From positions 186,001 through 250,000 of the forward strand of contig NBIV01000104.1 of assembly GCA_003194525.1 (NCBI GenBank): 64,000 bases of DNA, in the 5' to 3' direction. The DNA comes from Gracilariopsis chorda. Its lineage: Eukaryota; Rhodophyta; Florideophyceae; Gracilariales; Gracilariaceae. A program made the position numbers and the translations under genes. Under the pieces are notes generated by a model that did not search any database, had not been told where the DNA came from, and saw only the letters and a program-made list of their open reading frames with translations. Shown here piece by piece: positions 1 to 64,000 of this stretch (its first letter is position 1; the number at the start of each line of letters is the position of its first letter).

Positions 1-3000
1 GAGGACCAAGCATCTCGGCAACTGAAGGCGTTGCGATGGATTTCTTTTTCCCAGTCTTCTGTCCAGTCAGTTTTGTTTCGTCTGCTACCATGTCCAACAA
101 CTTATCAAGAGCAGACCATACGTCCTGTAATCCTTTCGACATTGACCGACGATATGCACCCTTCCCCGTGACAGCCCCCTCCACCTTCAAATTCTCATCC
201 GTACGGTGATTCATTACCTCTTGTTTCGTCATTTGGTCTTCATGCTTCAACAATGTGGACATTGACTTAACGACACGAAGAAGTGTCGTATCACATGCCG
301 TTGACCCTAACGAGAAATCGGAGAGAACTTGTTTTTTTCTCAATCCACCCTTTTCTTCTGTACAAGTCTCCAAGTCCCTAATCGCCCCAACATACTCCTT
401 TTCGATTTCTTCACCTGCTTGTTTGGCAATCGCAACTAGGGATGACATCAGCACCTTTCGATTTTCAAGAAGTTGACCGAGCTGACCAATAGAGCGGCTT
501 GTTCGATCATGGGTCCGGTCTACGCAAGAGGATCGCAGCAAAACCTTCGTGAGAGCGATTAGTTCGGATTCCTTCAATCGTGGCACTCTATACTGTGGTG
601 GAATGAGAACTTCTTCCTCTTTGTTATTCTTCTTCTTGTCTTTGTCTTTATCTCTGTCACTGGGATTGTCACGTCCAGACGGCACGGGCAAACGGCCCTG
701 TCCACGAGAACGCATGATAAGCTCTTCAAAACTATCAACCTCTTCTTCGTCTTCTTCGACAAGCATCGGGAAAACCTCGTCCTCGTCAATATCAAACATT
801 AGGAGGCGCACGGGATCTGAGATTCCCGACTGTTCCAGCAAGACCGGTGCAGCTCTTCGACCTCGTCTTCCTTTCGGATGGCCGCTGTCTGTAGACTTGA
901 CAGGAGGGATTGCATGACATATGGAACTTATCAGATTCATGAGTTGGTCCATGTGGAAATCACTTCTCTTAAACAGAGTCGTGTGCATCAAAGACATTAA
1001 GGTTGACAAGCTCGCTCGAGCTTGCGTGACTCCCAAACCGTTCAAAGAATTGGGACTTTTAAAGTCTTCTTCAGATTTGGGAAGACCCAGCAAAAACTCA
1101 GAAACAATTACATCATTCCTGCATATCAAAGACATTATTTCCAAACCCCTTCGCACAGCTGTTCCATGCCTCTTTGTGTACTCAATGTCTCTCACTTGGG
1201 CGGGAAGGGATGAATCTGCCTTAGGACTGCCGATATCATTGCTCGTCACCAGCCTGATAAGCTCCTCCAATACTAGTTTCCTGGTAATGGTTGTCTTGCA
1301 GGCATACAACAGAACTTGGTAGATCTGTTGCCTCCCAAACTCTGGATGGCGCATCCAAAGAAGGTTCACGAGAGAAGCAATACCATTCACGTCAAGGAAT
1401 GGTTCTGGTTCATTTTCAGAGTCCTGTAGGTCTCTTATCCAACCGCTATCCGTCTTCTTCCACTGCATTGTCGGAACGAGATTCCTTCGACCTCGTTCCC
1501 GGCGTCCACCTGAGCCGCTGCGTAGTATACCAGGAGCCCTCCTTTCAATTCCAAGTGATGCTATGTCTTGGCCATTGACGCGCCATGACATTCTGTTGTT
1601 CATTTCTCGCTCCCTAAGTATTCGTGCTTCTGCAGCAACGTTCGGTGGAAGTGACTGAATGAACTCTTCTCCAGAAGTCAGCAATACTTCCTCTCTCAAC
1701 TCGTTAGGCAGCGTGGCTAAGAATGTCGCGTTATCCATTTCCGCGGGAGCGATTTGGGCATTCTGGCGATCTCCACTGTCATTGTTGTTATTCCCTGTCG
1801 TGTTTCGAGCTTCTTGACGCGATTGAAAATCTGCTTCCATTTCTAGAACTTCTGCCCTTAAAGCTGGTGGAAGAGCAACGAGGAAGTCACGATTTATGTT
1901 TGTAGCTCCGGTTGATGACTGACCAGATTGAGCGTTAGTATTGGTACGAATACTGTCGTAGTATTGTGTCAGAACCTCCGTTCGTATGTCCTCTGGCAAG
2001 GCCGCCAAGAATGCGGGATCAATGCCCGTACTTTCAGTGGCTGCCGCCACAACATCTGGGTTGACATTTGCAGGTGCATGTAGCGAGATCCCTGCGGCAG
2101 CGGCACGCTGAGCTGCAACTTCGGATATATTGTTCGCAGGACCATCTACGCCTTCGCTGTGATTCTCCGGTTCCCTACTGCCATCAGAGGGCTGAACACT
2201 ACCGTCAGCAGATAGAGGGTTAACAGGAGGAACGCTTTCGCTCGGAAGACGTGTGGGGTCAGTTTCTCGCCGCTCTTCTTCTCGACTTGGTAATGAGCCC
2301 GCATTTCGTCTTTGAGAAACCTCGATAGAATCCATGACCAGGTCAGGGCGACTGATCTCTTCTTGAGCATTCCCTAGACCAGGGGCAGAGCGTGCAACAG
2401 CCTGCTGCAAACCAACGCCAGACTCATCGTGTTCTTCTCGCCCTGCTGGAGCCTGAGAAGCGTCATTTGCAGACGGCACAGCTTCAACATGTTCGTTGGC
2501 ATTGATGTTTATCCCTGTTTCGTCGTCATCGCGAATCTCAACCTTTCGTTCTTCCTTCGAGTGTGAGGAGTTCGCTGCATCCTCTCCCGTCTTCGAGCCT
2601 TCCGCTTCTTTCCTCTCCATTTTCTTCTTGAACTGCTCAACAGTTTTCTCTGCCTTCCGGACAAGCTCATCAACAGAGCGTATTTCCGATAGCATGTAAC
2701 TAACGTCATTGGTAACTTGTTCCGCAATCGCTTCAACACTGCTGTGGGTCTCGGGAATGATCATTGGTTTTCCGTCATAGTCCTTTGGAGCGCGCCGCCA
2801 CGGTGAGATGGTATCGAACATCGCGTGGAGAATGTCGCCGCCTTCAGCAGCTGGGTGGTAAGTCCATCGACGCAGTAACGCTGCAGGGATCCTGTCTCTT
2901 TCTCTGTCCCTATGTGCAAATCTGTCCATGTGACGATTGCGGGAAAAAAAACCAACTGGGGTTGCGGACATAAATGGCTGAGAAGCAGATGAAGTTAATT

Positions 3001-3718
3001 CGCCAAGGTTAGGGGGTAAATCTCGCTGTTGTTGTGTGTACTGAGTTAGGGATCCATCATCCTGCAAGCTCTCTTCAGAAGCTACAGATTGGAGTCTTGC
3101 GATGGAACGTAACACACTGGACGATGTTCGCCCGTCAACCACGTCATTCGCGCGGTTGGATGCAATCTCTTCTATTTCTGCCGGGTGTTGATGCGAAGCA
3201 GGCTGTCGCCGCAAGGAAGGATGAATAACAACATGTTCAGAACGCCGAAAATGGGATCGTGTCTGCCACGGATGTTCCCGGAAACGTGAAAGCAGAATTC
3301 TAAGAGGTTCGTCCGAGTGATTATCGGGATCCATGCGTTCGAAATGTATGCTCCGCGGAAGCTGATTCATAGAACCGGATCGAACAAGTCCTTGCGCTGT
3401 GCCTCGCAACATGTCTCGTAAGGCGGCATCGTCAGCGAAACCGAAACTCGGGTTGAGGTCTGCAACAACATGGTCAATTCTGTGCTCGCGTCCGAAGAGG
3501 CGAAAATTATGCACTACATCTTCCATCGGGTCGTCATATTCATAGTCTTGTTCGTCATCCTCTTCGTCCATATCATCGTCGTCGTCTTCGTCGTTGTCGT
3601 CGTCGTAATCATCAGGCGAACCGACTTGTCCGAGATCATAGTCGAAACCACCTTCATGGTCAGAACCAACAGAACCTTCTTCCATCCCTGAGGAAGAAGA
3701 TGACGATGAGCTGTCCAT
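1..3718 (-). CDS. HUWE1/UPL1-type HECT E3 ubiquitin ligase, partial (C-terminus beyond window)
   Basis: One uninterrupted minus-strand frame of 1239 codons runs from ATG 3718 to the left edge; I read every codon class for stops through most of it and found none. It begins with a Ser run and a strongly acidic stretch (residues about 10-65). Residues about 565-700 hold repeated ubiquitin-binding motifs of the DUF4414/UBM type: DPAFLAALPEDIRTEVL, then FLVALPPALRAEVLEM, FLATLPNELREEVL and FIQSLPPNVAAEAR. Downstream come the conserved GIASLVNLLW and LLYACKTTITRKLVLEELI blocks and, near the edge, a VWSALDKLLDMV segment, all in the order seen in HUWE1/Tom1/UPL1. The catalytic HECT domain would lie left of position 1. 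The family transfers ubiquitin through a HECT cysteine. Odd: no N-terminal DUF908/DUF913/UBA half is visible upstream, and an in-frame TAA lies at 3737-3739. The ATG may be the true start, or an intron acceptor may lie near 3709. Confidence 0.92.
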   Translation of the reverse strand, partial: MDSSSSSSSSGMEEGSVGSDHEGGFDYDLGQVGSPDDYDDDNDEDDDDDMDEEDDEQDYEYDDPMEDVVHNFRLFGREHRIDHVVADLNPSFGFADDAALRDMLRGTAQGLVRSGSMNQLPRSIHFERMDPDNHSDEPLRILLSRFREHPWQTRSHFRRSEHVVIHPSLRRQPASHQHPAEIEEIASNRANDVVDGRTSSSVLRSIARLQSVASEESLQDDGSLTQYTQQQRDLPPNLGELTSSASQPFMSATPVGFFSRNRHMDRFAHRDRERDRIPAALLRRWTYHPAAEGGDILHAMFDTISPWRRAPKDYDGKPMIIPETHSSVEAIAEQVTNDVSYMLSEIRSVDELVRKAEKTVEQFKKKMERKEAEGSKTGEDAANSSHSKEERKVEIRDDDETGININANEHVEAVPSANDASQAPAGREEHDESGVGLQQAVARSAPGLGNAQEEISRPDLVMDSIEVSQRRNAGSLPSREEERRETDPTRLPSESVPPVNPLSADGSVQPSDGSREPENHSEGVDGPANNISEVAAQRAAAAGISLHAPANVNPDVVAAATESTGIDPAFLAALPEDIRTEVLTQYYDSIRTNTNAQSGQSSTGATNINRDFLVALPPALRAEVLEMEADFQSRQEARNTTGNNNNDSGDRQNAQIAPAEMDNATFLATLPNELREEVLLTSGEEFIQSLPPNVAAEARILREREMNNRMSWRVNGQDIASLGIERRAPGILRSGSGGRRERGRRNLVPTMQWKKTDSGWIRDLQDSENEPEPFLDVNGIASLVNLLWMRHPEFGRQQIYQVLLYACKTTITRKLVLEELIRLVTSNDIGSPKADSSLPAQVRDIEYTKRHGTAVRRGLEIMSLICRNDVIVSEFLLGLPKSEEDFKSPNSLNGLGVTQARASLSTLMSLMHTTLFKRSDFHMDQLMNLISSICHAIPPVKSTDSGHPKGRRGRRAAPVLLEQSGISDPVRLLMFDIDEDEVFPMLVEEDEEEVDSFEELIMRSRGQGRLPVPSGRDNPSDRDKDKDKKKNNKEEEVLIPPQYRVPRLKESELIALTKVLLRSSCVDRTHDRTSRSIGQLGQLLENRKVLMSSLVAIAKQAGEEIEKEYVGAIRDLETCTEEKGGLRKKQVLSDFSLGSTACDTTLLRVVKSMSTLLKHEDQMTKQEVMNHRTDENLKVEGAVTGKGAYRRSMSKGLQDVWSALDKLLDMVADETKLTGQKTGKKKSIATPSVAEMLGP

Positions 3719-4389
3719 AGGGGTGTTAGTGAAGTGTTACAGGGGAAGGGTCGTATATGCAATGTCCCCTTCTTGAAACAGGCCTGGGCGAGTTAGGAGT
3801 CGCGGTCGTGAAACGAAACAAGACACGGTGGCGAGCAGTATAAGGGCTGTTTCGTTTCGACGCTGATGTTGGAGGTGTGCTGCGGCACTTTCGGAACACA
3901 ATGTGAAGAGGTGGAGGGTGTGCGCGCGACTCGATCCGCATGAGCGCAGCTGGTCAGAACCGGCGGAACTTCCAGGGTGCCTCGGACATCCCACATGCCA
4001 CAGATCATCACGCTGTGAAAAGGGCAGTGAGCGTCAGGCAGGCAGGCTTCTCGAGGCGTTATGGAGACCTGGACAACGCTTAAACGTATGACACGGGCCA
4101 GTGGGGTCTGGAAATTGAGTCTTCCCGTTTTACAATCCACGTCCACGAACAAAACGGCAACTTCGCTTCTCAAAAGCAGCTACGTGTACCGGCGGACAGC
4201 CACCGCCGAAAGCCCCTGAAACCGGCGTTATCTCGAGTGGAGGCCTGCCGCGTAGCAATCGATTGCCAACCGTATTACTTCACCCTTTTTGACATCACGG
4301 TTGCGCTTCACTGCTGCTGATCACCAAGACCCGACACTGCTCATTCATTCTCATTCGCAGCAAGGTTTAGGCTTCGGTTCATAGGCGTT
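3719..4389. promoter_or_regulatory. Divergent intergenic region between the E3 ligase and the Tim13-like gene
   Basis: These 671 bp separate two divergent start codons and must hold both promoters if the starts are right. I see no reading frame with recognisable similarity on either strand and no clear TATA element. It is the place where a missing N-terminal exon of the E3 ligase would be expected, but none of the frames here resembles that protein. Confidence 0.4.
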
Positions 4390-4713
4390 ATGTCTGCAGG
4401 AAACATGGACGTTACCGAAATGATGGCTCGTGTGGAAGCACAAGTCAAGGCTCAGATGGGCGAAGTCTTTCGGGAGCAAGTTACTGATAAGTGCTTCAAC
4501 GTTTGTGCAGATGTTTCTCGCAAGCAAATGTCGAGTCGAGAAACTGACTGCGTTGAAAAGTATGTTAATCCCTGAGCACTCGAATCCCACTGACATCTCT
4601 AACAGCCTATCACGCACTCCTGTCTTCTGCTGTGCAGGTGCCTTTTCCGCTTCATTGACGCCATGAACGTTGTCACCGAGGCCCTGGCAAGTCGTTCCAA
4701 CCGCGGATTTTGA
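4390..4713 (+). CDS. TIM13: Mitochondrial small Tim chaperone, Tim13-like, two exons
   Basis: Exon 1 is 4390-4559 and exon 2 is 4638-4713, giving 81 residues. The 78 bp intron starts GTATGT and ends TGTGCAG. Splicing joins codons across the lysine before the second cysteine motif and restores the twin CX3C signature, CFNVC in exon 1 and CVEKC across the junction, with a DKCF context and a C-terminal RFIDAMNVVTEAL helix typical of Tim13. Family members form hexameric chaperones in the mitochondrial intermembrane space that carry hydrophobic precursors to TIM22; the cysteines form two disulfides. Without splicing the frame ends four codons into the intron and loses the second motif, so the intron is needed for function. 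It is divergent from the E3 ligase. Tim8 or Tim9 is a less likely alternative. Confidence 0.88.
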
Positions 4714-5670
4714 ATACACCGAGAGGTGCCTGCGGAATGGAAACAGGCATTACTTCGATCCAGCCCCGTGAAACGCCTGTCTGGCGAGAGCCTTGACCGT
4801 GTCATCGCATTAACTACATTAGCGGATCTTTCCAAAACTTATCGTTTGTAAGACTTAAATCAGAAGCATTCCTTACCCTCAAAGCTCAGTTATTTTGTAC
4901 TGCAACATCACAAGGGCATGTTGCATCGACCACGCATAATTTGTTTCCTCTCTGTTTTTCCCCACCAGTTGGATGAGCTCAGTACGCACCGCATATTCTT
5001 AAAAGCGCATTTCGTTTCGAAAAGAGTGCTGTTTACCCTCCGTCATAGATTTCCGGGTTTGTATTGCTCGAATCCCAAGCTGCTTTGTAACTATGATCCG
5101 GAACAACTGTGTTTGTTGCATCTGCAAAATATATTACAAGGACCCGGGTACTAAGTTTACTTTCGGCGTTAAGCATATGCTTTTTGTTGCTTGAACTCTC
5201 ACAGAACTTCCACCACCACCATCAACAACAACAACAAAGTAGAGAGACAGTTATGCCATCCCAAAGATGATTTTCTGTTCTTATTCAGTTGGGTCACTCT
5301 TATATCCTGGGGGTCAACACACCTGACTAGAGCGGAAAGAGGTGAGGTCCAAAGTCTGCCAACGGGGCTCAGTGAAAAAACGGGCATCTTGCAGTTTACT
5401 ACTGAACTATGGACAAAATCTTAGGGACTCAAGAAGTGTTAACATCTGAAATGGACAAAAGTCACTCTTGCGCTTTCCCCTGTTGCCTCACTACGACACC
5501 ACGATCGTCCACTATCTGATTGGGCCCACCCTAAAGACATTGTAGATCTCAAGGCAAAGACTATCGGAGAACGACAAAGTGCGTCAAAGTGTGTATTTAC
5601 GCAAGGCGAGGGACTATGAAAAGAGGATGTTGATGGCACTTCCACAGGCGACAAGTTACTCGATTGAAAA
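4714..5670. other. Intergenic stretch, no gene seen
   Basis: Frames here are short and show no domain. The stretch should contain the 3' ends of the convergent Tim13-like and PRA1 genes. A short (CAA)n-like run sits near 5219-5238. Confidence 0.5.
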
Positions 5671-6279
5671 TTAGACAGTAGCAGGGGTGTAGGCAGTTTC
5701 AAAGTCGGCTTCACCCGGAGGTCTGCGCACAGCTGCGTGAGTGAGGGAAATGATACCAACGACGGCAACAAGTACAGTGAATGTAGCACCGGCACCAGTA
5801 AGCCACAGCATGACGAGCGAAAAAACGGTGATGACGGCAGCCTTAATGTTGTTGTCGACCGTGATGCCACCGTACACAAGCGGCTCGGGGTTGAGGAAGT
5901 AAAGATAAAAGTACGCCAGTGCGATGAATATACCGCCCAGGAAGGCGAGTGGGGAGGTGAGGATGGTCAGGGCAGAGATGACAAGCAAAATGACAAGATA
6001 GTTGAACGCATAATACTCGCCATTCTCACGCACGCGGTCGAAAAGCTCATTGAACTCGGGTTTGCACATTTGCGAGGTGTTCATGAACTCGGACCAGGGA
6101 CGGGAGCGGGACCACACATCGCCCAAGCGATCTTTGAGCGAGTCGAGAGACGGCATGAGGCCGGCGACTCGCGAAAGCGTGCCGATAGCACTTGGGGCGG
6201 AGGCGGACGTGGTGGCGGCGTTTTCGGCGGGCGCCGGTGGGACCTCGGATGTGGTTTTGAGCTCGGTAAAAGTAGCCAT
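5671..6279 (-). CDS. PRA1 family (prenylated Rab acceptor) membrane protein
   Basis: A 202-residue protein with an Ala/Pro/Thr-rich N-terminus, then the PRA1 signature block SRPWSEFMNTSQMCKPEF (about residues 58-75), a NYLVILLVISALTIL hydrophobic pair around residues 93-130 ending at YLYFLNPEPLVYGG, a short polar DNNIK linker, and a second hydrophobic pair (about 146-182) closing with an acidic tail. This four-segment hairpin layout and length match plant and animal PRA1/Yip3 proteins, which bind prenylated Rab GTPases on ER and Golgi membranes. No intron is evident. Its 3' end faces the Tim13-like gene. The PRA1 assignment is firm; the subfamily is not resolved. Confidence 0.94.
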   Translation of the reverse strand: MATFTELKTTSEVPPAPAENAATTSASAPSAIGTLSRVAGLMPSLDSLKDRLGDVWSRSRPWSEFMNTSQMCKPEFNELFDRVRENGEYYAFNYLVILLVISALTILTSPLAFLGGIFIALAYFYLYFLNPEPLVYGGITVDNNIKAAVITVFSLVMLWLTGAGATFTVLVAVVGIISLTHAAVRRPPGEADFETAYTPATV

Positions 6280-7587
6280 CTCGTTTAAAGGAGTTCAAAG
6301 TTTTGGCGGAAGATAGACGATAGGTTTGACGGCAACTGGACAGGGAGGAACAGGAGTGTCGGGGGTGGTGGCAACGAAGAAGCGTTCAGCGGCACAGCGT
6401 TGCGTGTGCTTTCTCGAATTGGCAACTGTCGACTTGCTTTGGTCGTGGCAGAAAGCGATCGATTCTGACACTCGCCAGCGCTACAAATTACTTCCTTGGC
6501 GTTGCATTTAATTGCTGACTGACAACGATGGATGTGTGGCAGCCGGTGGGCCACCCACTGCGCGACGGCTGACTTTCAATGGAAGCAGACTTACCGCTGC
6601 TGAGAAAACTGACGAAGTGCCACGTCATACTGTAAAGTGTCAACAACAACGACGTCATTCGCTGGCGCCATGTGGCCAACGATGTGCGTGGCTACGCATG
6701 TGGGCAATCCACAGCCCCTTCCTTCGTATCATATCTACTAAAGGGACCGTTGTACTGTAGCTAAAGGGTTAGATTACTACCGCTAACCGACGGTACCGGA
6801 GGTGAAGCAAAGCGCAGAACTTTCTCTTGACGGAATGAAACCCAGAGTCAACAAGTGTGCTTCAAGAATGCTTTTCTTGCTTCCAAGCTGCAGTGCCGAC
6901 CAATCGCTGAATGCTAAAGAGTTTTCGTTCAACCGAAATCTACCCAACGTGTGATTCGCTTCTACCAACGGTACCAATGGTATCAAGCTTTGGTAACCAA
7001 AAGGTCAAACGAAACATGTGTCAGCGAAAAACAGCCCTTTTGTACCTTTGGCACATCGAGATACGCTACATCAATCCTGGCGCAGGCCATGTGAACCTTA
7101 GCCCGCATTTTACCATGGCGTCTATGTACAAATACCCTATTCTCATCCATGTGGACCACATAGAATGCATCAATGGAAGCTTGTACTCGGTCTACCCTTC
7201 ATACCATTTCCGAACAAGAAATGTGCGTGTATTCGGTTTTAAGAGGCAACTACATTGTGCTGCGTTACGTGCATAGCACTGAATCTTACATGGCAAGCGA
7301 TACTGAAGCGGGTATACAACTGTGCCTCGATACACTTTCATAGTAGCTTTTTGTTATTATTGATACATCCCAGCAAAGAACGCAAATAAGCATATTCGAG
7401 CCGTCAAGGTAAAGAACGGACGCGGAAGTTCGCCACGGTTAGGTCCAACACCCGTACCAACGGTACGAAGGGTACAGAGAGAGTACATGATTGTCTGGCT
7501 CTTTGATCGCCAAACTCCACCCTCACCCTTGACAAACACGCAAGTTCACAGAGAAAGCAAACCACACATCAGTTAAGGCATTGCACT
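6280..7587. other. Intergenic stretch, no supported gene
   Basis: About 1.3 kb between two minus-strand genes. It includes the PRA1 promoter and the 3' end of the zinc-finger gene. The longest open frame (6911-7276, plus) has no recognisable feature. Several GGTAC or GGTACC-type short palindromes are scattered here (for example near 6790, 6970 and 7460), which I cannot interpret. Confidence 0.4.
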
Positions 7588-8001
7588 CTAACCTGTAAAG
7601 AAACGCCTCCAGCTCTGCCACGGCAGAAATCCACCACACCTAAGAACAAAAAGCACTTGTGAGCACTATGAACAAATAAACCGCGAGAAAGAGAGCAAGG
7701 ACACGTACTTTGGGCATCTCTTGAGAAGGCTTCCCATCTTTACCAGACCACTTCCTCTGCACTTTTCACAAGTGCGTTGACGATAGATGCGCTCGCCAAA
7801 CAAAACTGCCGCCACGAAGAACGGAATGCACAGTGCTACGCTACCTGCAACGATGGACACGTCGGGAGGTAGAGGTTGCAGTGTGTCTGGGGATAACGAT
7901 TCTGGTGCAAGTTGCATACGTGGGCGAGGGCGGCGTGCAGACGACACCGCTTTAGGTGACATTGATGGTGGCTTCACCACCGTCGGGACCAAGAACGCCA
8001 T
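7588..8001 (-). CDS. DnaJ-type zinc-finger membrane protein, possibly plastid-targeted, two exons
   Basis: Exon 1 is 8001-7709 and exon 2 is 7639-7588, giving 114 residues. The 69 bp intron begins GTACGT and ends TTCTTAG. The protein has a basic, Ser/Pro-rich N-terminus that could be a transit peptide, one hydrophobic segment (about residues 48-70, VSIVAGSVALCIPFFVAAVLF), then CEKCRGSG and, across the splice junction, CPKCGG followed by FLPWQSWRRFF. Paired CxxCxGxG/CxxCGG motifs are the DnaJ cysteine-rich zinc-binding type found in small plastid chaperone-like proteins. Without splicing the second cysteine pair is lost, which supports the intron. It is divergent from metH, with 564 bp between starts. 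The partner protein and exact role are unknown. Confidence 0.75.
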
Positions 8002-8565
8002 TGTGAGCTAAGGGATGGGCTTTCTCTGTAGCTTCGGTAAACACTGCCAAGGGCACGCTCATCACCGTAATGATTCGAATAGGCGATTGTGCTCTCACCG
8101 TTGCTTTTAACATGTAATCTTGTACTGTCGATACCTTCGGTACCGGCACCGTTTACCCCTTTACTCCCTGTCCTGGAACGGATGAACACGATCGGTAGGC
8201 ACTGCCCACTGATCCTGTCTACTACGTGTACAGTACGCAGGCAGCACAGTCGGAGGGTTCAGTCGTCTGGCCTTGAAACGTGTAAGTGATTCGCCCGTTT
8301 CACGTGCGGACGTGGAGAGCTGGCGTCGGCTTGGGCCACCAATGGCGTGTCGCCGTTCGTCTTCTGATCCTCGGCAGCCCACCTTGTGCATTCCGCTGGT
8401 GCAACTGCCTGACAGCGGGTGCTCGCGACTCCTTTCTATCGCGCTCCGCCCCAACGAAGACACCTAGTCCGACCTACAACCCTTATCACGTCCTCCTAAG
8501 TCTAGTGCGCCTAGCTTCTCTCTCAATTACTTCCTTCTCTACTATCAGGACTTGTGCAGTCTACC
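8002..8565. promoter_or_regulatory. Divergent intergenic region upstream of metH
   Basis: These 564 bp separate the start codons of the zinc-finger gene (minus) and metH (plus) and must contain both promoters. The last 90 bases before metH are pyrimidine-rich. No gene and no recognisable operator were seen. Confidence 0.4.
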
Positions 8566-11500
8566 ATGGCTCAACCATCCGAGTTTGAGCCGGCCATCTT
8601 CAGGGAGATTCGGGCCGTGCTCAATGAACGCGTCATGTACATCGACGGAGCAATGGGTACCATGATCCAGCGCTACAAGCTCAAAGAACCAGACTTTCGG
8701 GGTGAACGTTACAAGAACCACTCCCATGACCTTCAGGGAAACAACGACATTTTGTCAATCACACGTCCAGATATCATTCAAGAGATTCACGAACAGTACC
8801 TGGAAGCCGGCTCCGATTTTCTCGAGACCAACACGTTTTCTGGTACTAGAATTGCACAAGCTGATTACCAGCTTGATACGGAACAGGACGTGTACGATAT
8901 CAACTTTTACAGTGTGAAAATCGCTAAACGGGCTTGCGAAAAGTATGAACAAATGGATGGTAGACCTCGCTATGTATGCGGTGCAATTGGACCGACAAAT
9001 CGCACACTCAGTATTTCCCCGGATGTCAATGATCCTTCTTTCAGAAATATTACGTTTAACGAAGTAGTTGATGCGTACTACGAACAAGTGCACGCACTTG
9101 TTGAAGGTGGAGCTGACGTACTACTCGTCGAAACCATTTTTGACACACTCAATGCAAAGGCTGCAATCTTTGCAATCGACAAGTACTTTGATGAGAATCC
9201 TGAACATGAACGCACACCCATCTTCATTTCGGGTACTATTGTTGACATGAGTGGAAGGACACTCTCCGGGCAGACTACAGAGGCCTTCTGGACATCTGTT
9301 TCTCACGCGAAGCCCATGGCTATTGGACTGAACTGTGCCTTGGGTGCGAAAGATATGCGACAGTACATAGAGCGTTTAGGGCGATGCTCAGATGCATACA
9401 TTATATGCTACCCTAACGCAGGTCTCCCCAACGCCATGGGTGGGTATGATCAAACCGGCCCAGAGATGGCTGCCGAACTGGAGCCATTTTCGAAGAGGCG
9501 CCTCTGTAACATTGTTGGTGGTTGCTGCGGTTCCACACCTGCTCATATCAAATCGATCGTTGACACCTTCAGCAAAGTCGCTCCAAAATCACCACCACAG
9601 CCGTTACCGGAGATGATGAGACTGTCAGGCCTCGAGCAATTCACACTTGATCCAGCTCTTGTTCGCTTTGTCAATGTTGGTGAACGATGCAATGTTGCTG
9701 GCTCTATGTTCTTCAAGAAACAAGTTTTAGCTGGGAAATATGAGAAAATGCAGGAAATCGCACTGAAGCAGGTTAACAATGGAGCACAAGTGCTCGATAT
9801 CAATTTTGACGAGGGTTTATTAGATTCTCATGCGGTCATGAGGAAGTTTTGTAATTTGTTAGCTACCGAACCAGACGTCGCCAAGGTCCCGTTCATGATT
9901 GACTCTTCGAAGTTTGGTGTCGTTGAGCAAGGACTACAATGCATCCAAGGCAAATGCATTGTGAACTCTATTTCTCTTAAAGTGGGAGTAGATGAGTTCA
10001 TTCGTCACGCAAAGCTTGTGAAACGCTATGGAGCTGCAGTAGTCGTTATGGCTTTCGATGAATATGGGCAAGCGGCAACCCGGGATGAGAAAGTCAGAAT
10101 ATGCTCAAGGGCATACAAGATCCTTGTGGAAGATGTGAAGTTCAATCCAAACGATATCATCTTCGACCCCAACATTCTCACTGTTGCCACTGGTATAGAG
10201 GAACACAACAACTATGCCAAAGACTTTTTCGAGGCTACGAGAATTATCAAAGACACCTTACCCCACTGCCACATCTCTGGAGGAGTTTCAAACATATCTT
10301 TCTCTTTCAGAGGGAACAACGCACTGCGTGAAGCGATGCATTCTGCATTCCTGTTTCACGGAATCTCAAACGGAATGGACATGGGTATTGTCAACGCGGG
10401 CATCATCCCAGTGTATTCCGATATTCCAGAAAATCTCCTAAACCTCATCGAAGACGTCCTGCTGAACCGGAAAGCAGAGGCCACCGAGAACCTTCTCGAG
10501 TTTTCGCTCAATATGGACAAGAAGAGCTCCCTCGGAGCAGGCAATGATGCAGACAAAAACAAATGGCGTGAACTTCCGGTCAATCAACGACTGTCGCATG
10601 CTTTGGTGAAGGGGATCGATGAGTTTGTCAATGGAGACGTAGAAGAAGCTCGTCAAGCAGCGGATAAGCCACTGAGTGTTATTGAGGGCCCGCTTATGGA
10701 TGGAATGAACATTGTAGGTGATCTTTTTGGTGCTGGGAAGATGTTTCTTCCACAAGTTATCAAGTCTGCTCGTGTTATGAAGAAAGCTGTTGCTGTTCTG
10801 ATTCCGTACATGGAAGCAGAAAAAGAGGCCCGAATTGCAGAGGCTGCGGCCAGAGGAGAAGTGGCTTCGGAGGACGACATGTATGCCGGTACAATGGTGA
10901 TAGCTACCGTTAAAGGGGATGTACATGATATCGGAAAGAACATTGTAGCCGTTGTGTTGGGATGCAACAACTACAGAGTCGTTGACCTTGGAGTCATGTG
11001 CCCGTGTGATAAGATTATCGACGCGGCACGAGAGCACAATGCTGATGTGATTGGCCTATCTGGGCTCATCACTCCTTCACTCGACGAGATGGTTTACGTT
11101 GCTGCAAGACTTGACAAGGAGAAAATGAAAATTCCCCTTCTCATTGGTGGTGCTACAACGTCAAAAATGCACACTGCTGTGAAAGTTGCACCTCGTTACA
11201 ACGCTCCCACGGTTCACGTGCTCGATGCCTCTCGCGCTGTTACGGTTGTGTCCTCGTTGCTAGACGAAAACAACAACGAAGATTTCGTCGAGGACATTGC
11301 AGAAGAATATGAGGAGCTCCGTGAGGAACACTATGCAGGGTTGGAAGAACGAAAGTATATCGATTTGAAGGAAGCGCGTAGGCGCAAACTGCGAATCGAC
11401 TTCACCGGATCTGAACCACCTGCATGTAGACCTGGATTCTTGGGTGTGAAGGTGCTGCGAGAGTATCCGTTAGAGGATCTCCTTTCATACATTGACTGGA

Positions 11501-12387
11501 ACCCTTTCTTCCAAACGTGGCAATTGCGGGGTAAGTATCCCAACAGAGGCTATCCGAAGATCTTTAACGATGAAACCGTGGGAGCAGAAGCAAAGAAGTT
11601 ATATGATGAAGCTCAAGGCATTCTGGCGGACTACATAGAGAACAAGAAGCTCACTGCAAATGGGGTTCTGGGCTTCTTTCCTGCAAACGCGGTCAATGAT
11701 GACGATATCGAAGTCTACTCTCCCGAAGATAATGAGAGTAGGTGTAACCCAATCGAGATGTTCCGCACACTGCGCCAACAAGCCGAAAAAGAGGACGACG
11801 AAGCGCCATATCTAGCCATGTCTGACTTTGTCGCTCCGAAGGCAACCGGTCTGAAGGACTACATTGGCATGTTTGCTGTTGGTATCTTCGGGGCCGAGGA
11901 TCAAATCGCCAAGTACAAGGCGGCTCTGGATGACTACAGGGTTATCATGTGCGAAGCGCTGGCAGACCGCCTCGCGGAGGCGTTCGCTGAGAAACTGCAC
12001 GAGGATGTGAGGAATAAGCTCGATTTCTGGGGGTACACTCAAGGAAACGAGAAACTCAGCACTGAGGATCTTATAAAGATTCGGTACAATGGTATTCGAC
12101 CCGCGCCGGGCTATCCATCCCAGCCTGACCATACCGAAAAAATTGCAATGTGGAACTTGTTGGAAGCCGAAGCAAACGCGGATCTTCGGCTGACTGAAAG
12201 CCTTGCAATGCTTCCGGCGGCGGCGGTGTCGGGCCTCTACTTTGCACACGAAAAGTCGCAGTACTTCGCCGTTGGTAAGATTACCAAAGAACAGGCGACA
12301 GAGTACGGTGAAATTCGGAAGGGGTGGACTACCTCGAAGACGGAGAAGTGGCTACGTCCGATTCTTTCATACGATACGGATGTGTAG
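8566..12387 (+). CDS. metH: Cobalamin-dependent methionine synthase
   Basis: A 1273-residue intron-free protein; ATG 8566 sits in an ACCATGG context. Domains in order: homocysteine-binding barrel (about 15-345, zinc ligands in GLNCALGA and GGCCGSTP), pterin-binding barrel (about 365-640, [10 protein letters not shown] and IDSSKF), cobalamin cap and B12 domain (about 670-930, with [11 protein letters not shown] carrying the cobalt-ligand histidine, and [11 protein letters not shown]), and the reactivation domain (about 960-1270, [12 protein letters not shown] binding S-adenosylmethionine, ending [18 protein letters not shown]). Length equals E. coli MetH and human MTR. It methylates homocysteine with 5-methyltetrahydrofolate, linking folate and methionine cycles, in the cytosol. 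All key motifs are present, so it should be functional and implies B12 uptake by the organism. Confidence 0.98.
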
Positions 12388-12649
12388 ACAGTTCTGACTC
12401 CGGACTCCTTAGAGCTGGAAAGCTGTGGACGTCATCATTGTCTTCCTGAAGGGCAGCTTTTTTTGTACTCTCAAGAGCTTGCCTTTTGCCTATCTACGCT
12501 GCGACTTTTGCCTATCTCAACAACTCGTTCTGCAGCGAAAGAAAGAAGTTACACCCTTTAGTACAAGTGACGCACAGAGCAACACCAAACGTCACAAACA
12601 TGCTCAGGAAGAATGAGTGGTGCACCATTTGACTACATTTCGAATAAAA

Positions 12650-12799
12650 TGCCATTCAAAATTGTCCTTACAGTGAAGTTGAATGCATTTAAATACTTTC
12701 AAATTACTCCAATTAAAGCATTTAAGGCATTCAAATGGTAGAAATAAGACAGCATTCGAAATCATGACCCCATTCAAATGGTTTGTAAATCAAGCATTC
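12650..12799. repeat. CATTCAA-rich motif cluster, left part
   Basis: About five copies of CATTC[AG]AA or its complement fall within 150 bp (near 12653, 12679, 12729, 12753, 12770), two as CATTCAAATGG. The cluster continues at 13759 beyond the inserted solo LTR. Dense short repeats near an hAT fragment could be subterminal transposase-binding repeats; that link is inference. Confidence 0.45.
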
Positions 12800-13758
12800 T
12801 GTCGGTCGCGAAATTGGTAGAATGTTCCAGCACTGCTGGAACACACGTGTAGAGTGCTCCAGCAGTGTCTGGAGCATTCTAAGCTTCGCTGGCCAAGAAT
12901 TACCACTGTATTTCGGTGATGCAGGCACCAGTTGCTAAATTACTATTGTTAACTGTGCAGCTCCAGAGGCTTCTGGAAGCCAATGGAGTAACCTAAACGC
13001 ACACACGAGTAAGTAGAAAGTAGTAATGCGTTTTTGTGTTGTTTTGCATGCTTTTTGACTCTATTAAAGGGCGAGTTGAGTCTCGGACTTCGGTCTGGAA
13101 TCATCTCAAAAAGAACCACATCTAAAATTCCTCACCCTCACAACTGTCTCAACTTTTACTATCAACCATCAACCCTCAACCGAACTTAGTGAGGCACTTG
13201 CCGCTTTTTGTATACTTGGGGTGGGGCATTATCGTCGCTGAGACCGGTTGAAGCGCTCTTGGCGTAGACGGGAGACGGCTAGTGTGTACCAAAGGCGCTT
13301 TGGTCGTCTGTGAGCCCCCACCAGAGCTTTGCTCGGATAACGGTCACAGTCGAAAGATCTGGTGGGTGAAAGCATATCCGGCTGTTAGTAGCTCTCATTT
13401 GGAAGCCCTGCAAGGATTGAACGCTCCTGTTTCTGGTTGGTGCACAAGTGGGTATGCTGCAGAAATCACTTCACATCTGGAGTGTCTTACTGGAAGCCGG
13501 GAGTCTGAATCCTAGTGACCCTTGAAATAATTCTTGGGTTGTGCGCCGTTTCAAAAAGTATCAAGAAGTTTGTATTTGGATTGAGCCTTGTGCTCTCCTA
13601 TTGTATTTTTTTTATCGTTGCAGGTTGAGTCCTTTTGTTCCCTGCATTGGTTGTTCGTTTCATCTTTTTGTAGCTTCGAGCTACGAGGAATACCTTTTTC
13701 AGGCTAATTTTTCATTTATTTTGGCCCCCTGCGTGACTGTCTCGTGTTGGCCCCCACA
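12800..13758 (-). mobile_element. Solo LTR of the Ty3/gypsy family, inverted
   Basis: A 959 bp diverged copy of the LTRs at 26525 and 32204, in reverse orientation: it starts TGTCGG and ends CCCCCACA. Matching landmarks include the AATGTTCCAG block, CTGTGAGCCCC and the region before GTGCGCCGTTTC. It is flanked by CATTC on the left and GATTC on the right, a 5 bp target duplication with one mismatch, as expected for recombination between two LTRs of an old insertion. The element landed inside the CATTCAA cluster. Confidence 0.85.
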
Positions 13759-14394
13759 GATTCAAACATCATCAATCATTCAAATGCAGAAAATTTTGGA
13801 CGCTTTGAATGGAAAACAGCTGCAAACGTTTAAAATTTCAAACTCAACCTTACCGCACAAGATGCGTATTTACAACTACGCATGCCACCTCCAAACAATA
13901 CCAGTTTCTTATGGTTTCCACAACTTTCCCATACTTTGCAACGATGTCGGTCTTATTGAGTAACTTAAACTCTCAAACTCCAACAACTCTTAACAGCATA
14001 AATGCCACCCATGATGTGCAAATCACAAACAATTTAGATAATGATAAGAACACCATATGGTTGTGTTTGAGGGGATTGTCTAACTGCAAAATCAAGATAG
14101 ATAAAAGCTATAACAACAGACCTGATCATCTTAAGCCAAAACATAGAACTGTTTCTAATCGTACCAAAAAAACAGGTTCAACCAAGCACCACCTTCAAGT
14201 CAAAATTATAAAATAAAACCCATTGTTCTTGCGAACAACTTCACAAATATATCATGAATTGAATTTGGCTCGTTTGGTCATAAAACATTTTTTACCATTC
14301 AATATCATTCAATGTCCTGAGTTTAGACGTTTAATTTCTATAATTGATCATTGCAATGAAATTAATACATCTATTATTACCAAAAACAAGGAAA
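13759..14394 (+). pseudogene. hAT-like transposase remnant
   Basis: AT-rich sequence with more CATTCAA motifs at its left end. Around 14260-14390 the plus strand encodes ELNLARLVIKHFLPFNIIQC followed by a PEFRRLI segment, resembling the conserved hAT block where a helix is followed by PFxxVExPxFRxL. No catalytic region follows; the piece stops at the GC hairpins where the Helitron may begin. Degraded and incomplete; the assignment rests on one block. Confidence 0.4.
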
Positions 14395-14445
14395 AACGGC
14401 CTTCGGCTGCAGACGGCGCTTCGCGCCGCGGCCAAAAGTTTGCAT
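14395..14445 (-). repeat. GC-rich double hairpin, candidate Helitron 3' end
   Basis: Two short GC-rich palindromic modules, GGCCTTCGGC and GGCGCTTCGCGCC, lie 50 bp beyond the stop codon of the Helitron helicase frame. Helitrons carry a GC-rich hairpin just inside a CTRR 3' end; I do not find a clean CTRR after it on the minus strand. A related pair occurs at 35396-35443. Confidence 0.45.
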
Positions 14446-14494
14446 ACGATATCCGCAGAAATGTTGGTTCACGCATAAACTAAACTATCTCAAA

Positions 14495-17400
14495 CTAATA
14501 ATGCCCCTCTACAAAGTCAACAGCTTCTTGTACAACAGGGTTTTTGATGTTCACCGGCATTGGATGGAAATCATGCGCATTTCGGGGCGTCTCGTCTTCA
14601 TTGTGCAGCAGTAACACATCATCAGATGTTCTCACACGCGAACATCCAACATAGACCTGACCCAGCGAAAAAACGTTTGTTCAAAAGTCAATTATCATTT
14701 TCTTCAGCGTTTTTTTTTTCGCTTTATGCACATTTGCTGCAAATGCCAATCTGATGGGAAACTGTCGACGTTTGATTTTCACATCTGCAAACTCGAAAAC
14801 AAAGAAAATGCGGTGCAGTAGAAGGCTTTGATGAATTTCCCCATGTTCATCAATGCCCGAAAGTCGAATCACTCTGCGAGAAATGCTGGTAACGATAAAC
14901 ATCTTTCCATTCAGCAAGTGCGGATGAAGTAGATTTCGAATCTCCATAACAAGAACACCCTACTTCAGTTTCAAATGGTGGTGCGGGACTCCAGTTGGAG
15001 CGTAATTATACATCAGTTTAGGTCCAATAATACTATTTGTGTGAAAGTTTTGATCGGTTGACCCTCGGTTGGGAACGATCGTCGTCGCAGACTCCAAGTC
15101 AAACATCCTTCCTGGGAAATAGTCCGATGCGTTCTGGTTATTTTCCTCCACTAATTGGTTTTCTGGCACAACAATCAATCACCCAAAGCTCGCAAGAGTA
15201 CCATGGAAGCTGCCGTAGGAGACTCACTGGAATAAAACGAATTGTCCATCCCTTTCGGAGAGATTTCTCATTCTTGGAACCACTGGAAGCAGTTGCATAT
15301 AGTCGTCTGCCATAACTACGACCATGCCTCCAAAGTCTTTCATAAAGTTTCTTAAGTCCTTCAGTACGGTGTTCACAATCTCGAAGAGCATCTTTGGGCA
15401 CATTGAAGCTTCATCAATTACCAGCAAGACATTCTTTCATACTAGTTCTGCTCTCTGTGATCATGGTCCGTACTTGGAAAGTGTCCAACGCTCTCTACTC
15501 TGCGAATCTTTGTTTTCATCAACTCCCAATCAATTCAAACTATGCAAAGTTCTTCCGCCATCATATAGAGCAACAGCAATAACTGTCGTAGCTGTCATCT
15601 GCACCAATAGGCCTTTGTGCTCAACAATATCTCTCAGCAAAGATAGGAGATAGGTCTTCCCTGTCCCCGCTCGTCCTTGTAAAAAGAAAACGCTTCCGTC
15701 TGTGTTGCGTCTTTCAAGCTCTCCCATTCTCTCTCCGCATTGTATTTCTCTCATATTTTTGTCAAGAACTTGCTTCTGGCCTTCTTTCAGATCATCATAT
15801 CGCTCTTTTGACCTTCACCTCGACCTCGAAGAAGAGCTGCGACGTAAGCCAGCTTGTTCCCCTGCTAATTGCAGTTTGCTCTCTCTGAGATGAAGTTGTG
15901 ATACAGTATGATGAAAGAAGGGATCATTTCTGATAAGTCGACCTCCACGTCTGTCCGAAATCTCAATGATTCTTCGAAGTAGTTCTTCTGTTCTTTGTGC
16001 TCTGTTTCCCTCGGTTATATCTGCAGTTAGAGCTCGTTCGTGCTTTTCAATCACATTTTTAGGATTTACCCCTTGTTGAAAGGAAATGACGACCAAATAG
16101 AGCAGCTCAGCAGGAGTAGAATGGTATCTTACTGCCTCATTAAAAGCCTTTTCGTACTCTTCACCATGGATATATAGTCCATGGGCTACTATGCTTCTCT
16201 ATAAGTTGAGTAGGATTCGCTCCCAACACGCTTCGGATCATCAAAGGAGCTGAATGCAGAGTTCAGAAGCAATATTCGAAGAGCGACGAGTTCGGCATTT
16301 GCGTGAGAAGAAAATCTAAATCGAGTCACAGTTCGATCATTTTCGGATCGCTGCAAGACGTACATTCGAGGACTTCCTCCATCCCAAATGGAGCCAGACT
16401 CCGGTACAGAGCGGGGTAGCTTATCGTATACACTTACATTCTCGTAGTATGTCATGTAGTCCAACTCCATGTACCGAAAGGGTCGTTTGAAATATCTTTC
16501 CAGCAAGGAAGACTTCAGACGTGTAGGCAGTCTTACATTTCGAACCAAAACCTGTCGCTCTCCACGGAGATGTATGTCAAGTGCCTGTACAGCTGGATTT
16601 ATGACAACATGCCTAAACTCAAAGAGGTTCCATGCAGCTTCAACCGCGCCCACCATTCTCGCTTTCATGTACGCCCTGATCCCATTTTGAAGCATGTCCC
16701 TCTGTGCACTTGATTGGCTTTCCGTTCGACTTGATACAACCAAATCCTGTTCTTTAGCACTCTTGAAAGCAAACTTCATCAGGTTTGCTACAGCGCTGCC
16801 CCTTTTGGGTCCTTTCAACATTGATTTGAGCCTTGTACTTCATTGTGAGATCTGGATTGTAGGGAACCACTTTCAAATCTTCTGTCCTTCTTCTTCGGTA
16901 GGTCACTCGGTTTTTGTACTCATTTATCTTTGTTTCAGCCATAATTTCTTGTCGCTCATACCCAAATCTTCATCCCATGTCAGAGGTACGACCACTGCAA
17001 TATGGAAAGTGTTTGTGCATATTGAATTTCTTCACCAATTTTCGGAGTTCCTGGTCCTCAGTCGAGTCACCCCGAGGCAGTTTGGCTTCGATCAAACTGT
17101 CAATGATCTCAGGATCTTCAATCATGCCCCCCTCCAACCAAAGAAGAATGTGATGATGTGGAGTATTTCTCTCCTGGAACTTACGTTTAGAGGCAATGCC
17201 TATGCATTTCAAGCCAAAGAGCTTTTCTAAATTATTCCGTAAGTCCTTCATGATTGAATTTGCATACTGGTTGTACACCCTTGCAATAAGATCTGGCCTA
17301 TCAAAAGGACGGCTTCTGTCTCCCTGTGGAGAAAACGCTCCGGTGTTTTCGTTGTCCATACTAATCCTTTTCATCTCTTCCTGCCATACGTTCATTGTGA

Positions 17401-19100
17401 CTGTGACGAAAAGTGTCGGAGAGCGCAGTCGAGCGACCATTGCTTGCACATTCAGTCGTTTTTGTCTCCAGTACACCGGAGAGTTTTTGTGATTACCTGG
17501 AAGGAAGAGTTTACCGGGAGGGCCAAGTTCATCTGTTCCGGTAGGGGTTCCAGTCCGCAGCTCCAGTTCTTAAACCATCCTCATCTGTTCTGTTTCCAAG
17601 TAATGAAGTCTCAAGTCTTCAATGTTTGTGCTAGTACGAAACAACCGTTGCTGAAGAAGAGTACTGGAATTTAGCAGCATATTATCAGTGTACAGTCTTC
17701 GCTTAGAGTATTCTGCCCATGTTAGGCTCCTTTCTTCTCGGTTGTTCGTATCCCTTGATGAAATATATGTCTCTTTATCATAAGGGGCATGACCTTCACC
17801 GTAGGGGTAGAGCAGTGGGAAACCTCCCTGCTCAGCGTCCATTGAATCAGGCTTCCAACGCTTGTACTTGACAACTCGACGTCGAAGATTTCCTGTTGAC
17901 ATGTGTTGGGATTCTCTTCCGCCTACCAGGTAGGCGACTGGGGCTTCCAACCTGAACAGTCCACTTGGCTCTACGACGAAAGCTCTCATTGCAAGAGGTC
18001 GGCCACGGCTGTCTTCTGGTAACGGTCCTGCACCAGAGCTCACCTCGATTCGGGCTTCATGGGCACCTGAATAATTCCGGACAACTACTCTTTCCTGAAT
18101 AGCGTCTGCAGAGATGTCCAGAGTAGACTCGTCCGCGTTTGAACTCCTGCCAACACTTTCGTCTGGTCTGAACAAATTTCTATATCTCTGTCGGACAATA
18201 TCTGTTCTTAGTTGCATGAGATCGTACAACTTTGGAACCAAGTATCGAATATTCGGGTTAGACACCATTCGTCTTGTGAAAAAAGAAGAGTAATCCCGTG
18301 AATTAAGACTGGGAGGACCTTCGGACCACAAATGTGTGTAGTGCACGTCCTGGCCTAAAACAAAAAAAAAACACATTACCTTAAAATCGACGAGATGACA
18401 GACCTCTACCCCGAGCGTACTTCGTATTCATGAATGTTACAACGGGGGCAAATAACACATTTAAGTGTGTTGGTAGCGTTTGAAAAGAACGCAAGGGATA
18501 GATGTGTTCAAGTTGCAAATTAGTATGCACTCGTCTGAAAGAAACTCCAAGCGATCTGGAGCTTTTATATCCACAGCATGATCATTTGTTCTTTGCACCA
18601 AGCAGAACTGCGCCACAATATTTACACATACGAATACGAAGTACCCATCCCGAATCTTTGAGATGAAACCGAGGTGCTGGATGGCCGTTTGCACCGCACG
18701 TTCCACAACACGCTTGAATTAGGCCAGTGCTTTGTTGATACTCTGGATATGAAGAGCTTTGACGGGCGAGGCCTTGACGAATATTTTTTGCCTTTGCATC
18801 CTAGACATATTTTGCTCCATAGTGAATGCCTTGGCGAGGTCTCCCAGCGAACCGCATAACCGTCCTATCTCGTTCCTCTTGAATGCAAGAAGAATGAGAG
18901 GAGTTCAAGTAAATCTCTTCAGGGTTATGAGGTTCCATAACATTTTGAGGAAGCTCGGTTCTAGTTCCTAATTCCACCTGTGCAAGCTCATCGGTTATGT
19001 CTCGATGATACACGGGCTGTATATTCTCTCATGCACGACTGCCTGCTCCTGACCAGCGATCACCACGTCGTGATGGTGGTCGATGCGAAAAAGAAGTCAT
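14495..19100 (-). pseudogene. Helitron Rep/helicase gene, decayed (left copy)
   Basis: Minus-strand Helitron coding region. From the start side: an N-terminal domain starting at 19100 with a zinc-knuckle region (19100 to about 18480), an intron ending TTTTAG at 18356-18355, then HLWSEGPPSLNSRDYSSFF (18354 on), the Rep domain with the PHHHILLWLEGG histidine motif (about 17150) and YNQYANSI tyrosine region (about 17270), EAAWNLFEF, a PIF1-type helicase with Walker A GRAGTGKT (about 15670) and Walker B VIDEAS (about 15420), the TGVPHHHLKLK block (about 14980), and a C-terminus with GQVYVGCSRVRTSDD, stop at 14495. Breaks include in-frame TGA (about 19031), TAA (about 17570), TGA (about 16970) and frame changes around 16800 and 15000-15800. 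Dead as a transposase gene. Confidence 0.88.
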
Positions 19101-19435
19101 GTCGGACTGCGACAACCGGAAAGAGATTGAGAGATTTAGTTATCACTTTTCGATGGAACATGTACCGTCTCTGCCCCTTAAGTAGAAAACTGGTGTTGCA
19201 CAATAGTTCCCCGCCTGACATACACGTGTATATATTGTCTTCATTGTTTCAAGATGTTCCTGCCACCAGCAGTACCTTGATAGATTACATACGTAGTACT
19301 TTACTAAGTACATATACATTAACGTTTTACTCGGTCTTGGTTTCAGACGTCAATACATATGGAGTACGATTTACCTACGTACGCACCGTATAACTAATTC
19401 ATATTCTTGTTACAGCGTTCTAAGTTCGTAGAACA

Positions 19436-19580
19436 GTGTGGCCTACGTATGCTCTACATAGATTAAAACTATTATTGTTCGAAGGATATACGTTTGCAGT
19501 ACTGTGCAGCCTACGTATGCACTATGTAGACTATAACTATTTTGTTAGAAGGATATACGTATGTTGTACTATACTTTGTT
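19436..19580. repeat. 68 bp direct repeats, left array
   Basis: Two consecutive units start GCCTACGTATG at 19441 and 19509, exactly 68 bp apart, each with an AACTATT core and GGATATACGT. They lie between the divergent Helitron gene and the 125-codon ORF. The related right array has four to five units with the same period. Confidence 0.8.
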
Positions 19581-19748
19581 TATTTTGTTCTTTGAATAGG
19601 ATCAGTTTCTATTCTACCTATTGTCTAATGTGCTGACAATTTTGTAAATAAGCTAGAACGTACCCTAAAGTTTCAGAAGACTCTTCTCCAAGCACCCACC
19701 TACAATTTATTGCACTCTACTTCTTCATTTCCACTATCGTCTAACACG

Positions 19749-20126
19749 ATGGCCGATATGTCCCAAACAGAGGTTCGCTACCTAGAAATATGCTGTTTGC
19801 GTGACCGTAAGGATGCTACTGTACTGCGCTTGGGCGTATTTTTAGAAAATTTGTGCATAACACAGACTGCATTAAAGCACCTTCGTCTACACCGCTGCAA
19901 TGTCAATTGGTTTTTTCGAGAAGAGATTCTGTGCTCTACTGGCCTGAAGATCGACATCGTGTTCAGGGAGTTGGAAGAATACGGCCTGATTGGACGCAAC
20001 AAGGATTTTCCTGTTCGCTGTTCATCAGAGGTATTCAAGTGTGAGACGGGTTCAACGAGGCTGATAAGAGGTAGGGCTGTTGAGAGTGACATATCATACA
20101 CGTGCTCGACCGATGCGTGCCAGTAG
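19749..20126 (+). CDS. Helitron-associated 125-residue protein of unknown function (left copy)
   Basis: A 125-residue ORF starting MADMSQTE and ending YTCSTDACQ, transcribed away from the Helitron gene. A homologue of identical length lies in the second copy at 24810-24433, with about 64 percent identity by eye and no gaps. Conserved blocks are RYL, RKDA, NVN-FF-EEILCS, K-ID and ESD-SYTCSTD-CQ. I recognise no domain, signal peptide or membrane segment. Both copies are intact although the neighbouring Helitron genes are broken, so it may have been kept by selection or be short enough to escape damage. An upstream in-frame ATG at 19710 would add 13 residues but is not shared. Confidence 0.6.
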   Translation: MADMSQTEVRYLEICCLRDRKDATVLRLGVFLENLCITQTALKHLRLHRCNVNWFFREEILCSTGLKIDIVFRELEEYGLIGRNKDFPVRCSSEVFKCETGSTRLIRGRAVESDISYTCSTDACQ

Positions 20127-20234
20127 GGCAAGTTCTTTGACTACCATTGGCTAGTCGTTTGGAGGGAATTAAATGTGCGTTCTTTGATGCATTCTAAGGG
20201 TTCAACTTGCTCGTTTTCAGAGCAATCCTTAGGT

Positions 20235-21029
20235 GGGTTAGAATAGATGAGGCAAGAGATTTGAATTCTGAAGAATTTCCGCCTTTTTAATGACATGTGT
20301 CACATACTATTTCGTGTGTTAGAAGGAATTTCATGACATGTTTTATTGATATCAGAACTTTAGACCGTTTCTATGGGAGGAAGTAACTACAACTGTCGCT
20401 GGTACGCTAGTTTTCAACGTGCAAGCACAACTTCGTGCGGCCGCTGCATGCTCAATTTGACAATAAAGGCTTGTTGCATGATGTGCTTAAAGCAGTTGCG
20501 CGCACTGTACGTGCTCATAGAGCATCGCGGGCCAGAACTACCTCAGCCACCACGCGTGGTCAACATGTACTGGCAAACGATGTACAATGTGGGGCTATCT
20601 GGGCCGACGCACTTTGCAGAGGTGAGTTGCGTGGCGACAAAGCCCACGAAAGTTGAGGCGAAGCACCGGATCCAGTTTTACTGCACGCTGAAGATCGTGA
20701 TGGACGATATGAAGCGACATAGAAGACATACCGGGGCATTTAGTGCACTATATGGTGCAGCGGAATAGTAATTCGAATGCTCCGCTTGTCGATTAGCACA
20801 TGCAGGTGTAGAGGCCGCGGTATGGTGGGGTTTGGGCGATGTGCGAGGTTGGGTGCAGCGAACGATTGTCACAGAGCCGTGCTGCAGATGCTTCCAGTGG
20901 CGCGATGCCGCATTGGACAATGGTGATGGCAGATAACACACAGGGCCAAAGCGCGCCATGGCTTGCCTGCCACCCTGCTCACGTTCGTACTGGGTGATGC
21001 GCGTGTCGTATTTGCTCAATAAAAATGAA
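20235..21029. other. Unassigned region between Helitron arms
   Basis: Contains an open frame of 131 codons at 20373-20768 (plus) with a CGRCML/CCMMC cysteine-rich start and no family I recognise; it could be a small unknown gene or chance. Nothing else supported. Confidence 0.3.
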
Positions 21030-21235
21030 TGGTACTTTGAATGCATTTGTTCGTTTCACTGCCCTCTTACCTAGCCATTCGAATGGAAGACAGCGGTTGA
21101 ATGGTTAGTCTCTTTAACCATTCGAATGATTCAAAACAATTAAATCCTCAATCATTCAAACTCCTGTCAAATTGACTGCCATTCAAATTACATTGGCCCG
21201 TAACCAGTTAAACTTTGAATAGTGATTGAATGGAA
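21030..21235. repeat. CATTCAA-rich motif cluster, right part
   Basis: At least eight CATTC[AG]AA or complementary TTGAATG motifs in about 200 bp, including two CCATTCGAATG forms near 21074 and 21118. The same motif fills 12650-12799 and 13759-13800. Likely short subterminal repeats of an hAT-like element; inference. Confidence 0.45.
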
Positions 21236-22806
21236 CTTGAAAGGCGCGACAGCTTCCACCACAGCAAGACCCACTCAAGGCAGACTGAACTGCTTTGGGC
21301 TCAAAACCTGTCCAGCCTTCTTTCACGCTGCAGTCGTATGCTGTTGGGTCCTGCATGTCCTCTGCAACTGTATCGTTCATGCGGAACGTCACAAGCTTTA
21401 TGCGCTTTCCACCACGGGTGCTGCGGTTGCGCAAAAAGACCTCACTTTCTGCTGAGCTTGTGGCCCCACAAAGGTGTTTATAGTGTACGAAATTGTCTTC
21501 GTTTTATCGCGTGACAACTAACGTCAACGTTGCACATAACACGCGCAAAGCTACCGGTGCATAGCGCTGATGGTTCGTTTGGTCCATAACGCTGCTGCAC
21601 AGTGCCATCGCACTGAAAAAGTCTTTTGAGAGGCTTCAAGCCGAAAAGTTCGAGACTTTTCTAATGCAAAAATTTCCAATCAATACTGCGATTTACGTTG
21701 AAGCACTGGAGCACATAGTGTTAAAAAGGGTAACAGATGATGAAATCAGCTCTAGTCAGTCGTCAAGATATTTAAACATCTCATAGACAATGATGTGCTG
21801 CACGACGTCTGTTACATGCAATTCGTGAAGCAGCTACTGTCGAATGGTTTGCACTTTGATGCTACTGCACACCATTTGATAAGTAAGTTCAACGGAATTG
21901 AGGAGCACATTCCATCTCAATGTCAGAGAGAGTGACATTAATGTCAATGTACGCAACTATACGCAAACTTAGATTTGAGAATGGAATATCGCACTGCACA
22001 CTGAGTCCATCAGAAGCGCTGGCCATGTTGTGGCTGTTATATCATTCTCAGCGGTATTCATTTGTACTGAAAAGTTTTGTATCAAAGTGTTGACAATCAG
22101 ACATTGGTCTACCGATTTTGAGGACGTAATTGTACATTTGACTGAGCGTTAACTATGCGAACGATGCTTTGGAGTTGTTTGTCATCGTAAACCCCACAGT
22201 GAGAATTTAATTGGTTCATTTTTTCAGAAAGGGTACTTTGAAGACAGGTGTGTCGAGTGGGAACCGCCAAATCTACACGTTTGTGACTCGCTTTCTCCCA
22301 CACTCCCACTATCTTCTAGGCCTGAGCTCGGCTCTGGCTTTCACTTCAAAACCTGCACCCTATCTGGAATTTTCTTTTATCTTGAGATATCAAGGGCCCA
22401 CAGTTCATTGTCTTTTAAAACTACTAAGATATCAAAAGCGCACAGTTCACCGTCTTTTAACACTACTACGTTACCGGCACGTAACATTGCACATGTTATT
22501 AGACGTTCCAATAACTGATCACAGTGGTGGCATGATGTAGAGCAAAATACCAAGCTACAAGGAGTCAAATTCGGGGAAGAAAGCGAGGTCGTCAATGGTT
22601 TTATGGTATATGGCGTCCTCCAGGAGGTTTTACGTTAGCTCTTTCGTAGCATTCATGCGAGCAGGAATCTTCTCTTGCCAATTCTTTTCGGTTATTTCAG
22701 GAATGGATATCGGAATTATCTCAGAGTTCCAATGGAGAAACAGTGAGATATGAACAGATACGCTATCCATCTTATTTCTTTCCGAAGATAAAAGGGATCC
22801 AGCAAC
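21236..22806. other. Region without a supported gene
   Basis: About 1.6 kb with short frames only. Near 22380-22500 there is a short internal duplication of the pattern GATATCAA-(G)GCGCACAGTTCA-TGTCTTTTAA. I see no conserved protein. Confidence 0.35.
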
Positions 22807-23901
22807 TCAGTCGCGCTCAATATGTGCAGAAGAAGCAGGACGGCCAAGCACAGATTTTGTAACTCGACTAAGATATAGATAGCAACACTCTTTTGACTTC
22901 CACCACATAAGCAAACGGTTAGAGTTTAGTTCTGTAGCTCTTACTCTTTCCCCTGTGACATAACTTTGAAACTCTTCCATTACCTCATCCTCTAAGGAAA
23001 CTATTGGTGGTTGAAGAGCTGCAGTGTTTTCCTCAAATTCTGAGAAGTTCCACAAACGGTCTGAGGCAGCGTTGATTTCTGGCTGTGCAATGAAGTTTTG
23101 ACAATTTGCATCTTTTATGTCCTGTGTTTGGTGTCGCGGCTCAGTGACGTGGGATTCATGAGATTTTGCCAAGTCAAAAACAGCTTCGCAAACTGCATCA
23201 TGACGCTGCTGTGCTTCTGTATCTGACATAATGTGATTTAAACAAATAAGCGTTCGGTAAGAATGATGAAAAGGCACTTGCATCTCTAGGATGAGCGAGC
23301 GTTGGGTGCCGTTATAGCAGTCAAAGAAACGCTTATTGAGAGCTTTTCGCAGCAATCGATTTGTGGTTTTCACCAAATAGGAAACCGAATCTTGGGAAGC
23401 AGTAACGGTTGGTCGAGCTCTGCCATTATAGTTAGCGGAAGATGGTTTATATACGAAGAACGGTGTTTCCCGGTTAAGAAGAGTTGTTCTGATACAGTAC
23501 AATGCCAAAAAAGCATCGATAGTCCAGGGGTAAGACGCGTCCTGAGACTGCACAATAATCTCCGATACTGGGAGCATCAGACAAAAAAGTTGCAGTAAAG
23601 AGGTTCGCTTGCCAGAAAAGGGGAAACCCTTCACTTTATTTCGCTTGCAATCATTGACAAAGACTTCCCAAAGCTTTAGAAATCTCTCAAGCATGCAAAT
23701 GGTTGATAGAAAACGGTGTAAAACACAGTACAACCGGTGGAAAGGGCGACCACCAGAAGCCCATTGCAGGTCCTCAAACTTCGACCTCATACTGGAACTT
23801 TTGTTCAGGTACTCTACTAACAGTTTCACATCTTTGAGTAAACTCCTTGCTGCTCGGTTTTTTGATGATTGTGATCCTTGTACAGTTCCAAAAGCCTCCA
23901 C
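22807..23901 (-). pseudogene. hAT transposase C-terminal fragment
   Basis: An open minus-strand frame of 364 codons with no ATG at its upstream end. It matches the layout of the C-terminal half of hAT transposases: an RPFHRLYCVLHRFLSTICML block like the family's R-W-STY-ML segment, a helical middle and, at the end, NRLLMWWKSKECCYLYLSRV followed by VLGRPASSAHIERD, the dimerisation motif (WW-x-LSR-A-x-SA-ER). The DNA-binding BED finger and first catalytic residues are missing, so it cannot act alone. It lies between the inverted Helitron arms. Confidence 0.72.
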
Positions 23902-24324
23902 TAAAGCGCAATTGAGGCCAATATCAGTCCCAGGAGCGCGGCATTAATACAGAACAGAGCCGTTTGACATCTGTGACAGAGTCAGAAGTGCGGCTTATAA
24001 TTAGCTGTGGTTCGATTTGGTACTCAAACAGAATCTTCTTAAACCATATGTAGAGAACCTGTGACAGTCTCGTAGTCCCTTACAACGATTGGTCTGTGCA
24101 AAAATGCCTACTGCCAACAAAATCGATGTAACAACCCAATCATCCGCAACATAAAACATTCTTACAACAAAAAACCTATCATTGGATCTACGAGAGATCC
24201 ATAGACCAACATTAAAATGCAGGAAAGGAATGATTTTTGACGATCACAGTCTGGATAATTCGTTTTGTACAGCTGATGTGCAAGAAAGATACATTTCCAA
24301 AAGACGCATTTTCACGTCTAAACT
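23902..24324. other. Unassigned spacer next to Helitron arm 2
   Basis: Upstream of the hAT fragment the same frame continues briefly (a GLNCALVEAF segment) before stopping. No complete gene is visible. Confidence 0.3.
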
Positions 24325-24432
24325 ACCTAAGGATTGCTCTGAAAACGAGCAAGTTAACCCCTTAGAATACATCAATAAACACACATGTATTTCCCTCCAA
24401 ATGACTAGCCAATGATAATCAAAGGATTTGCC

Positions 24433-24810
24433 CTACTGGCACGAATCGGTCGAGCACGTGTATGATCTGTCACTCTCCACATCCTCAACTTCTATCAGCC
24501 CCGTTGAACCAGTCTCAAACGTGGATATCTCTGATGGCCAGGGAACAGGCAAATCCTTGCTGCGTCCAATCACGCCGTAGTCTTCCCATTCCGTGTAGAC
24601 CGTGTCGATTTTAGGGCCAATGGAGCACAAAATCTCTTCCAAAAAAAAACGATTGACATTGCCATGGTGCATCTCAGTGTGCTTCAAAGCAGCCTGTATC
24701 ATGCACAATTTTTCCAATAATGTGCCCAAGCGCGGTAGAATAGCATCTTTACGGTTGCGCAAACGGCATAGTTGTAGATAGCGATCCTCTGTTTGGGACA
24801 TATCAGCCAT
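24433..24810 (-). CDS. Helitron-associated 125-residue protein of unknown function (right copy)
   Basis: Intact 125-residue ORF, MADMSQTE to YTCSTDSCQ, homologous over its full length to the ORF at 19749. About 45 of 125 positions differ, more than in the neighbouring Helitron N-terminal protein, where about one in ten differ. The conserved spacing of cysteines in EEILCS and YTCSTDxCQ suggests a structural role. Divergent from the Helitron gene starting at 25592, with the 68 bp array between. Function unknown. Confidence 0.6.
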   Translation of the reverse strand: MADMSQTEDRYLQLCRLRNRKDAILPRLGTLLEKLCMIQAALKHTEMHHGNVNRFFLEEILCSIGPKIDTVYTEWEDYGVIGRSKDLPVPWPSEISTFETGSTGLIEVEDVESDRSYTCSTDSCQ

Positions 24811-24984
24811 GGTGTTAGAAAATAGTTGAAAAGAAGTAGAGTAAAATAAGTTGTAGATGGCTGCTTCGAGAAACGTTTTCTGCGACTTTAGGGTACGCTC
24901 TAGCTTAAGTACACAATCTTCAGCACATCAGACATTAGGTAAAATAGAAACGTAACCTATTCAAACAACAAAATGAATCACGTA

Positions 24985-25300
24985 TACTACAACCTACGTA
25001 TAAACTTCTAACAAAATAGTTACATTTTACTTATTTTATACGTACGCTGCGCAGTACTGCAAACGTATAGCCTTCTAACAAAAATAGTTATAGTTTACGG
25101 AGCGCATACGTAGGCTGCACAGTACTGAAAACGTACACCCTTCTAACAAAAATGGTTATAGTTTACGTAGAGCATACGTAGGCTGCGCAGTCTTGCAAAC
25201 GTATACCCTTGTAACAAAAATAGTTTTATTTTATGTAGTGCATAAGTAGCCCATACAGTTCTACAAACGTAGAACGCTATAACAAGAATAGGAACAAACT
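24985..25300. repeat. 68 bp tandem repeats, right array
   Basis: Units start CGTACGCTGCGCAG (25041), CGTAGGCTGCACAG (25109) and CGTAGGCTGCGCAG (25177), each 68 bp apart, with degenerate units on both sides. Each has CTTCTAACAAAAAT or a close variant and a GTTTACG(T)AG-GCATA segment. Located between two divergent genes, so a shared promoter or replication and recombination site is possible. Confidence 0.85.
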
Positions 25301-25591
25301 ATACGTTGCCTAGGTAGGTAAATCGTACTCCATAAGTATTGACGTCTGAAACCAAGACCGAATAAGAATTCAATGCATATGTACTTAGTAAAGTACTACG
25401 TATGTGAACTATCAAGGTACTGATGGGGTCAGGAACATCTTGAAACAATGAAGACAATATGTATACGTGTATGTCAGGCGGGGAACTAATGTGCAACACC
25501 AGTTTTCTACTTAAGGGGCAGAGACGGTACATGTTCCATCGAAAAATGATAAATAAATCTCTCAATATCTCTCCGGTTGTCGCAGTCCGAC

Positions 25592-26524
25592 ATGACTTCT
25601 TCTTCGCATCGACCACCATCACGACGTGGTGGTCACTGGTCAGGAGCAGGCAGTCGTGCAAGAGAGAATATACAGCCCGTGCATCATCGAGACATAACCG
25701 ATGAGCTTGCACAGGTGGAACTAGGAACTAGAACCGAGCTTCCTCAAAATGTTATGTAACCTCATAACCCTGAAGAGAGTTACTTGAACTCCTCTCATTC
25801 TACCGGCATTCAACAGGAACGAGATAGGACGGTTACGCGGTTCGCTGGGAGACCTCGCCAAGGCATTCACTATGGAGCGAAATATGTCTGGGATGCAAAG
25901 GCAGAAAATGTTCGTCAAGTCCTCGTGCATCCAAGCTCTTCATATCTGGAGTACCAACCAATCAGTTGCAAATTTCCAGCATATTGTAAGACGTGTGGTG
26001 CATACGGCCATGGAGCACCTCGGTGTCCTCTCAAAGATTCGGGGTGGGGTCTTTGTATTCGTATGTGCAACTATTGTGGTGCAGTTCTGCTTGGTGCAGA
26101 GATCGAAGGAACATGCTGTGGATATAAAAGCTACAGATCGCTTAGAGTTTCTTTCAGACGAGTGCATATCAATTCGCAACTTGAATAAATATATCGCTTG
26201 CGTTTTTTTCAAACGCTACCAACACACTTAAATGTGATATTTGCACCCGTGGTAACATTCATGAATACGAAGTACGCTCGGGGTAGAGGTCTGTCATCTC
26301 GTCGATTTTAAGGTAATGTGTTTTTTTTGTTTTAGGCCAGGACGTGCGCTACAAACATTTGTGGTCGGAAGGTCCTCCCAGTCTTAATTCACGGGATTAT
26401 TCTTCTTTTTTCACAAGACCAATGGTGTCTAACCCGAATATTCGATACTTGGTTCCAAAGTTGTACGATCTCAGGCAACTAAGAACAGATATTGTCCGAC
26501 AGAGATATAGAAACTTGTTCAGAC
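25592..26524 (+). pseudogene. Helitron N-terminal exons, right copy, truncated by the LTR element
   Basis: ATG 25592 begins MTSSSHRPPSRRGGHW; an in-frame TAA at 25757 replaces the Glu codon of the left copy, then the frame stays open to 26188. It encodes a CCHC knuckle (CKTCGAYGHGAPRC, about 25987-26030) followed by CIRMCNYCGAVLL and TCCGYKSYRS, the zinc-finger layout preceding Helitron Rep domains. After an intron ending TTTTAG (about 26336) coding resumes with HLWSEGPPSLNSRDYSSFF and stops at 26524, where the LTR begins. The left copy is broken at a different codon, so their common ancestor was intact. Confidence 0.85.
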
Positions 26525-27587
26525 TGTGGGCACCATCACGGGACGGTGACGCAGGGGGGCCAAAAGGTATAATAATAAAAGCCAAAAGGGTGCTCTTCGT
26601 AGCTAAAAGCCCCAAAACAAGTTGAAAACAGTGGGATCAAAAGAACTAAACCCACTCAATGAAATAAAACAACACTAGGGAGAGCAAGAGGCTCAATCCC
26701 CAAATAAAACTTCTTAACTTCTTTGTTGAAACGGCGCGCAACCCAAGAATTATGTCAAGGATCACTAAGGGTCACACCCTCGGCTTCCGGTCAGACACTC
26801 CGGATGTGAAGTGGATTCTGCAGCCTACCTACCTCTGCACTAACCAGAAGCAGGCGCATACAATCCTTACAGGGCTTCCCGAGGAGAGCTACTAATAGCG
26901 GGATATGCTTTCACTCTATACCCAAGCTGGCTCTTTGCAGGAAAGGTTGCACGGCACGTTGCCTGCGGATAGCTTCCCGTCAACTACTTCCGTCCAGAAA
27001 TCACCAGGTCTTTCGACCGACACCGTTATCGGAGCAAAGCTCCATTGGGGCTCACAGACGACAGAAACACCTTTGGTACACACTACCCGTCTCCCGTCCA
27101 CGCCTAAGGCGCTTCAACCGGTATTAGCGACGGTACTTCCCCACCCTTTTGGACAACTAGTGGCCCACGCCTCACTAGAAGCCCTTTGTCCAGCGGCGAA
27201 CGCCTCACTGGTTGTTGATGATAGTTGAAGTGGCTGAAGGTTGATAGGGGATGGGGCTTAGATGTTGGTCGATTGTTGAGGTGAGTTCAGACCGAAGTCC
27301 GAAGCTCAGAACCTCTTTTTATAGTGTTTAGAGGCACTACAAACGAGCCAAATACGCATTTCTACTTGCTAGTTACTAATGTGTGCGTCTAGGTTACTCC
27401 ATTGGCTTCTAGAGACCTCTGGAGCTGCACACTGACCAATAATAAAGCGAAACTTTGCGCCAGCATCACTAAAATACTGTAGTCTTTGCTGGGCCAACAA
27501 AGCGTGCAATGTGCTAGACACTACTGGAACATTCTACACGTGTGTTTCAGCAATGTCTGGCACATTCCGCAACATTAGCAACCGACA
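26525..27587 (-). repeat. 3' LTR of the gypsy element
   Basis: 1063 bp; on the plus strand it begins TGTGGGCACC and ends CGACA. The purine-rich tract GAGGTTGGGGTTG lies directly inside it on the minus strand (about 27588-27600), the expected plus-strand primer. Confidence 0.92.
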
Positions 27588-27631
27588 CAACCCCAACCTC
27601 AAGGGTTGCCACGCCGCTGCAACCTGAAAAC

Positions 27632-30600
27632 CTAACCTTCCATCGGGCGCGCAATATACTTCTTCAAACGACGGGCGTGTATTCCATGGCGAGTGTACCG
27701 GTTGTGTGGAGAATCCAACGTGTACCTTGGATGGTGAGCCCTCACCACACGACATGGGCCAAAGTACTTAGAGGAAAAAGCAGGCCATTTCACGGTAGTG
27801 TTTAGGGCCTTTCCACGAGCCACAAGGACCAGATCACCGACTTCAAACTTCGTAATGGAGACTGCATCGACTTCCTTCAAAGGCCTCAGAGCAGAACGTT
27901 TAGCTCTATGATTCCTTGAGGCGAGCAGCTCCACTGAGCGGAACCGGTCGGAGGAGTCCCTAACTCGTGCCACGACACCACCTTCATCGGAGGTCATACG
28001 TGGTTTCACGCCGTAAAGCAACTCGAACGGAGAGATCCCACTGGCAAGATGTCTGCGCCGGTATCCGTACACAACCGAAGGCAGGTGTTCGTCCCAACTT
28101 GAACGATTATCCAGAGCTTTCTTTCCTATTGCTCTTTTCAGAGTACCAACCATCCTTTCAGCTCGGCCATTGGACATGGGGGCGTACGCCAAGACCATTT
28201 TCCATTTGATACCATGGTCCTCCATGAATGAGACGAGCGACTTAGAAGTGAAGCATGTAGCATTTTCCGACACCACGATACGAGGGAAACCAAACACGGC
28301 AATGATCTCTTTTCTCACGAAGTCTATGACCTCTTGTGACGTAGACCATTTTGTCGCTACGGCAAGTGGCCAACCAGTCAAATGCTCAACACAAACCAGA
28401 ATGAAACGGTTTCCGGATTCGGTAGTCGGAAGAGGACCTGCAAAATCAATCGAGAAGACGTCAAAGAGAGAGGAAATGGGAGTCCGAAGGTTGCTGTAAT
28501 ACCTTGGTAGTGGTGCGAGTCTCTGGCATTCGTCACAACTCTTGACGTAGTTGCCGATATCTTCATGCATAGTGGGCCACCACTATCTCTCAGTGATGAA
28601 CTTCCTTGTAGTCTTCAAATCCCAGTGTCCCATCTCATCATGAAATGACTTGATAATGATCTGTCGCCGACCTATAACAGGAACAACTCGCAGTGCGTTT
28701 GGCATCCTTCTGAACAATTTTCCTTCCCAGACCAGGAACTTCTTCGCATTTCGTCGGATTGCTTGGCGGAGACGTGCATCAGTCTCATCTGTAGGCAGAC
28801 CACACAAGAAGCGCGCAATGTTTGCGTAGTATGGTTCAAGACCGGAGAAGTCGTCAGGCCCAACAGCCATACAAGCAAGGTCGCCTTCATCTTCTAACGG
28901 CTCGACCTCGTCTCCGTGAAATATCCTTGACAGATAATCTGCTGCGCCATTCTCCTTGCCTGCGCGATACACTATTTCAAAGTCATACTCGGCCAGAAAG
29001 TCTAGCCAGCGAGCTAAGCGTCCATGTATATCGCGCTTCTGAAATGCATATCGTAAAGCCATATGGTCCGTGATTACCTTGAATGGAACAGACGAGAGTA
29101 GATACAATCTGAACTTCTTGAGAGCAAAGATAACTGCCAATGCTTCTCTTTCACATGCCGAGTAGTTCTTTTCCGCAGCGGTCATAGTACGACTGGCAAA
29201 CTGCAGAGGATGTATCTTCCCATCTTCCTTTTTCTGAGAGAGAACTGCGCCGAGTGAAACACTAGAGGCGTCCGTTTCCACAATGAAAGGCTGCTCGAAG
29301 TTTGGAAATGAAAGTACCGGAGGCTCAGTCATGTTTTTCTTCAGACCGTGGAAAGCTTCTAGCATCTCTCCGGTCCAACGCAGCTTCTTATTCCCCGAGG
29401 TAGCACTGTGAAGCACGGCGGAGGTCTCAGCAAAGTTTCTGATGAACCTTCGATAGTATCCGGCTAGTCCCAGAAAAGATCGTAGTTCCGTAGTGGTGGC
29501 AGGAATTGTGGCATCCTGGATCTTAGCAATCTTCTCCTGGTCCACGTGCACTCCATCTCCGTTGATGACATGGCCTAGAAGAGACACCTCCGATAGTGCA
29601 AAGAAACATTTGGACAGTTTGAGCTTCAATCCATGCTTTGCAATCCGACCAATCACAGCCTTCAAGTGAATCACGTGCTCTCTGAGGCTTCTTGAGAATA
29701 TGACAACGTCATCAATGTAAAACAGAACGAATGGAAGTCCTCTTAGCACATGATCCGTCATCCGTTAAAAGGTGGAAGGGGCATTCATGAGACCAAATGG
29801 CATGACTTCGAACATGAAAGTTCCGTATCTGCACACAAAGGTCGTCATCTCTTTGCAATCCTCAGACATCTTGACTTGCCAGTATCCAGAGAACAGGTCG
29901 AGCGTAGTGAAGACACAGCAACCTCCAAGTTCGTCAAAGATCTCTTCCATGCGTGGCAAAGGCCAGCGGTCAGCTTTCATGATTCTGTTCAGCTCTCTGT
30001 AATCGACACAAAACCTTGCACTTCCATCTTTCTTCGAGGCAATGACAATTGGAAACGACCAAGCAGAGGCTGAAGGGGTAATGATACCAGCTTCAAGAAG
30101 AAGATCAATCTCCTTGCGTACGAACTCGTTGTGCTTCGGCGGCATCCTCCTGGCTCTGAAGTAGATTGGTTTGTCAACTGTCAACTCGAAAGAGTGAGAA
30201 ACAGGCACATCGGCTGGGCGTAAGTCTTTCAATGACCAAGCGATTACATTCGAGCCCTTCAGACAAGAAACCAAGTCGTCTCTTTCATCCTCTGAAATGT
30301 GCGAGAGTTTTGAAAAGATTAACTTCTTGTGCTGCTCATCGGTAGTGATGTCCAATTGCGGGATCATTTCGGGAGTCTCGCCATAGTTCTTTTCTGTTAG
30401 AGCAACCACGAGTTGTTCGTCATTTTCAGAAGCAGTATCAGAGTCAATAGCGGCGTCAGAATCTGAAGTGAAGTCGTCGCTATCCGTCTGGAAACCCTCT
30501 TCGTCTGAAATCTCGATGCGACCATAGTCAAAGCCAAGTGTTACTCTTTTTCCATCAATTTTCATCTTCACGTGCTGATTTCCGAGGTCAAGGCAGGCTT

Positions 30601-32215
30601 GTAACGATTCAAGTGTTGGACAACCCACAATGATGTCGAATGGCGGACCATCAATAACAAGAAAGTCTAATGGAACGGAGACGTCCCTGAAGGATATAGG
30701 GATATCGTATAGTATTCCTCTGCATACGGCGCTCTGTCCATTGGCAACAGTTATCTTCTTCGTCGTATGCTTGGGTTCCAGTGCTAGCCTGTCACACAGC
30801 TTGGTTGACATAAGGTTTGGAACAGCTCCAGAGTCGAGCAAAGCTTCAGTCTCAGTCCCATATATCATAATGGGGACCGCCTTAAGACGTCTAGTCTGCT
30901 TACCGACTGTCCCAACAAAAGGGCGTCGAACATTGCTTTTGCGACCGATGAGCTTACGAATCTTTTTCTTCGCATCATCTGCGTCTCCAATGATAAGTTG
31001 TCCAAAGGTTAGTCCGGAAGGGGCATTCGCGAGCTCAGTGAGAACGTTATATTTGCTTGCATGGTCTTGAAGACTCTGCTTCTTCGACTTCCTCTGTTTC
31101 GGCTTCTTGACTTTCTGTTCATGAACCTTAGGTCTCCGAACTCCCTCTTCGTATCTTGTTAAAATGAGCAAAAGCGGGATGGGTGCACCACCGTCTGAAC
31201 GGCGCTGTTTGGGCAACGCTTCACCGTCAGCACTTCTCTTGGTTGTGGCGACTACATCGGCATTCCCGGCGTTTCCGGTGACAATTGATACGGGGTCGGA
31301 TCCTTTCTGAAGATTAGATGCTGACTCTTTAGATTCCTCATTGGCATCCCATAATTTGCGGGTCTCTTCGGGTCGGATTCTTCGCCAACAAGTGATCTCT
31401 GAGTGTCCCATTTTCCCACAACGCGGGCATCGCGTATCTCGGTGCGGATTAGAGTCACATTGTGAAGCATAATTTCCAGCCTTCTTGCAGTATGAACAAA
31501 ACGTTTTGTAGTCTCGACGCTCCAGCTGTGTCTTCTTAACCATTAATGACAGCTGAGCAAACTGCTCAGAGAGTTTGTCGACCTTAGACTCCAAAGCATG
31601 AGAGATAGTTTCTTCAGAAGACCTGTGGTTTTGGACAATACGCTTAGGTGGGGTACTTAATGAAACGTAGTTCCCCATTGCTTTCCGGGCAACATCGAAT
31701 GCTTTCACTTGAACCTTCAACTCATCATAATCATCAGCGCCACGGAAAACAACGAACTGGGCTAGATCAGCGTATTCCATTACAGCTTTCTTCAAAAGAC
31801 CAAACTTAGCCTTAGCGTTGAACCCTGCCTTTAAGAAGAGGTTGTCCATATAGTTCAAGGAACCAACCAAGTCTCCATAATCCCATTTAGCAGAAATTGC
31901 GAGGCGTATATCTTCCTCAGGCTCCTCGGCTTTTCCAAAACGATGGATGAAAGCTTGCTTAACGGAGCGGTAGTCCTTTGATTCTTCCGAAAGTGAACCA
32001 TTAACAGCATAAGAATCATAGTAGAACTCAAATGCTTTGTTCTCAAGGAAACCAAGCAACTCAAGTGATATGTCCTCGTCAGTCTTTCCTCTCATTGCAA
32101 CATTCTCAAAGTAAAAGAAGAACTTTACGACGTCAATAGAAGAACCGTCATAAGAAGTAAATGCAGCGTTAGAGTCAGACGAGCTCCCTCCTCGAGAGTA
32201 CCATGTGGGCGCCAT
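27632..32215 (-). pseudogene. Gag-Pol polyprotein with two premature stops
   Basis: One continuous frame of 1528 codons broken only at 29767-29765 (TAA) and 28585-28583 (TAG). From the start: Gag, two zinc knuckles (CSYCKKAGNYASQC and CPRCGKMGHSEITC, about 31380-31500), protease LLDSGAVPNLMS (about 30820), reverse transcriptase FCVDYRELNRIMKADRWPLP to FYIDDVVIFSRS (about 30020-29690), RNase H ETDASSVSLGAVLSQ, integrase zinc finger (H-x4-H, C-x2-C) spanning the second stop, core with FSIDFAGPLP and NGRAERMVGTLKR, and a GPY-like KYFGPCRVV tail; no chromodomain. The first stop falls at NAPSTF inside reverse transcriptase, the second between the integrase finger histidines and cysteines. The second core acidic position reads SENATCF, Glu where Asp is usual. 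Nonfunctional as read. Confidence 0.92.
32182..32215 (-). promoter_or_regulatory. Gag start overlapping the LTR end and putative primer-binding site
   Basis: The Gag ATG (32215) is 12 nt inside the 5' LTR: codons for M-A-P-T complete the LTR and the next codon TGG opens the internal region with TGGTACTCTCGAGGAGG. LTR elements usually start the primer-binding site with TGG at this point, so primer site and Gag coding appear to overlap. The matching tRNA is not identified. Confidence 0.5.
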
Positions 32216-33266
32216 CACTGGACGGTGACGCAGGGGGCCAAAAAGTAGTAATAATAAAAGCCAAAAGGGTGCTCTTCGTAGCTAAAAGCCCCAAAACAAG
32301 TTTAAAACAGTGGGATCAAAAGAACTAAACCCACTCAACGAAATAAAACAACACTAGGGAGAGCAAGAGGCTCAATCCCCAAATAAAACTTCTTAACTTC
32401 TTTGTTGAAACGGCGCGCAACCCAAGAATTATGTCAAGGATCACTAAGGGTCACACCCTCGGCTTCCGGTCAGACACTCCGGATGTGAAGTGGATTCTGC
32501 AGCCTACCTACCTCTGCACTAACCAGAAGCAGGCGCATACAATCCTTACAGGGCTTCCCGAGGAGAGCTACTAACAGCGGGATATGCTTTCACTCTATAC
32601 CCAAGCTGGCCCTTTGCAGGAAAGGTTGCACGGCATGTCGCCTGCGGATAGCTTCCCGTCAACTACTTCCGTCCAGAAATCACCAGGTCTTTCGACCGAC
32701 ACCGTTATCCGAGCAAAGCTCCGGTGGGGCTCACAGACGACAGAAACACCTTTGGTACACACTACCCGTCTCCCGCCCACGCCTAAGGCGCTTCAACCGG
32801 TATTAGCGACGGTACTTCCCCACCCTTTTGGACAACTAGCGGCCCACGCCTCACTAGAAGCCCTTTGTCCAGCGGCGAACGCCTCACTGGTTGTTGGTGA
32901 TAGTTGAAGTGGCTAAAGGTTGATAGGGGATGGGGCTTAGATGTTGGTCGATTGTTGAGGTGAGTTCAGACCGAAGTCCGAAGCTCAGAACCTCTTTTTA
33001 TAGTGTTTAGAGGCACTACAAACGAGCCAAATACGCATTTCTACTTGCTAGTTACTAATGTGTGCGTCTAGGTTACTCCATTGGCTTCTAGAGACCTCTG
33101 GAGCTGCACACTAACCAATAATAAAGCGACAATTTGCGCCAGCATCACTAAAATACTGTAGTCTTTGCTGGGCCAACAAAGCGTGCAATGTGCTAGACAC
33201 TACTGGAACATTCTACACGTGTGTTCCAGCAATGTCTGGCACATTCCGCAACATTCGCGAACGACA
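32204..33266 (-). repeat. 5' LTR of the gypsy element
   Basis: 1063 bp, beginning TGTGGGCGCC on the plus strand and ending CGACA at 33266. It should contain the element's promoter. Nearly identical to the copy at 26525. Confidence 0.92.
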
Positions 33267-34058
33267 GTACTGTAACCATGTGATAATCTAAAGGGAAACG
33301 AAATGATTTCCTTTCTGGTGTCACAATTTGTCCTTTTTTTTCCTAAGTCACATACGCAGAGTAACACTTTCGAAGTAAACAAAGCGCTTTTAGTATGGTA
33401 CTCACACCTTAAAGATGACCAAAAGAAAAGCGAAGACAATGAGTAAACAGTTTACTGATATCTTGGCTTTATTGGGCATCTCGGTCAAGCATTGGGTTCC
33501 TAGTGGTGGTACATTAGAGACAAAGGTTTTCTAAGACGCCGAGGTCGCCTTCTTGGATGTAAAATTACGTACAAATTGCGCCGAAAGCGACATTTTTGGC
33601 GACAAAGTTATAACTCTAGTTCCATTTATGCTGAAAATTGAAGGTAATTAAGTGGGTACTCTGGTTAATGCATGAATAATCTTCAGAGGTTTCATCTAAT
33701 AATATCGCTAATTAGCATAATACTTATGTTTTGTGCGTTCCAAAGACCAAAATGTTGGGAACATGTTCGCTTTCCCGTGCAACATGAACTGGTATCGCCT
33801 TTTACTAGAGAACAATAGTAGAAACCGTTTCAGTGATATTGAAAACTAACACATCGCAGAAATAATTCTAATAGCCCTAAAATTATACGTACTGAAATCA
33901 TGCAATAGTTCCATAATCATTCATGGGTACTTCAACTACGCCATAGTTTTTGCTGAATTACATGTTTTCAATGTTGTGTTATCATATACTGGAGAGCAAG
34001 CACATATTGCATAAATGCTCTGCAGTCTCAACTGCCGTAGACGATCATCTGCAGTACA
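33267..34058. other. AT-rich stretch, no gene seen
   Basis: About 0.8 kb with no open frame of interest. It does not continue the Helitron sequence that flanks the retroelement on its other side. It may be the 5' flank of the DDE transposon that follows. Confidence 0.4.
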
Positions 34059-34094
34059 GTGGTCTGGTTCTACTATCCCTTCATCTTCGTCACG

Positions 34095-35017
34095 ATGACT
34101 GAAGGGGATACTGATAAACATTCTGTTTTGTTTCGTGAACTTAGTAAGCAGTTCACGAACTGTTCAAATAAAAATACATTGCAAATTCAAGACAAGCGTT
34201 TTCGAACTCTTTTTGGCATTTCTCTGCACGTCTGCCCGCACCTTTGGGGCATGTTGTTGCATCAAAACAAATTTTCTGGGAGTCCTCTTCATCTTCTTTG
34301 GGCGTTGCTCTTCCTAAAGATTTACGCACCAGACAGAGTCAACAGCACACTGGCCATTGTGGACGAGAAGACATACCGTAAGTGGACTTGGAAAGCTGTA
34401 GCCGCAATAGCAGACCTGAAACTTGTACGATGAGAATTTCATTTCTTTCCCGAGAACAATAATCGTTACAAGTGTACTTACTACTTTATATTTAAGATAC
34501 AATGGAACGCTAGGTACTCTAAATGTCATATGGAATCTAACTGTTTTGTTTCAGTTGATGGTAATGATTTTGCAATCAAGGGACCAATACCGTTTAATTC
34601 TTGTTGGTACTCACATAAATTCAGTACACCAGTTTGAGATATGAATTAGGCATTAGCATATACTCCGATGAATTATTATGGGCTAATGGACCATTTCCAT
34701 GTGGTTCATTGTCTGACCTAAGTATATTTAGGTCTGGAATGAAGTTTTGCTTGGATGAGGTTGAGTTTGTTCTTGCTGATGGAGGCTATAAAGATGAGCA
34801 ATGCCGAAAACGTGGTAGAACAGAATTTGAATCAAAGATATTTTCTGTTATAAGAGCAAGACATTAGTCTGCAAATGCTAGGATGAAGCAATTTCAAGTG
34901 TTGTTTTCTCGATTTCGACACCATAGGTCTTTTCACTCTTCTTGTTTTCATGCTGTTGCAAACTTGACTCAATTATCTATCGAACTAGGTGAACCACTAT
35001 TTGATACTGAGCTTTGA
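34095..35017 (+). pseudogene. DDE_Tnp4 (Harbinger-like) transposase, broken
   Basis: ATG 34095. The order follows DDE_Tnp4/Harbinger nucleases: FRTLFGISLHVCPHLW, LLWALLFLKIYAPDRV, VDEKTYRKWTW, then after a break or short intron (about 34475-34553, possible GTACTT to TTTCAG) GNDFAIKGPIPFNSCWYSHK with the first catalytic Asp in DGNDF, ELGISIYSDELLWANGPFPC, FVLADGGYKDE with the second Asp, and RARH, a TAG, then MKQFQVLFSRFRHH and LTQLSIELGEPLFD. Defects: a small indel near 34437, a one-base loss near 34635 and TAG at 34865. No terminal inverted repeats identified. Confidence 0.82.
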
Positions 35018-35395
35018 ACTTTGTGTGGATTTTATACTTTATAAGTCTTCTACTTTTAAGTAAATAATGTCAGTTTTTGTATTTTTATCACCAGTCTACC
35101 ATGCAATAAATGCTAGATGCAGTGTCAATCGTTAATTTTTTATAGAAACATTACTTAAAGATGTTGATGGATGATGGTCGTTCACTCTAAGTTTTGTTTT
35201 CTTTACCGAGACAAAATCAAAAGGTACGAAACGCAAGTTTGGCTCCACGAACCACTACAATAGCAAACAATTATGGAGACAACTAACGTGTAAATAAGAG
35301 AAAAACTTAATATTCTTTTCAAGTGTTTATCGATGAAATAAAAGCTACAAATAGAACTCAATATGTAATGTAAAAACTTAATGAAGTACAAGTGG
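35018..35395. other. AT-rich stretch, no gene seen
   Basis: No supported frame; likely the 3' flank of the Harbinger-like transposon. Confidence 0.35.
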
Positions 35396-35540
35396 AAACG
35401 GCCTTCGGCCGTGGGCGGCGCTGCGCGCCGCGTTGGTTTTGTAGCTTTGTGTATTTAGTAGCGTTCGGAGGCTCTCCGAGCACTTTGCTCGCTTGCGCTC
35501 GCAATAGCGCTCGTAGAACCACAGGGCGCCACGGTGCCGA
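35396..35540. repeat. Cluster of GC-rich short hairpins
   Basis: Begins with CGGCCTTCGGCCG and GGCGCTGCGCGCC, in the same order and strand as the pair at 14395, and is followed by further small inverted repeats (GGAG-GCT-CTCC, GAGC-ACTTT-GCTC, a GCGCTCG run and GGCGCC). The first two carry TTCG and TGCG loops. Could be a Helitron end or an independent structured element. Confidence 0.6.
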
Positions 35541-35576
35541 GAGTATGTGGAGCCGTTAGGGTTTTTGTTTAGGTGC

Positions 35577-35806
35577 CTAAATTGACTGCAGTGCCAGCCA
35601 ATGATGAGAAAGCGCGACGCGTTGCTTTGTGTAACTGGGTGGCACTGCAGTCATTATGGGAGTGCCAGCCAGTAACCAGGAAGCTTTGCTGCTGCTGCTG
35701 CTGCTGAAGTTTTTAAATGGTAGGGAGGCGTTGCGCCAAATGGGCGTTTTGCATGCGCAAACGGGGGCGTGCAAAGCGAATTTGTGGCGCAACGCCTCCC
35801 GTCAGT
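35577..35806. repeat. Two consecutive long-arm hairpins with a CTG run between
   Basis: Hairpin 1: GACTGCAGTGCCA (35584-35596) pairs with its complement at 35640-35652. Hairpin 2: GGGAGGCGTTGCGCCA (35723-35738) pairs perfectly with 35785-35800. A (CTG)6-like run lies near 35690-35707. The hairpin 1 arm sequence AGTGCCAGCC recurs at 35661. Miniature inverted-repeat elements are one explanation; no target duplication was recognised. Confidence 0.75.
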
Positions 35807-36161
35807 CAACAAAACCCCCTCATACATGTGTAAATCATTAAGAGTGGGGTGTTGAGATTATGGATATACAAGACATACCTACATTTAAGTACGTATTGGC
35901 CGAACATTTTCTCAATAAATGACGCAAACACCAAGAGCACGTGTTCGTTTTCCCGTAGCTCCCTGCTTCCGAATCGAAAATTTTGGTGACAGGAATGGAG
36001 TGCAACCTATACTACGTGGATGACTATCGTAGGTGTCAATTGATTTTCGTTGACTCTTTGACACCAGGGCTTCTCATCTGAAGGTTCCAACACCACGAGC
36101 AAGAAGTATCTACCTTCCCTTCGCCTGAACGTTCGCTGGGTCACAGTCGTTACAGATTATC

Positions 36162-36680
36162 ATGTCTTTGCATCATAATAGAAAGGAGGCCGCCTTGGTC
36201 TTCTCGAAGGAGAACAATGCAGATGAGAAAGACCCCGAAACAGCCGTTAGTGCAGTTTACCAACCATTTTCTCAGTATCCAGGTGCAGACATGAGCATGT
36301 GGTCTGCCACTTGGTTTGAACCCCTACCGCAGCCCGCCCATCTAAATTTTATTGGAATGGGTACAAATCTGAGTGTTTAAGATGTTCTAAATGGAAATGA
36401 AGATTTATTCATAACAGCGCCTGTAAAGGACTTTCTCATAGAAACCCACATTCGTCAGCGGGCTGAAACGCTTTTCAGATTTGGCATCCTCATGGAAGGG
36501 GCACATCGTCACTCAAGAAGTATGAGGCAGCGTTTATTGGACAGACCAAACTTCATGGCAAACGGCCTTCCGCAAGAAGAATTTGATGATGTAGAAAGAG
36601 CGTTTGCGACTGTCTACATACTTGTCAAAACGGCTTGGTCGCAGATGAGTGTTCGATGGCTATCTCCGGAGGCTCACTAG
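36162..36680 (+). pseudogene. Unidentified protein frame with one in-frame stop
   Basis: A continuous frame of 172 codons interrupted only by TAA at 36378-36380. The first half starts MSLHHNRKEAALVFSKEN and has an aromatic WSATWFEP segment; the second half reads ETHIRQRAETLFRFGILMEG and continues charged and helical to a stop at 36680. Both halves look coding-like but match no family I know. Probably a fragment of a gene or element protein, decayed by one point mutation. Confidence 0.4.
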
Positions 36681-37264
36681 CTTCGTGTCGCGAAGTTCCA
36701 GGGTCAAGTCAAGTTCCATTAGGGTCAACTAAAGCAGCTCTACGGTGAAATGAGCAGCCGCCGCAGCAAATCCAATGTCGTCTTGAACTTCTAGTACCTC
36801 TGGTAGAGCGCTTAAGCCCATAGTAAACATGACATCCACATCTTCTGTTTTCTCCTACAATTTCTCGATTGCAATCCACTTTCAAATGATCTTCCTCTTT
36901 ATTCCCGCGTCGGAGACAAACCCTCTCCTCGAAGCAGTTTCTTCCGGAGAACATTGATGGCGGGGGCGTAGTAATGTTTAGCACACAGTATCGATAACTC
37001 TCGGTGACCTTGCTACGTAAAGAAACGCCACTGAGGCTGTGATTATGGCAAGGGAGTAGTTGAAAGAGAAAGGAGAGAAGAGAGAGAAAGGGAGAGAGGG
37101 AGATGCATATCTGCTTTGGATCTGCCGCTCATCGTGTAGCCATGAGGAACGGACGGGTAGGGTTATCAACCTGGTCGAGAGTCTCGACTCAAAATCAAAC
37201 TGTAAATGCCGCGAGGTCAACAAACGAAGCCGAGGACCTATATATGAGCGGAGGTTGTTCTAAT
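36681..37264. other. No supported gene
   Basis: Contains a purine-rich run (AGAGAAAGGAGAGAAGAGAG-like, about 37065-37100). Frames are short and featureless. Confidence 0.3.
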
Positions 37265-37565
37265 CGTCTCGAGATTAATGTGGCTCCGCTGAGCTTGCAG
37301 TGCAAAATGTGGCTTGGAAGCACGATCTGGTGTTTCTGTTGCTTGGTGAGGTGGAGACCATTGGAATGGCTCGACCTGGTACTTTGAGCGAATCCGAACC
37401 AGGTGACGCAGTTCGAGTAGTTAATGCACTGCTACAAGGTATTGACAGAATGGGGCCGCTCCAAAATGTCGTGATGACAGCAACTACTAATCTTCTGAAC
37501 GCACTGGACTCAGCATTCAGGGATCGCGCCGACATGCTCCTCAAGCTTGACGAACCACGTGGAGA
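37265..37565 (+). pseudogene. PCH2/TRIP13 AAA+ ATPase fragment
   Basis: About 100 codons in two frames. The first, LEINVAPLS, resembles the LIEINSHSLFS block of TRIP13; after a frame change the second has DLVFLLLGEVETI (Walker B, with Gly in place of Asp), SEPGDAVRVVNALLQGIDRM (sensor helix region), VVMTATTNL (sensor 1) and FRDRADMLLKLDEP. The order and spacing match pachytene checkpoint protein 2, a HORMA-remodelling ATPase. Walker A is absent, about 30 residues are missing between the frames, and the Walker B Asp is lost, so this is a dead partial copy. A functional gene should exist elsewhere. Confidence 0.82.
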
Positions 37566-39034
37566 GGCTCGAAGTTCAGAGAGAACTCGACCTGATTCGC
37601 GAGAACAAATCGTCACAACGCCACGATCCACGTTACCCTTGAGTTACAATAGCCCTCGCATAAGATAAGATAAGGAAATGTTGCTAGCTGGCCTGCCAAA
37701 GATTTGTAAGGAAAGTATACAGGAGTTAATTAGACAGGAGCCACAAAAGTTCTTGGCCTTTCTAAAGAGATAAGGCTTTTACTAAAGCCTTCCTTCAGCT
37801 TAGAAATAGAAAGCTGTTGACTACAATAAAGAAGAAGAAGAAGAAGGAAATGTTTCCAATCGAGAAACTCGTAATATGATCAAGGAGGGAAAAAAGGAAG
37901 GCCGCGAGCATTTTCTTCACCTCGTGATGAACATTATCTTCCATGTAAGACATCGAAACACTGGCATATTTAGCGCTGATCGAATGCTTCAAATACATCG
38001 ACACCCTATTTAGCAGCTTCTTTCTCCAACACGCAGGCTAGTGCTTGAGTTACCCAAACCTCCACTATTTGGCTCTAGCATGGGTCGCAAACGATGTCAA
38101 AGCTCATCCTTTCCCAAACCGTCGCAAAAATGACTGGTTATGTTAAAGACTGAACCGGTGCCGTCAAACTCAACGCCGGTAACGCCGTTTACAACGCAGG
38201 ATTGTGCCATTTGTTTCAAGTGCGCTTCAGAAACGAACAACATTTTCAACTGCTGTGGAGCATGTCAGATTGGAACATTTCGCGACTGCTTTCCATTGAA
38301 ACGAAGAACGAATCTTGGCGCAGTGTGTCGCCTACGTCGATGCCATATCACATAACGATCTGTAAGATGCTTTTGGATTATATTGTCAACGACAGCGGCT
38401 GCAGCTGCGCCGGCAGTTTACACCTTGCGAGAGGCTTTCGCTCTCACTGAAAGAGACTGCGACGTTTTGGCACATTTTGACAGCGCCAAGAAACGCGGTC
38501 ATCGGAAGCCATGAGATGATGATGATGAGAAAGCTTTGCCGAGAACCAAAATTTCACCAAATAGATAAAATTTCTCTGGATATCCAAAGTTTGGATCAGC
38601 TGCTGATGCAATGCAGTTTTGATCGACACCGTCTTGATCATCGGCAGAGCCTTCCCTCACATCACTCCGTCGCACTGTTCCGAACGAGCTTCATCTCTGT
38701 TTCAGTCGTCGCGCCGCCCACCGCCTGCGTTTCCTCCATCTCTCTGCTTGTCCGTCTGCTTTGCCGCTGCCGCTTGTTCTTGCCGCGCGCGCATCTCTTT
38801 GCTATGTTCTTTCGTGCTGTTGCTTGCGTCCGTCCCCCGCTTTTCGTTTACAGTTCTATATCTGGCGCAGCACAGCTCGTCTGTTTCAACCGGCCCCATT
38901 TGTTTCATCTCCAGCTCACTCCCACCTTGCCACCTACTACCTGCATTCGCGCACTATACTTGTACTGACTGCTTCATACTTGTGATTCATTTTGCCACGC
39001 ACCCAATTCACACTCCTCACTCTCTCAGCGCATT
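37566..39034. other. Unassigned stretch with small frames
   Basis: A (GAA)n-like run lies at about 37825-37850. A cysteine-rich frame at 38140-38355 reads CAICFKCASETNNIFNCCGA and could be a RING-like remnant, unproven. From 38640 to 38930 the plus strand is C/T-rich, as seen upstream of genes. Confidence 0.3.
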
Positions 39035-39770
39035 ATGTCCACATCTTTGTGCCGCAGCAAACACGGTGCCATGTCATCCGTGCTCCCGATCAGGAAAAGG
39101 CGCCAAGTGCGCGCCGCTGCCAAGCAGATCCGCACGCTGCCGAGGAAGCGCGAGCACTCTCGCCGTGCGGCGGCGAGTTCGCGCCGCGCCGCGCCTTTTC
39201 TATCGCATCAAGTTGCTGCGGCTGGTTTGGGCGGTAAGAAGCACGTGGAGCTGTCGAGGAAAGCCGCGCACAGCGTGGGCATGAAGAGCGTTATTGCGGC
39301 TCTGTCTGCGGTAAGTGTCGATTCATGTTCGGTTGCTCGACTTCGGCGCTTGCCATTGCGTTACCATTTACGTCCTTGTTGGACTTGGCAAGACTGCGAT
39401 AGCTATTCGCTCAAACTTGCTCATAGGTTATTGTTGCTGATATAAACTGAACTAAACTTCACCTACACCAAACACGCGCCAAGAACTAGTTCAGATCTGT
39501 GTTCCACTGAACATGTAGAGCGCCTACCGCGGAAACAACGAAGTTTCTGTCCCTCAGCAGACACGTGAAGAAATTTCCTATCGCTGGCGAGCTCTATATA
39601 CTAAGGATTGCGGAATGTTTGTCGCGACGTATCATACGGCAGTATTAATGGGAATAACGAACTCGGAAAAAAGAAATAAGACGAGTTTGAGTCTACCTGC
39701 TCGTCTTTCTGTCCTTTACGTCGCCAACGTTATCGATCTATTCACAAACAACGTGCCTCGCGCTCCATAA
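39035..39770 (+). CDS. Candidate two-exon gene ending in a Ulp1-like (C48) active-site segment
   Basis: Exon 1 39035-39310 (92 codons) ends at a strong GTAAGT donor; a candidate acceptor ACATGTAG ends at 39518, and exon 2 39519-39770 continues in phase with 83 residues. Exon 1 encodes a basic, Arg/Ala-rich region (IRKRRQVRAAAK, KREHSRRAAASSRR). Exon 2 contains YTKDCGMFVATYHTAVLMGI, the cysteine motif of Ulp1/SENP-type proteases, but there is no room for the catalytic His and Asp, so an active protease is not encoded. Either a protease-gene fragment joined to unrelated sequence, or two unrelated pieces. The cysteine motif is clearer than the gene model. Confidence 0.35.
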
Positions 39771-39795
39771 ATGGCGCTGTCATCTGATATGGTCA

Positions 39796-40293
39796 TTAGG
39801 ATGATCCCTCCAACATACCGTTTTCGTTCTGAGAAAACGGGCAAAGAACGTCTTCTTTGGAATCGAGGGCAGCTTCTACCAACAAATCCCATTGCGTCAC
39901 AGCAAATGACCAGCAGCTGTGTAGATAACGATTTAAGCTGCAGGTGTTGACTAATAGCTTGGTAGTATTTTCCACACTCAGTCCGGCTTCTATACCTGGA
40001 GCATCAAAGATTACTTCCCTCACCTTCTCCGACAGCTCTGCGGCTCTCTCAGCCCGCAGTCCACAAATCATTAACATGGTAGACCGATCTGCATCGTATT
40101 CTGGATGGCCTTCTTCCCTCGCATTAACTCCTTCACGGTGAGCATCCCTGTTTTCTCCGCTTGTTTCTGCTTGTATTTGGGAGAACTTGAGAGTTGTCTT
40201 ATTGTTTCCCACCGCCAACATAACTCTGGCTGACAACCCGTCTCTTTCACTATTAGGCTGTCCATTCTTATCGGAGGCATCCGTCGTTTGCAT
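39796..40293 (-). CDS. Hypothetical protein, 165 residues
   Basis: ATG 40293 to a stop at 39796. Mostly charged and polar, with SVENTTKLLVNTCSLNRYLH and FAVTQWDLLVEAALDSKEDV segments. No domain recognised. It is convergent with the preceding candidate gene, 25 bp apart. It may be a real small gene or part of the fragment patchwork. Confidence 0.35.
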   Translation of the reverse strand: MQTTDASDKNGQPNSERDGLSARVMLAVGNNKTTLKFSQIQAETSGENRDAHREGVNAREEGHPEYDADRSTMLMICGLRAERAAELSEKVREVIFDAPGIEAGLSVENTTKLLVNTCSLNRYLHSCWSFAVTQWDLLVEAALDSKEDVLCPFSQNENGMLEGSS

Positions 40294-40418
40294 TGTAGAA
40301 CCGTTTAATGGCTAACAATCAAGGCCGCGAAGTGGAAAACAAGGCGAACGACGAAGAGGTTTGACAGTTTGCAACAGGCAGAGCATGGCATCGACAAGTG
40401 GACGTATCATAAAAGGGA

Positions 40419-41051
40419 ATGCCCATGTGCGGTCCAGGCCCTGGACTCCAGGGTCAACACAGCACAATCGCAGCATGCTGTTTTCGAAAATTTGTTAAAA
40501 TTTTTTCTCTAGAGTTTGTGCGCGACAACAACGTTCCAAGCAACTCACCACGACTGTATTTCTCTCTCGGGAGGCAGGTGGGCGCGGGCGCTGCGCGTCT
40601 CGTAATTACGCGCCCGGCCCGCTATCGGGCAGCCCGCGCGGCTGAGGACATGTCGCTCGCGCAGCACTTGTGCGAGCAGCAGCGCTCGTCGCCCAGCGTG
40701 CTGCAGGGGCTCGCTACGCTCCACCCACGGCTCCGAAAAGCTTCCGTGGAAACACTGCATGACGCCAACGCTGATGCCGCCATGGGTGAGGTCGTGTCGG
40801 GCATTGAAGATCATGACAACGCTGACTGGCACAGCGCTTTGGAGGAGGTGAACATGCCGCCGGAGCAACAGCAACCGGCGCAACCTCAGCCGCAGCCGCC
40901 CTCAGCACAACAACAACAGTTTACATCGCTTCTTGAGTCGCTCAAGGACACGCCGGCCGCCTCTTTGCGACTTGTCTCCCCGAATGCGCGTGAATCTCTC
41001 ATCGTGCGCGCCGCTCTGATCGACGCCATGCCCGACTCGCCTCCTAAGTGA
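40419..41051 (+). CDS. Hypothetical Gln/Pro-rich frame
   Basis: 210-codon frame; the part from ATG 40650 (MSLAQHLCEQQRSS) to the stop looks most coding-like, with a PEQQQPAQPQPQPP run and a closing LLESLKDTPAASLRL segment. GC content is higher than in the flanks. It lies in a patchwork of GC-rich blocks (also 41430-41530, 42900-43260, 44290-44570, 45660-45880) that might derive from one or more host genes. No domain seen. Confidence 0.3.
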   Translation: MPMCGPGPGLQGQHSTIAACCFRKFVKIFSLEFVRDNNVPSNSPRLYFSLGRQVGAGAARLVITRPARYRAARAAEDMSLAQHLCEQQRSSPSVLQGLATLHPRLRKASVETLHDANADAAMGEVVSGIEDHDNADWHSALEEVNMPPEQQQPAQPQPQPPSAQQQQFTSLLESLKDTPAASLRLVSPNARESLIVRAALIDAMPDSPPK

Positions 41052-41560
41052 TTCCCGTTGGCAACTTATGCGTTCACCAACGCGTGGGGCTCAATTCTAC
41101 TCGAAGCCGATCAAATGCAACCGAGCCCCACTCCACGGTGCGGAGCGCTCCGACTATAACCTCACGCATTGCTCGCACACTACAATGGACCGCAGTTTGT
41201 ATGTACCACTACCTTGCAATCTACATAAGCCGCAACGCCATCATCTCCAACCATATCGTCACCTTTCGTACCGGCTTTCAACCCGTAATTCCGATCCCCC
41301 AATATCGTGAACTAGACCTACAAATCGTATTCGCCGTTTTTTCCCAGTGGCAGTATCTAGTGCTGTAGTTCAGAACAAGTTTAGGTGGATTCTGTGCTCC
41401 TGTATTGCGTGGCATTTACAGTTGTTGCTGCCATCATCTCCGCGCGGATCTGTGCGTCGTGCTCGTGCTCGCTCAACGCCACCTCCGCCACGCGGTTGCT
41501 CACGTGCTCGCGCACCAGCCGCGCCGCCTCCCAGCCGCGTTATTGCCGTTCTGTTAGGTC

Positions 41561-42559
41561 ATGGAAAGAGCTTTATCATCGCAGCGCATGGTGAACCTTT
41601 TTGAAATCGCTCTCGCAGAATGTTGTTGTCTAGCTGGAACTTTACAACCTGACAAGTTTCGTATCGAACAGTTAGATGATGGAATACATGTTCGAGCGTT
41701 TACTCCTAATGCACCTCATTTTGCAGAAGCATGTCGTTTACCCGAAAAAGCAGTTAGCTCACACGAAGCTCTTATGACAATTTTGATTCTTGAACGGCGT
41801 TCTATTCCTGGATGCCATTTTGCTCTTTCTGTGGCTCTTCAAACGAACAACGTTGCACCCATTTCCATGAATGAAAGCTTTGGAGATCAGTCTATGTAAT
41901 CTCTTGACATGACGCAGTCATTTCACTTTGTTCGCCAAGAACAGCGTGTTGAAACTCTATATAGAAGTCATGGAGTTCGTAATTTCAGATCCACAGATGT
42001 GCATTGCCATTTAATGGTATACAAGTACGAAGGATGTCCGCTTTTCTCCACGTTTGAACTTGAACGTGGAGAATCTGGGGAACCGGTGGAACAAATTGAT
42101 TTATTTGAGTACAATGAATGACTGGATTGTGGAAGCAGTACTCAGCCTCACATGTGCGAAACAGTGCCCAATGTTCATGAACGCTTAGAGTTGGAAGAGG
42201 TTTCCATTGGGTTCTTGATGTTTTCACGAAGTAAAGAGAGCTCGAGGCTCGTGAAAAACTATCAGTGTACTTTTTGCTACAAGTTGTAACTGGCACCTCC
42301 TCGTACTGAAGCAACCTATAGTGAGAACAGTGGGCGGAAGGTTTGGGTCATGGAATGCATGTCCCGCTCTCAGTTCAGTGAGATTATCGATAGCCACGAA
42401 GGTAAAGTGACCGACCTCTTGACCAATTTATCTCCTTCACCTGAGAGCGTCTATGACCGAGAGTCGCAAGAAAACAATGTTTCCCTGCCGCTTCGGATGC
42501 AACGGCTAGATGCTTATGCAGAGAGCTTTTCTCCTTTAACTGTGGGTTTCAGTGTCTGA
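41561..42559 (+). pseudogene. Unidentified protein frame with three in-frame stops
   Basis: One reading frame of 332 codons interrupted by TAA (41897), TGA (42119) and TAA (42286) with no frameshift. All four segments read as ordinary protein: FEIALAECCCLAGTLQP, then STDVHCHLMVYKYEGCPLFS, then HERLELEEVSIGFLMF, then FSEIIDSHEGKVTDLLTNLS. I recognise no family. Keeping one frame over 1 kb argues that it was coding until recently. A stop lies directly upstream of the ATG at 41555. Confidence 0.45.
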
Positions 42560-43616
42560 CTGTGATTGTAAATGTGCTAATCTCTAGCTACTTGGCTAAT
42601 AAAGCATATTGAGACTCTCTGTGCCGTGATCGCAAAGTGTACCACGGCGAATCCAACGGAGCTCCGCTGCTTGCATTCGTCTGCGTTCGACACGTCACTT
42701 GACATTGCATTGGAGACAAATCAAATGCTTTTGCCGACGTCATGATTGCGATTGCTCCAAAGCATTCACGTTGAATCATTGTCAAACGCTGACATATAAT
42801 TTGGAACAACATTCGCAGAGCACTCGTTGCGAACCGACGGTATCAACGACATTTCTCACATACAACAACACAGCACCTGCTGCGGCGCGCTTGGCGTGAG
42901 TGCGGCGGTCAACTGCACACGGCGTGTGTGAAGCAGGTGATGGACGTGTGAGCGAAGCTCGGCGAGGTGCTGCGCTTGTGGCGCTTCTTGCTGGAGGACG
43001 GCGCGTCGCGTGGCGCCGGTGGTGGCGCGGTGGCGACGTTGCGCGGGGGAGAGCGCGAGCAGCAGCAGCGCGGTGGCGTCGCCCATATGCTGTGCAGTGG
43101 GCGGGGCGCCTAGCCGCGAGGAGAGTGTCTCCCAGGCGCGGAGGCGCTCGGTGGCGGTGGCGCTCATGGTGACATTGCCGTCGGCAAAGAGCTGCGGCGG
43201 GGGCGGTGCGGCGGAACGCATCGGGCGATGCGGCCCTCGCTGTCGGCGCGAGGAAGAATGTACTGCTCTACATCCAAAAAGGCCACGTCAACACCTGTTC
43301 ATCTCTGCTTCCACCGTTATGCTCTTTGGTACACATAGTTCAACAGCCACACTCCGACGACGCGGACTAATCTTCTCCTTTCGGTAAGCAGCACCCAGCC
43401 ATTTCCATGGTGGTCCCCCAGTGATGTTGCCCGCAGCGCTGCACTTTACAAAATTGCGCTGCAAAGAACTTCATTGGGAAGAGCCACTGTGAGAGCTACG
43501 CGAACAGATGCATCCACGGCTCAGAAATATGGCAGCATACGACGTAGGGCTACACTGCTGGGTGCAGCGACGCGCGCAGAACACTAACGTTTTCCTTTCT
43601 TTACTTCTCTTTATCA
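42560..43616. other. GC-rich patch, no firm gene
   Basis: The segment 42860-43260 is very GC-rich; its minus strand holds a 121-codon frame from 43221 with VTMSATATERLRAWETLSSR, possibly a coding fragment. Nothing recognisable. Confidence 0.3.
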
Positions 43617-44100
43617 ATGCAATACATTTCCATTACGCTGAAGCGACAGTTCGAGAGCTTGCAACATGAAGCGCGCTATAGAGTTGCACAAGACCCGACG
43701 GTCGTAGAACTCAAGCGCTTGTGCGTCTCTTTTCGTCGTTGCGCCAAAACCGATCGCGTTCTGTTCTTTTACAATGGTCACGGCGCTGCCCGACCTACTC
43801 CAAACGGAAATGGATATTTAGTGCCATAACTGATACCATTGCTTGGAACGTCCTGCCTAGGGATCTTTTCAATGAGTTGTACCGACGCTACCTCATGGTG
43901 GCAAGTTTGATGAGAAACTTCTTACTGGCAATTCGAATCATGCATTTTCACAGATGTAGGCCTGTCTCATATCCTGCCTTACCCGATACTCATGGTCATC
44001 CTCATTGGCAGTGGTTTGAACTCACCATGGAAAACATTCTTGTACAGTTGCCCATGATGATTTCCGACATGAATCAAAGCAAGGCCTCCCAATCGTACCG
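43617..44100 (+). pseudogene. Raptor (TORC1 subunit) N-terminal domain fragment with internal deletion
   Basis: First frame (43617-43805) reads LKRQFESLQHEARYRVAQDP and VLFFYNGHGAARPTPNG, the Raptor caspase-like block containing the YNGHG-x-PT signature. A second frame (from about 43808) continues WIFSAITDTIAWNVLPRDLF, VASLMRNFLLAIRIM and PALPDTHGHPHWQWFELTME, which lies well downstream in Raptor. The intervening 100-plus residues (IWVFN onward) are deleted and the frame changes. Raptor recruits substrates to TORC1. The copy has no HEAT or WD40 region and cannot be functional; an intact gene should exist elsewhere. Confidence 0.88.
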
Positions 44101-44759
44101 CTTCATGCACCCGACTTCATACTCGTCGTCCTCGTCATCGCTTGCGGTGCGTGCAGGGATGGGTATGCCATCACCCTCGCAGAGGTCCCGAGTGCTGGTA
44201 CTGACCTTCATCAGATGAGGTCTTCTTATATGGATCGTCGCAACGCTCAACGTACGAGTCTCGCTCGTTAAGCATTTGCGCTCGAGGGGGCGTATCTACC
44301 GCGTGTAAGCTGCTGTCGCGCAGCCGTCTCCTGCGCGTCGCTGTCGCTGATGTCGGAGACACGCCGCCGCTCCGCGTGCCGCAAATGCGCAGCAAACGTT
44401 GGAGTCGGAGGCGCGGCGCGCGTGTGCGTCCGCCCTGTCTTCGCTTCCGGGCGCCAAGTCGTTGTTGGTGAATCCGTAGTTGTACGATGCGCACCTCTCG
44501 CTCGCGCGCCCGGTGGAGTTGCTTTCGGATGCCACCCTTCTTCGGGAGCACGGCATTCGGTACGTTGCGCCTGAGACTCTCTTGTCACGATCATCTGGCC
44601 TTCAAGAAGCCGCCCGCATTCCTGAACGGTAACGCAAATCCCTTGAAGCCTTGAACGTGACGAGTGGCTTTGAAATTCAAGCCATTCGTGACGTTCACCC
44701 GGCCATTAACATGCTCCCCTACCCTCCCTTAAGGCGGCTTCAACTGCCTTCATGCAAAT
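44101..44759. other. Low-complexity and GC-rich stretch, no gene supported
   Basis: Includes a TCGTCGTCCTCG run near 44125 and a GC-rich block 44290-44570 with open frames on the minus strand but no recognisable protein. Confidence 0.3.
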
Positions 44760-45407
44760 ATGGCCGGTACAGCCCTTTGCACTTACTGCAAACGCGAATG
44801 TGAAAGGCAGAAGCTAAGGAACTGCCTCCCCGTCCCTGAGAAGCTCTGTACGCTTTGCACGAGTCGATATCGCCACCGAGAACTACATATATACGTCAGC
44901 CCCTTGCGCAAGTCGTTCCATCCGTTTACCGGGGCCACAAAAACGACAGTCGTGGGATTCGAGAGAAGAAACGGCGTAAAGGTCTATACCGAACCGGTTC
45001 TAGCTGTTTGCGAGGATAGCAGATCTCCAGAACGCCTTCGACGCAGTAGTGACAAGGACCATACGCTATCTCCGAGACTGTTTGGAAGCATGAGCGAGTC
45101 ATCTAGAACTTGTTCTCGTCCAGCACATCTCAGGATGGGGGCTACCAGAACCGCACCTGATACAATTGGCGAAGACTATAATGTCATGGACACCGCTAAT
45201 TCTCTTTTAGCGTCCGCTGATCGCTTGGTTGTCGCGCTAAAGGCTTTAACAAGGGAGAATAACGCGCTGAAGCAGCGAGTGGAGGAACTTTCTCGCCTGG
45301 TGGAGAAGGAACGCGATAGGAGTAAAACGATGGAAATTGACCTGGAGAGACTGAAGAAAATGGAGAGTTCAGTGATTCAATTTGTGAACCTCCCCAAGGA
45401 TGGATGA
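44760..45407 (+). CDS. Cysteine-motif and coiled-coil protein, unknown family
   Basis: 215 residues. The N-terminus has CTYCKRECERQKLRNC and, after an LPVPEK turn, LCTLC, a cysteine pattern able to bind zinc. The middle is Ser/Arg-rich. Residues about 160-205 (LTRENNALKQRVEELSRLV and on through KERDRSKTMEIDLERLKKME) form a clear coiled coil with heptad Leu. This layout suggests a dimeric DNA- or protein-binding factor, but I do not recognise the family. The frame is intact. Confidence 0.5.
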   Translation: MAGTALCTYCKRECERQKLRNCLPVPEKLCTLCTSRYRHRELHIYVSPLRKSFHPFTGATKTTVVGFERRNGVKVYTEPVLAVCEDSRSPERLRRSSDKDHTLSPRLFGSMSESSRTCSRPAHLRMGATRTAPDTIGEDYNVMDTANSLLASADRLVVALKALTRENNALKQRVEELSRLVEKERDRSKTMEIDLERLKKMESSVIQFVNLPKDG

Positions 45408-46488
45408 GGCGGCCCTGCCCACCATCGTAATCTACCGTCGCGGTCCGCCGTTGCCATATACAGTCGCTGTTTTCTATCTGTGCTTTTGAGAATTCGGTAG
45501 GATTGTCTTGTTGCTGTAACGTGTTCTCTTTGTGTCGAAGTCTTTGTTCATTTTTGATCTGTTCGAATACTTTAGATTATAGATGAACTGGCAAGCCAGC
45601 TAGAGCTGCATCGTTATTAGAACACGGCTTCCTCAATAAAAGTAAAGAAGTCACGCTCACGCTCCTCCTTTGCCCAGGGCCTCGGCTGCGCGTGTGGATG
45701 GGCTTCCCCCGGCAATCCTGCGACTGCTTCCCAAATGGCCTGGTGGTGAAAAAGATGTGGTTGTGCTCTTAAGGAGCAGGGCAAGGATGAAAGGGTTGCG
45801 CTTGTTGAAGCTCATGAAGCTGGGCGACGGCGCGAGCTTCGACAAGGACGTGGCGATTGCGCAACGCACCGTGGGCTAGCGCAACGACGTGGACCTACCG
45901 CTAGGATACGTAGAGTACTCACGGGGGGCGGAGTGGCATCAAACATAATCAAGTTGGCACAGTTGCACTCGCGAGTGACATGACGCGGCCGTGATGCGCA
46001 CCGAGACTGCCGGACAGCAATGGCCAGTGGGCAGCGCACACCGAATCGCTGTCGTAAACTGCTGCTGAGCTCCATCTGGTGAGATCTGCAGGATACAATG
46101 CTCACATGGCGCGCGCGAATGTGGCTCACGGCGGATGTGGCCCACGGCTGCAGCGGTGCGTGCCGTCGTTTACACCCGCCACGCGCGGAACGAGCCTCGC
46201 ATCGCACATCACGCTCTCCCTCCAGCTCTGCGGGACTCGCTTTGAGCACACGCACGCCATGCGACCGTGGCAGCAGGCGCTCAGAATGAAGATGATACTG
46301 TGTAATCCATTTTATTGGCTCAGACTGGAGGCTCAAAGTCTGAGCCATCGTACTGTAGGACCTGAAGATCCCGGCGGCCCCAGTGAAGATCGTACACTCG
46401 TTCTCCCTCGTCTCCACTTCATCACGTTCGTTCGTTCGATCATTCTTCACTTTCATCAACCCCTTGCCACAACCAAATCTGAACCGCA
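45408..46488. other. No firm gene
   Basis: The plus strand at 45670-45879 has a coding-like 69-codon frame (LPPAILRLLPKWPGGEKDVV), perhaps a fragment. The remainder is GC-rich without a recognisable product and leads into the promoter of the next gene. Confidence 0.3.
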
Positions 46489-47829
46489 ATGGCTGCCCAT
46501 GTACGTCATTTGCTCACGGACGTTTCCAGCCCGACGGAACTGCTCTCCAGTCCGGTCAAATGTATCACGCTCTCTTTGGAGACCATGAGGGAACAAACCA
46601 ATCGATATGACATCTTCGCAATTCTTGATGAAGCCAGTCGTAGGCAAGTCTCCGGAATTATACTTTCATCTTCCGAATCTCGTCACAAAAGCGTAATGGT
46701 GCGTAGGCACTTTAAGTCTGTTTGCATGCACCTTGCTGGTCTTTGGGCCCATTTTCGAAATGAAAACTACAGGAGTCTTTCTGATTACTCTCGTCAGGGA
46801 AAAGCCGTTTTGAGAACCTGGAGAACGACTTGCCTCCTTAATCCAGAGGGCTTTCTGAAGGCGTGTAGCAAAACGACTTCAGTCGTTACCGATCTTCCAA
46901 TTTCGGTTCTAATAGCTTTATTTGTACATTCCATACGTTTTAAGTTGGAAGAATCAGAGCCTGACGTAGCTCGTACCGTCGCTCTTTTACAAGACGTGCT
47001 TTGTCCATGGACGGACGCAATGTCGACCGCAGTACAGCTCTTCGTCGACTGGGAAGCAATCTTACCGGCTAATTACGTGTATGTTCCCGAGGTATTGGAG
47101 CGTGTAAACCATGCATGGAACAATGAAGTGGGCTCGGCGGGCTTGCAAGTGCCCGATGATGATGGTGACGCAGTGTACGAAGATTTCGTAAGTTGGGTCT
47201 CTACGGCTAGCAAATTCTTTCAAGGTCCTCTCCCTGTTTCCATCCGAGAGACAGCTAGAGGGTACTTTCACTGTAGACTCCTAGCTGTAGATGAAGATGA
47301 AAATGGGACTGATGCTGAAATCAGGGCCTACATATGCTACAGAAGCAAGGATTAGGTTTCGGAGCAAATTAGGGATTCTAATCTGCAAAACCATATTGCA
47401 AGCATATGGAAGCAGTTCGATAAGATCTCGGACAATTTCGCTTCTCTTATTAGAATGGAGAAATCATCAAGTGGCGCAGATTGCGAAGATGTATTGACAC
47501 ACGCATGCAAACGACTTTTAACTAACTTCTGTGTTTTTGCCGAGATTGTGAAAGGTTGCGGGGCTGGTTATAGAGCACGGCACGAAGGATTTTGGAGGTC
47601 ACTAATGCTACCACAACAAATTGCCAGTCTAAGTGAACACTGCACTATCTGCTCTACATTTAACGCTATCGAAACTGATAATCGCTTACTGCCAATTGAC
47701 CTCGTTGATGATGATAATGGTAGCGTTTTCTCGACAACGGATTCACTAACTTACTCGTATGATACCTCGCTTTCTTCTCAGACGGAGATGCAGGAGGGTG
47801 AACGCACAGTGCCCGAGGGGAACCTATGA
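46489..47829 (+). pseudogene. Unidentified 446-codon gene with a single in-frame TAG
   Basis: ATG 46489; the frame stays open to TGA 47827-47829 except for TAG at 47353-47355. The first 288 residues are helical (YDIFAILDEASRRQVSGIIL, LIALFVHSIRFKLEE, AVQLFVDWEAILPANYVYVP); after the stop it continues VSEQIRDSNLQNHIASIWKQ and ends acidic. No domain recognised. Options are recent nonsense mutation, readthrough, or an unrecognised short intron over the stop; no good GT-AG pair is obvious. Its 3' end overlaps the convergent kinase-like gene by 6 bp. Confidence 0.5.
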
Positions 47830-49053
47830 TCCTTCGATCCTCCGCAGAATAAGCCTCAATCTCATGACTCTCTCCGACACACTATAAGATCGAGATCCGT
47901 CCTGGTTGTGAATTATGCTATGCAAGTCAATAATCCAATAACACAGACCAGCTATGCGCAACAATCTGTTCAAACGAACGGTTGTCATTTTCCAGTTCCA
48001 AAACTTCAAGTACTGGCTAAGGACTTCATCCTGGTCGAAATCAATTTCGTGACTTAGGCTTTGAAGAAGCACTCGCACGTCCATCATTGGGTGCCCTAGA
48101 AACGAAGAACCCCAATCAATAAAGCTGTACTTCGGATTCCAGTCCGGGGTGCGACATCGACTTGCGATGTTGGCAAGGTGCAAATCACCGTGAACGACTG
48201 TGCTTGGAAGACCTTCCGTGTGTAATTCCTGACAAAGTCCTTTTATAACAGAGATCGTTTCCAAGAGAGACCTCTTGTTGGTCTCTACGCAATTACGGAT
48301 AGTTGGGCACTTCAGTATGCTCTCCACGTTGTTGATGACCCACTGTACGCTATACGTCGGCATGCCAGATTTTTGGAGCTCACCTAAATGCGGTATGGAC
48401 ATGCGTTGAAGTTGCCCCAGTGACGTCAGCAGTGCAGTGGCATTCGGTGAGTAATGTTTCAATCCAGCGTCGATTTGTATGAAGGAGTTCAATCCTTCAT
48501 TGACCGCTATTACCTCCGGTACAATACTCCCGGCGAAGCTCGCCATCTGTTTCGTGATTAGTCCTTCTCGAGAACCCTGTTCCACAGTTTTCACGTAGAA
48601 TCGTGTATCCGACCTGGCGCCTGTCATGCTGGCCTTCTCACTTTCCACGGCCTCAACCATGAGTACTGAGGACTTCACTGTGTTCTGAAGTTGGGTCACA
48701 CTCACCTTGCTATACCCCCTTAACGACAAAACCATACTTATGCATCTGTCCACATGTTGAAACCACCCTGGCTTTCGCCACATATGATGACCTGAGTTCA
48801 CATCGACAAAGGTTGGGTCGTGAAAGCAACGGAAAAGCACCAATTCAGTACGGATATTGCCTCTGATAGGTTTCCATACGAAGTTCCTTATATCATTTCT
48901 CGCAACCCAAAGAAGTCCTTTCACGTGATCTGATCCGTAGATAGGTAGAACCTCCACCATTAGGACTTGCTCTTCGTTTGGATTCTGAACTGCGTGACCT
49001 TTCGACAACGGGCCCACGCAGAAACATTCAACGCCAAAACTGTCTCTCACCAT
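47824..49053 (-). CDS. APH-fold phosphotransferase-like protein
   Basis: 409 residues. The C-terminal half has the aminoglycoside-phosphotransferase/choline-kinase catalytic signature STVVHGDLHLANIASRC (Brenner motif with catalytic Asp and Asn, about residues 283-299) followed by YSFIDWGSSFLGHPMMDVRV (metal-binding Asp, about 310-330). Upstream, RFYVKTVE and a VPEVIAVNEG segment fit the N-lobe. The first 130 residues are not assignable. Proteins of this fold phosphorylate small-molecule hydroxyls; the substrate here is unknown. An acceptor-like TCAACAG directly before the ATG leaves open an upstream exon. The frame is intact. Confidence 0.75.
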   Translation of the reverse strand: MVRDSFGVECFCVGPLSKGHAVQNPNEEQVLMVEVLPIYGSDHVKGLLWVARNDIRNFVWKPIRGNIRTELVLFRCFHDPTFVDVNSGHHMWRKPGWFQHVDRCISMVLSLRGYSKVSVTQLQNTVKSSVLMVEAVESEKASMTGARSDTRFYVKTVEQGSREGLITKQMASFAGSIVPEVIAVNEGLNSFIQIDAGLKHYSPNATALLTSLGQLQRMSIPHLGELQKSGMPTYSVQWVINNVESILKCPTIRNCVETNKRSLLETISVIKGLCQELHTEGLPSTVVHGDLHLANIASRCRTPDWNPKYSFIDWGSSFLGHPMMDVRVLLQSLSHEIDFDQDEVLSQYLKFWNWKMTTVRLNRLLRIAGLCYWIIDLHSIIHNQDGSRSYSVSERVMRLRLILRRIEGS

Positions 49054-50443
49054 CCTGTTGAGTGCAATGCAGTCAAACTACCAAGAGTACACTTCTGAAG
49101 TCAGGGGCGTCACGGAGGGTAGTTCTAGTTCTCCTGAGTTTCCACGCAGTGCGAGAAGTCTTTCATCGGAGAACCTAAACATGACAAGGTGATATACATT
49201 TCTCTCTATTGCAATGAGTGGGCTAAGCGAGGAATCACCGGAGCTCATCTGTTGAAATAACGAAGGCCACGGTCGTACGGAACAAAACTGCGCAAGGAAG
49301 GCGAACTAAGGAGGTAGGTAAGCTCGGTCTCTGTCAGGGAGACGCGAAAATATTCACAGCACGGACTTCGGTACGACCTTTTCCCAGGAATTTAAGGGGC
49401 GTTCTATGACTTGTTAACCGAAGTAAAGGCAAACGGAAGGTAAGACCTTGACCAATAGGAGGCATCCACTTGGTTTCCTCCCAATCTGGGATTTTCAACC
49501 TGTAGGCAGCGCCACTTGTTTCGCATACAAGGAAACAACCCCCTCGAGTACTGGCTTGGCCTCTGCGACTGCAAGAAACTGCGAGACCGTCACCTCCGTC
49601 TGCTTGTACAATGAGCACCGCTCCAAGTGGCGCACCGCATGAGAATGTCTTGTCGCAGTCAGGGATCAATACTGACAATGTCTCGGCTCACAGCCACCTA
49701 TCTCCGCAGGAAAAAAGCAACTACAACGTGAGCACAGCAACAGATTCATTGTAGCTCCCACATGCATTTCTGAAGCACTACAGTGCGTGTCAAAAATATA
49801 AGACTGGCAATCCACACACCCTCCATGTCAGGGCATTAAATATAATTAGCATTACTTTAAAGAGGTTTTAATGCTGAACAAAACAGTACAAACCGTACCC
49901 AAATACTCCTAGCACTTTTGAAGACATCTATAAAAAGTACTACAGAGTTCGCCAATAGTATAGGACCAGAGAAATGTTTGCTCTATTCGCTCCAAATTAC
50001 AATAAAAGCAAACAGCCCAACACCCCATGAAGTCTTGTACCAACCAGGCCCGTATTTGTGACTGACTGACTACATCCCAAATTGAGGGTGACTTTGACTA
50101 ACTAACTTTGATACATTCCAAAAGTCAGATCCCAGTCACATTCTCTGTAACACATATTGCACGGGTCCGAATATACCACGTTTCAGTGCCAGAAAGATCG
50201 GTGGTAAAAGTATCTCAATCTCTCCCATATCCCGTCGGTTGGGTACTCCATAGCTTACTCTCAGTTCGAAAGAATGAGATTCCATAGCCCTGCATGCCTT
50301 GACATTCGACGACCGTATCTCTCCACATCTGTTTTCGGTGGCGTCAACTCCCTCTGACCATATTTCCTGTGCCACCTGATCTTCTCCTCCATCCTCCGCC
50401 CTTCGTCGCCCCGTCATCACCTTGCTACACTTTGAATGCCTGA
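49054..50443. other. Intergenic stretch with two weak minus-strand frames
   Basis: Minus frames at 49678-49334 (114 codons, GAPLGAVLIVQADGGDGLAV) and 50420-50136 (94 codons) could be small genes or an upstream exon of the kinase-like gene; neither shows a domain. From 49784 the sequence TACAGTGCGTGTCAAAAATA resembles a Tc1/mariner terminal repeat. Confidence 0.3.
49784..49812 (+). repeat. Possible left terminal repeat of the Tc1/mariner element
   Basis: TA followed by CAGTGCGTGTCAAAAATATA has the form of Tc1 ends (TA target plus CAGTG and an AAAA-rich segment). I did not find its complement downstream of the transposase, so the assignment is tentative. Confidence 0.3.
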
Positions 50444-50626
50444 ATGGAAGGGGACTTTGTCCAGTCTCTGCTTTCTAGTACTTTAGAAATGACGGAACTT
50501 ATTCGTGTATTTGTTGGTAACGAGTTGAGGGATAATCATTTGGGACAAAGCCGCCTGTTGCATCCAAAGGCGCAAGCGTTTAGACGTATTCTAGATACTG
50601 TTTGTGCTGAGATATCGAAGCAGTAG
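50444..50626 (+). CDS. Small hypothetical ORF, 60 residues
   Basis: Frame with SLLSSTLEMTELIRVFVGNE and QAFRRILDTVCAEISKQ; amphipathic and coding-like but unrecognised. It sits just upstream of the Tc1 transposase and may belong to a disrupted gene. Confidence 0.25.
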   Translation: MEGDFVQSLLSSTLEMTELIRVFVGNELRDNHLGQSRLLHPKAQAFRRILDTVCAEISKQ

Positions 50627-50783
50627 AGTTCTTTCTTAAAGTGACTAAATGTAACTGACTTGGTGCAAAATTGGCTTGACTACTAACTTCTGGTGTTACG
50701 AAGAAGTCAGTCACAAATACGCCCCTGGTACCAACATTCTGATAACGTCCCATTGCACAGCGAAGCTCAATTCCACTTCCAAC

Positions 50784-51800
50784 ATGCCTCGTGGAACATC
50801 CTTAACCGAGCAAGAAATAGGGGGTATTACTACTCTCCATCGCCAAAACAAAAACCACAGAGAGGTCACCAATATTATTGAGACGTCTAAAACCGTCGAT
50901 TCGAACTATTCAAAGGCGCTTAATACCTACGGAAAAAAGAAAAGAACTGGAAGGCAGCAAAAAATCAACGCTCATGCGGAACGCAGGCTATTCCGAGAGT
51001 CCGAAGAGACCGGAGAGAGCACAATTGCACTGAACAAAAATCTCCAACTTAATTTGTCAACGTCTACTATTCGACGTGCAATAAAAGAAAACAACCAATT
51101 TGTTCACAAGAAGATGAAGAAAACCTTTTGCCTAACCCCTCAACACAAAAAGGTTCGTATTGAGTGGACCACCGAACACGCAACCTGGAGCCCTACGCAA
51201 TATCGCAATGTTATTTTTTCAGACGAAAACAAGTTTAACTTAGATGGACCAGATGGATATGCGTCTTATTGGCATACAATGGGCACGGAGGAACGATTTT
51301 ATTCTAAACCTGAGAAACGTGGTGTAGTTATTCTGGTTTGGGGCTGCTTCTCCTACTTTGGGAAAGGACCTTTAGTTGTACTGCATGGAAATTAAGACTC
51401 TAAGAAGTATACGAAGCTGTTAGAAGGACATCTTTTGGACTGGGTGGCTATAACGCACGGAGAGTCATAGACAGTTCAACAAGATAATTGTTCTATTGAT
51501 GTTTCTAATTATTCTAAGAACTGGTTTGCTACGAAGAACATTACTTTAATGTAGGGCACCGGATATGAACCCAATAGAAAACCTTTGGGCCATTCTAGCG
51601 CGCCGCGTGTACTACAATGCGCGCCAATTTGCTTCGGTTGTCGACTTGAAGGAAGCTATCTTTGGAGAATGGAATACGTTGAGTGATGAGGTGCTACACG
51701 CGCATATTGACAAACATTGGTGTTTAATACTCTCGTACGTGCCTAAGGAGACTCTGGCCATTACGGGTGGGTTCGCAAACACAGCGCACAGCTGCTCAAT
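50784..51800 (+). pseudogene. Tc1/mariner transposase, broken
   Basis: ATG 50784 (MPRGTSLTEQEIGGITTLHR). An N-terminal helix-turn-helix (residues about 1-60) precedes the DDE core: VIFSDENKFNLDGPDGYASY (first Asp), WGCFSYFGKGPLV, VQQDNCS (second Asp) and MNPIENLWAILARRVYYNAR (Glu). Order and spacing are Tc1-type DD34E. Breaks: TAA after LHGN (51393), TAG (51468), TAG (51552) and a one-base shift just before MNPIENLW (51565). The C-terminus fades near 51800. Inactive. Confidence 0.88.
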
Positions 51801-52065
51801 CTCCCACTGCCTCCTGATGTGTATGCTCCAAGGTACGTACGAATTTTGTACTTCGCACCTCAAAAAGCTGAACGACATTGGCCTGCTGACAAATGTGCAA
51901 ACATGTATTCACATTTTCTGACAACCACTATGAAGTTTCCAAATGGTTCCGAATCGTATACGGTATTTAGGCTGGCTTGTAACCGTTGCAAGCTGTATCC
52001 ATTGATGATTGCAGGGGCGTGGCAGTGTTTGCATCTGCGTGTGGCATTTCTTACGTTCGTACGTG

Positions 52066-52505
52066 CCTAGGGAGGTTTTAGGGTTTTCACGTCTATAGGT
52101 ATAGAGATATTAGATTTTAAGGATTTTTGAAAAGGGGCGGTTTTCAAGGATTTTATGGAGTGGGGATGATTATCGGGGAGTGGGAGATTGATGGTGATTT
52201 TAGGGGAGTGGAGGATTGTGGAGGATTGGAGGGATTTTATAGACCATAGCGGTTTGATGGATTTTAGAGGATTTGAGATATTTTATAGACTATAGCGGTT
52301 TTATGGATTTTTAGGGGATTTTAAGGATTTCAGAGGTTTTTAAGATTTTAATTGGATTTTAGAGGGGTTTTAGAGATAGGGGTTTGGTTTTCGAGTGGGT
52401 TTTTAGGATATCAGTTGGGTTTCTGGGGTTTCCCTGTGGATTGTAGATGATTTTTTAGGGGGTTTTAGGGGTTTTTAGCTTGATTTCCATGGGGTTTTAT
52501 GGGGT
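52066..52505 (+). repeat. G/T-rich degenerate repeat, left end of the candidate large element
   Basis: About 440 bp of irregular GGATTTTAGGGG/GGGGTTTTAGG units, with TTTTAGGG recurring many times and almost no C on this strand. It opens with CTATAGGTATAGAGATATTA (52101-52120). A sequence of the same kind, with a similar opening, starts at 63690. Confidence 0.75.
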
Positions 52506-52530
52506 TTTGTACATGTTGTCGTGGAGGCAT

Positions 52531-52567
52531 GTGCACAAATGGGGGAAGCCTTCCCCCATTTGTGCAC
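52531..52567. repeat. Perfect 18-bp-arm palindrome, copy A
   Basis: GTGCACAAATGGGGGAAG, one C, then its exact complement: 37 bp in total. It directly follows the G/T-rich repeat. Related palindromes are at 59032 and 59520. Confidence 0.92.
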
Positions 52568-52722
52568 GCAAGGCGTATTTGGTATTTTTTGGGACAAAAA
52601 CGCGGTGTTTGCTAGCACGGGAGTGGAAACGTATGCCACGTATGCATATCATTACAGTACCATTACAGTGACACCAACAGAGTTAAGAGGAGCAGGAATG
52701 AGAGGGTTCGGCAAGCAAAAGT

Positions 52723-52803
52723 CTCTGCGGTAGCAAAGTGGGTACTGGCCATACCCACGGCGCTGCTGCATCGATGATCGTGGGTTCGATTCCCGCATGT
52801 CGT
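52723..52803 (+). repeat. tRNA-like sequence (SINE head or tRNA pseudogene)
   Basis: An internal A box TAGCAAAGTGG (52731-52741) and a B box GGTTCGATTCC (52783-52793) have tRNA spacing, and the T arm folds (GTGGG, 7-nt loop, CCCGC). The acceptor stem pairs at only about four of seven positions, so this is not an intact tRNA. RNA polymerase III-transcribed SINEs have this structure. Confidence 0.55.
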
Positions 52804-53812
52804 GCAAGGCGTAGGCACTGGGGTGTCCAGGGGACGCTGCATTACGTGCGTTTCACCACACACGAATGTATTCCCTTTTCTTTTTCTTTTGGAGGAGTTT
52901 TTAGCTTTTAGGGTAATACTAGGTTGGCTCTACGATACCATATATGCTGGGGTTTCTCTGAAGTGTACTTTTTGTATTGCATGGAATTCTACATAGCCCA
53001 CTAGAACATCACACTTTTCTGGAGATGGGGTTGCAGTGAAGGGCAAACTATGGTGCTCTCGTCTTCAAGGTGCGCCAGCACAGGCGAAAGCACCGTGTGT
53101 CTACGGTGAAGTGGGCTGACGAGAACGTCCTACGACGGAGATAGTTTCAGTGGTCTATGGGTCTTACGAGCGCAGGGAGTGGTTTTTGGGAGTTTACACT
53201 CCCGCAGTCACGTAGTAGATGTAAGAAATATAGAAGGCACGCTGGTGTGACGTGCCGTAGAGTAACGCAATGAGAACGCGTGGCACTTACACAATACGCA
53301 AGTGATACGTCATGTGACGTTACTGTACGGACGCGCACTGTAAACAACATCGTACAGTAGACACTCACTGATTATTGAGATCCACATGGGATTGCTGGGT
53401 TTTCAGATGTTGAGTAATGCTCCCACGATATAAGAGAGCAGGGCCAGAGGGGGCATGTGCAGTGAATTCGGTCACACTTATGATAGAAGAGGATCTTCCA
53501 TATCTGCAAATGAGAGGCTTTAGAGGTGCTGAATTTGCTGCCCTGACAGGACAAGAGCCTTGCGTTACGATGTAAGGCCAGATGTACAACGCACTGTATT
53601 AGCGATCTTCAATAACAACCGTCTCACTTTTGTCACTGTCAGGGGCCTCAGGGAATAGGGTTCAGGTATTAGCGTGGGTTTTAAGAAGGATTTTCGACAC
53701 CATCGTCCCAAAGAACTAGCCGTTCAGATCATTGCCACTGAGTCATTGCAGTCCTGCCGCCCCAGCTCAAATCATCATTTGCTATATCCTGTTCACTGCA
53801 GCTCACACGGAA
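52804..53812. other. Intergenic region upstream of the recombinase gene
   Basis: About 1 kb without a supported frame. It includes the body of the possible SINE (if present) and the recombinase promoter. Confidence 0.35.
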
Positions 53813-56176
53813 ATGAAATCCGTACTTTTGCACACCGTAAAAAAGACAGTCGGTCGTCGGAAGGCTATAAGACCCCTTCCTCGCGATGCGATCGCCTCCA
53901 AACGCGCTAGCGGATCAAACAAGAGTAGGGTCTGCACTACGTCCCCACCAGCAAAACGACCCATCGAAGATGTCAGGGCTTCGTCCGAAACTCCTGAGAA
54001 TACCACTCATCATCGCCTTGAGAAGGGTACAGCAAAGCGTCGACACCTTGGAATTGGGGTGCCCTCTTCGGGTCTATGCATTCCGCGCTCCAGAGATGCT
54101 ACACCCTCCCGCGACAATGCCCAACGAAGCAATCCTGCATATCTGCCGCGTGACAAGATCGATGTCCTAGGAAATCGTGAGGACGAAGTTCAAGCTGTAA
54201 CTGTGCATGAGGAAGATGGCCATGCAGAAGTAGAAGTGAGTGCAGAAACAGTTCTTGGTACTGACAAAGGACTTCCTGCTGAAGACATGAATCTCGAGAA
54301 CAAGTCAGAGTCGGAACAGGGAGAGGACGGCGTGGAAGTGGATCTACGCCAGGTACTGAAGGAACAGAAAGAGGTGCTAAAGAGCAGGAATAATGAGCTG
54401 TACCACGAGCTTGCGGATATTTTCCAGAGCCCAAGGTCGAGGGGTAATGCTACAGCTCTTCTCAGTGTTCACTCTCTTTGGCGAGTCGCAGAAGGGAACA
54501 CACCAGAACCGGACACACCGGAGCTCCGGTGGAAGGCCATGGTCGATCTGACCCTCGCCCGAGACCCTGGGTACTTCACTAGTGAGGCTGCGAGAATGAT
54601 GAAAGCTTCGAGGAATGTTGGAAAAGGGTTGGCAGCGTACCCTGGATTGCGAGTGAATAGAGAGAACTGTCTGGATCTCGATGAGATATACAAGCTTCGG
54701 TACAGGACGAAGGAACTCATGAACATGTCATCTGGGGCCAGCTTCAAGCTTTTAGGAAGCATTGTTGGACAGTTTCTTCGCTGGTGTATCACTGCGAGGA
54801 AACTTGGGCGGAAAGATGGGTGGAAGCATAACGCGCTCTTCAGAAATATGGCCAACGAAGATCTGGTTCAAGTGTTCATCGACCATTTCCTCACAACAGC
54901 ATCAACATGCACTGTGGCCTCTAAGTGCAACGCGCTACAAACCGTGTGCAAGTACGCCAGCCTGAAGTTCCCTGACGAAGCTACCCGACTACGGATTGCA
55001 AGGGTTTCCTTGTACTTGACGAGTACATTCAATGCAGCAAAGTCCAAGTACCGGGAGACGGCACGAAAAAGGCAGGACGCAGACAAACGTATACAGGATC
55101 ACACCATCGTAACGGAGAAGCAGACTCAGAAAGGAATGCGTCTCGCTACGTGCGTATTGGATGACATCTGTGACTCGTTCAATGTCAAGGCGAAGAAGAA
55201 GGGAACGGAATCCGCCCAAGATATGCTACAGAAGACGAACGGGTTGGTCGAGAAGTGGTGCCTAAATTTTGTTGGGTTATTGACAATGTGTGGTGGGGGG
55301 CAGAGGCCGCAGGCTTACGCAAGACTGCAGTGTCCAGCACCGGAAACTCTTGAGTTATGTTACAGCGACGATTTTGAGGAAGAGGTTGTTTCCGTGAAGA
55401 CGTTTCGCGAAAAGACCGCCAGGGCGCTCGACATGCCGGATGTACTGTTTCCCATCAGCGTTCTACCATATATTGCGTTTCACATGGACTTTGTTCGTCC
55501 CGTCCTCATCCAAAGACGTCGCATTCCTCCATCAGATATATTCCAGAAGAATCAACCATTAATCTTGCATACACGATCCGGGGAATACATGACGCCAAGT
55601 AACATCAGCCACACCATCCGAACATTCATGCGCGGCGTAGACTCGCGCTTGACGAACGTAACCACGATGACCCTCCGTGCAAGCTACGCAACGTCCATGT
55701 TGCACAACTACCGCCAAGGGAAATTTGACTCTGAGAAGCTGACTGAGGATGAGTTCCTCGGTTTGGTAGCAAAGCAGATGAACACATCTGTGGAGCAGTT
55801 GCGTGGTACATACATGGCTACGTACTCAAAGGACTTCAAGCAAACCATGAAGCTCTTCACAAAGCACTTTGCTATTGTTATGAACGAGAACGGTGACGAG
55901 AACGATGTGTACGTTGAAGATGTGGAACGTGGAGACAAAGATGTCGGAACCAGAACGGGCCCCAACGAGGCTAATACGCGAAGTGAACCGAGCACAGCGT
56001 GGCCGCGTATGTCAGCTGCATTTGACGATACTGACAGTGATAAAGAGTGGATTCCAGAAACGCCTAAGCGGGGGCAAAAGACCAAGAACAGAAGGTGGAC
56101 CCTTCTTGATGAACAGAGTGTGGAAAATGGGGACGATGAAGACGTTTTCCCAGATGAGGAGGAGGAAACGGAGTAA
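53813..56176 (+). CDS. Tyrosine recombinase-like protein of a candidate mobile element
   Basis: 787 residues from ATG 53813 (MKSVLLHTVKKTVGRRK); the frame is also open upstream but without ATG. N-terminal 190 residues are basic then acidic and disordered; a helical core-binding-like domain spans about 200-440 (ELRWKAMVDLTLARDPGYFT, ITARKLGRKDGWKHNALFRN). The catalytic part has box I LLTMCGGGQRPQAYARLQ (Arg 498), box II VTTMTLRASYATSMLHNY (Arg 622) and a candidate tyrosine in LRGTYMATYSKDF (Tyr 667 or 671). The usual box II His (three before Arg 622) is Met, and the GHxS His position is Asn. An acidic C-terminal tail follows. Family membership is inferred from the R...R...Y pattern; the subfamily is unknown. 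Intact, unlike the other transposases here. Confidence 0.7.
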   Translation: MKSVLLHTVKKTVGRRKAIRPLPRDAIASKRASGSNKSRVCTTSPPAKRPIEDVRASSETPENTTHHRLEKGTAKRRHLGIGVPSSGLCIPRSRDATPSRDNAQRSNPAYLPRDKIDVLGNREDEVQAVTVHEEDGHAEVEVSAETVLGTDKGLPAEDMNLENKSESEQGEDGVEVDLRQVLKEQKEVLKSRNNELYHELADIFQSPRSRGNATALLSVHSLWRVAEGNTPEPDTPELRWKAMVDLTLARDPGYFTSEAARMMKASRNVGKGLAAYPGLRVNRENCLDLDEIYKLRYRTKELMNMSSGASFKLLGSIVGQFLRWCITARKLGRKDGWKHNALFRNMANEDLVQVFIDHFLTTASTCTVASKCNALQTVCKYASLKFPDEATRLRIARVSLYLTSTFNAAKSKYRETARKRQDADKRIQDHTIVTEKQTQKGMRLATCVLDDICDSFNVKAKKKGTESAQDMLQKTNGLVEKWCLNFVGLLTMCGGGQRPQAYARLQCPAPETLELCYSDDFEEEVVSVKTFREKTARALDMPDVLFPISVLPYIAFHMDFVRPVLIQRRRIPPSDIFQKNQPLILHTRSGEYMTPSNISHTIRTFMRGVDSRLTNVTTMTLRASYATSMLHNYRQGKFDSEKLTEDEFLGLVAKQMNTSVEQLRGTYMATYSKDFKQTMKLFTKHFAIVMNENGDENDVYVEDVERGDKDVGTRTGPNEANTRSEPSTAWPRMSAAFDDTDSDKEWIPETPKRGQKTKNRRWTLLDEQSVENGDDEDVFPDEEEETE

Positions 56177-57170
56177 AAGAATTTGGACGAGGGTGTTGTG
56201 CCTTGCTCCCGGGGAATGAAGCATTCTGCGCCCAGGAAAACACGAGGTCGCGAGAGAGACGGTTCGTTACAATGAGCCAGACACTCACCCATATTATTCC
56301 CAATAAACCATAGATGCGAAGACGGTAATAAACTGTGCACTTTTAGGTTCATTTCAAGACATTCAGTTGAAGCATTACAGGATGGGACAGTTTTCCACTG
56401 CCTGTGTGGGTGTAATTCATGTATCAAACTGGGGGCTCTAGAACTGGGTACAGGGGCACTGGGCACTGAGAATCTGGCTTATGTTCCATTGGAATGGCTT
56501 TGCATACTGTATCGTGGAGGTTTGTTCGACCACTTTGACTTGGTTCCTAGGTTTTCCGGTCACCGAGTGGGTTGTTAGGGGTTGACGGGTGGGCAGGGGC
56601 CAGTTCGCTCACTCGGCATCCAAGAAAAGCAGAGAGTTGTTATTCATAAATGTTCGGCGTTTAAATGAAAGCCTGCGTAAGCAAGTGAGTTCTTTTTCCA
56701 CATTACAGCGATTTGAGTTGAGTGGAGGAATGAAGGATTTGATGCCGCAGTCCACCAATCCCAGGAAAAGATATCATTGAATCACGTTGTGGTGGTCAAG
56801 GGAAGAGGTTCTGGTGGAGGGCTTCCGAACTTACCCTAGAAACATAGATCATAGTCAGAAACATGTCCGTGGTTAACCAGATCCTAGAATGTAAGAGCGG
56901 ATATTTTCTGGAGACAACATGCGATAAAGGAGTTGGGCCAGGCCTTTAGCCCGGAGACGGAGAAGAGATCATGCCAAGGGGTCCGGGTTCTTTCGTGATT
57001 GAGTGGGCTTTTGTAGTTGGAGTTTTTTTGCTGATTTCAATCGACTAATATGGAATAGGAGCGGGTGTCCATCAGGTTTGCGGTTCAGGTTTAGTATCGC
57101 CGAAAAACAGCTGGTCACTGTTGGCTCTTGTTCAGGCTTTCAGGGACCTGTCTAGTTCGGGAATGTCTCT
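56177..57170. other. Intergenic region between convergent genes
   Basis: About 1 kb between the ends of the recombinase gene and the 555-residue gene. No frame with features; G/T-rich in places. Confidence 0.4.
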
Positions 57171-58838
57171 TTACGCACTTTGGTCCGAATCGTCGTCACT
57201 GCTCTCACGGTAGTCGTCATCCTTCTCCTTCCCAGAGTGCTCGCCAGACGATCCCTCGGAATCGGAGCTGGATCCCGAGTCGCTCGTGCTCATGCTGTCC
57301 TCGTCATTGGAATCAGTCTCATTTCCGAGTTCCAGGTTCCACAATTCACCGAGGGCGATTGGAAATTGCAACGGCTTTCCAGTAAAGTGCTCATAGTAGT
57401 CATAAGGCACGTTATCTACCATGTAAGCGTCCGATCTACCTTGTCCCGTCCACTGTATACCATCCTCTTCGTCTTCACTGCATGAATCACTCATCGATGA
57501 GGCTTTATATTTCATAACCGGGGTTCGCCGGTATGCCTCCGCTACGCCTTGGGTACCAAGCTTCAGATTACAGGTTGAGTCTACCAGCCTGTCCCTTTTT
57601 CTTGTGTTTATCGTGACGTTAGTCACAGAGGGGATAGTACCAATGGTGCATTGCTCTTCTTCGTCACTGACATCGCGAAAGTCCTGCCATGCTATGCAGT
57701 CCATGACTTCATGGTAGCCGGGTTCCAGCAGGTTTGTAATATTTCCGTATTCTTCCAGATCTTGCGGGATATACGGCCTTACTCTCTTCATGAAAGCTGT
57801 TGTCCGGATGTGTAGTAACCTGACACGAACGGTATGTACGAATACGACCACTTCTTCCGTTCTATGAGCTCCGAGCCGCACGACAAACGTACTGGGCAAG
57901 ACGATGCTGCAGCCTACTGTCAGGTACAATGTACGCACTCTCTTTCCCTTGACACCCGATACAACGGGGGCTACCCATTCGTAATACTTCCCTCGAGACC
58001 CTCTCTCCCCGGTATGTCCGCGCACTACCTCTTCACTTACCGTGAGGTAAATTCCCGTGTCCTCGATGTTATCGGCGACTAGACCGCCGGCCATACTCGG
58101 TAGCAAAGTGTAGCACACGTACAACGCTTCGTTTTGCAGTCCTACCTGGTTCGGGGGCGTGTTTGGCCAGCAATACGTTCCGAGCGTACGGTCCTCAGAT
58201 GGGTAGACAACTTCCCTGGAGTACAACGTACTCCTGTCACATTGAACGTCAACATTTCCTATTGGAGTATCCACCAATCGAAGAAAGTCTTGCATTCCTG
58301 CCATTGGTGAAACCCTAACACAATAAAGACATAGACTCCAAGTTAGTGCTTTGATCTTAGTGTTTGCAGAATCAACCACACCAGATGGTAGCTTTTCTAC
58401 CTCAGAAACGTCCCCTTCTGTGCATACTCTGGATAGTACGTATTGGTGCGCAACGATCAAGGACTCTAGTGCATCACAATCCTTCTTCCTCCGGCTATCT
58501 GTCATACGGACTAGCTTCGCAGTGTAACGCAGTCCAACGTACTCGCTCTCCATTAGCACTGGTGTGTGCAGCGTACTCAGGTTAGAGGTTGCATCGCGGG
58601 AAGTAGGTTGCAGGTGTTTCAAGATGTCAGCGTATTCACATACGGTGAGGTTGTGGAAGCCCAGTCCGAATCCAAATCCCACCTGCAGCCCTTTGAAAGC
58701 CACCTTCATTACCTTCGCATCTGCGCTGTCTTCCATATTATCATTCACCATCTTCTCGGTTACCAAAATTTCTACTGGTCTTCTCTTCGATCCGATGAAG
58801 TTTGCCAGGGGCTCTGGCTGTTTGGAGGTCTTTCGCAT
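57171..58838 (-). CDS. Acidic-tailed protein of unknown family in the candidate mobile element
   Basis: 555 residues, ATG 58838, intact. The N-terminal quarter is basic; residues about 60-460 appear globular, with VAFKGLQVGFGFGLGFHNLT, LYVCYTLLPSMAGGLVADNI and VVFVHTVRVRLLHIRTTAFM segments; the final 90 residues are a Ser/Asp/Glu tail (DSGSSSDSEGSSGEHSGKEK). No signal peptide and no certain membrane helix. I do not recognise it. Convergent with the recombinase gene, divergent from the ParB-Ulp1 gene. The acidic tail, shared in character with the recombinase tail, suggests a nuclear or chromatin-associated protein. Confidence 0.65.
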   Translation of the reverse strand: MRKTSKQPEPLANFIGSKRRPVEILVTEKMVNDNMEDSADAKVMKVAFKGLQVGFGFGLGFHNLTVCEYADILKHLQPTSRDATSNLSTLHTPVLMESEYVGLRYTAKLVRMTDSRRKKDCDALESLIVAHQYVLSRVCTEGDVSEVEKLPSGVVDSANTKIKALTWSLCLYCVRVSPMAGMQDFLRLVDTPIGNVDVQCDRSTLYSREVVYPSEDRTLGTYCWPNTPPNQVGLQNEALYVCYTLLPSMAGGLVADNIEDTGIYLTVSEEVVRGHTGERGSRGKYYEWVAPVVSGVKGKRVRTLYLTVGCSIVLPSTFVVRLGAHRTEEVVVFVHTVRVRLLHIRTTAFMKRVRPYIPQDLEEYGNITNLLEPGYHEVMDCIAWQDFRDVSDEEEQCTIGTIPSVTNVTINTRKRDRLVDSTCNLKLGTQGVAEAYRRTPVMKYKASSMSDSCSEDEEDGIQWTGQGRSDAYMVDNVPYDYYEHFTGKPLQFPIALGELWNLELGNETDSNDEDSMSTSDSGSSSDSEGSSGEHSGKEKDDDYRESSDDDSDQSA

Positions 58839-59031
58839 AATAATAGTGGGGTTGAGGGGTTTTTATCGTGAGCAATCTTCGCAAGGTAGTCGCTTTAACC
58901 GTCGGGCAGGAGAGAAGGCAGGTAGAGGTTTTTAGTATTGCAGACTTAGGTTTAGGGGAGGTTTGACGCAAAACAATACATGCTTCACGGGAGGGAAGAC
59001 GTAGTCATCACGTCAAAGAGGGGTGCTGGCC

Positions 59032-59058
59032 GAAATGGGGGAAAGTTTCCCCCATTTC
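59032..59058. repeat. Palindrome copy B
   Basis: GAAATGGGGGAAA, G, then its exact complement. The right flank (TGCACATGCCTC) matches the reverse complement of copy A's left flank, so the conserved unit extends beyond the hairpin. Confidence 0.9.
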
Positions 59059-59519
59059 TGCACATGCCTCTGGACCGAGTTGGGGTTCACTTAATTGTTT
59101 AAAAGTTGGAATTGCAGAGTGATTTGCTTTCACGAGAGATGGCCTTTGCTGAACGTGTAGAATTGGGAAGGCGCTCTTAGTGCCGTTGCAGGAACTTACA
59201 CGTGCTTCGCTGGCCTTGTAACCAATGAATGCCCTCCAGATGTACACGTCGCCTGGGTTGGTTTTAGGGTGTTTACAGTGCACGCCGTCGAGAGGCCGTG
59301 ACAACGTGTCACGGCCTGCACTTTGGCCACGTACTTTCTCCAAAGGCTGTACTTCAGCCATGTACCGGCACGGTACCTTGGTACAGGATGTGCACGGCCA
59401 CCTGTGCGCCACTCGTTTTTATTGTGACATCTTTCGAATAACTAATCACAGACAGGGCCTTCCCGAAAGTTCTGTCTTGTCTGCATCCAAGGATAGATAC
59501 CATTTATGGACGCCGTGCG

Positions 59520-59546
59520 GAAATGGGGGAATGTTTCCCACATTTC
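59520..59546. repeat. Palindrome copy C
   Basis: GAAATGGGGGAA, TGT, then TTCCCACATTTC: 12 bp arms with one mismatch. Followed by TGCA like copies A and B. Confidence 0.85.
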
Positions 59547-59640
59547 TGCAACTACCACATACGACCTCCACGTCCTCACCTAGTGGCGCCTACTCCATTT
59601 CCTTCTCGCCCCATCCAACAACTCCCGTGGTACATCCTCG

Positions 59641-59873
59641 GTACCGCTAGCCGCCGACATCTCCTGCGTTCCCTTCTCAGTACCGCTATCTACCGATGCC
59701 TCCCGCGTTTTCGCTTCGGTGCCGTTAACTGCTGACGCCTCCCGCGTATCCTTCGATCTACCGCTAACTACCGACGTCTGCCGTGTTTCATTCCTGGAAG
59801 GACTAACCATTGACGCATCCCACTTCCCGTTCCAGGTACCGCGACCCAACGGCGTATCCCACATTTCCTTCTA
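59641..59873. repeat. 39 bp minisatellite, about six units
   Basis: Units begin GTACCGCTAGCCGCCGACAT (59641) and GTACCGCTATCTACCGATGC (59680) and repeat every 39 bp with increasing divergence. The period is a multiple of three: in the minus-strand frame from 59864 it gives 13-residue repeats of the form SAVNGTEAKTREA. That frame has no other support as a gene. Confidence 0.85.
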
Positions 59874-60318
59874 AGTTTCGCCGATCACGGACGCCCCCAT
59901 CGTTTCCATCTCGATTCACTCTCCATCTGTGCCACCCCGCCTCGTCTTTTCGATTCCATCAACCCCTGCGCTACGCACATGTTATTGTCGATTTAATCAA
60001 CAGCTCAGAAACCTCGTATTCAAATCTGGACATCGCCAACCGCTGACGCCACCTGATCTTGGGTTTTCGATCCTGGCAGGCAGAAACACTGCCAGCACTT
60101 GCTTTCCGGTATCACCAACAACCGTACCAGGGGGTATTATTGTTTACATTCCCATCAGTCGCACACTTCGTAGGATCCACACCTGGTTTCCATCACTCAC
60201 AGTGTTTTACTCTCGATCGTAGTTTATGTATTTCGGTGTTTTGGACGGGGTACAACTAATCTTCTGGTCTAAACTAACTCTGTGTTCCTAAAGTGAGTTT
60301 CTACCGTTCTAACAAGAG

Positions 60319-63300
60319 ATGAATATTGGTGCACTGGGCTTTTCGGACAACCTATCCCAAGAAATCTACCGGCGAATAGAGGTAGGAAGATGCAGCCCCA
60401 CCCGCTATGGCAGTGTGGACATGTTTGTCGGCCCGTTCCTGGGACGCAATACTTCGCATGTCCGACTAGAAGGATTGATAGAAGACATAGGTGCACCGCA
60501 AAGATTTCAGAGCAGTCAACCTATAATAGCCGTCAAGTCAAAGTCCGGACCTACGAGAGGAAAGTTGATTGTAATAGGGGGTGGTCATCGCTTTTTGTCA
60601 GCCGCGCGCTCGCTACATGCCGTCGTACTCCCGTACAAGCTAGTTTCCTTTACAGGGCTTGGATCGGAAGGGGAAGATCTCGATGTTTTTGAGTGCAGTG
60701 GGATAATAACTTTCCATGTTGAAGTCAATGAACCTCGTCCGGAGAAGTACGGTTTCATGCAACAGGTCAATCTTTACGCAGATCTCAAAGCACACTGGCG
60801 CTGTCTTGAAAAGATTCGGGTGTCGAAGCTTAGAGGAAGGAAAGGAAAACCGCAGGCTATAAGTTACAACAAGCTCTATCGGTTTTACGAAGCGTCTTCC
60901 AAGTTAGCTGGAACAAAGTCGAGGTGGGCGATCGAGTTCCTCGCAAGAAAGGATAACAAGAATATTGAGAACAAGCCGGCAACGCGGAGACAGTACATGG
61001 CTGGGACCGACCGGCTTCTCCATGCCGGCGTTGTCCCGTATCTGGCGCACTTGGAGAATATCGGTGTTGCATCGTTCAACAGGTCTTCATTGTACGCTGT
61101 CAGAAACTGGTCTTCAGACAAAATCAGGCACGTTGTTGAACTCTGGAAGGTAAGGAGAAGGACAGGCGTTAAGGTAAGGTATGCATTTAGTGAGAAGGCT
61201 GGCAGAGAGGTTGATGGGAAGGGGCGTGGTCGTAAGTCCAAGCAGAAACTTGAAGATGTTGTGGACTCGGTCTTAACAGGGAAGAGGGGCAGAAAAGGGG
61301 AGGAGATTTCAAAACCAAAGCCACAGAATGAACCACATGTGACATCAGAGAGCAGAGGGGTTACCGGGGAACCACATACCGGAGACTTGATCCCCGGACG
61401 ATGTGAACCCTCGCCAGTGAGGAGAGAGCGGGAGTTTATGACTAACGTTTCACATACCCGCCATGCAGCGGCTTTTACCAGAGCTGAGAGCCACAGCGCT
61501 GGAGGTTTAGTGGGGTTTTCTTTCCCTGACCAGGCTCATTATCAACGTGGCGCATCATACCTTGATGATGTGGGAACTGAGGAAGACGTTAATAATGTCA
61601 TGAAAGGGGGGGACAGCGTCCGCTTTTCCAAGGGTACAAATCTGACGTATGAATCGTCGAAGGATGAAATCGAAGAGAAGGATTCTGGATGTAGAAGAGG
61701 GTTCACGAAGCCGTCCGTGCTAGGAAAGATTCCAGACCAGGATGCAGTGTGCAAGGACCCCGGAAGTACGGGGTTCACTCAACCTAAGTTATCGGATAAG
61801 GAAAGCCTTAGCGCAGGACATTTTGTCGCGGACGCGAATGCAAGCCATAGTTCCAGGAAGAGATATGATATCGACGTTCGAATATCCTCCAGTGTACCAC
61901 AGCGTATCGCGGAACATGCATTGAAAGAAGACTCTCTGTGTGCAGTACCGGAGGTGGAAGAGTCCTGTCCCGTACAGTCTGCTAGGGCCACGGAGGGAAA
62001 GATGGATCGTACGGTGTTGGCTAGTGTGGATGAAGCGTGTGCACTACTCTGCAGCCTTGCACGGAAGAAGGCGCCAGAAAAGAATGGGGTTTTAGATGTG
62101 GACCTAGAGAATGAGATCAAAGTTGCTGCGCATGTGAAAGAAAGGCTCATTGCGGAAGGAGGGAAGTCCGATCTCCCGTTACCGGCAGTCATGAGTGACA
62201 TGGCCGCTAAGCTTGGGGATGCAGAGAAGAAAGAGGTCAAGCTTGTCGTCACGGGTGGCATCTTAGAGAACACTTTTACCCTCTGTGAGAGTGATATCAC
62301 TCCCATTCGCCAGTTCCATATCGGTACAGATCGGTCCGTTATGTTCACCGTGTCATTCCTCACGAAGTGGACAAGTGATTCAGTGAACGCGTGTCATCTT
62401 CTGGACTCACTGCAGACCGCCGGATGGTGGGACGTTAAGTTATCTCAGGAAAAGGATCGCCTGCGTAGTCTCATTGAAAAAGTCAATGGCGAAGGGCCGT
62501 TCTCGTCGAGGTGTCATGAAGCAGTATGGGGTTCTAGTGTGTGTGTAATGCCAATGTGCGGGGCAGGGCACTGGTCTCTTATTGTACTTTTGAATCTGAA
62601 GGGGTGGCAGGACATCGTTGGAAGACGAAAACGTTCGCGGGTGCGGAACTCAGACGGGCTTCCGCGTATATTGTTCTTGGATAGTATGGGTCCCAGCTCG
62701 GCTCATAAGGAAACCTGTACTAACATTTTCTACTATCTGAGTGCATGCTACCCTGGGAAAAGAAGACCATCACCGAGGTCTCTTGAAAAGAACATTCCAA
62801 GCTGTCATTTCTATCTACAGCTACAGAAAGAAATGGAGTGTGGCTTTTTCGTCGGGTATCACATATCTCTTTTCACTCGTGCTTTTCACAGGATCGGGGG
62901 ACTTACGTCTCTGCAGATTGAAGAGTTGCTGAGAGAAATGAGTGAGTTATACACGTTTGAAGAATACCAAACAGACGTTCTGCGCAGACTGGAGTATTAT
63001 GTGATGAAGTACAAGGATAACTCGAGGCGGGTGATCTGTGAGCCTGTTTGGATGTGGGGTTCAGAACCTGCAGCAGACACAATGGGCGCCTCGGAGAATA
63101 TCATCTGCAGAGAAGACAGTCTGGGTTCTCCGCTGAAGCGGAAAGCGTCGGGGGATCCTGAAGGGCCTGCGTGCAAGAGGGGTCTAATGGGTCAGAAGGG
63201 CAATTTTCGGAAACCTGTACGAGAGAAACGCGGGACTGCTGTGGAGCTGGGGAACGTGCTCGAGAAGCAGGGCCAATTGAAACTCGTGGGCTCTAGAAGT

Positions 63301-63651
63301 CAGACGGATTTGGAAAAGGTGGAACTTGGGAAGAAGGAAGAAGGGAGTTGCGTTCGTGAAGGGGTTGTGTTGCATCCTATGGGAGGTTGGGTTTCGGGTT
63401 TTGTTTTGGATTTGGTGAATGGTGCAATGAAAGGCGATTCGCGAGCCACAGAGGGGGTTTTAGGCACACCACAATGCCCGGGGAGTATTGAAGTTGATAG
63501 AGGGGCTGGGGAGAAGGATGTGTTCCTTGGCATGGTCCAGGAAGCGATGGTGCTCGCACGGAGAGTCAAGAGTAATGCAATTAGGCGCCAGTCGGAGGAG
63601 TGCAAGCAACAGATATGTGAGTTGCTTTTAAAGATGAAAACGGAGGGGTGA
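60319..63651 (+). CDS. ParB-like / Ulp1-type (C48) cysteine protease fusion protein
   Basis: 1110 residues, ATG 60319, intact. The N-terminus (about 30-110) ends in KLIVIGGGHRFLSAARSLHA, the G-x-HR-x3-A-x-L core of ParB/Srx-like domains, preceded by an IIAVKSKSG strand. Residues 170-350 are basic and helical; 350-570 look disordered. A Ulp1-like domain follows: His751 in AGHWSLIVLLN, Asp788 in ILFLDSMGPSS, Gln836 and Cys841 in LQLQKEMECGFFVGYHISLF, the His-Asp-Gln-Cys set of SUMO/ubiquitin-like proteases, in order and with normal spacing. The tail is basic, then helical. Likely role: a nuclear DNA-associated deSUMOylase or self-processing protease; inference. Divergent from the 555-residue gene. 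Confidence 0.78.
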   Translation: MNIGALGFSDNLSQEIYRRIEVGRCSPTRYGSVDMFVGPFLGRNTSHVRLEGLIEDIGAPQRFQSSQPIIAVKSKSGPTRGKLIVIGGGHRFLSAARSLHAVVLPYKLVSFTGLGSEGEDLDVFECSGIITFHVEVNEPRPEKYGFMQQVNLYADLKAHWRCLEKIRVSKLRGRKGKPQAISYNKLYRFYEASSKLAGTKSRWAIEFLARKDNKNIENKPATRRQYMAGTDRLLHAGVVPYLAHLENIGVASFNRSSLYAVRNWSSDKIRHVVELWKVRRRTGVKVRYAFSEKAGREVDGKGRGRKSKQKLEDVVDSVLTGKRGRKGEEISKPKPQNEPHVTSESRGVTGEPHTGDLIPGRCEPSPVRREREFMTNVSHTRHAAAFTRAESHSAGGLVGFSFPDQAHYQRGASYLDDVGTEEDVNNVMKGGDSVRFSKGTNLTYESSKDEIEEKDSGCRRGFTKPSVLGKIPDQDAVCKDPGSTGFTQPKLSDKESLSAGHFVADANASHSSRKRYDIDVRISSSVPQRIAEHALKEDSLCAVPEVEESCPVQSARATEGKMDRTVLASVDEACALLCSLARKKAPEKNGVLDVDLENEIKVAAHVKERLIAEGGKSDLPLPAVMSDMAAKLGDAEKKEVKLVVTGGILENTFTLCESDITPIRQFHIGTDRSVMFTVSFLTKWTSDSVNACHLLDSLQTAGWWDVKLSQEKDRLRSLIEKVNGEGPFSSRCHEAVWGSSVCVMPMCGAGHWSLIVLLNLKGWQDIVGRRKRSRVRNSDGLPRILFLDSMGPSSAHKETCTNIFYYLSACYPGKRRPSPRSLEKNIPSCHFYLQLQKEMECGFFVGYHISLFTRAFHRIGGLTSLQIEELLREMSELYTFEEYQTDVLRRLEYYVMKYKDNSRRVICEPVWMWGSEPAADTMGASENIICREDSLGSPLKRKASGDPEGPACKRGLMGQKGNFRKPVREKRGTAVELGNVLEKQGQLKLVGSRSQTDLEKVELGKKEEGSCVREGVVLHPMGGWVSGFVLDLVNGAMKGDSRATEGVLGTPQCPGSIEVDRGAGEKDVFLGMVQEAMVLARRVKSNAIRRQSEECKQQICELLLKMKTEG

Positions 63652-63689
63652 GCACGTTCATTTACTTTACATTATCTTCTTGGTGCGGT

Positions 63690-64000
63690 ATAGTAAGGGG
63701 TTTCATCATAGGAATAGACTGCCACAGGGGTTTTTTGATCTATAGCTATAGAGATATAGGATTTTTTGGATTTGGAAATTCGGTGGGAGTTGATGGACGT
63801 TAGGTTTTTAGGGAGGATGAGGATTTTAGGACTTTAGGATTTGTGGTGGATTTTATAGGATTTCTGGTTTTCAGGATTTCAATGGGATTTCATTTGGATT
63901 TCGTTGGGTTTTTATGGACTTTAGAGGTGTTTGAGGATATTGGGGGGTTTTTAGGGTGTTTTTAGGATATGGATGGGATTTCATTAGGACTTTAGGACAA
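63690..64000 (+). repeat. G/T-rich degenerate repeat, right side (continues past window)
   Basis: Opens with CTATAGCTATAGAGATATAG (63741-63760) and continues as irregular GGATTTTAGGA/GGGTTTTTAGG units, in the same orientation as 52066-52505. The right boundary is outside the window. Confidence 0.72.

Follow-up and report, generated by a model that had tools for sequence, protein, structure and literature searches.

Mobile elements known to dwell at telomeres are mostly retroelements. Yeast Y' elements, integrated HHV-6, HeT-A/TART and the Athena terminons display end arrays, loss of distal parts, or telomere-seeding terminal repeats, but they are retroelements or a herpesvirus and have other proteins than the element reported here. 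The TATE elements (telomere-associated transposable elements) of trypanosomatids, which are YR retrotransposons, form tandem clusters at a fixed position within telomere repeats, GGG^TTA, and encode reverse transcriptase/RNase H (PMC6681497). The oomycete CryptonF and CryptonS are tyrosine recombinase DNA elements, some of which also carry a C48 (Ulp1) peptidase; they have 5-6 b terminal direct repeats and are not described as targeting telomeres (PMC3212892). A tyrosine recombinase is also linked to telomere-repeat insertion in the nimaviruses Majanivirus and Pemonivirus, which are crustacean viruses, with pemoniviruses at 300-360 kb (PMC10871703).

The locus studied here lies in a window of 64,000 nucleotides, a stretch of contig C104 of the red seaweed Gracilariopsis chorda. 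It holds one unit, E1, and the start of a second, E2, which runs on towards the contig end (C104:262541). The features, in window positions, are as follows.

52076..52083, + strand: single telomere unit TTTTAGGG immediately before E1, with unrelated DNA to its left
52084..52520, + strand: E1 left-end repeat, consisting of TTTTCACG, the imperfect palindrome TCTATAGGTATAGA, then a G/T-rich stretch of ~420 b that resembles degenerate telomere
52531..52567, no strand: palindrome GTGCACAAATGGGGGAAGCCTTCCCCCATTTGTGCAC with core GGGGAANNNTTCCC, element site 1
53732..56176, + strand: ORF of 814 aa resembling tyrosine recombinases, its ATG likely at 53813; R525, R649 and Y694 are active-site candidates
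57171..58838, - strand: acidic protein ORF, 555 aa, pI 4.97
59029..59062, no strand: element site 2, a palindrome in the region that separates the divergently oriented acidic and Ulp1 genes
59517..59550, no strand: palindrome, element site 3
60319..63651, + strand: 1110-aa protein with a conserved N-terminal domain (~1-310) and a SENP/Ulp1 (C48) protease domain (~635-912)
63652..63727, + strand: remnant of the E1 3' region, where E1 is broken, lacking the fourth ORF and right repeat, and homology to C497 stops
63728..63730, + strand: GGG spacer separating broken E1 from the E2 left end
63731..64000, + strand: E2 left-end repeat (second tandem element), consisting of TTTTTTGA, the perfect palindrome TCTATAGCTATAGA and G/T-rich sequence; E2 continues outside the window

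A sequence-only reading of this DNA had reported three long intact frames and three palindrome copies, all of which were found, and had taken the two G/T-rich repeats, which share openings (TCTATAGGTATAGAGATAT at 52092, TCTATAGCTATAGAGATAT at 63739), as the bounds of one element. That boundary did not hold: both repeats are left ends, of the successive tandem elements E1 and E2, and their interpretation as a terminal duplication of E1 was rejected; the second belongs to E2. E1 is a nearly complete copy whose right end has been lost, because its alignment to C497 ends at ~63727, 76 b past the Ulp1 stop codon, and it has no fourth ORF or right repeat like those in C182 and C266. The left-end sequence of the E1 type also opens the copy on C743, and an E1-like left-end motif is present on C743, C70, C497, C379 and C406; the E2 type opens the copies on C172 and C266 and is identical across the 60 b compared.

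When the genome was searched with the three proteins, 59, 57 and 58 matches were obtained, and the same layout recurred elsewhere. With order and orientation kept, the acidic gene has the recombinase-like gene as its neighbour in 24 of 28 genome clusters and the Ulp1 gene in 27 of 29 places. The three genes thus form a single conserved unit, as the sequence-only reading had proposed; its own refuting condition, that they would be single-copy and never occur together, did not hold. Although the frames are intact in the window, as ordinary host genes would be, the match numbers and the linkage already contradict the idea of three host genes, which is barely credible. No description of the three-protein combination was found in literature titles and abstract openings, a coverage that takes in few subscription papers, and searches of viral_contigs, for which the queries were three alignments and two individual proteins, found no relatives.

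In the recombinase-like protein, R525, R649 and Y694 are invariant motif residues in the R-R-Y order expected for tyrosine recombinases, and all three equivalents are replaced in one paralogue fragment. We take these residues to be box I, box II and the nucleophile, placed by eye from known motifs with the histidines not located. The earlier assignment agrees with the motif residues; family profile, PDB and fold tests were empty. Comparison by hhalign with integrase-like ORFs of the same genome was empty, against a weak reference set of five sequences, one with the wrong frame: its longest frame lies on the strand opposite its PF00589 match and so is not the recombinase frame. On the strength of its motifs, the 814-aa ORF is a candidate tyrosine recombinase. 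The 1110-aa protein had been read as a ParB-Ulp1 fusion, and here the Ulp1 part was borne out, as both profile and fold matched a SENP/Ulp1 (C48) protease, whereas the N-terminal domain gave no ParB match in Pfam, PHROGs, NCBIfam or a whole-genome PF02195 search; in the predicted model, residues 1-140 had block means of only 22-36 pLDDT. Unlike in SENP6/7-type SUMO proteases, the protease domain sits in a mobile element and is fused to this N-terminal domain (~1-310). PDB profile searches with alignments of the three proteins gave nothing meaningful.

The palindromes exceed chance (shuffled mean 0.04 per 76.5 kb), and their core is absent from the window up to ~52 kb. All 11 contig stretches examined carry 2-7 palindromic sites each, and pairing of the arms exceeds column expectation at several positions. 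Such sites could be centromere-like, with a ParB-like partition protein, if the unit were an integrated virus-like or plasmid-like replicon, and solo repeats and tandem arrays would also fit an episome. However, Pfam scans of the four ORFs found no capsid, polymerase or partition ATPase, and the empty viral_contigs and ParB searches likewise count against such a replicon, which we regard as quite improbable. The element resembles the telomere-inserting nimaviruses in tying a tyrosine recombinase(-like) gene to telomere-repeat insertion, but at ~12.9 kb, with no viral genes seen, it differs from those crustacean viruses (PMC10871703).

Complete copies of ~12.9 kb were found on C182 and C266. 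Each has one 200-270 b repeat at both of its ends, the two ends aligning across 270 b in C182 and 198 b in C266, and runs straight into terminal telomere repeats. The order is a direct terminal repeat, the recombinase-like gene, the acidic gene on the opposite strand, the Ulp1-protease gene, sometimes a fourth gene, the second terminal repeat, and telomere. Each direct terminal repeat comprises TTTT followed by CACG or TTGA, the 14-b palindrome TCTATAGCTATAGA, and a G/T-rich telomere-like tail. The fourth ORF, a small coiled-coil-like gene of some lineages, has five copies (C182, C497, C379, C266 in pieces, and E2) and is not universal, since it was not found in the C140 and C173 stretches, although both extend beyond the Ulp1 gene. 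The genome also contains solo end repeats with a telomere cap, and copies truncated distally, after which comes telomere or a new element.

Genome searches with the opening motifs gave 29, 4 and 18 matches. Among 32 distinct junctions, the left end starts with TTTT directly after G in 31, which is the GGG^TTTT register of the telomere repeat, and is preceded by 0-1 telomere units in 30. Of 18 contigs that are at least 50 kb long, 15 have elements facing the nearer contig end; telomere arrays touch element sequence on C182, C266, C743, C9 and C345, and paired (tandem) left ends occur on C104, C497, C379, C247 and C299. The sequence-only reading, right about a mobile unit, had missed this telomeric location, which is the main feature. 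The telomere link could be an assembly artefact around an ordinary interspersed Crypton-type transposon, given that ends of draft contigs fall at repeats and that a C48 peptidase accompanies the tyrosine recombinase in oomycete Cryptons (PMC3212892), but the adjoining telomere arrays and the insertion register make this highly improbable. The G. chorda element, like CryptonF and CryptonS, is a DNA element with a recombinase-like gene and a C48 (Ulp1) domain, and differs from Cryptons as described in its 200-270 b repeats, telomere register and additional genes. Like TATE, it lies in tandem at one telomere register (GGG^TTTT versus GGG^TTA) and has a candidate enzyme of the recombinase type. 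In contrast to TATE, no reverse transcriptase/RNase H was matched by Pfam in the three ORFs, their homologues or the fourth ORF, and the G. chorda element has an acidic protein, a Ulp1 protease and long terminal repeats that pass gradually into telomere.

Repetition, fixed gene order, the fixed GGG^TTTT left boundary, mostly outward orientation, repeats running into telomere, and distal truncations are the observed basis for what we consider a fairly probable explanation, namely that these are mobile DNA elements of one telomere-specific family, whose tyrosine-recombinase-like protein inserts them at short or new telomeres. Passive copying of subtelomeric repeats is unlikely but carries real weight. 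Here, eroded chromosome ends that keep a few telomere bases would invade the telomere-like seed next to an element of a different chromosome and copy that element to the tip by break-induced replication, of which yeast Y' elements are an example at chromosome ends, without transposition and with the element genes as passengers or helpers of copying. The junctions, with their short telomere seeds or runs of G, would fit this, and so would the common orientation, tandem arrays, distal truncation with re-capping, and the nearly identical elements on C104 (E2), C172 and C266; the C497 and C379 copies are also near-identical. Against this, the left boundary is exact to the nucleotide across differing flanks, with similarity in only 5 pairs among 32 distinct flanks, one being the C497/C379 copies, and copying would often bring common flanks too. 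In addition, dN/dS was below 0.5 for all three genes in comparisons between lineages.

If the elements are telomere-specific and mobile, as we prefer, the recombinase-like protein would act on GGG/TTTT or on the palindrome of the terminal repeat, cutting and joining DNA there and so setting the element onto telomeres that are short or have just been healed. Units could be excised or added in tandem when one terminal repeat recombines with another, which would explain the solo repeats, and the G/T-rich tail would seed telomere addition, so that the element can cap a chromosome. A protein of the element probably binds to the palindromes, and the probable role of the SENP-like protease is to remove SUMO from host proteins that act in silencing or at telomeres. 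The elements seem to represent a type of DNA element not yet described, one that lives at chromosome ends and may help to rebuild them. More tentatively, and with some doubt, a DNA-only (non-retro) recombinase element may join eroded or healed ends at GGG^TTTT with its own telomere seed, aiding end maintenance beside telomerase, and would then be a recombinase-based counterpart of the Drosophila telomere retrotransposons. If true, a multi-gene DNA element with one telomere register, its own telomere-seeding end and a SUMO-protease-like domain would offer a testable route for mobile DNA to live on, and perhaps rebuild, chromosome ends; with complete, truncated, tandem and solo states in one genome, the order of events is directly testable.

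Searches of the element for tRNA and Rfam families returned no match. A tRNA-B-box-like stretch nevertheless recurs.

We searched the 91.3 Mb genome (1081 contigs, designated by C-numbers; the window is C104:186001-250000) and obtained at least 57 matched pieces for the acidic protein, at least 58 for the Ulp1 protein and at least 59 for the recombinase-like protein. After the 16 of 59 recombinase matches below 45% identity were excluded, the remainder formed 28 clusters, and a convergent acidic gene lay within 3 kb of the recombinase-like gene in 24 of them, with 31 of the 57 acidic places entered in the count. A divergent acidic gene was found within 3.5 kb of the Ulp1 gene in 27 of 29 N-terminal-part Ulp1 matches (one overlapping C138 match excluded). 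At one of the two misses, C140:205051, telomere repeats cut the start of the acidic gene, as read by eye, and the other, C96:159032, is without an acidic gene. This genome-wide linkage confirms the proposal of the sequence-only reading that the three genes form one unit, and shows the unit to be repeated. BWQ96_08309, a Gracilariopsis chorda Ulp1 homologue, is encoded on C182 at 100%. Homologues in other assemblies included four acidic/Ulp1 pairs whose partners have longest contigs of equal length (10578, 9018, 7136 and 6517 b), and the 10578 b pair (P0004, P0016) has near-identical counterparts in G. chorda.

The same reading had taken two G/T-rich repeats in the same orientation as the bounds of a single element, and this had to be revised, since the second repeat (63731 on) opens another element, E2, which follows the first copy, E1, with the same gene order and orientation. 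Over the 60 b compared, the E2 left end matches those on C172 and C266 exactly. E1 is cut at ∼63727, where homology to C497 stops, and is followed by GGG and then the E2 left end. A fourth ORF lies 3' of the Ulp1 gene on C182 (212 aa), C497, C379 and in E2, and in pieces on C266; the C140 and C173 stretches showed no such ORF. A second terminal repeat lies ∼130-210 b past this ORF on C182 and C266, and coordinates on C182, C266 and C497 give a unit size of ∼12.8-12.9 kb. At C182:13.8-14.4 kb, a ∼620 b remnant of one element type runs directly into a complete element of another type, with the joint GAGAGGG^TTTT.

Three pattern searches returned 29, 4 and 18 left ends, or 35 in total once overlaps were removed. 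Flanks of 34 entered the junction count, the extracted stretch L064 being outside the script's motif, and 32 were distinct. The base preceding TTTT was G in 31 of the 32, and three or four Gs stood ahead of TTTT in 28, counts with a mild bias toward G because most left ends came from a pattern including GGGG (up to 3 mismatches in all); two patterns without G gave the same picture. Complete telomere units at the junction numbered none in 19 flanks, one in 11 and two in 2, with stretch L055 counted as zero, its tract being visibly telomeric but irregular. The host telomere repeat is an irregular T4-6AG3-4, terminal on contigs such as C60, C95 and C140, and some tracts are internal (e.g., C3, C58). 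The left junction register is GGG^TTTT of the telomere repeat. TATE is reported to insert at GGG^TTA of the kinetoplastid repeat, the same relative position (PMC6681497).

Among contigs with a strict telomere tract, 6 of 17 carry a left end, compared with 0.41 expected. On contigs of at least 50 kb, all left ends face the nearer end, within 50 kb, in 15 of 18; this outward-facing rule fails on C152 and C406, and C173 has one left end each way. The inward-pointing left ends at C152:11327 (+) and C173:116104 (-) could each represent an interstitial copy, a former chromosome end or a misassembly.

On both C182 and C266, the second terminal repeat closes a complete element, and telomere repeats then fill the contig to its last base. 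On C743, a copy of E1 (96-98%) stops within the Ulp1 gene, with telomere from there to the contig end, and on C9 and C345 nothing of the element but the opening ∼100 b of its terminal repeat precedes telomere. On C247, an element's acidic gene spans 121844-123466, the following left end comes as early as 124422, and the contig gave no Ulp1 match. From these layouts, right ends are variously cut and left ends are exact. The elements begin at a fixed left boundary in the telomere register, occur in tandem arrays and as solo repeats, and show distal truncation with re-capping. Passive copying between chromosome ends, the main rival explanation, is disfavored, since the flanks differ, with only 5 similar pairs among the 32. 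Under active insertion, the 814-aa protein would carry out site-specific recombination at the terminal repeats, the element may land on short telomeres, its G/T-rich tail may seed a telomere, and a desumoylating role might counter silencing. There are published precedents for telomeric recombinase elements in TATE (PMC6681497) and nimaviruses (PMC10871703), and for a recombinase with C48 in oomycete Cryptons (PMC3212892). The literature searched, by titles and abstract starts, describes this combination nowhere; gene combination, terminal architecture and host group appear new to us, and the ingredients have precedents.

Of 19 dN/dS comparisons, 3 were saturated. Six pairs with dS of 0.095-1.49 gave dN/dS of 0.13-0.45, and ten close pairs, with few changes, scattered from 0.34 to 2.3. 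Between E1 and C497 (window 53732-63651), dS was 0.095 in the recombinase gene and 1.2-1.4 in the acidic and Ulp1 genes. Judged from these rates, E1 is a mosaic, its recombinase gene near C497 and its other two genes distant, and this contrast suggests an exchange of modules between lineages.

Across the 11 contig stretches examined, we counted 40 palindromes with core GGGGAANNNTTCCC, 29 of them distinct, which follow the left repeat or separate the acidic gene from the Ulp1 gene; all 7 on C104 lie inside the two elements. Pairing between arms was above column expectation at positions 7, 10, 12 and 15 (by 6-8 of 29), less so at 8, 9, 11, 13 and 14, and not at 16-23, the related sites not being independent. 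Far outside the arms, positions 33 and 35 still showed an excess of up to 5, which leaves just the strongest arm positions standing out. A B-box-like GTGGGTTCGATTCC marks a tRNA-like stretch (window 52718-52801; ∼467-551 of L031, the stretch with E2) that drew no tRNA call and no Rfam match. The GTGGGTTCGATTCC stretch lies ∼690-790 b past the left end in 7 copies, and its exact match is absent from 5 other contig stretches.

The genome also holds a second, diverged family of acidic/Ulp1 pairs (∼26-39% identity), in which the two genes are divergent and, in several copies, ∼420-540 b apart:

C58:220831-225301, pair beside an internal telomere tract
C70:32666-37227, pair
C96:109799-114391, pair
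C584:14394-18872, pair
C627:1030-5352, pair
C378:558-4831, pair
C355:10063-12656, pair
C117:207137-209408, pair
C140:102095-106300, pair
C140:203932-208528, pair

Some second-family copies are far from contig ends, and one C140 copy is cut by telomere. PF00589 (phage integrase) had no match at the element's recombinase places, its 13 genomic matches lying elsewhere (e.g., C111:13886, C235:19901, C1:536086, C417:3379). A further repeated unit, present on C243, C458, C702, C453 and C518, carries recombinase-like genes in open frames of 603 and 527 aa; on C458, the candidate catalytic residues are kept in one gene and replaced in the other.
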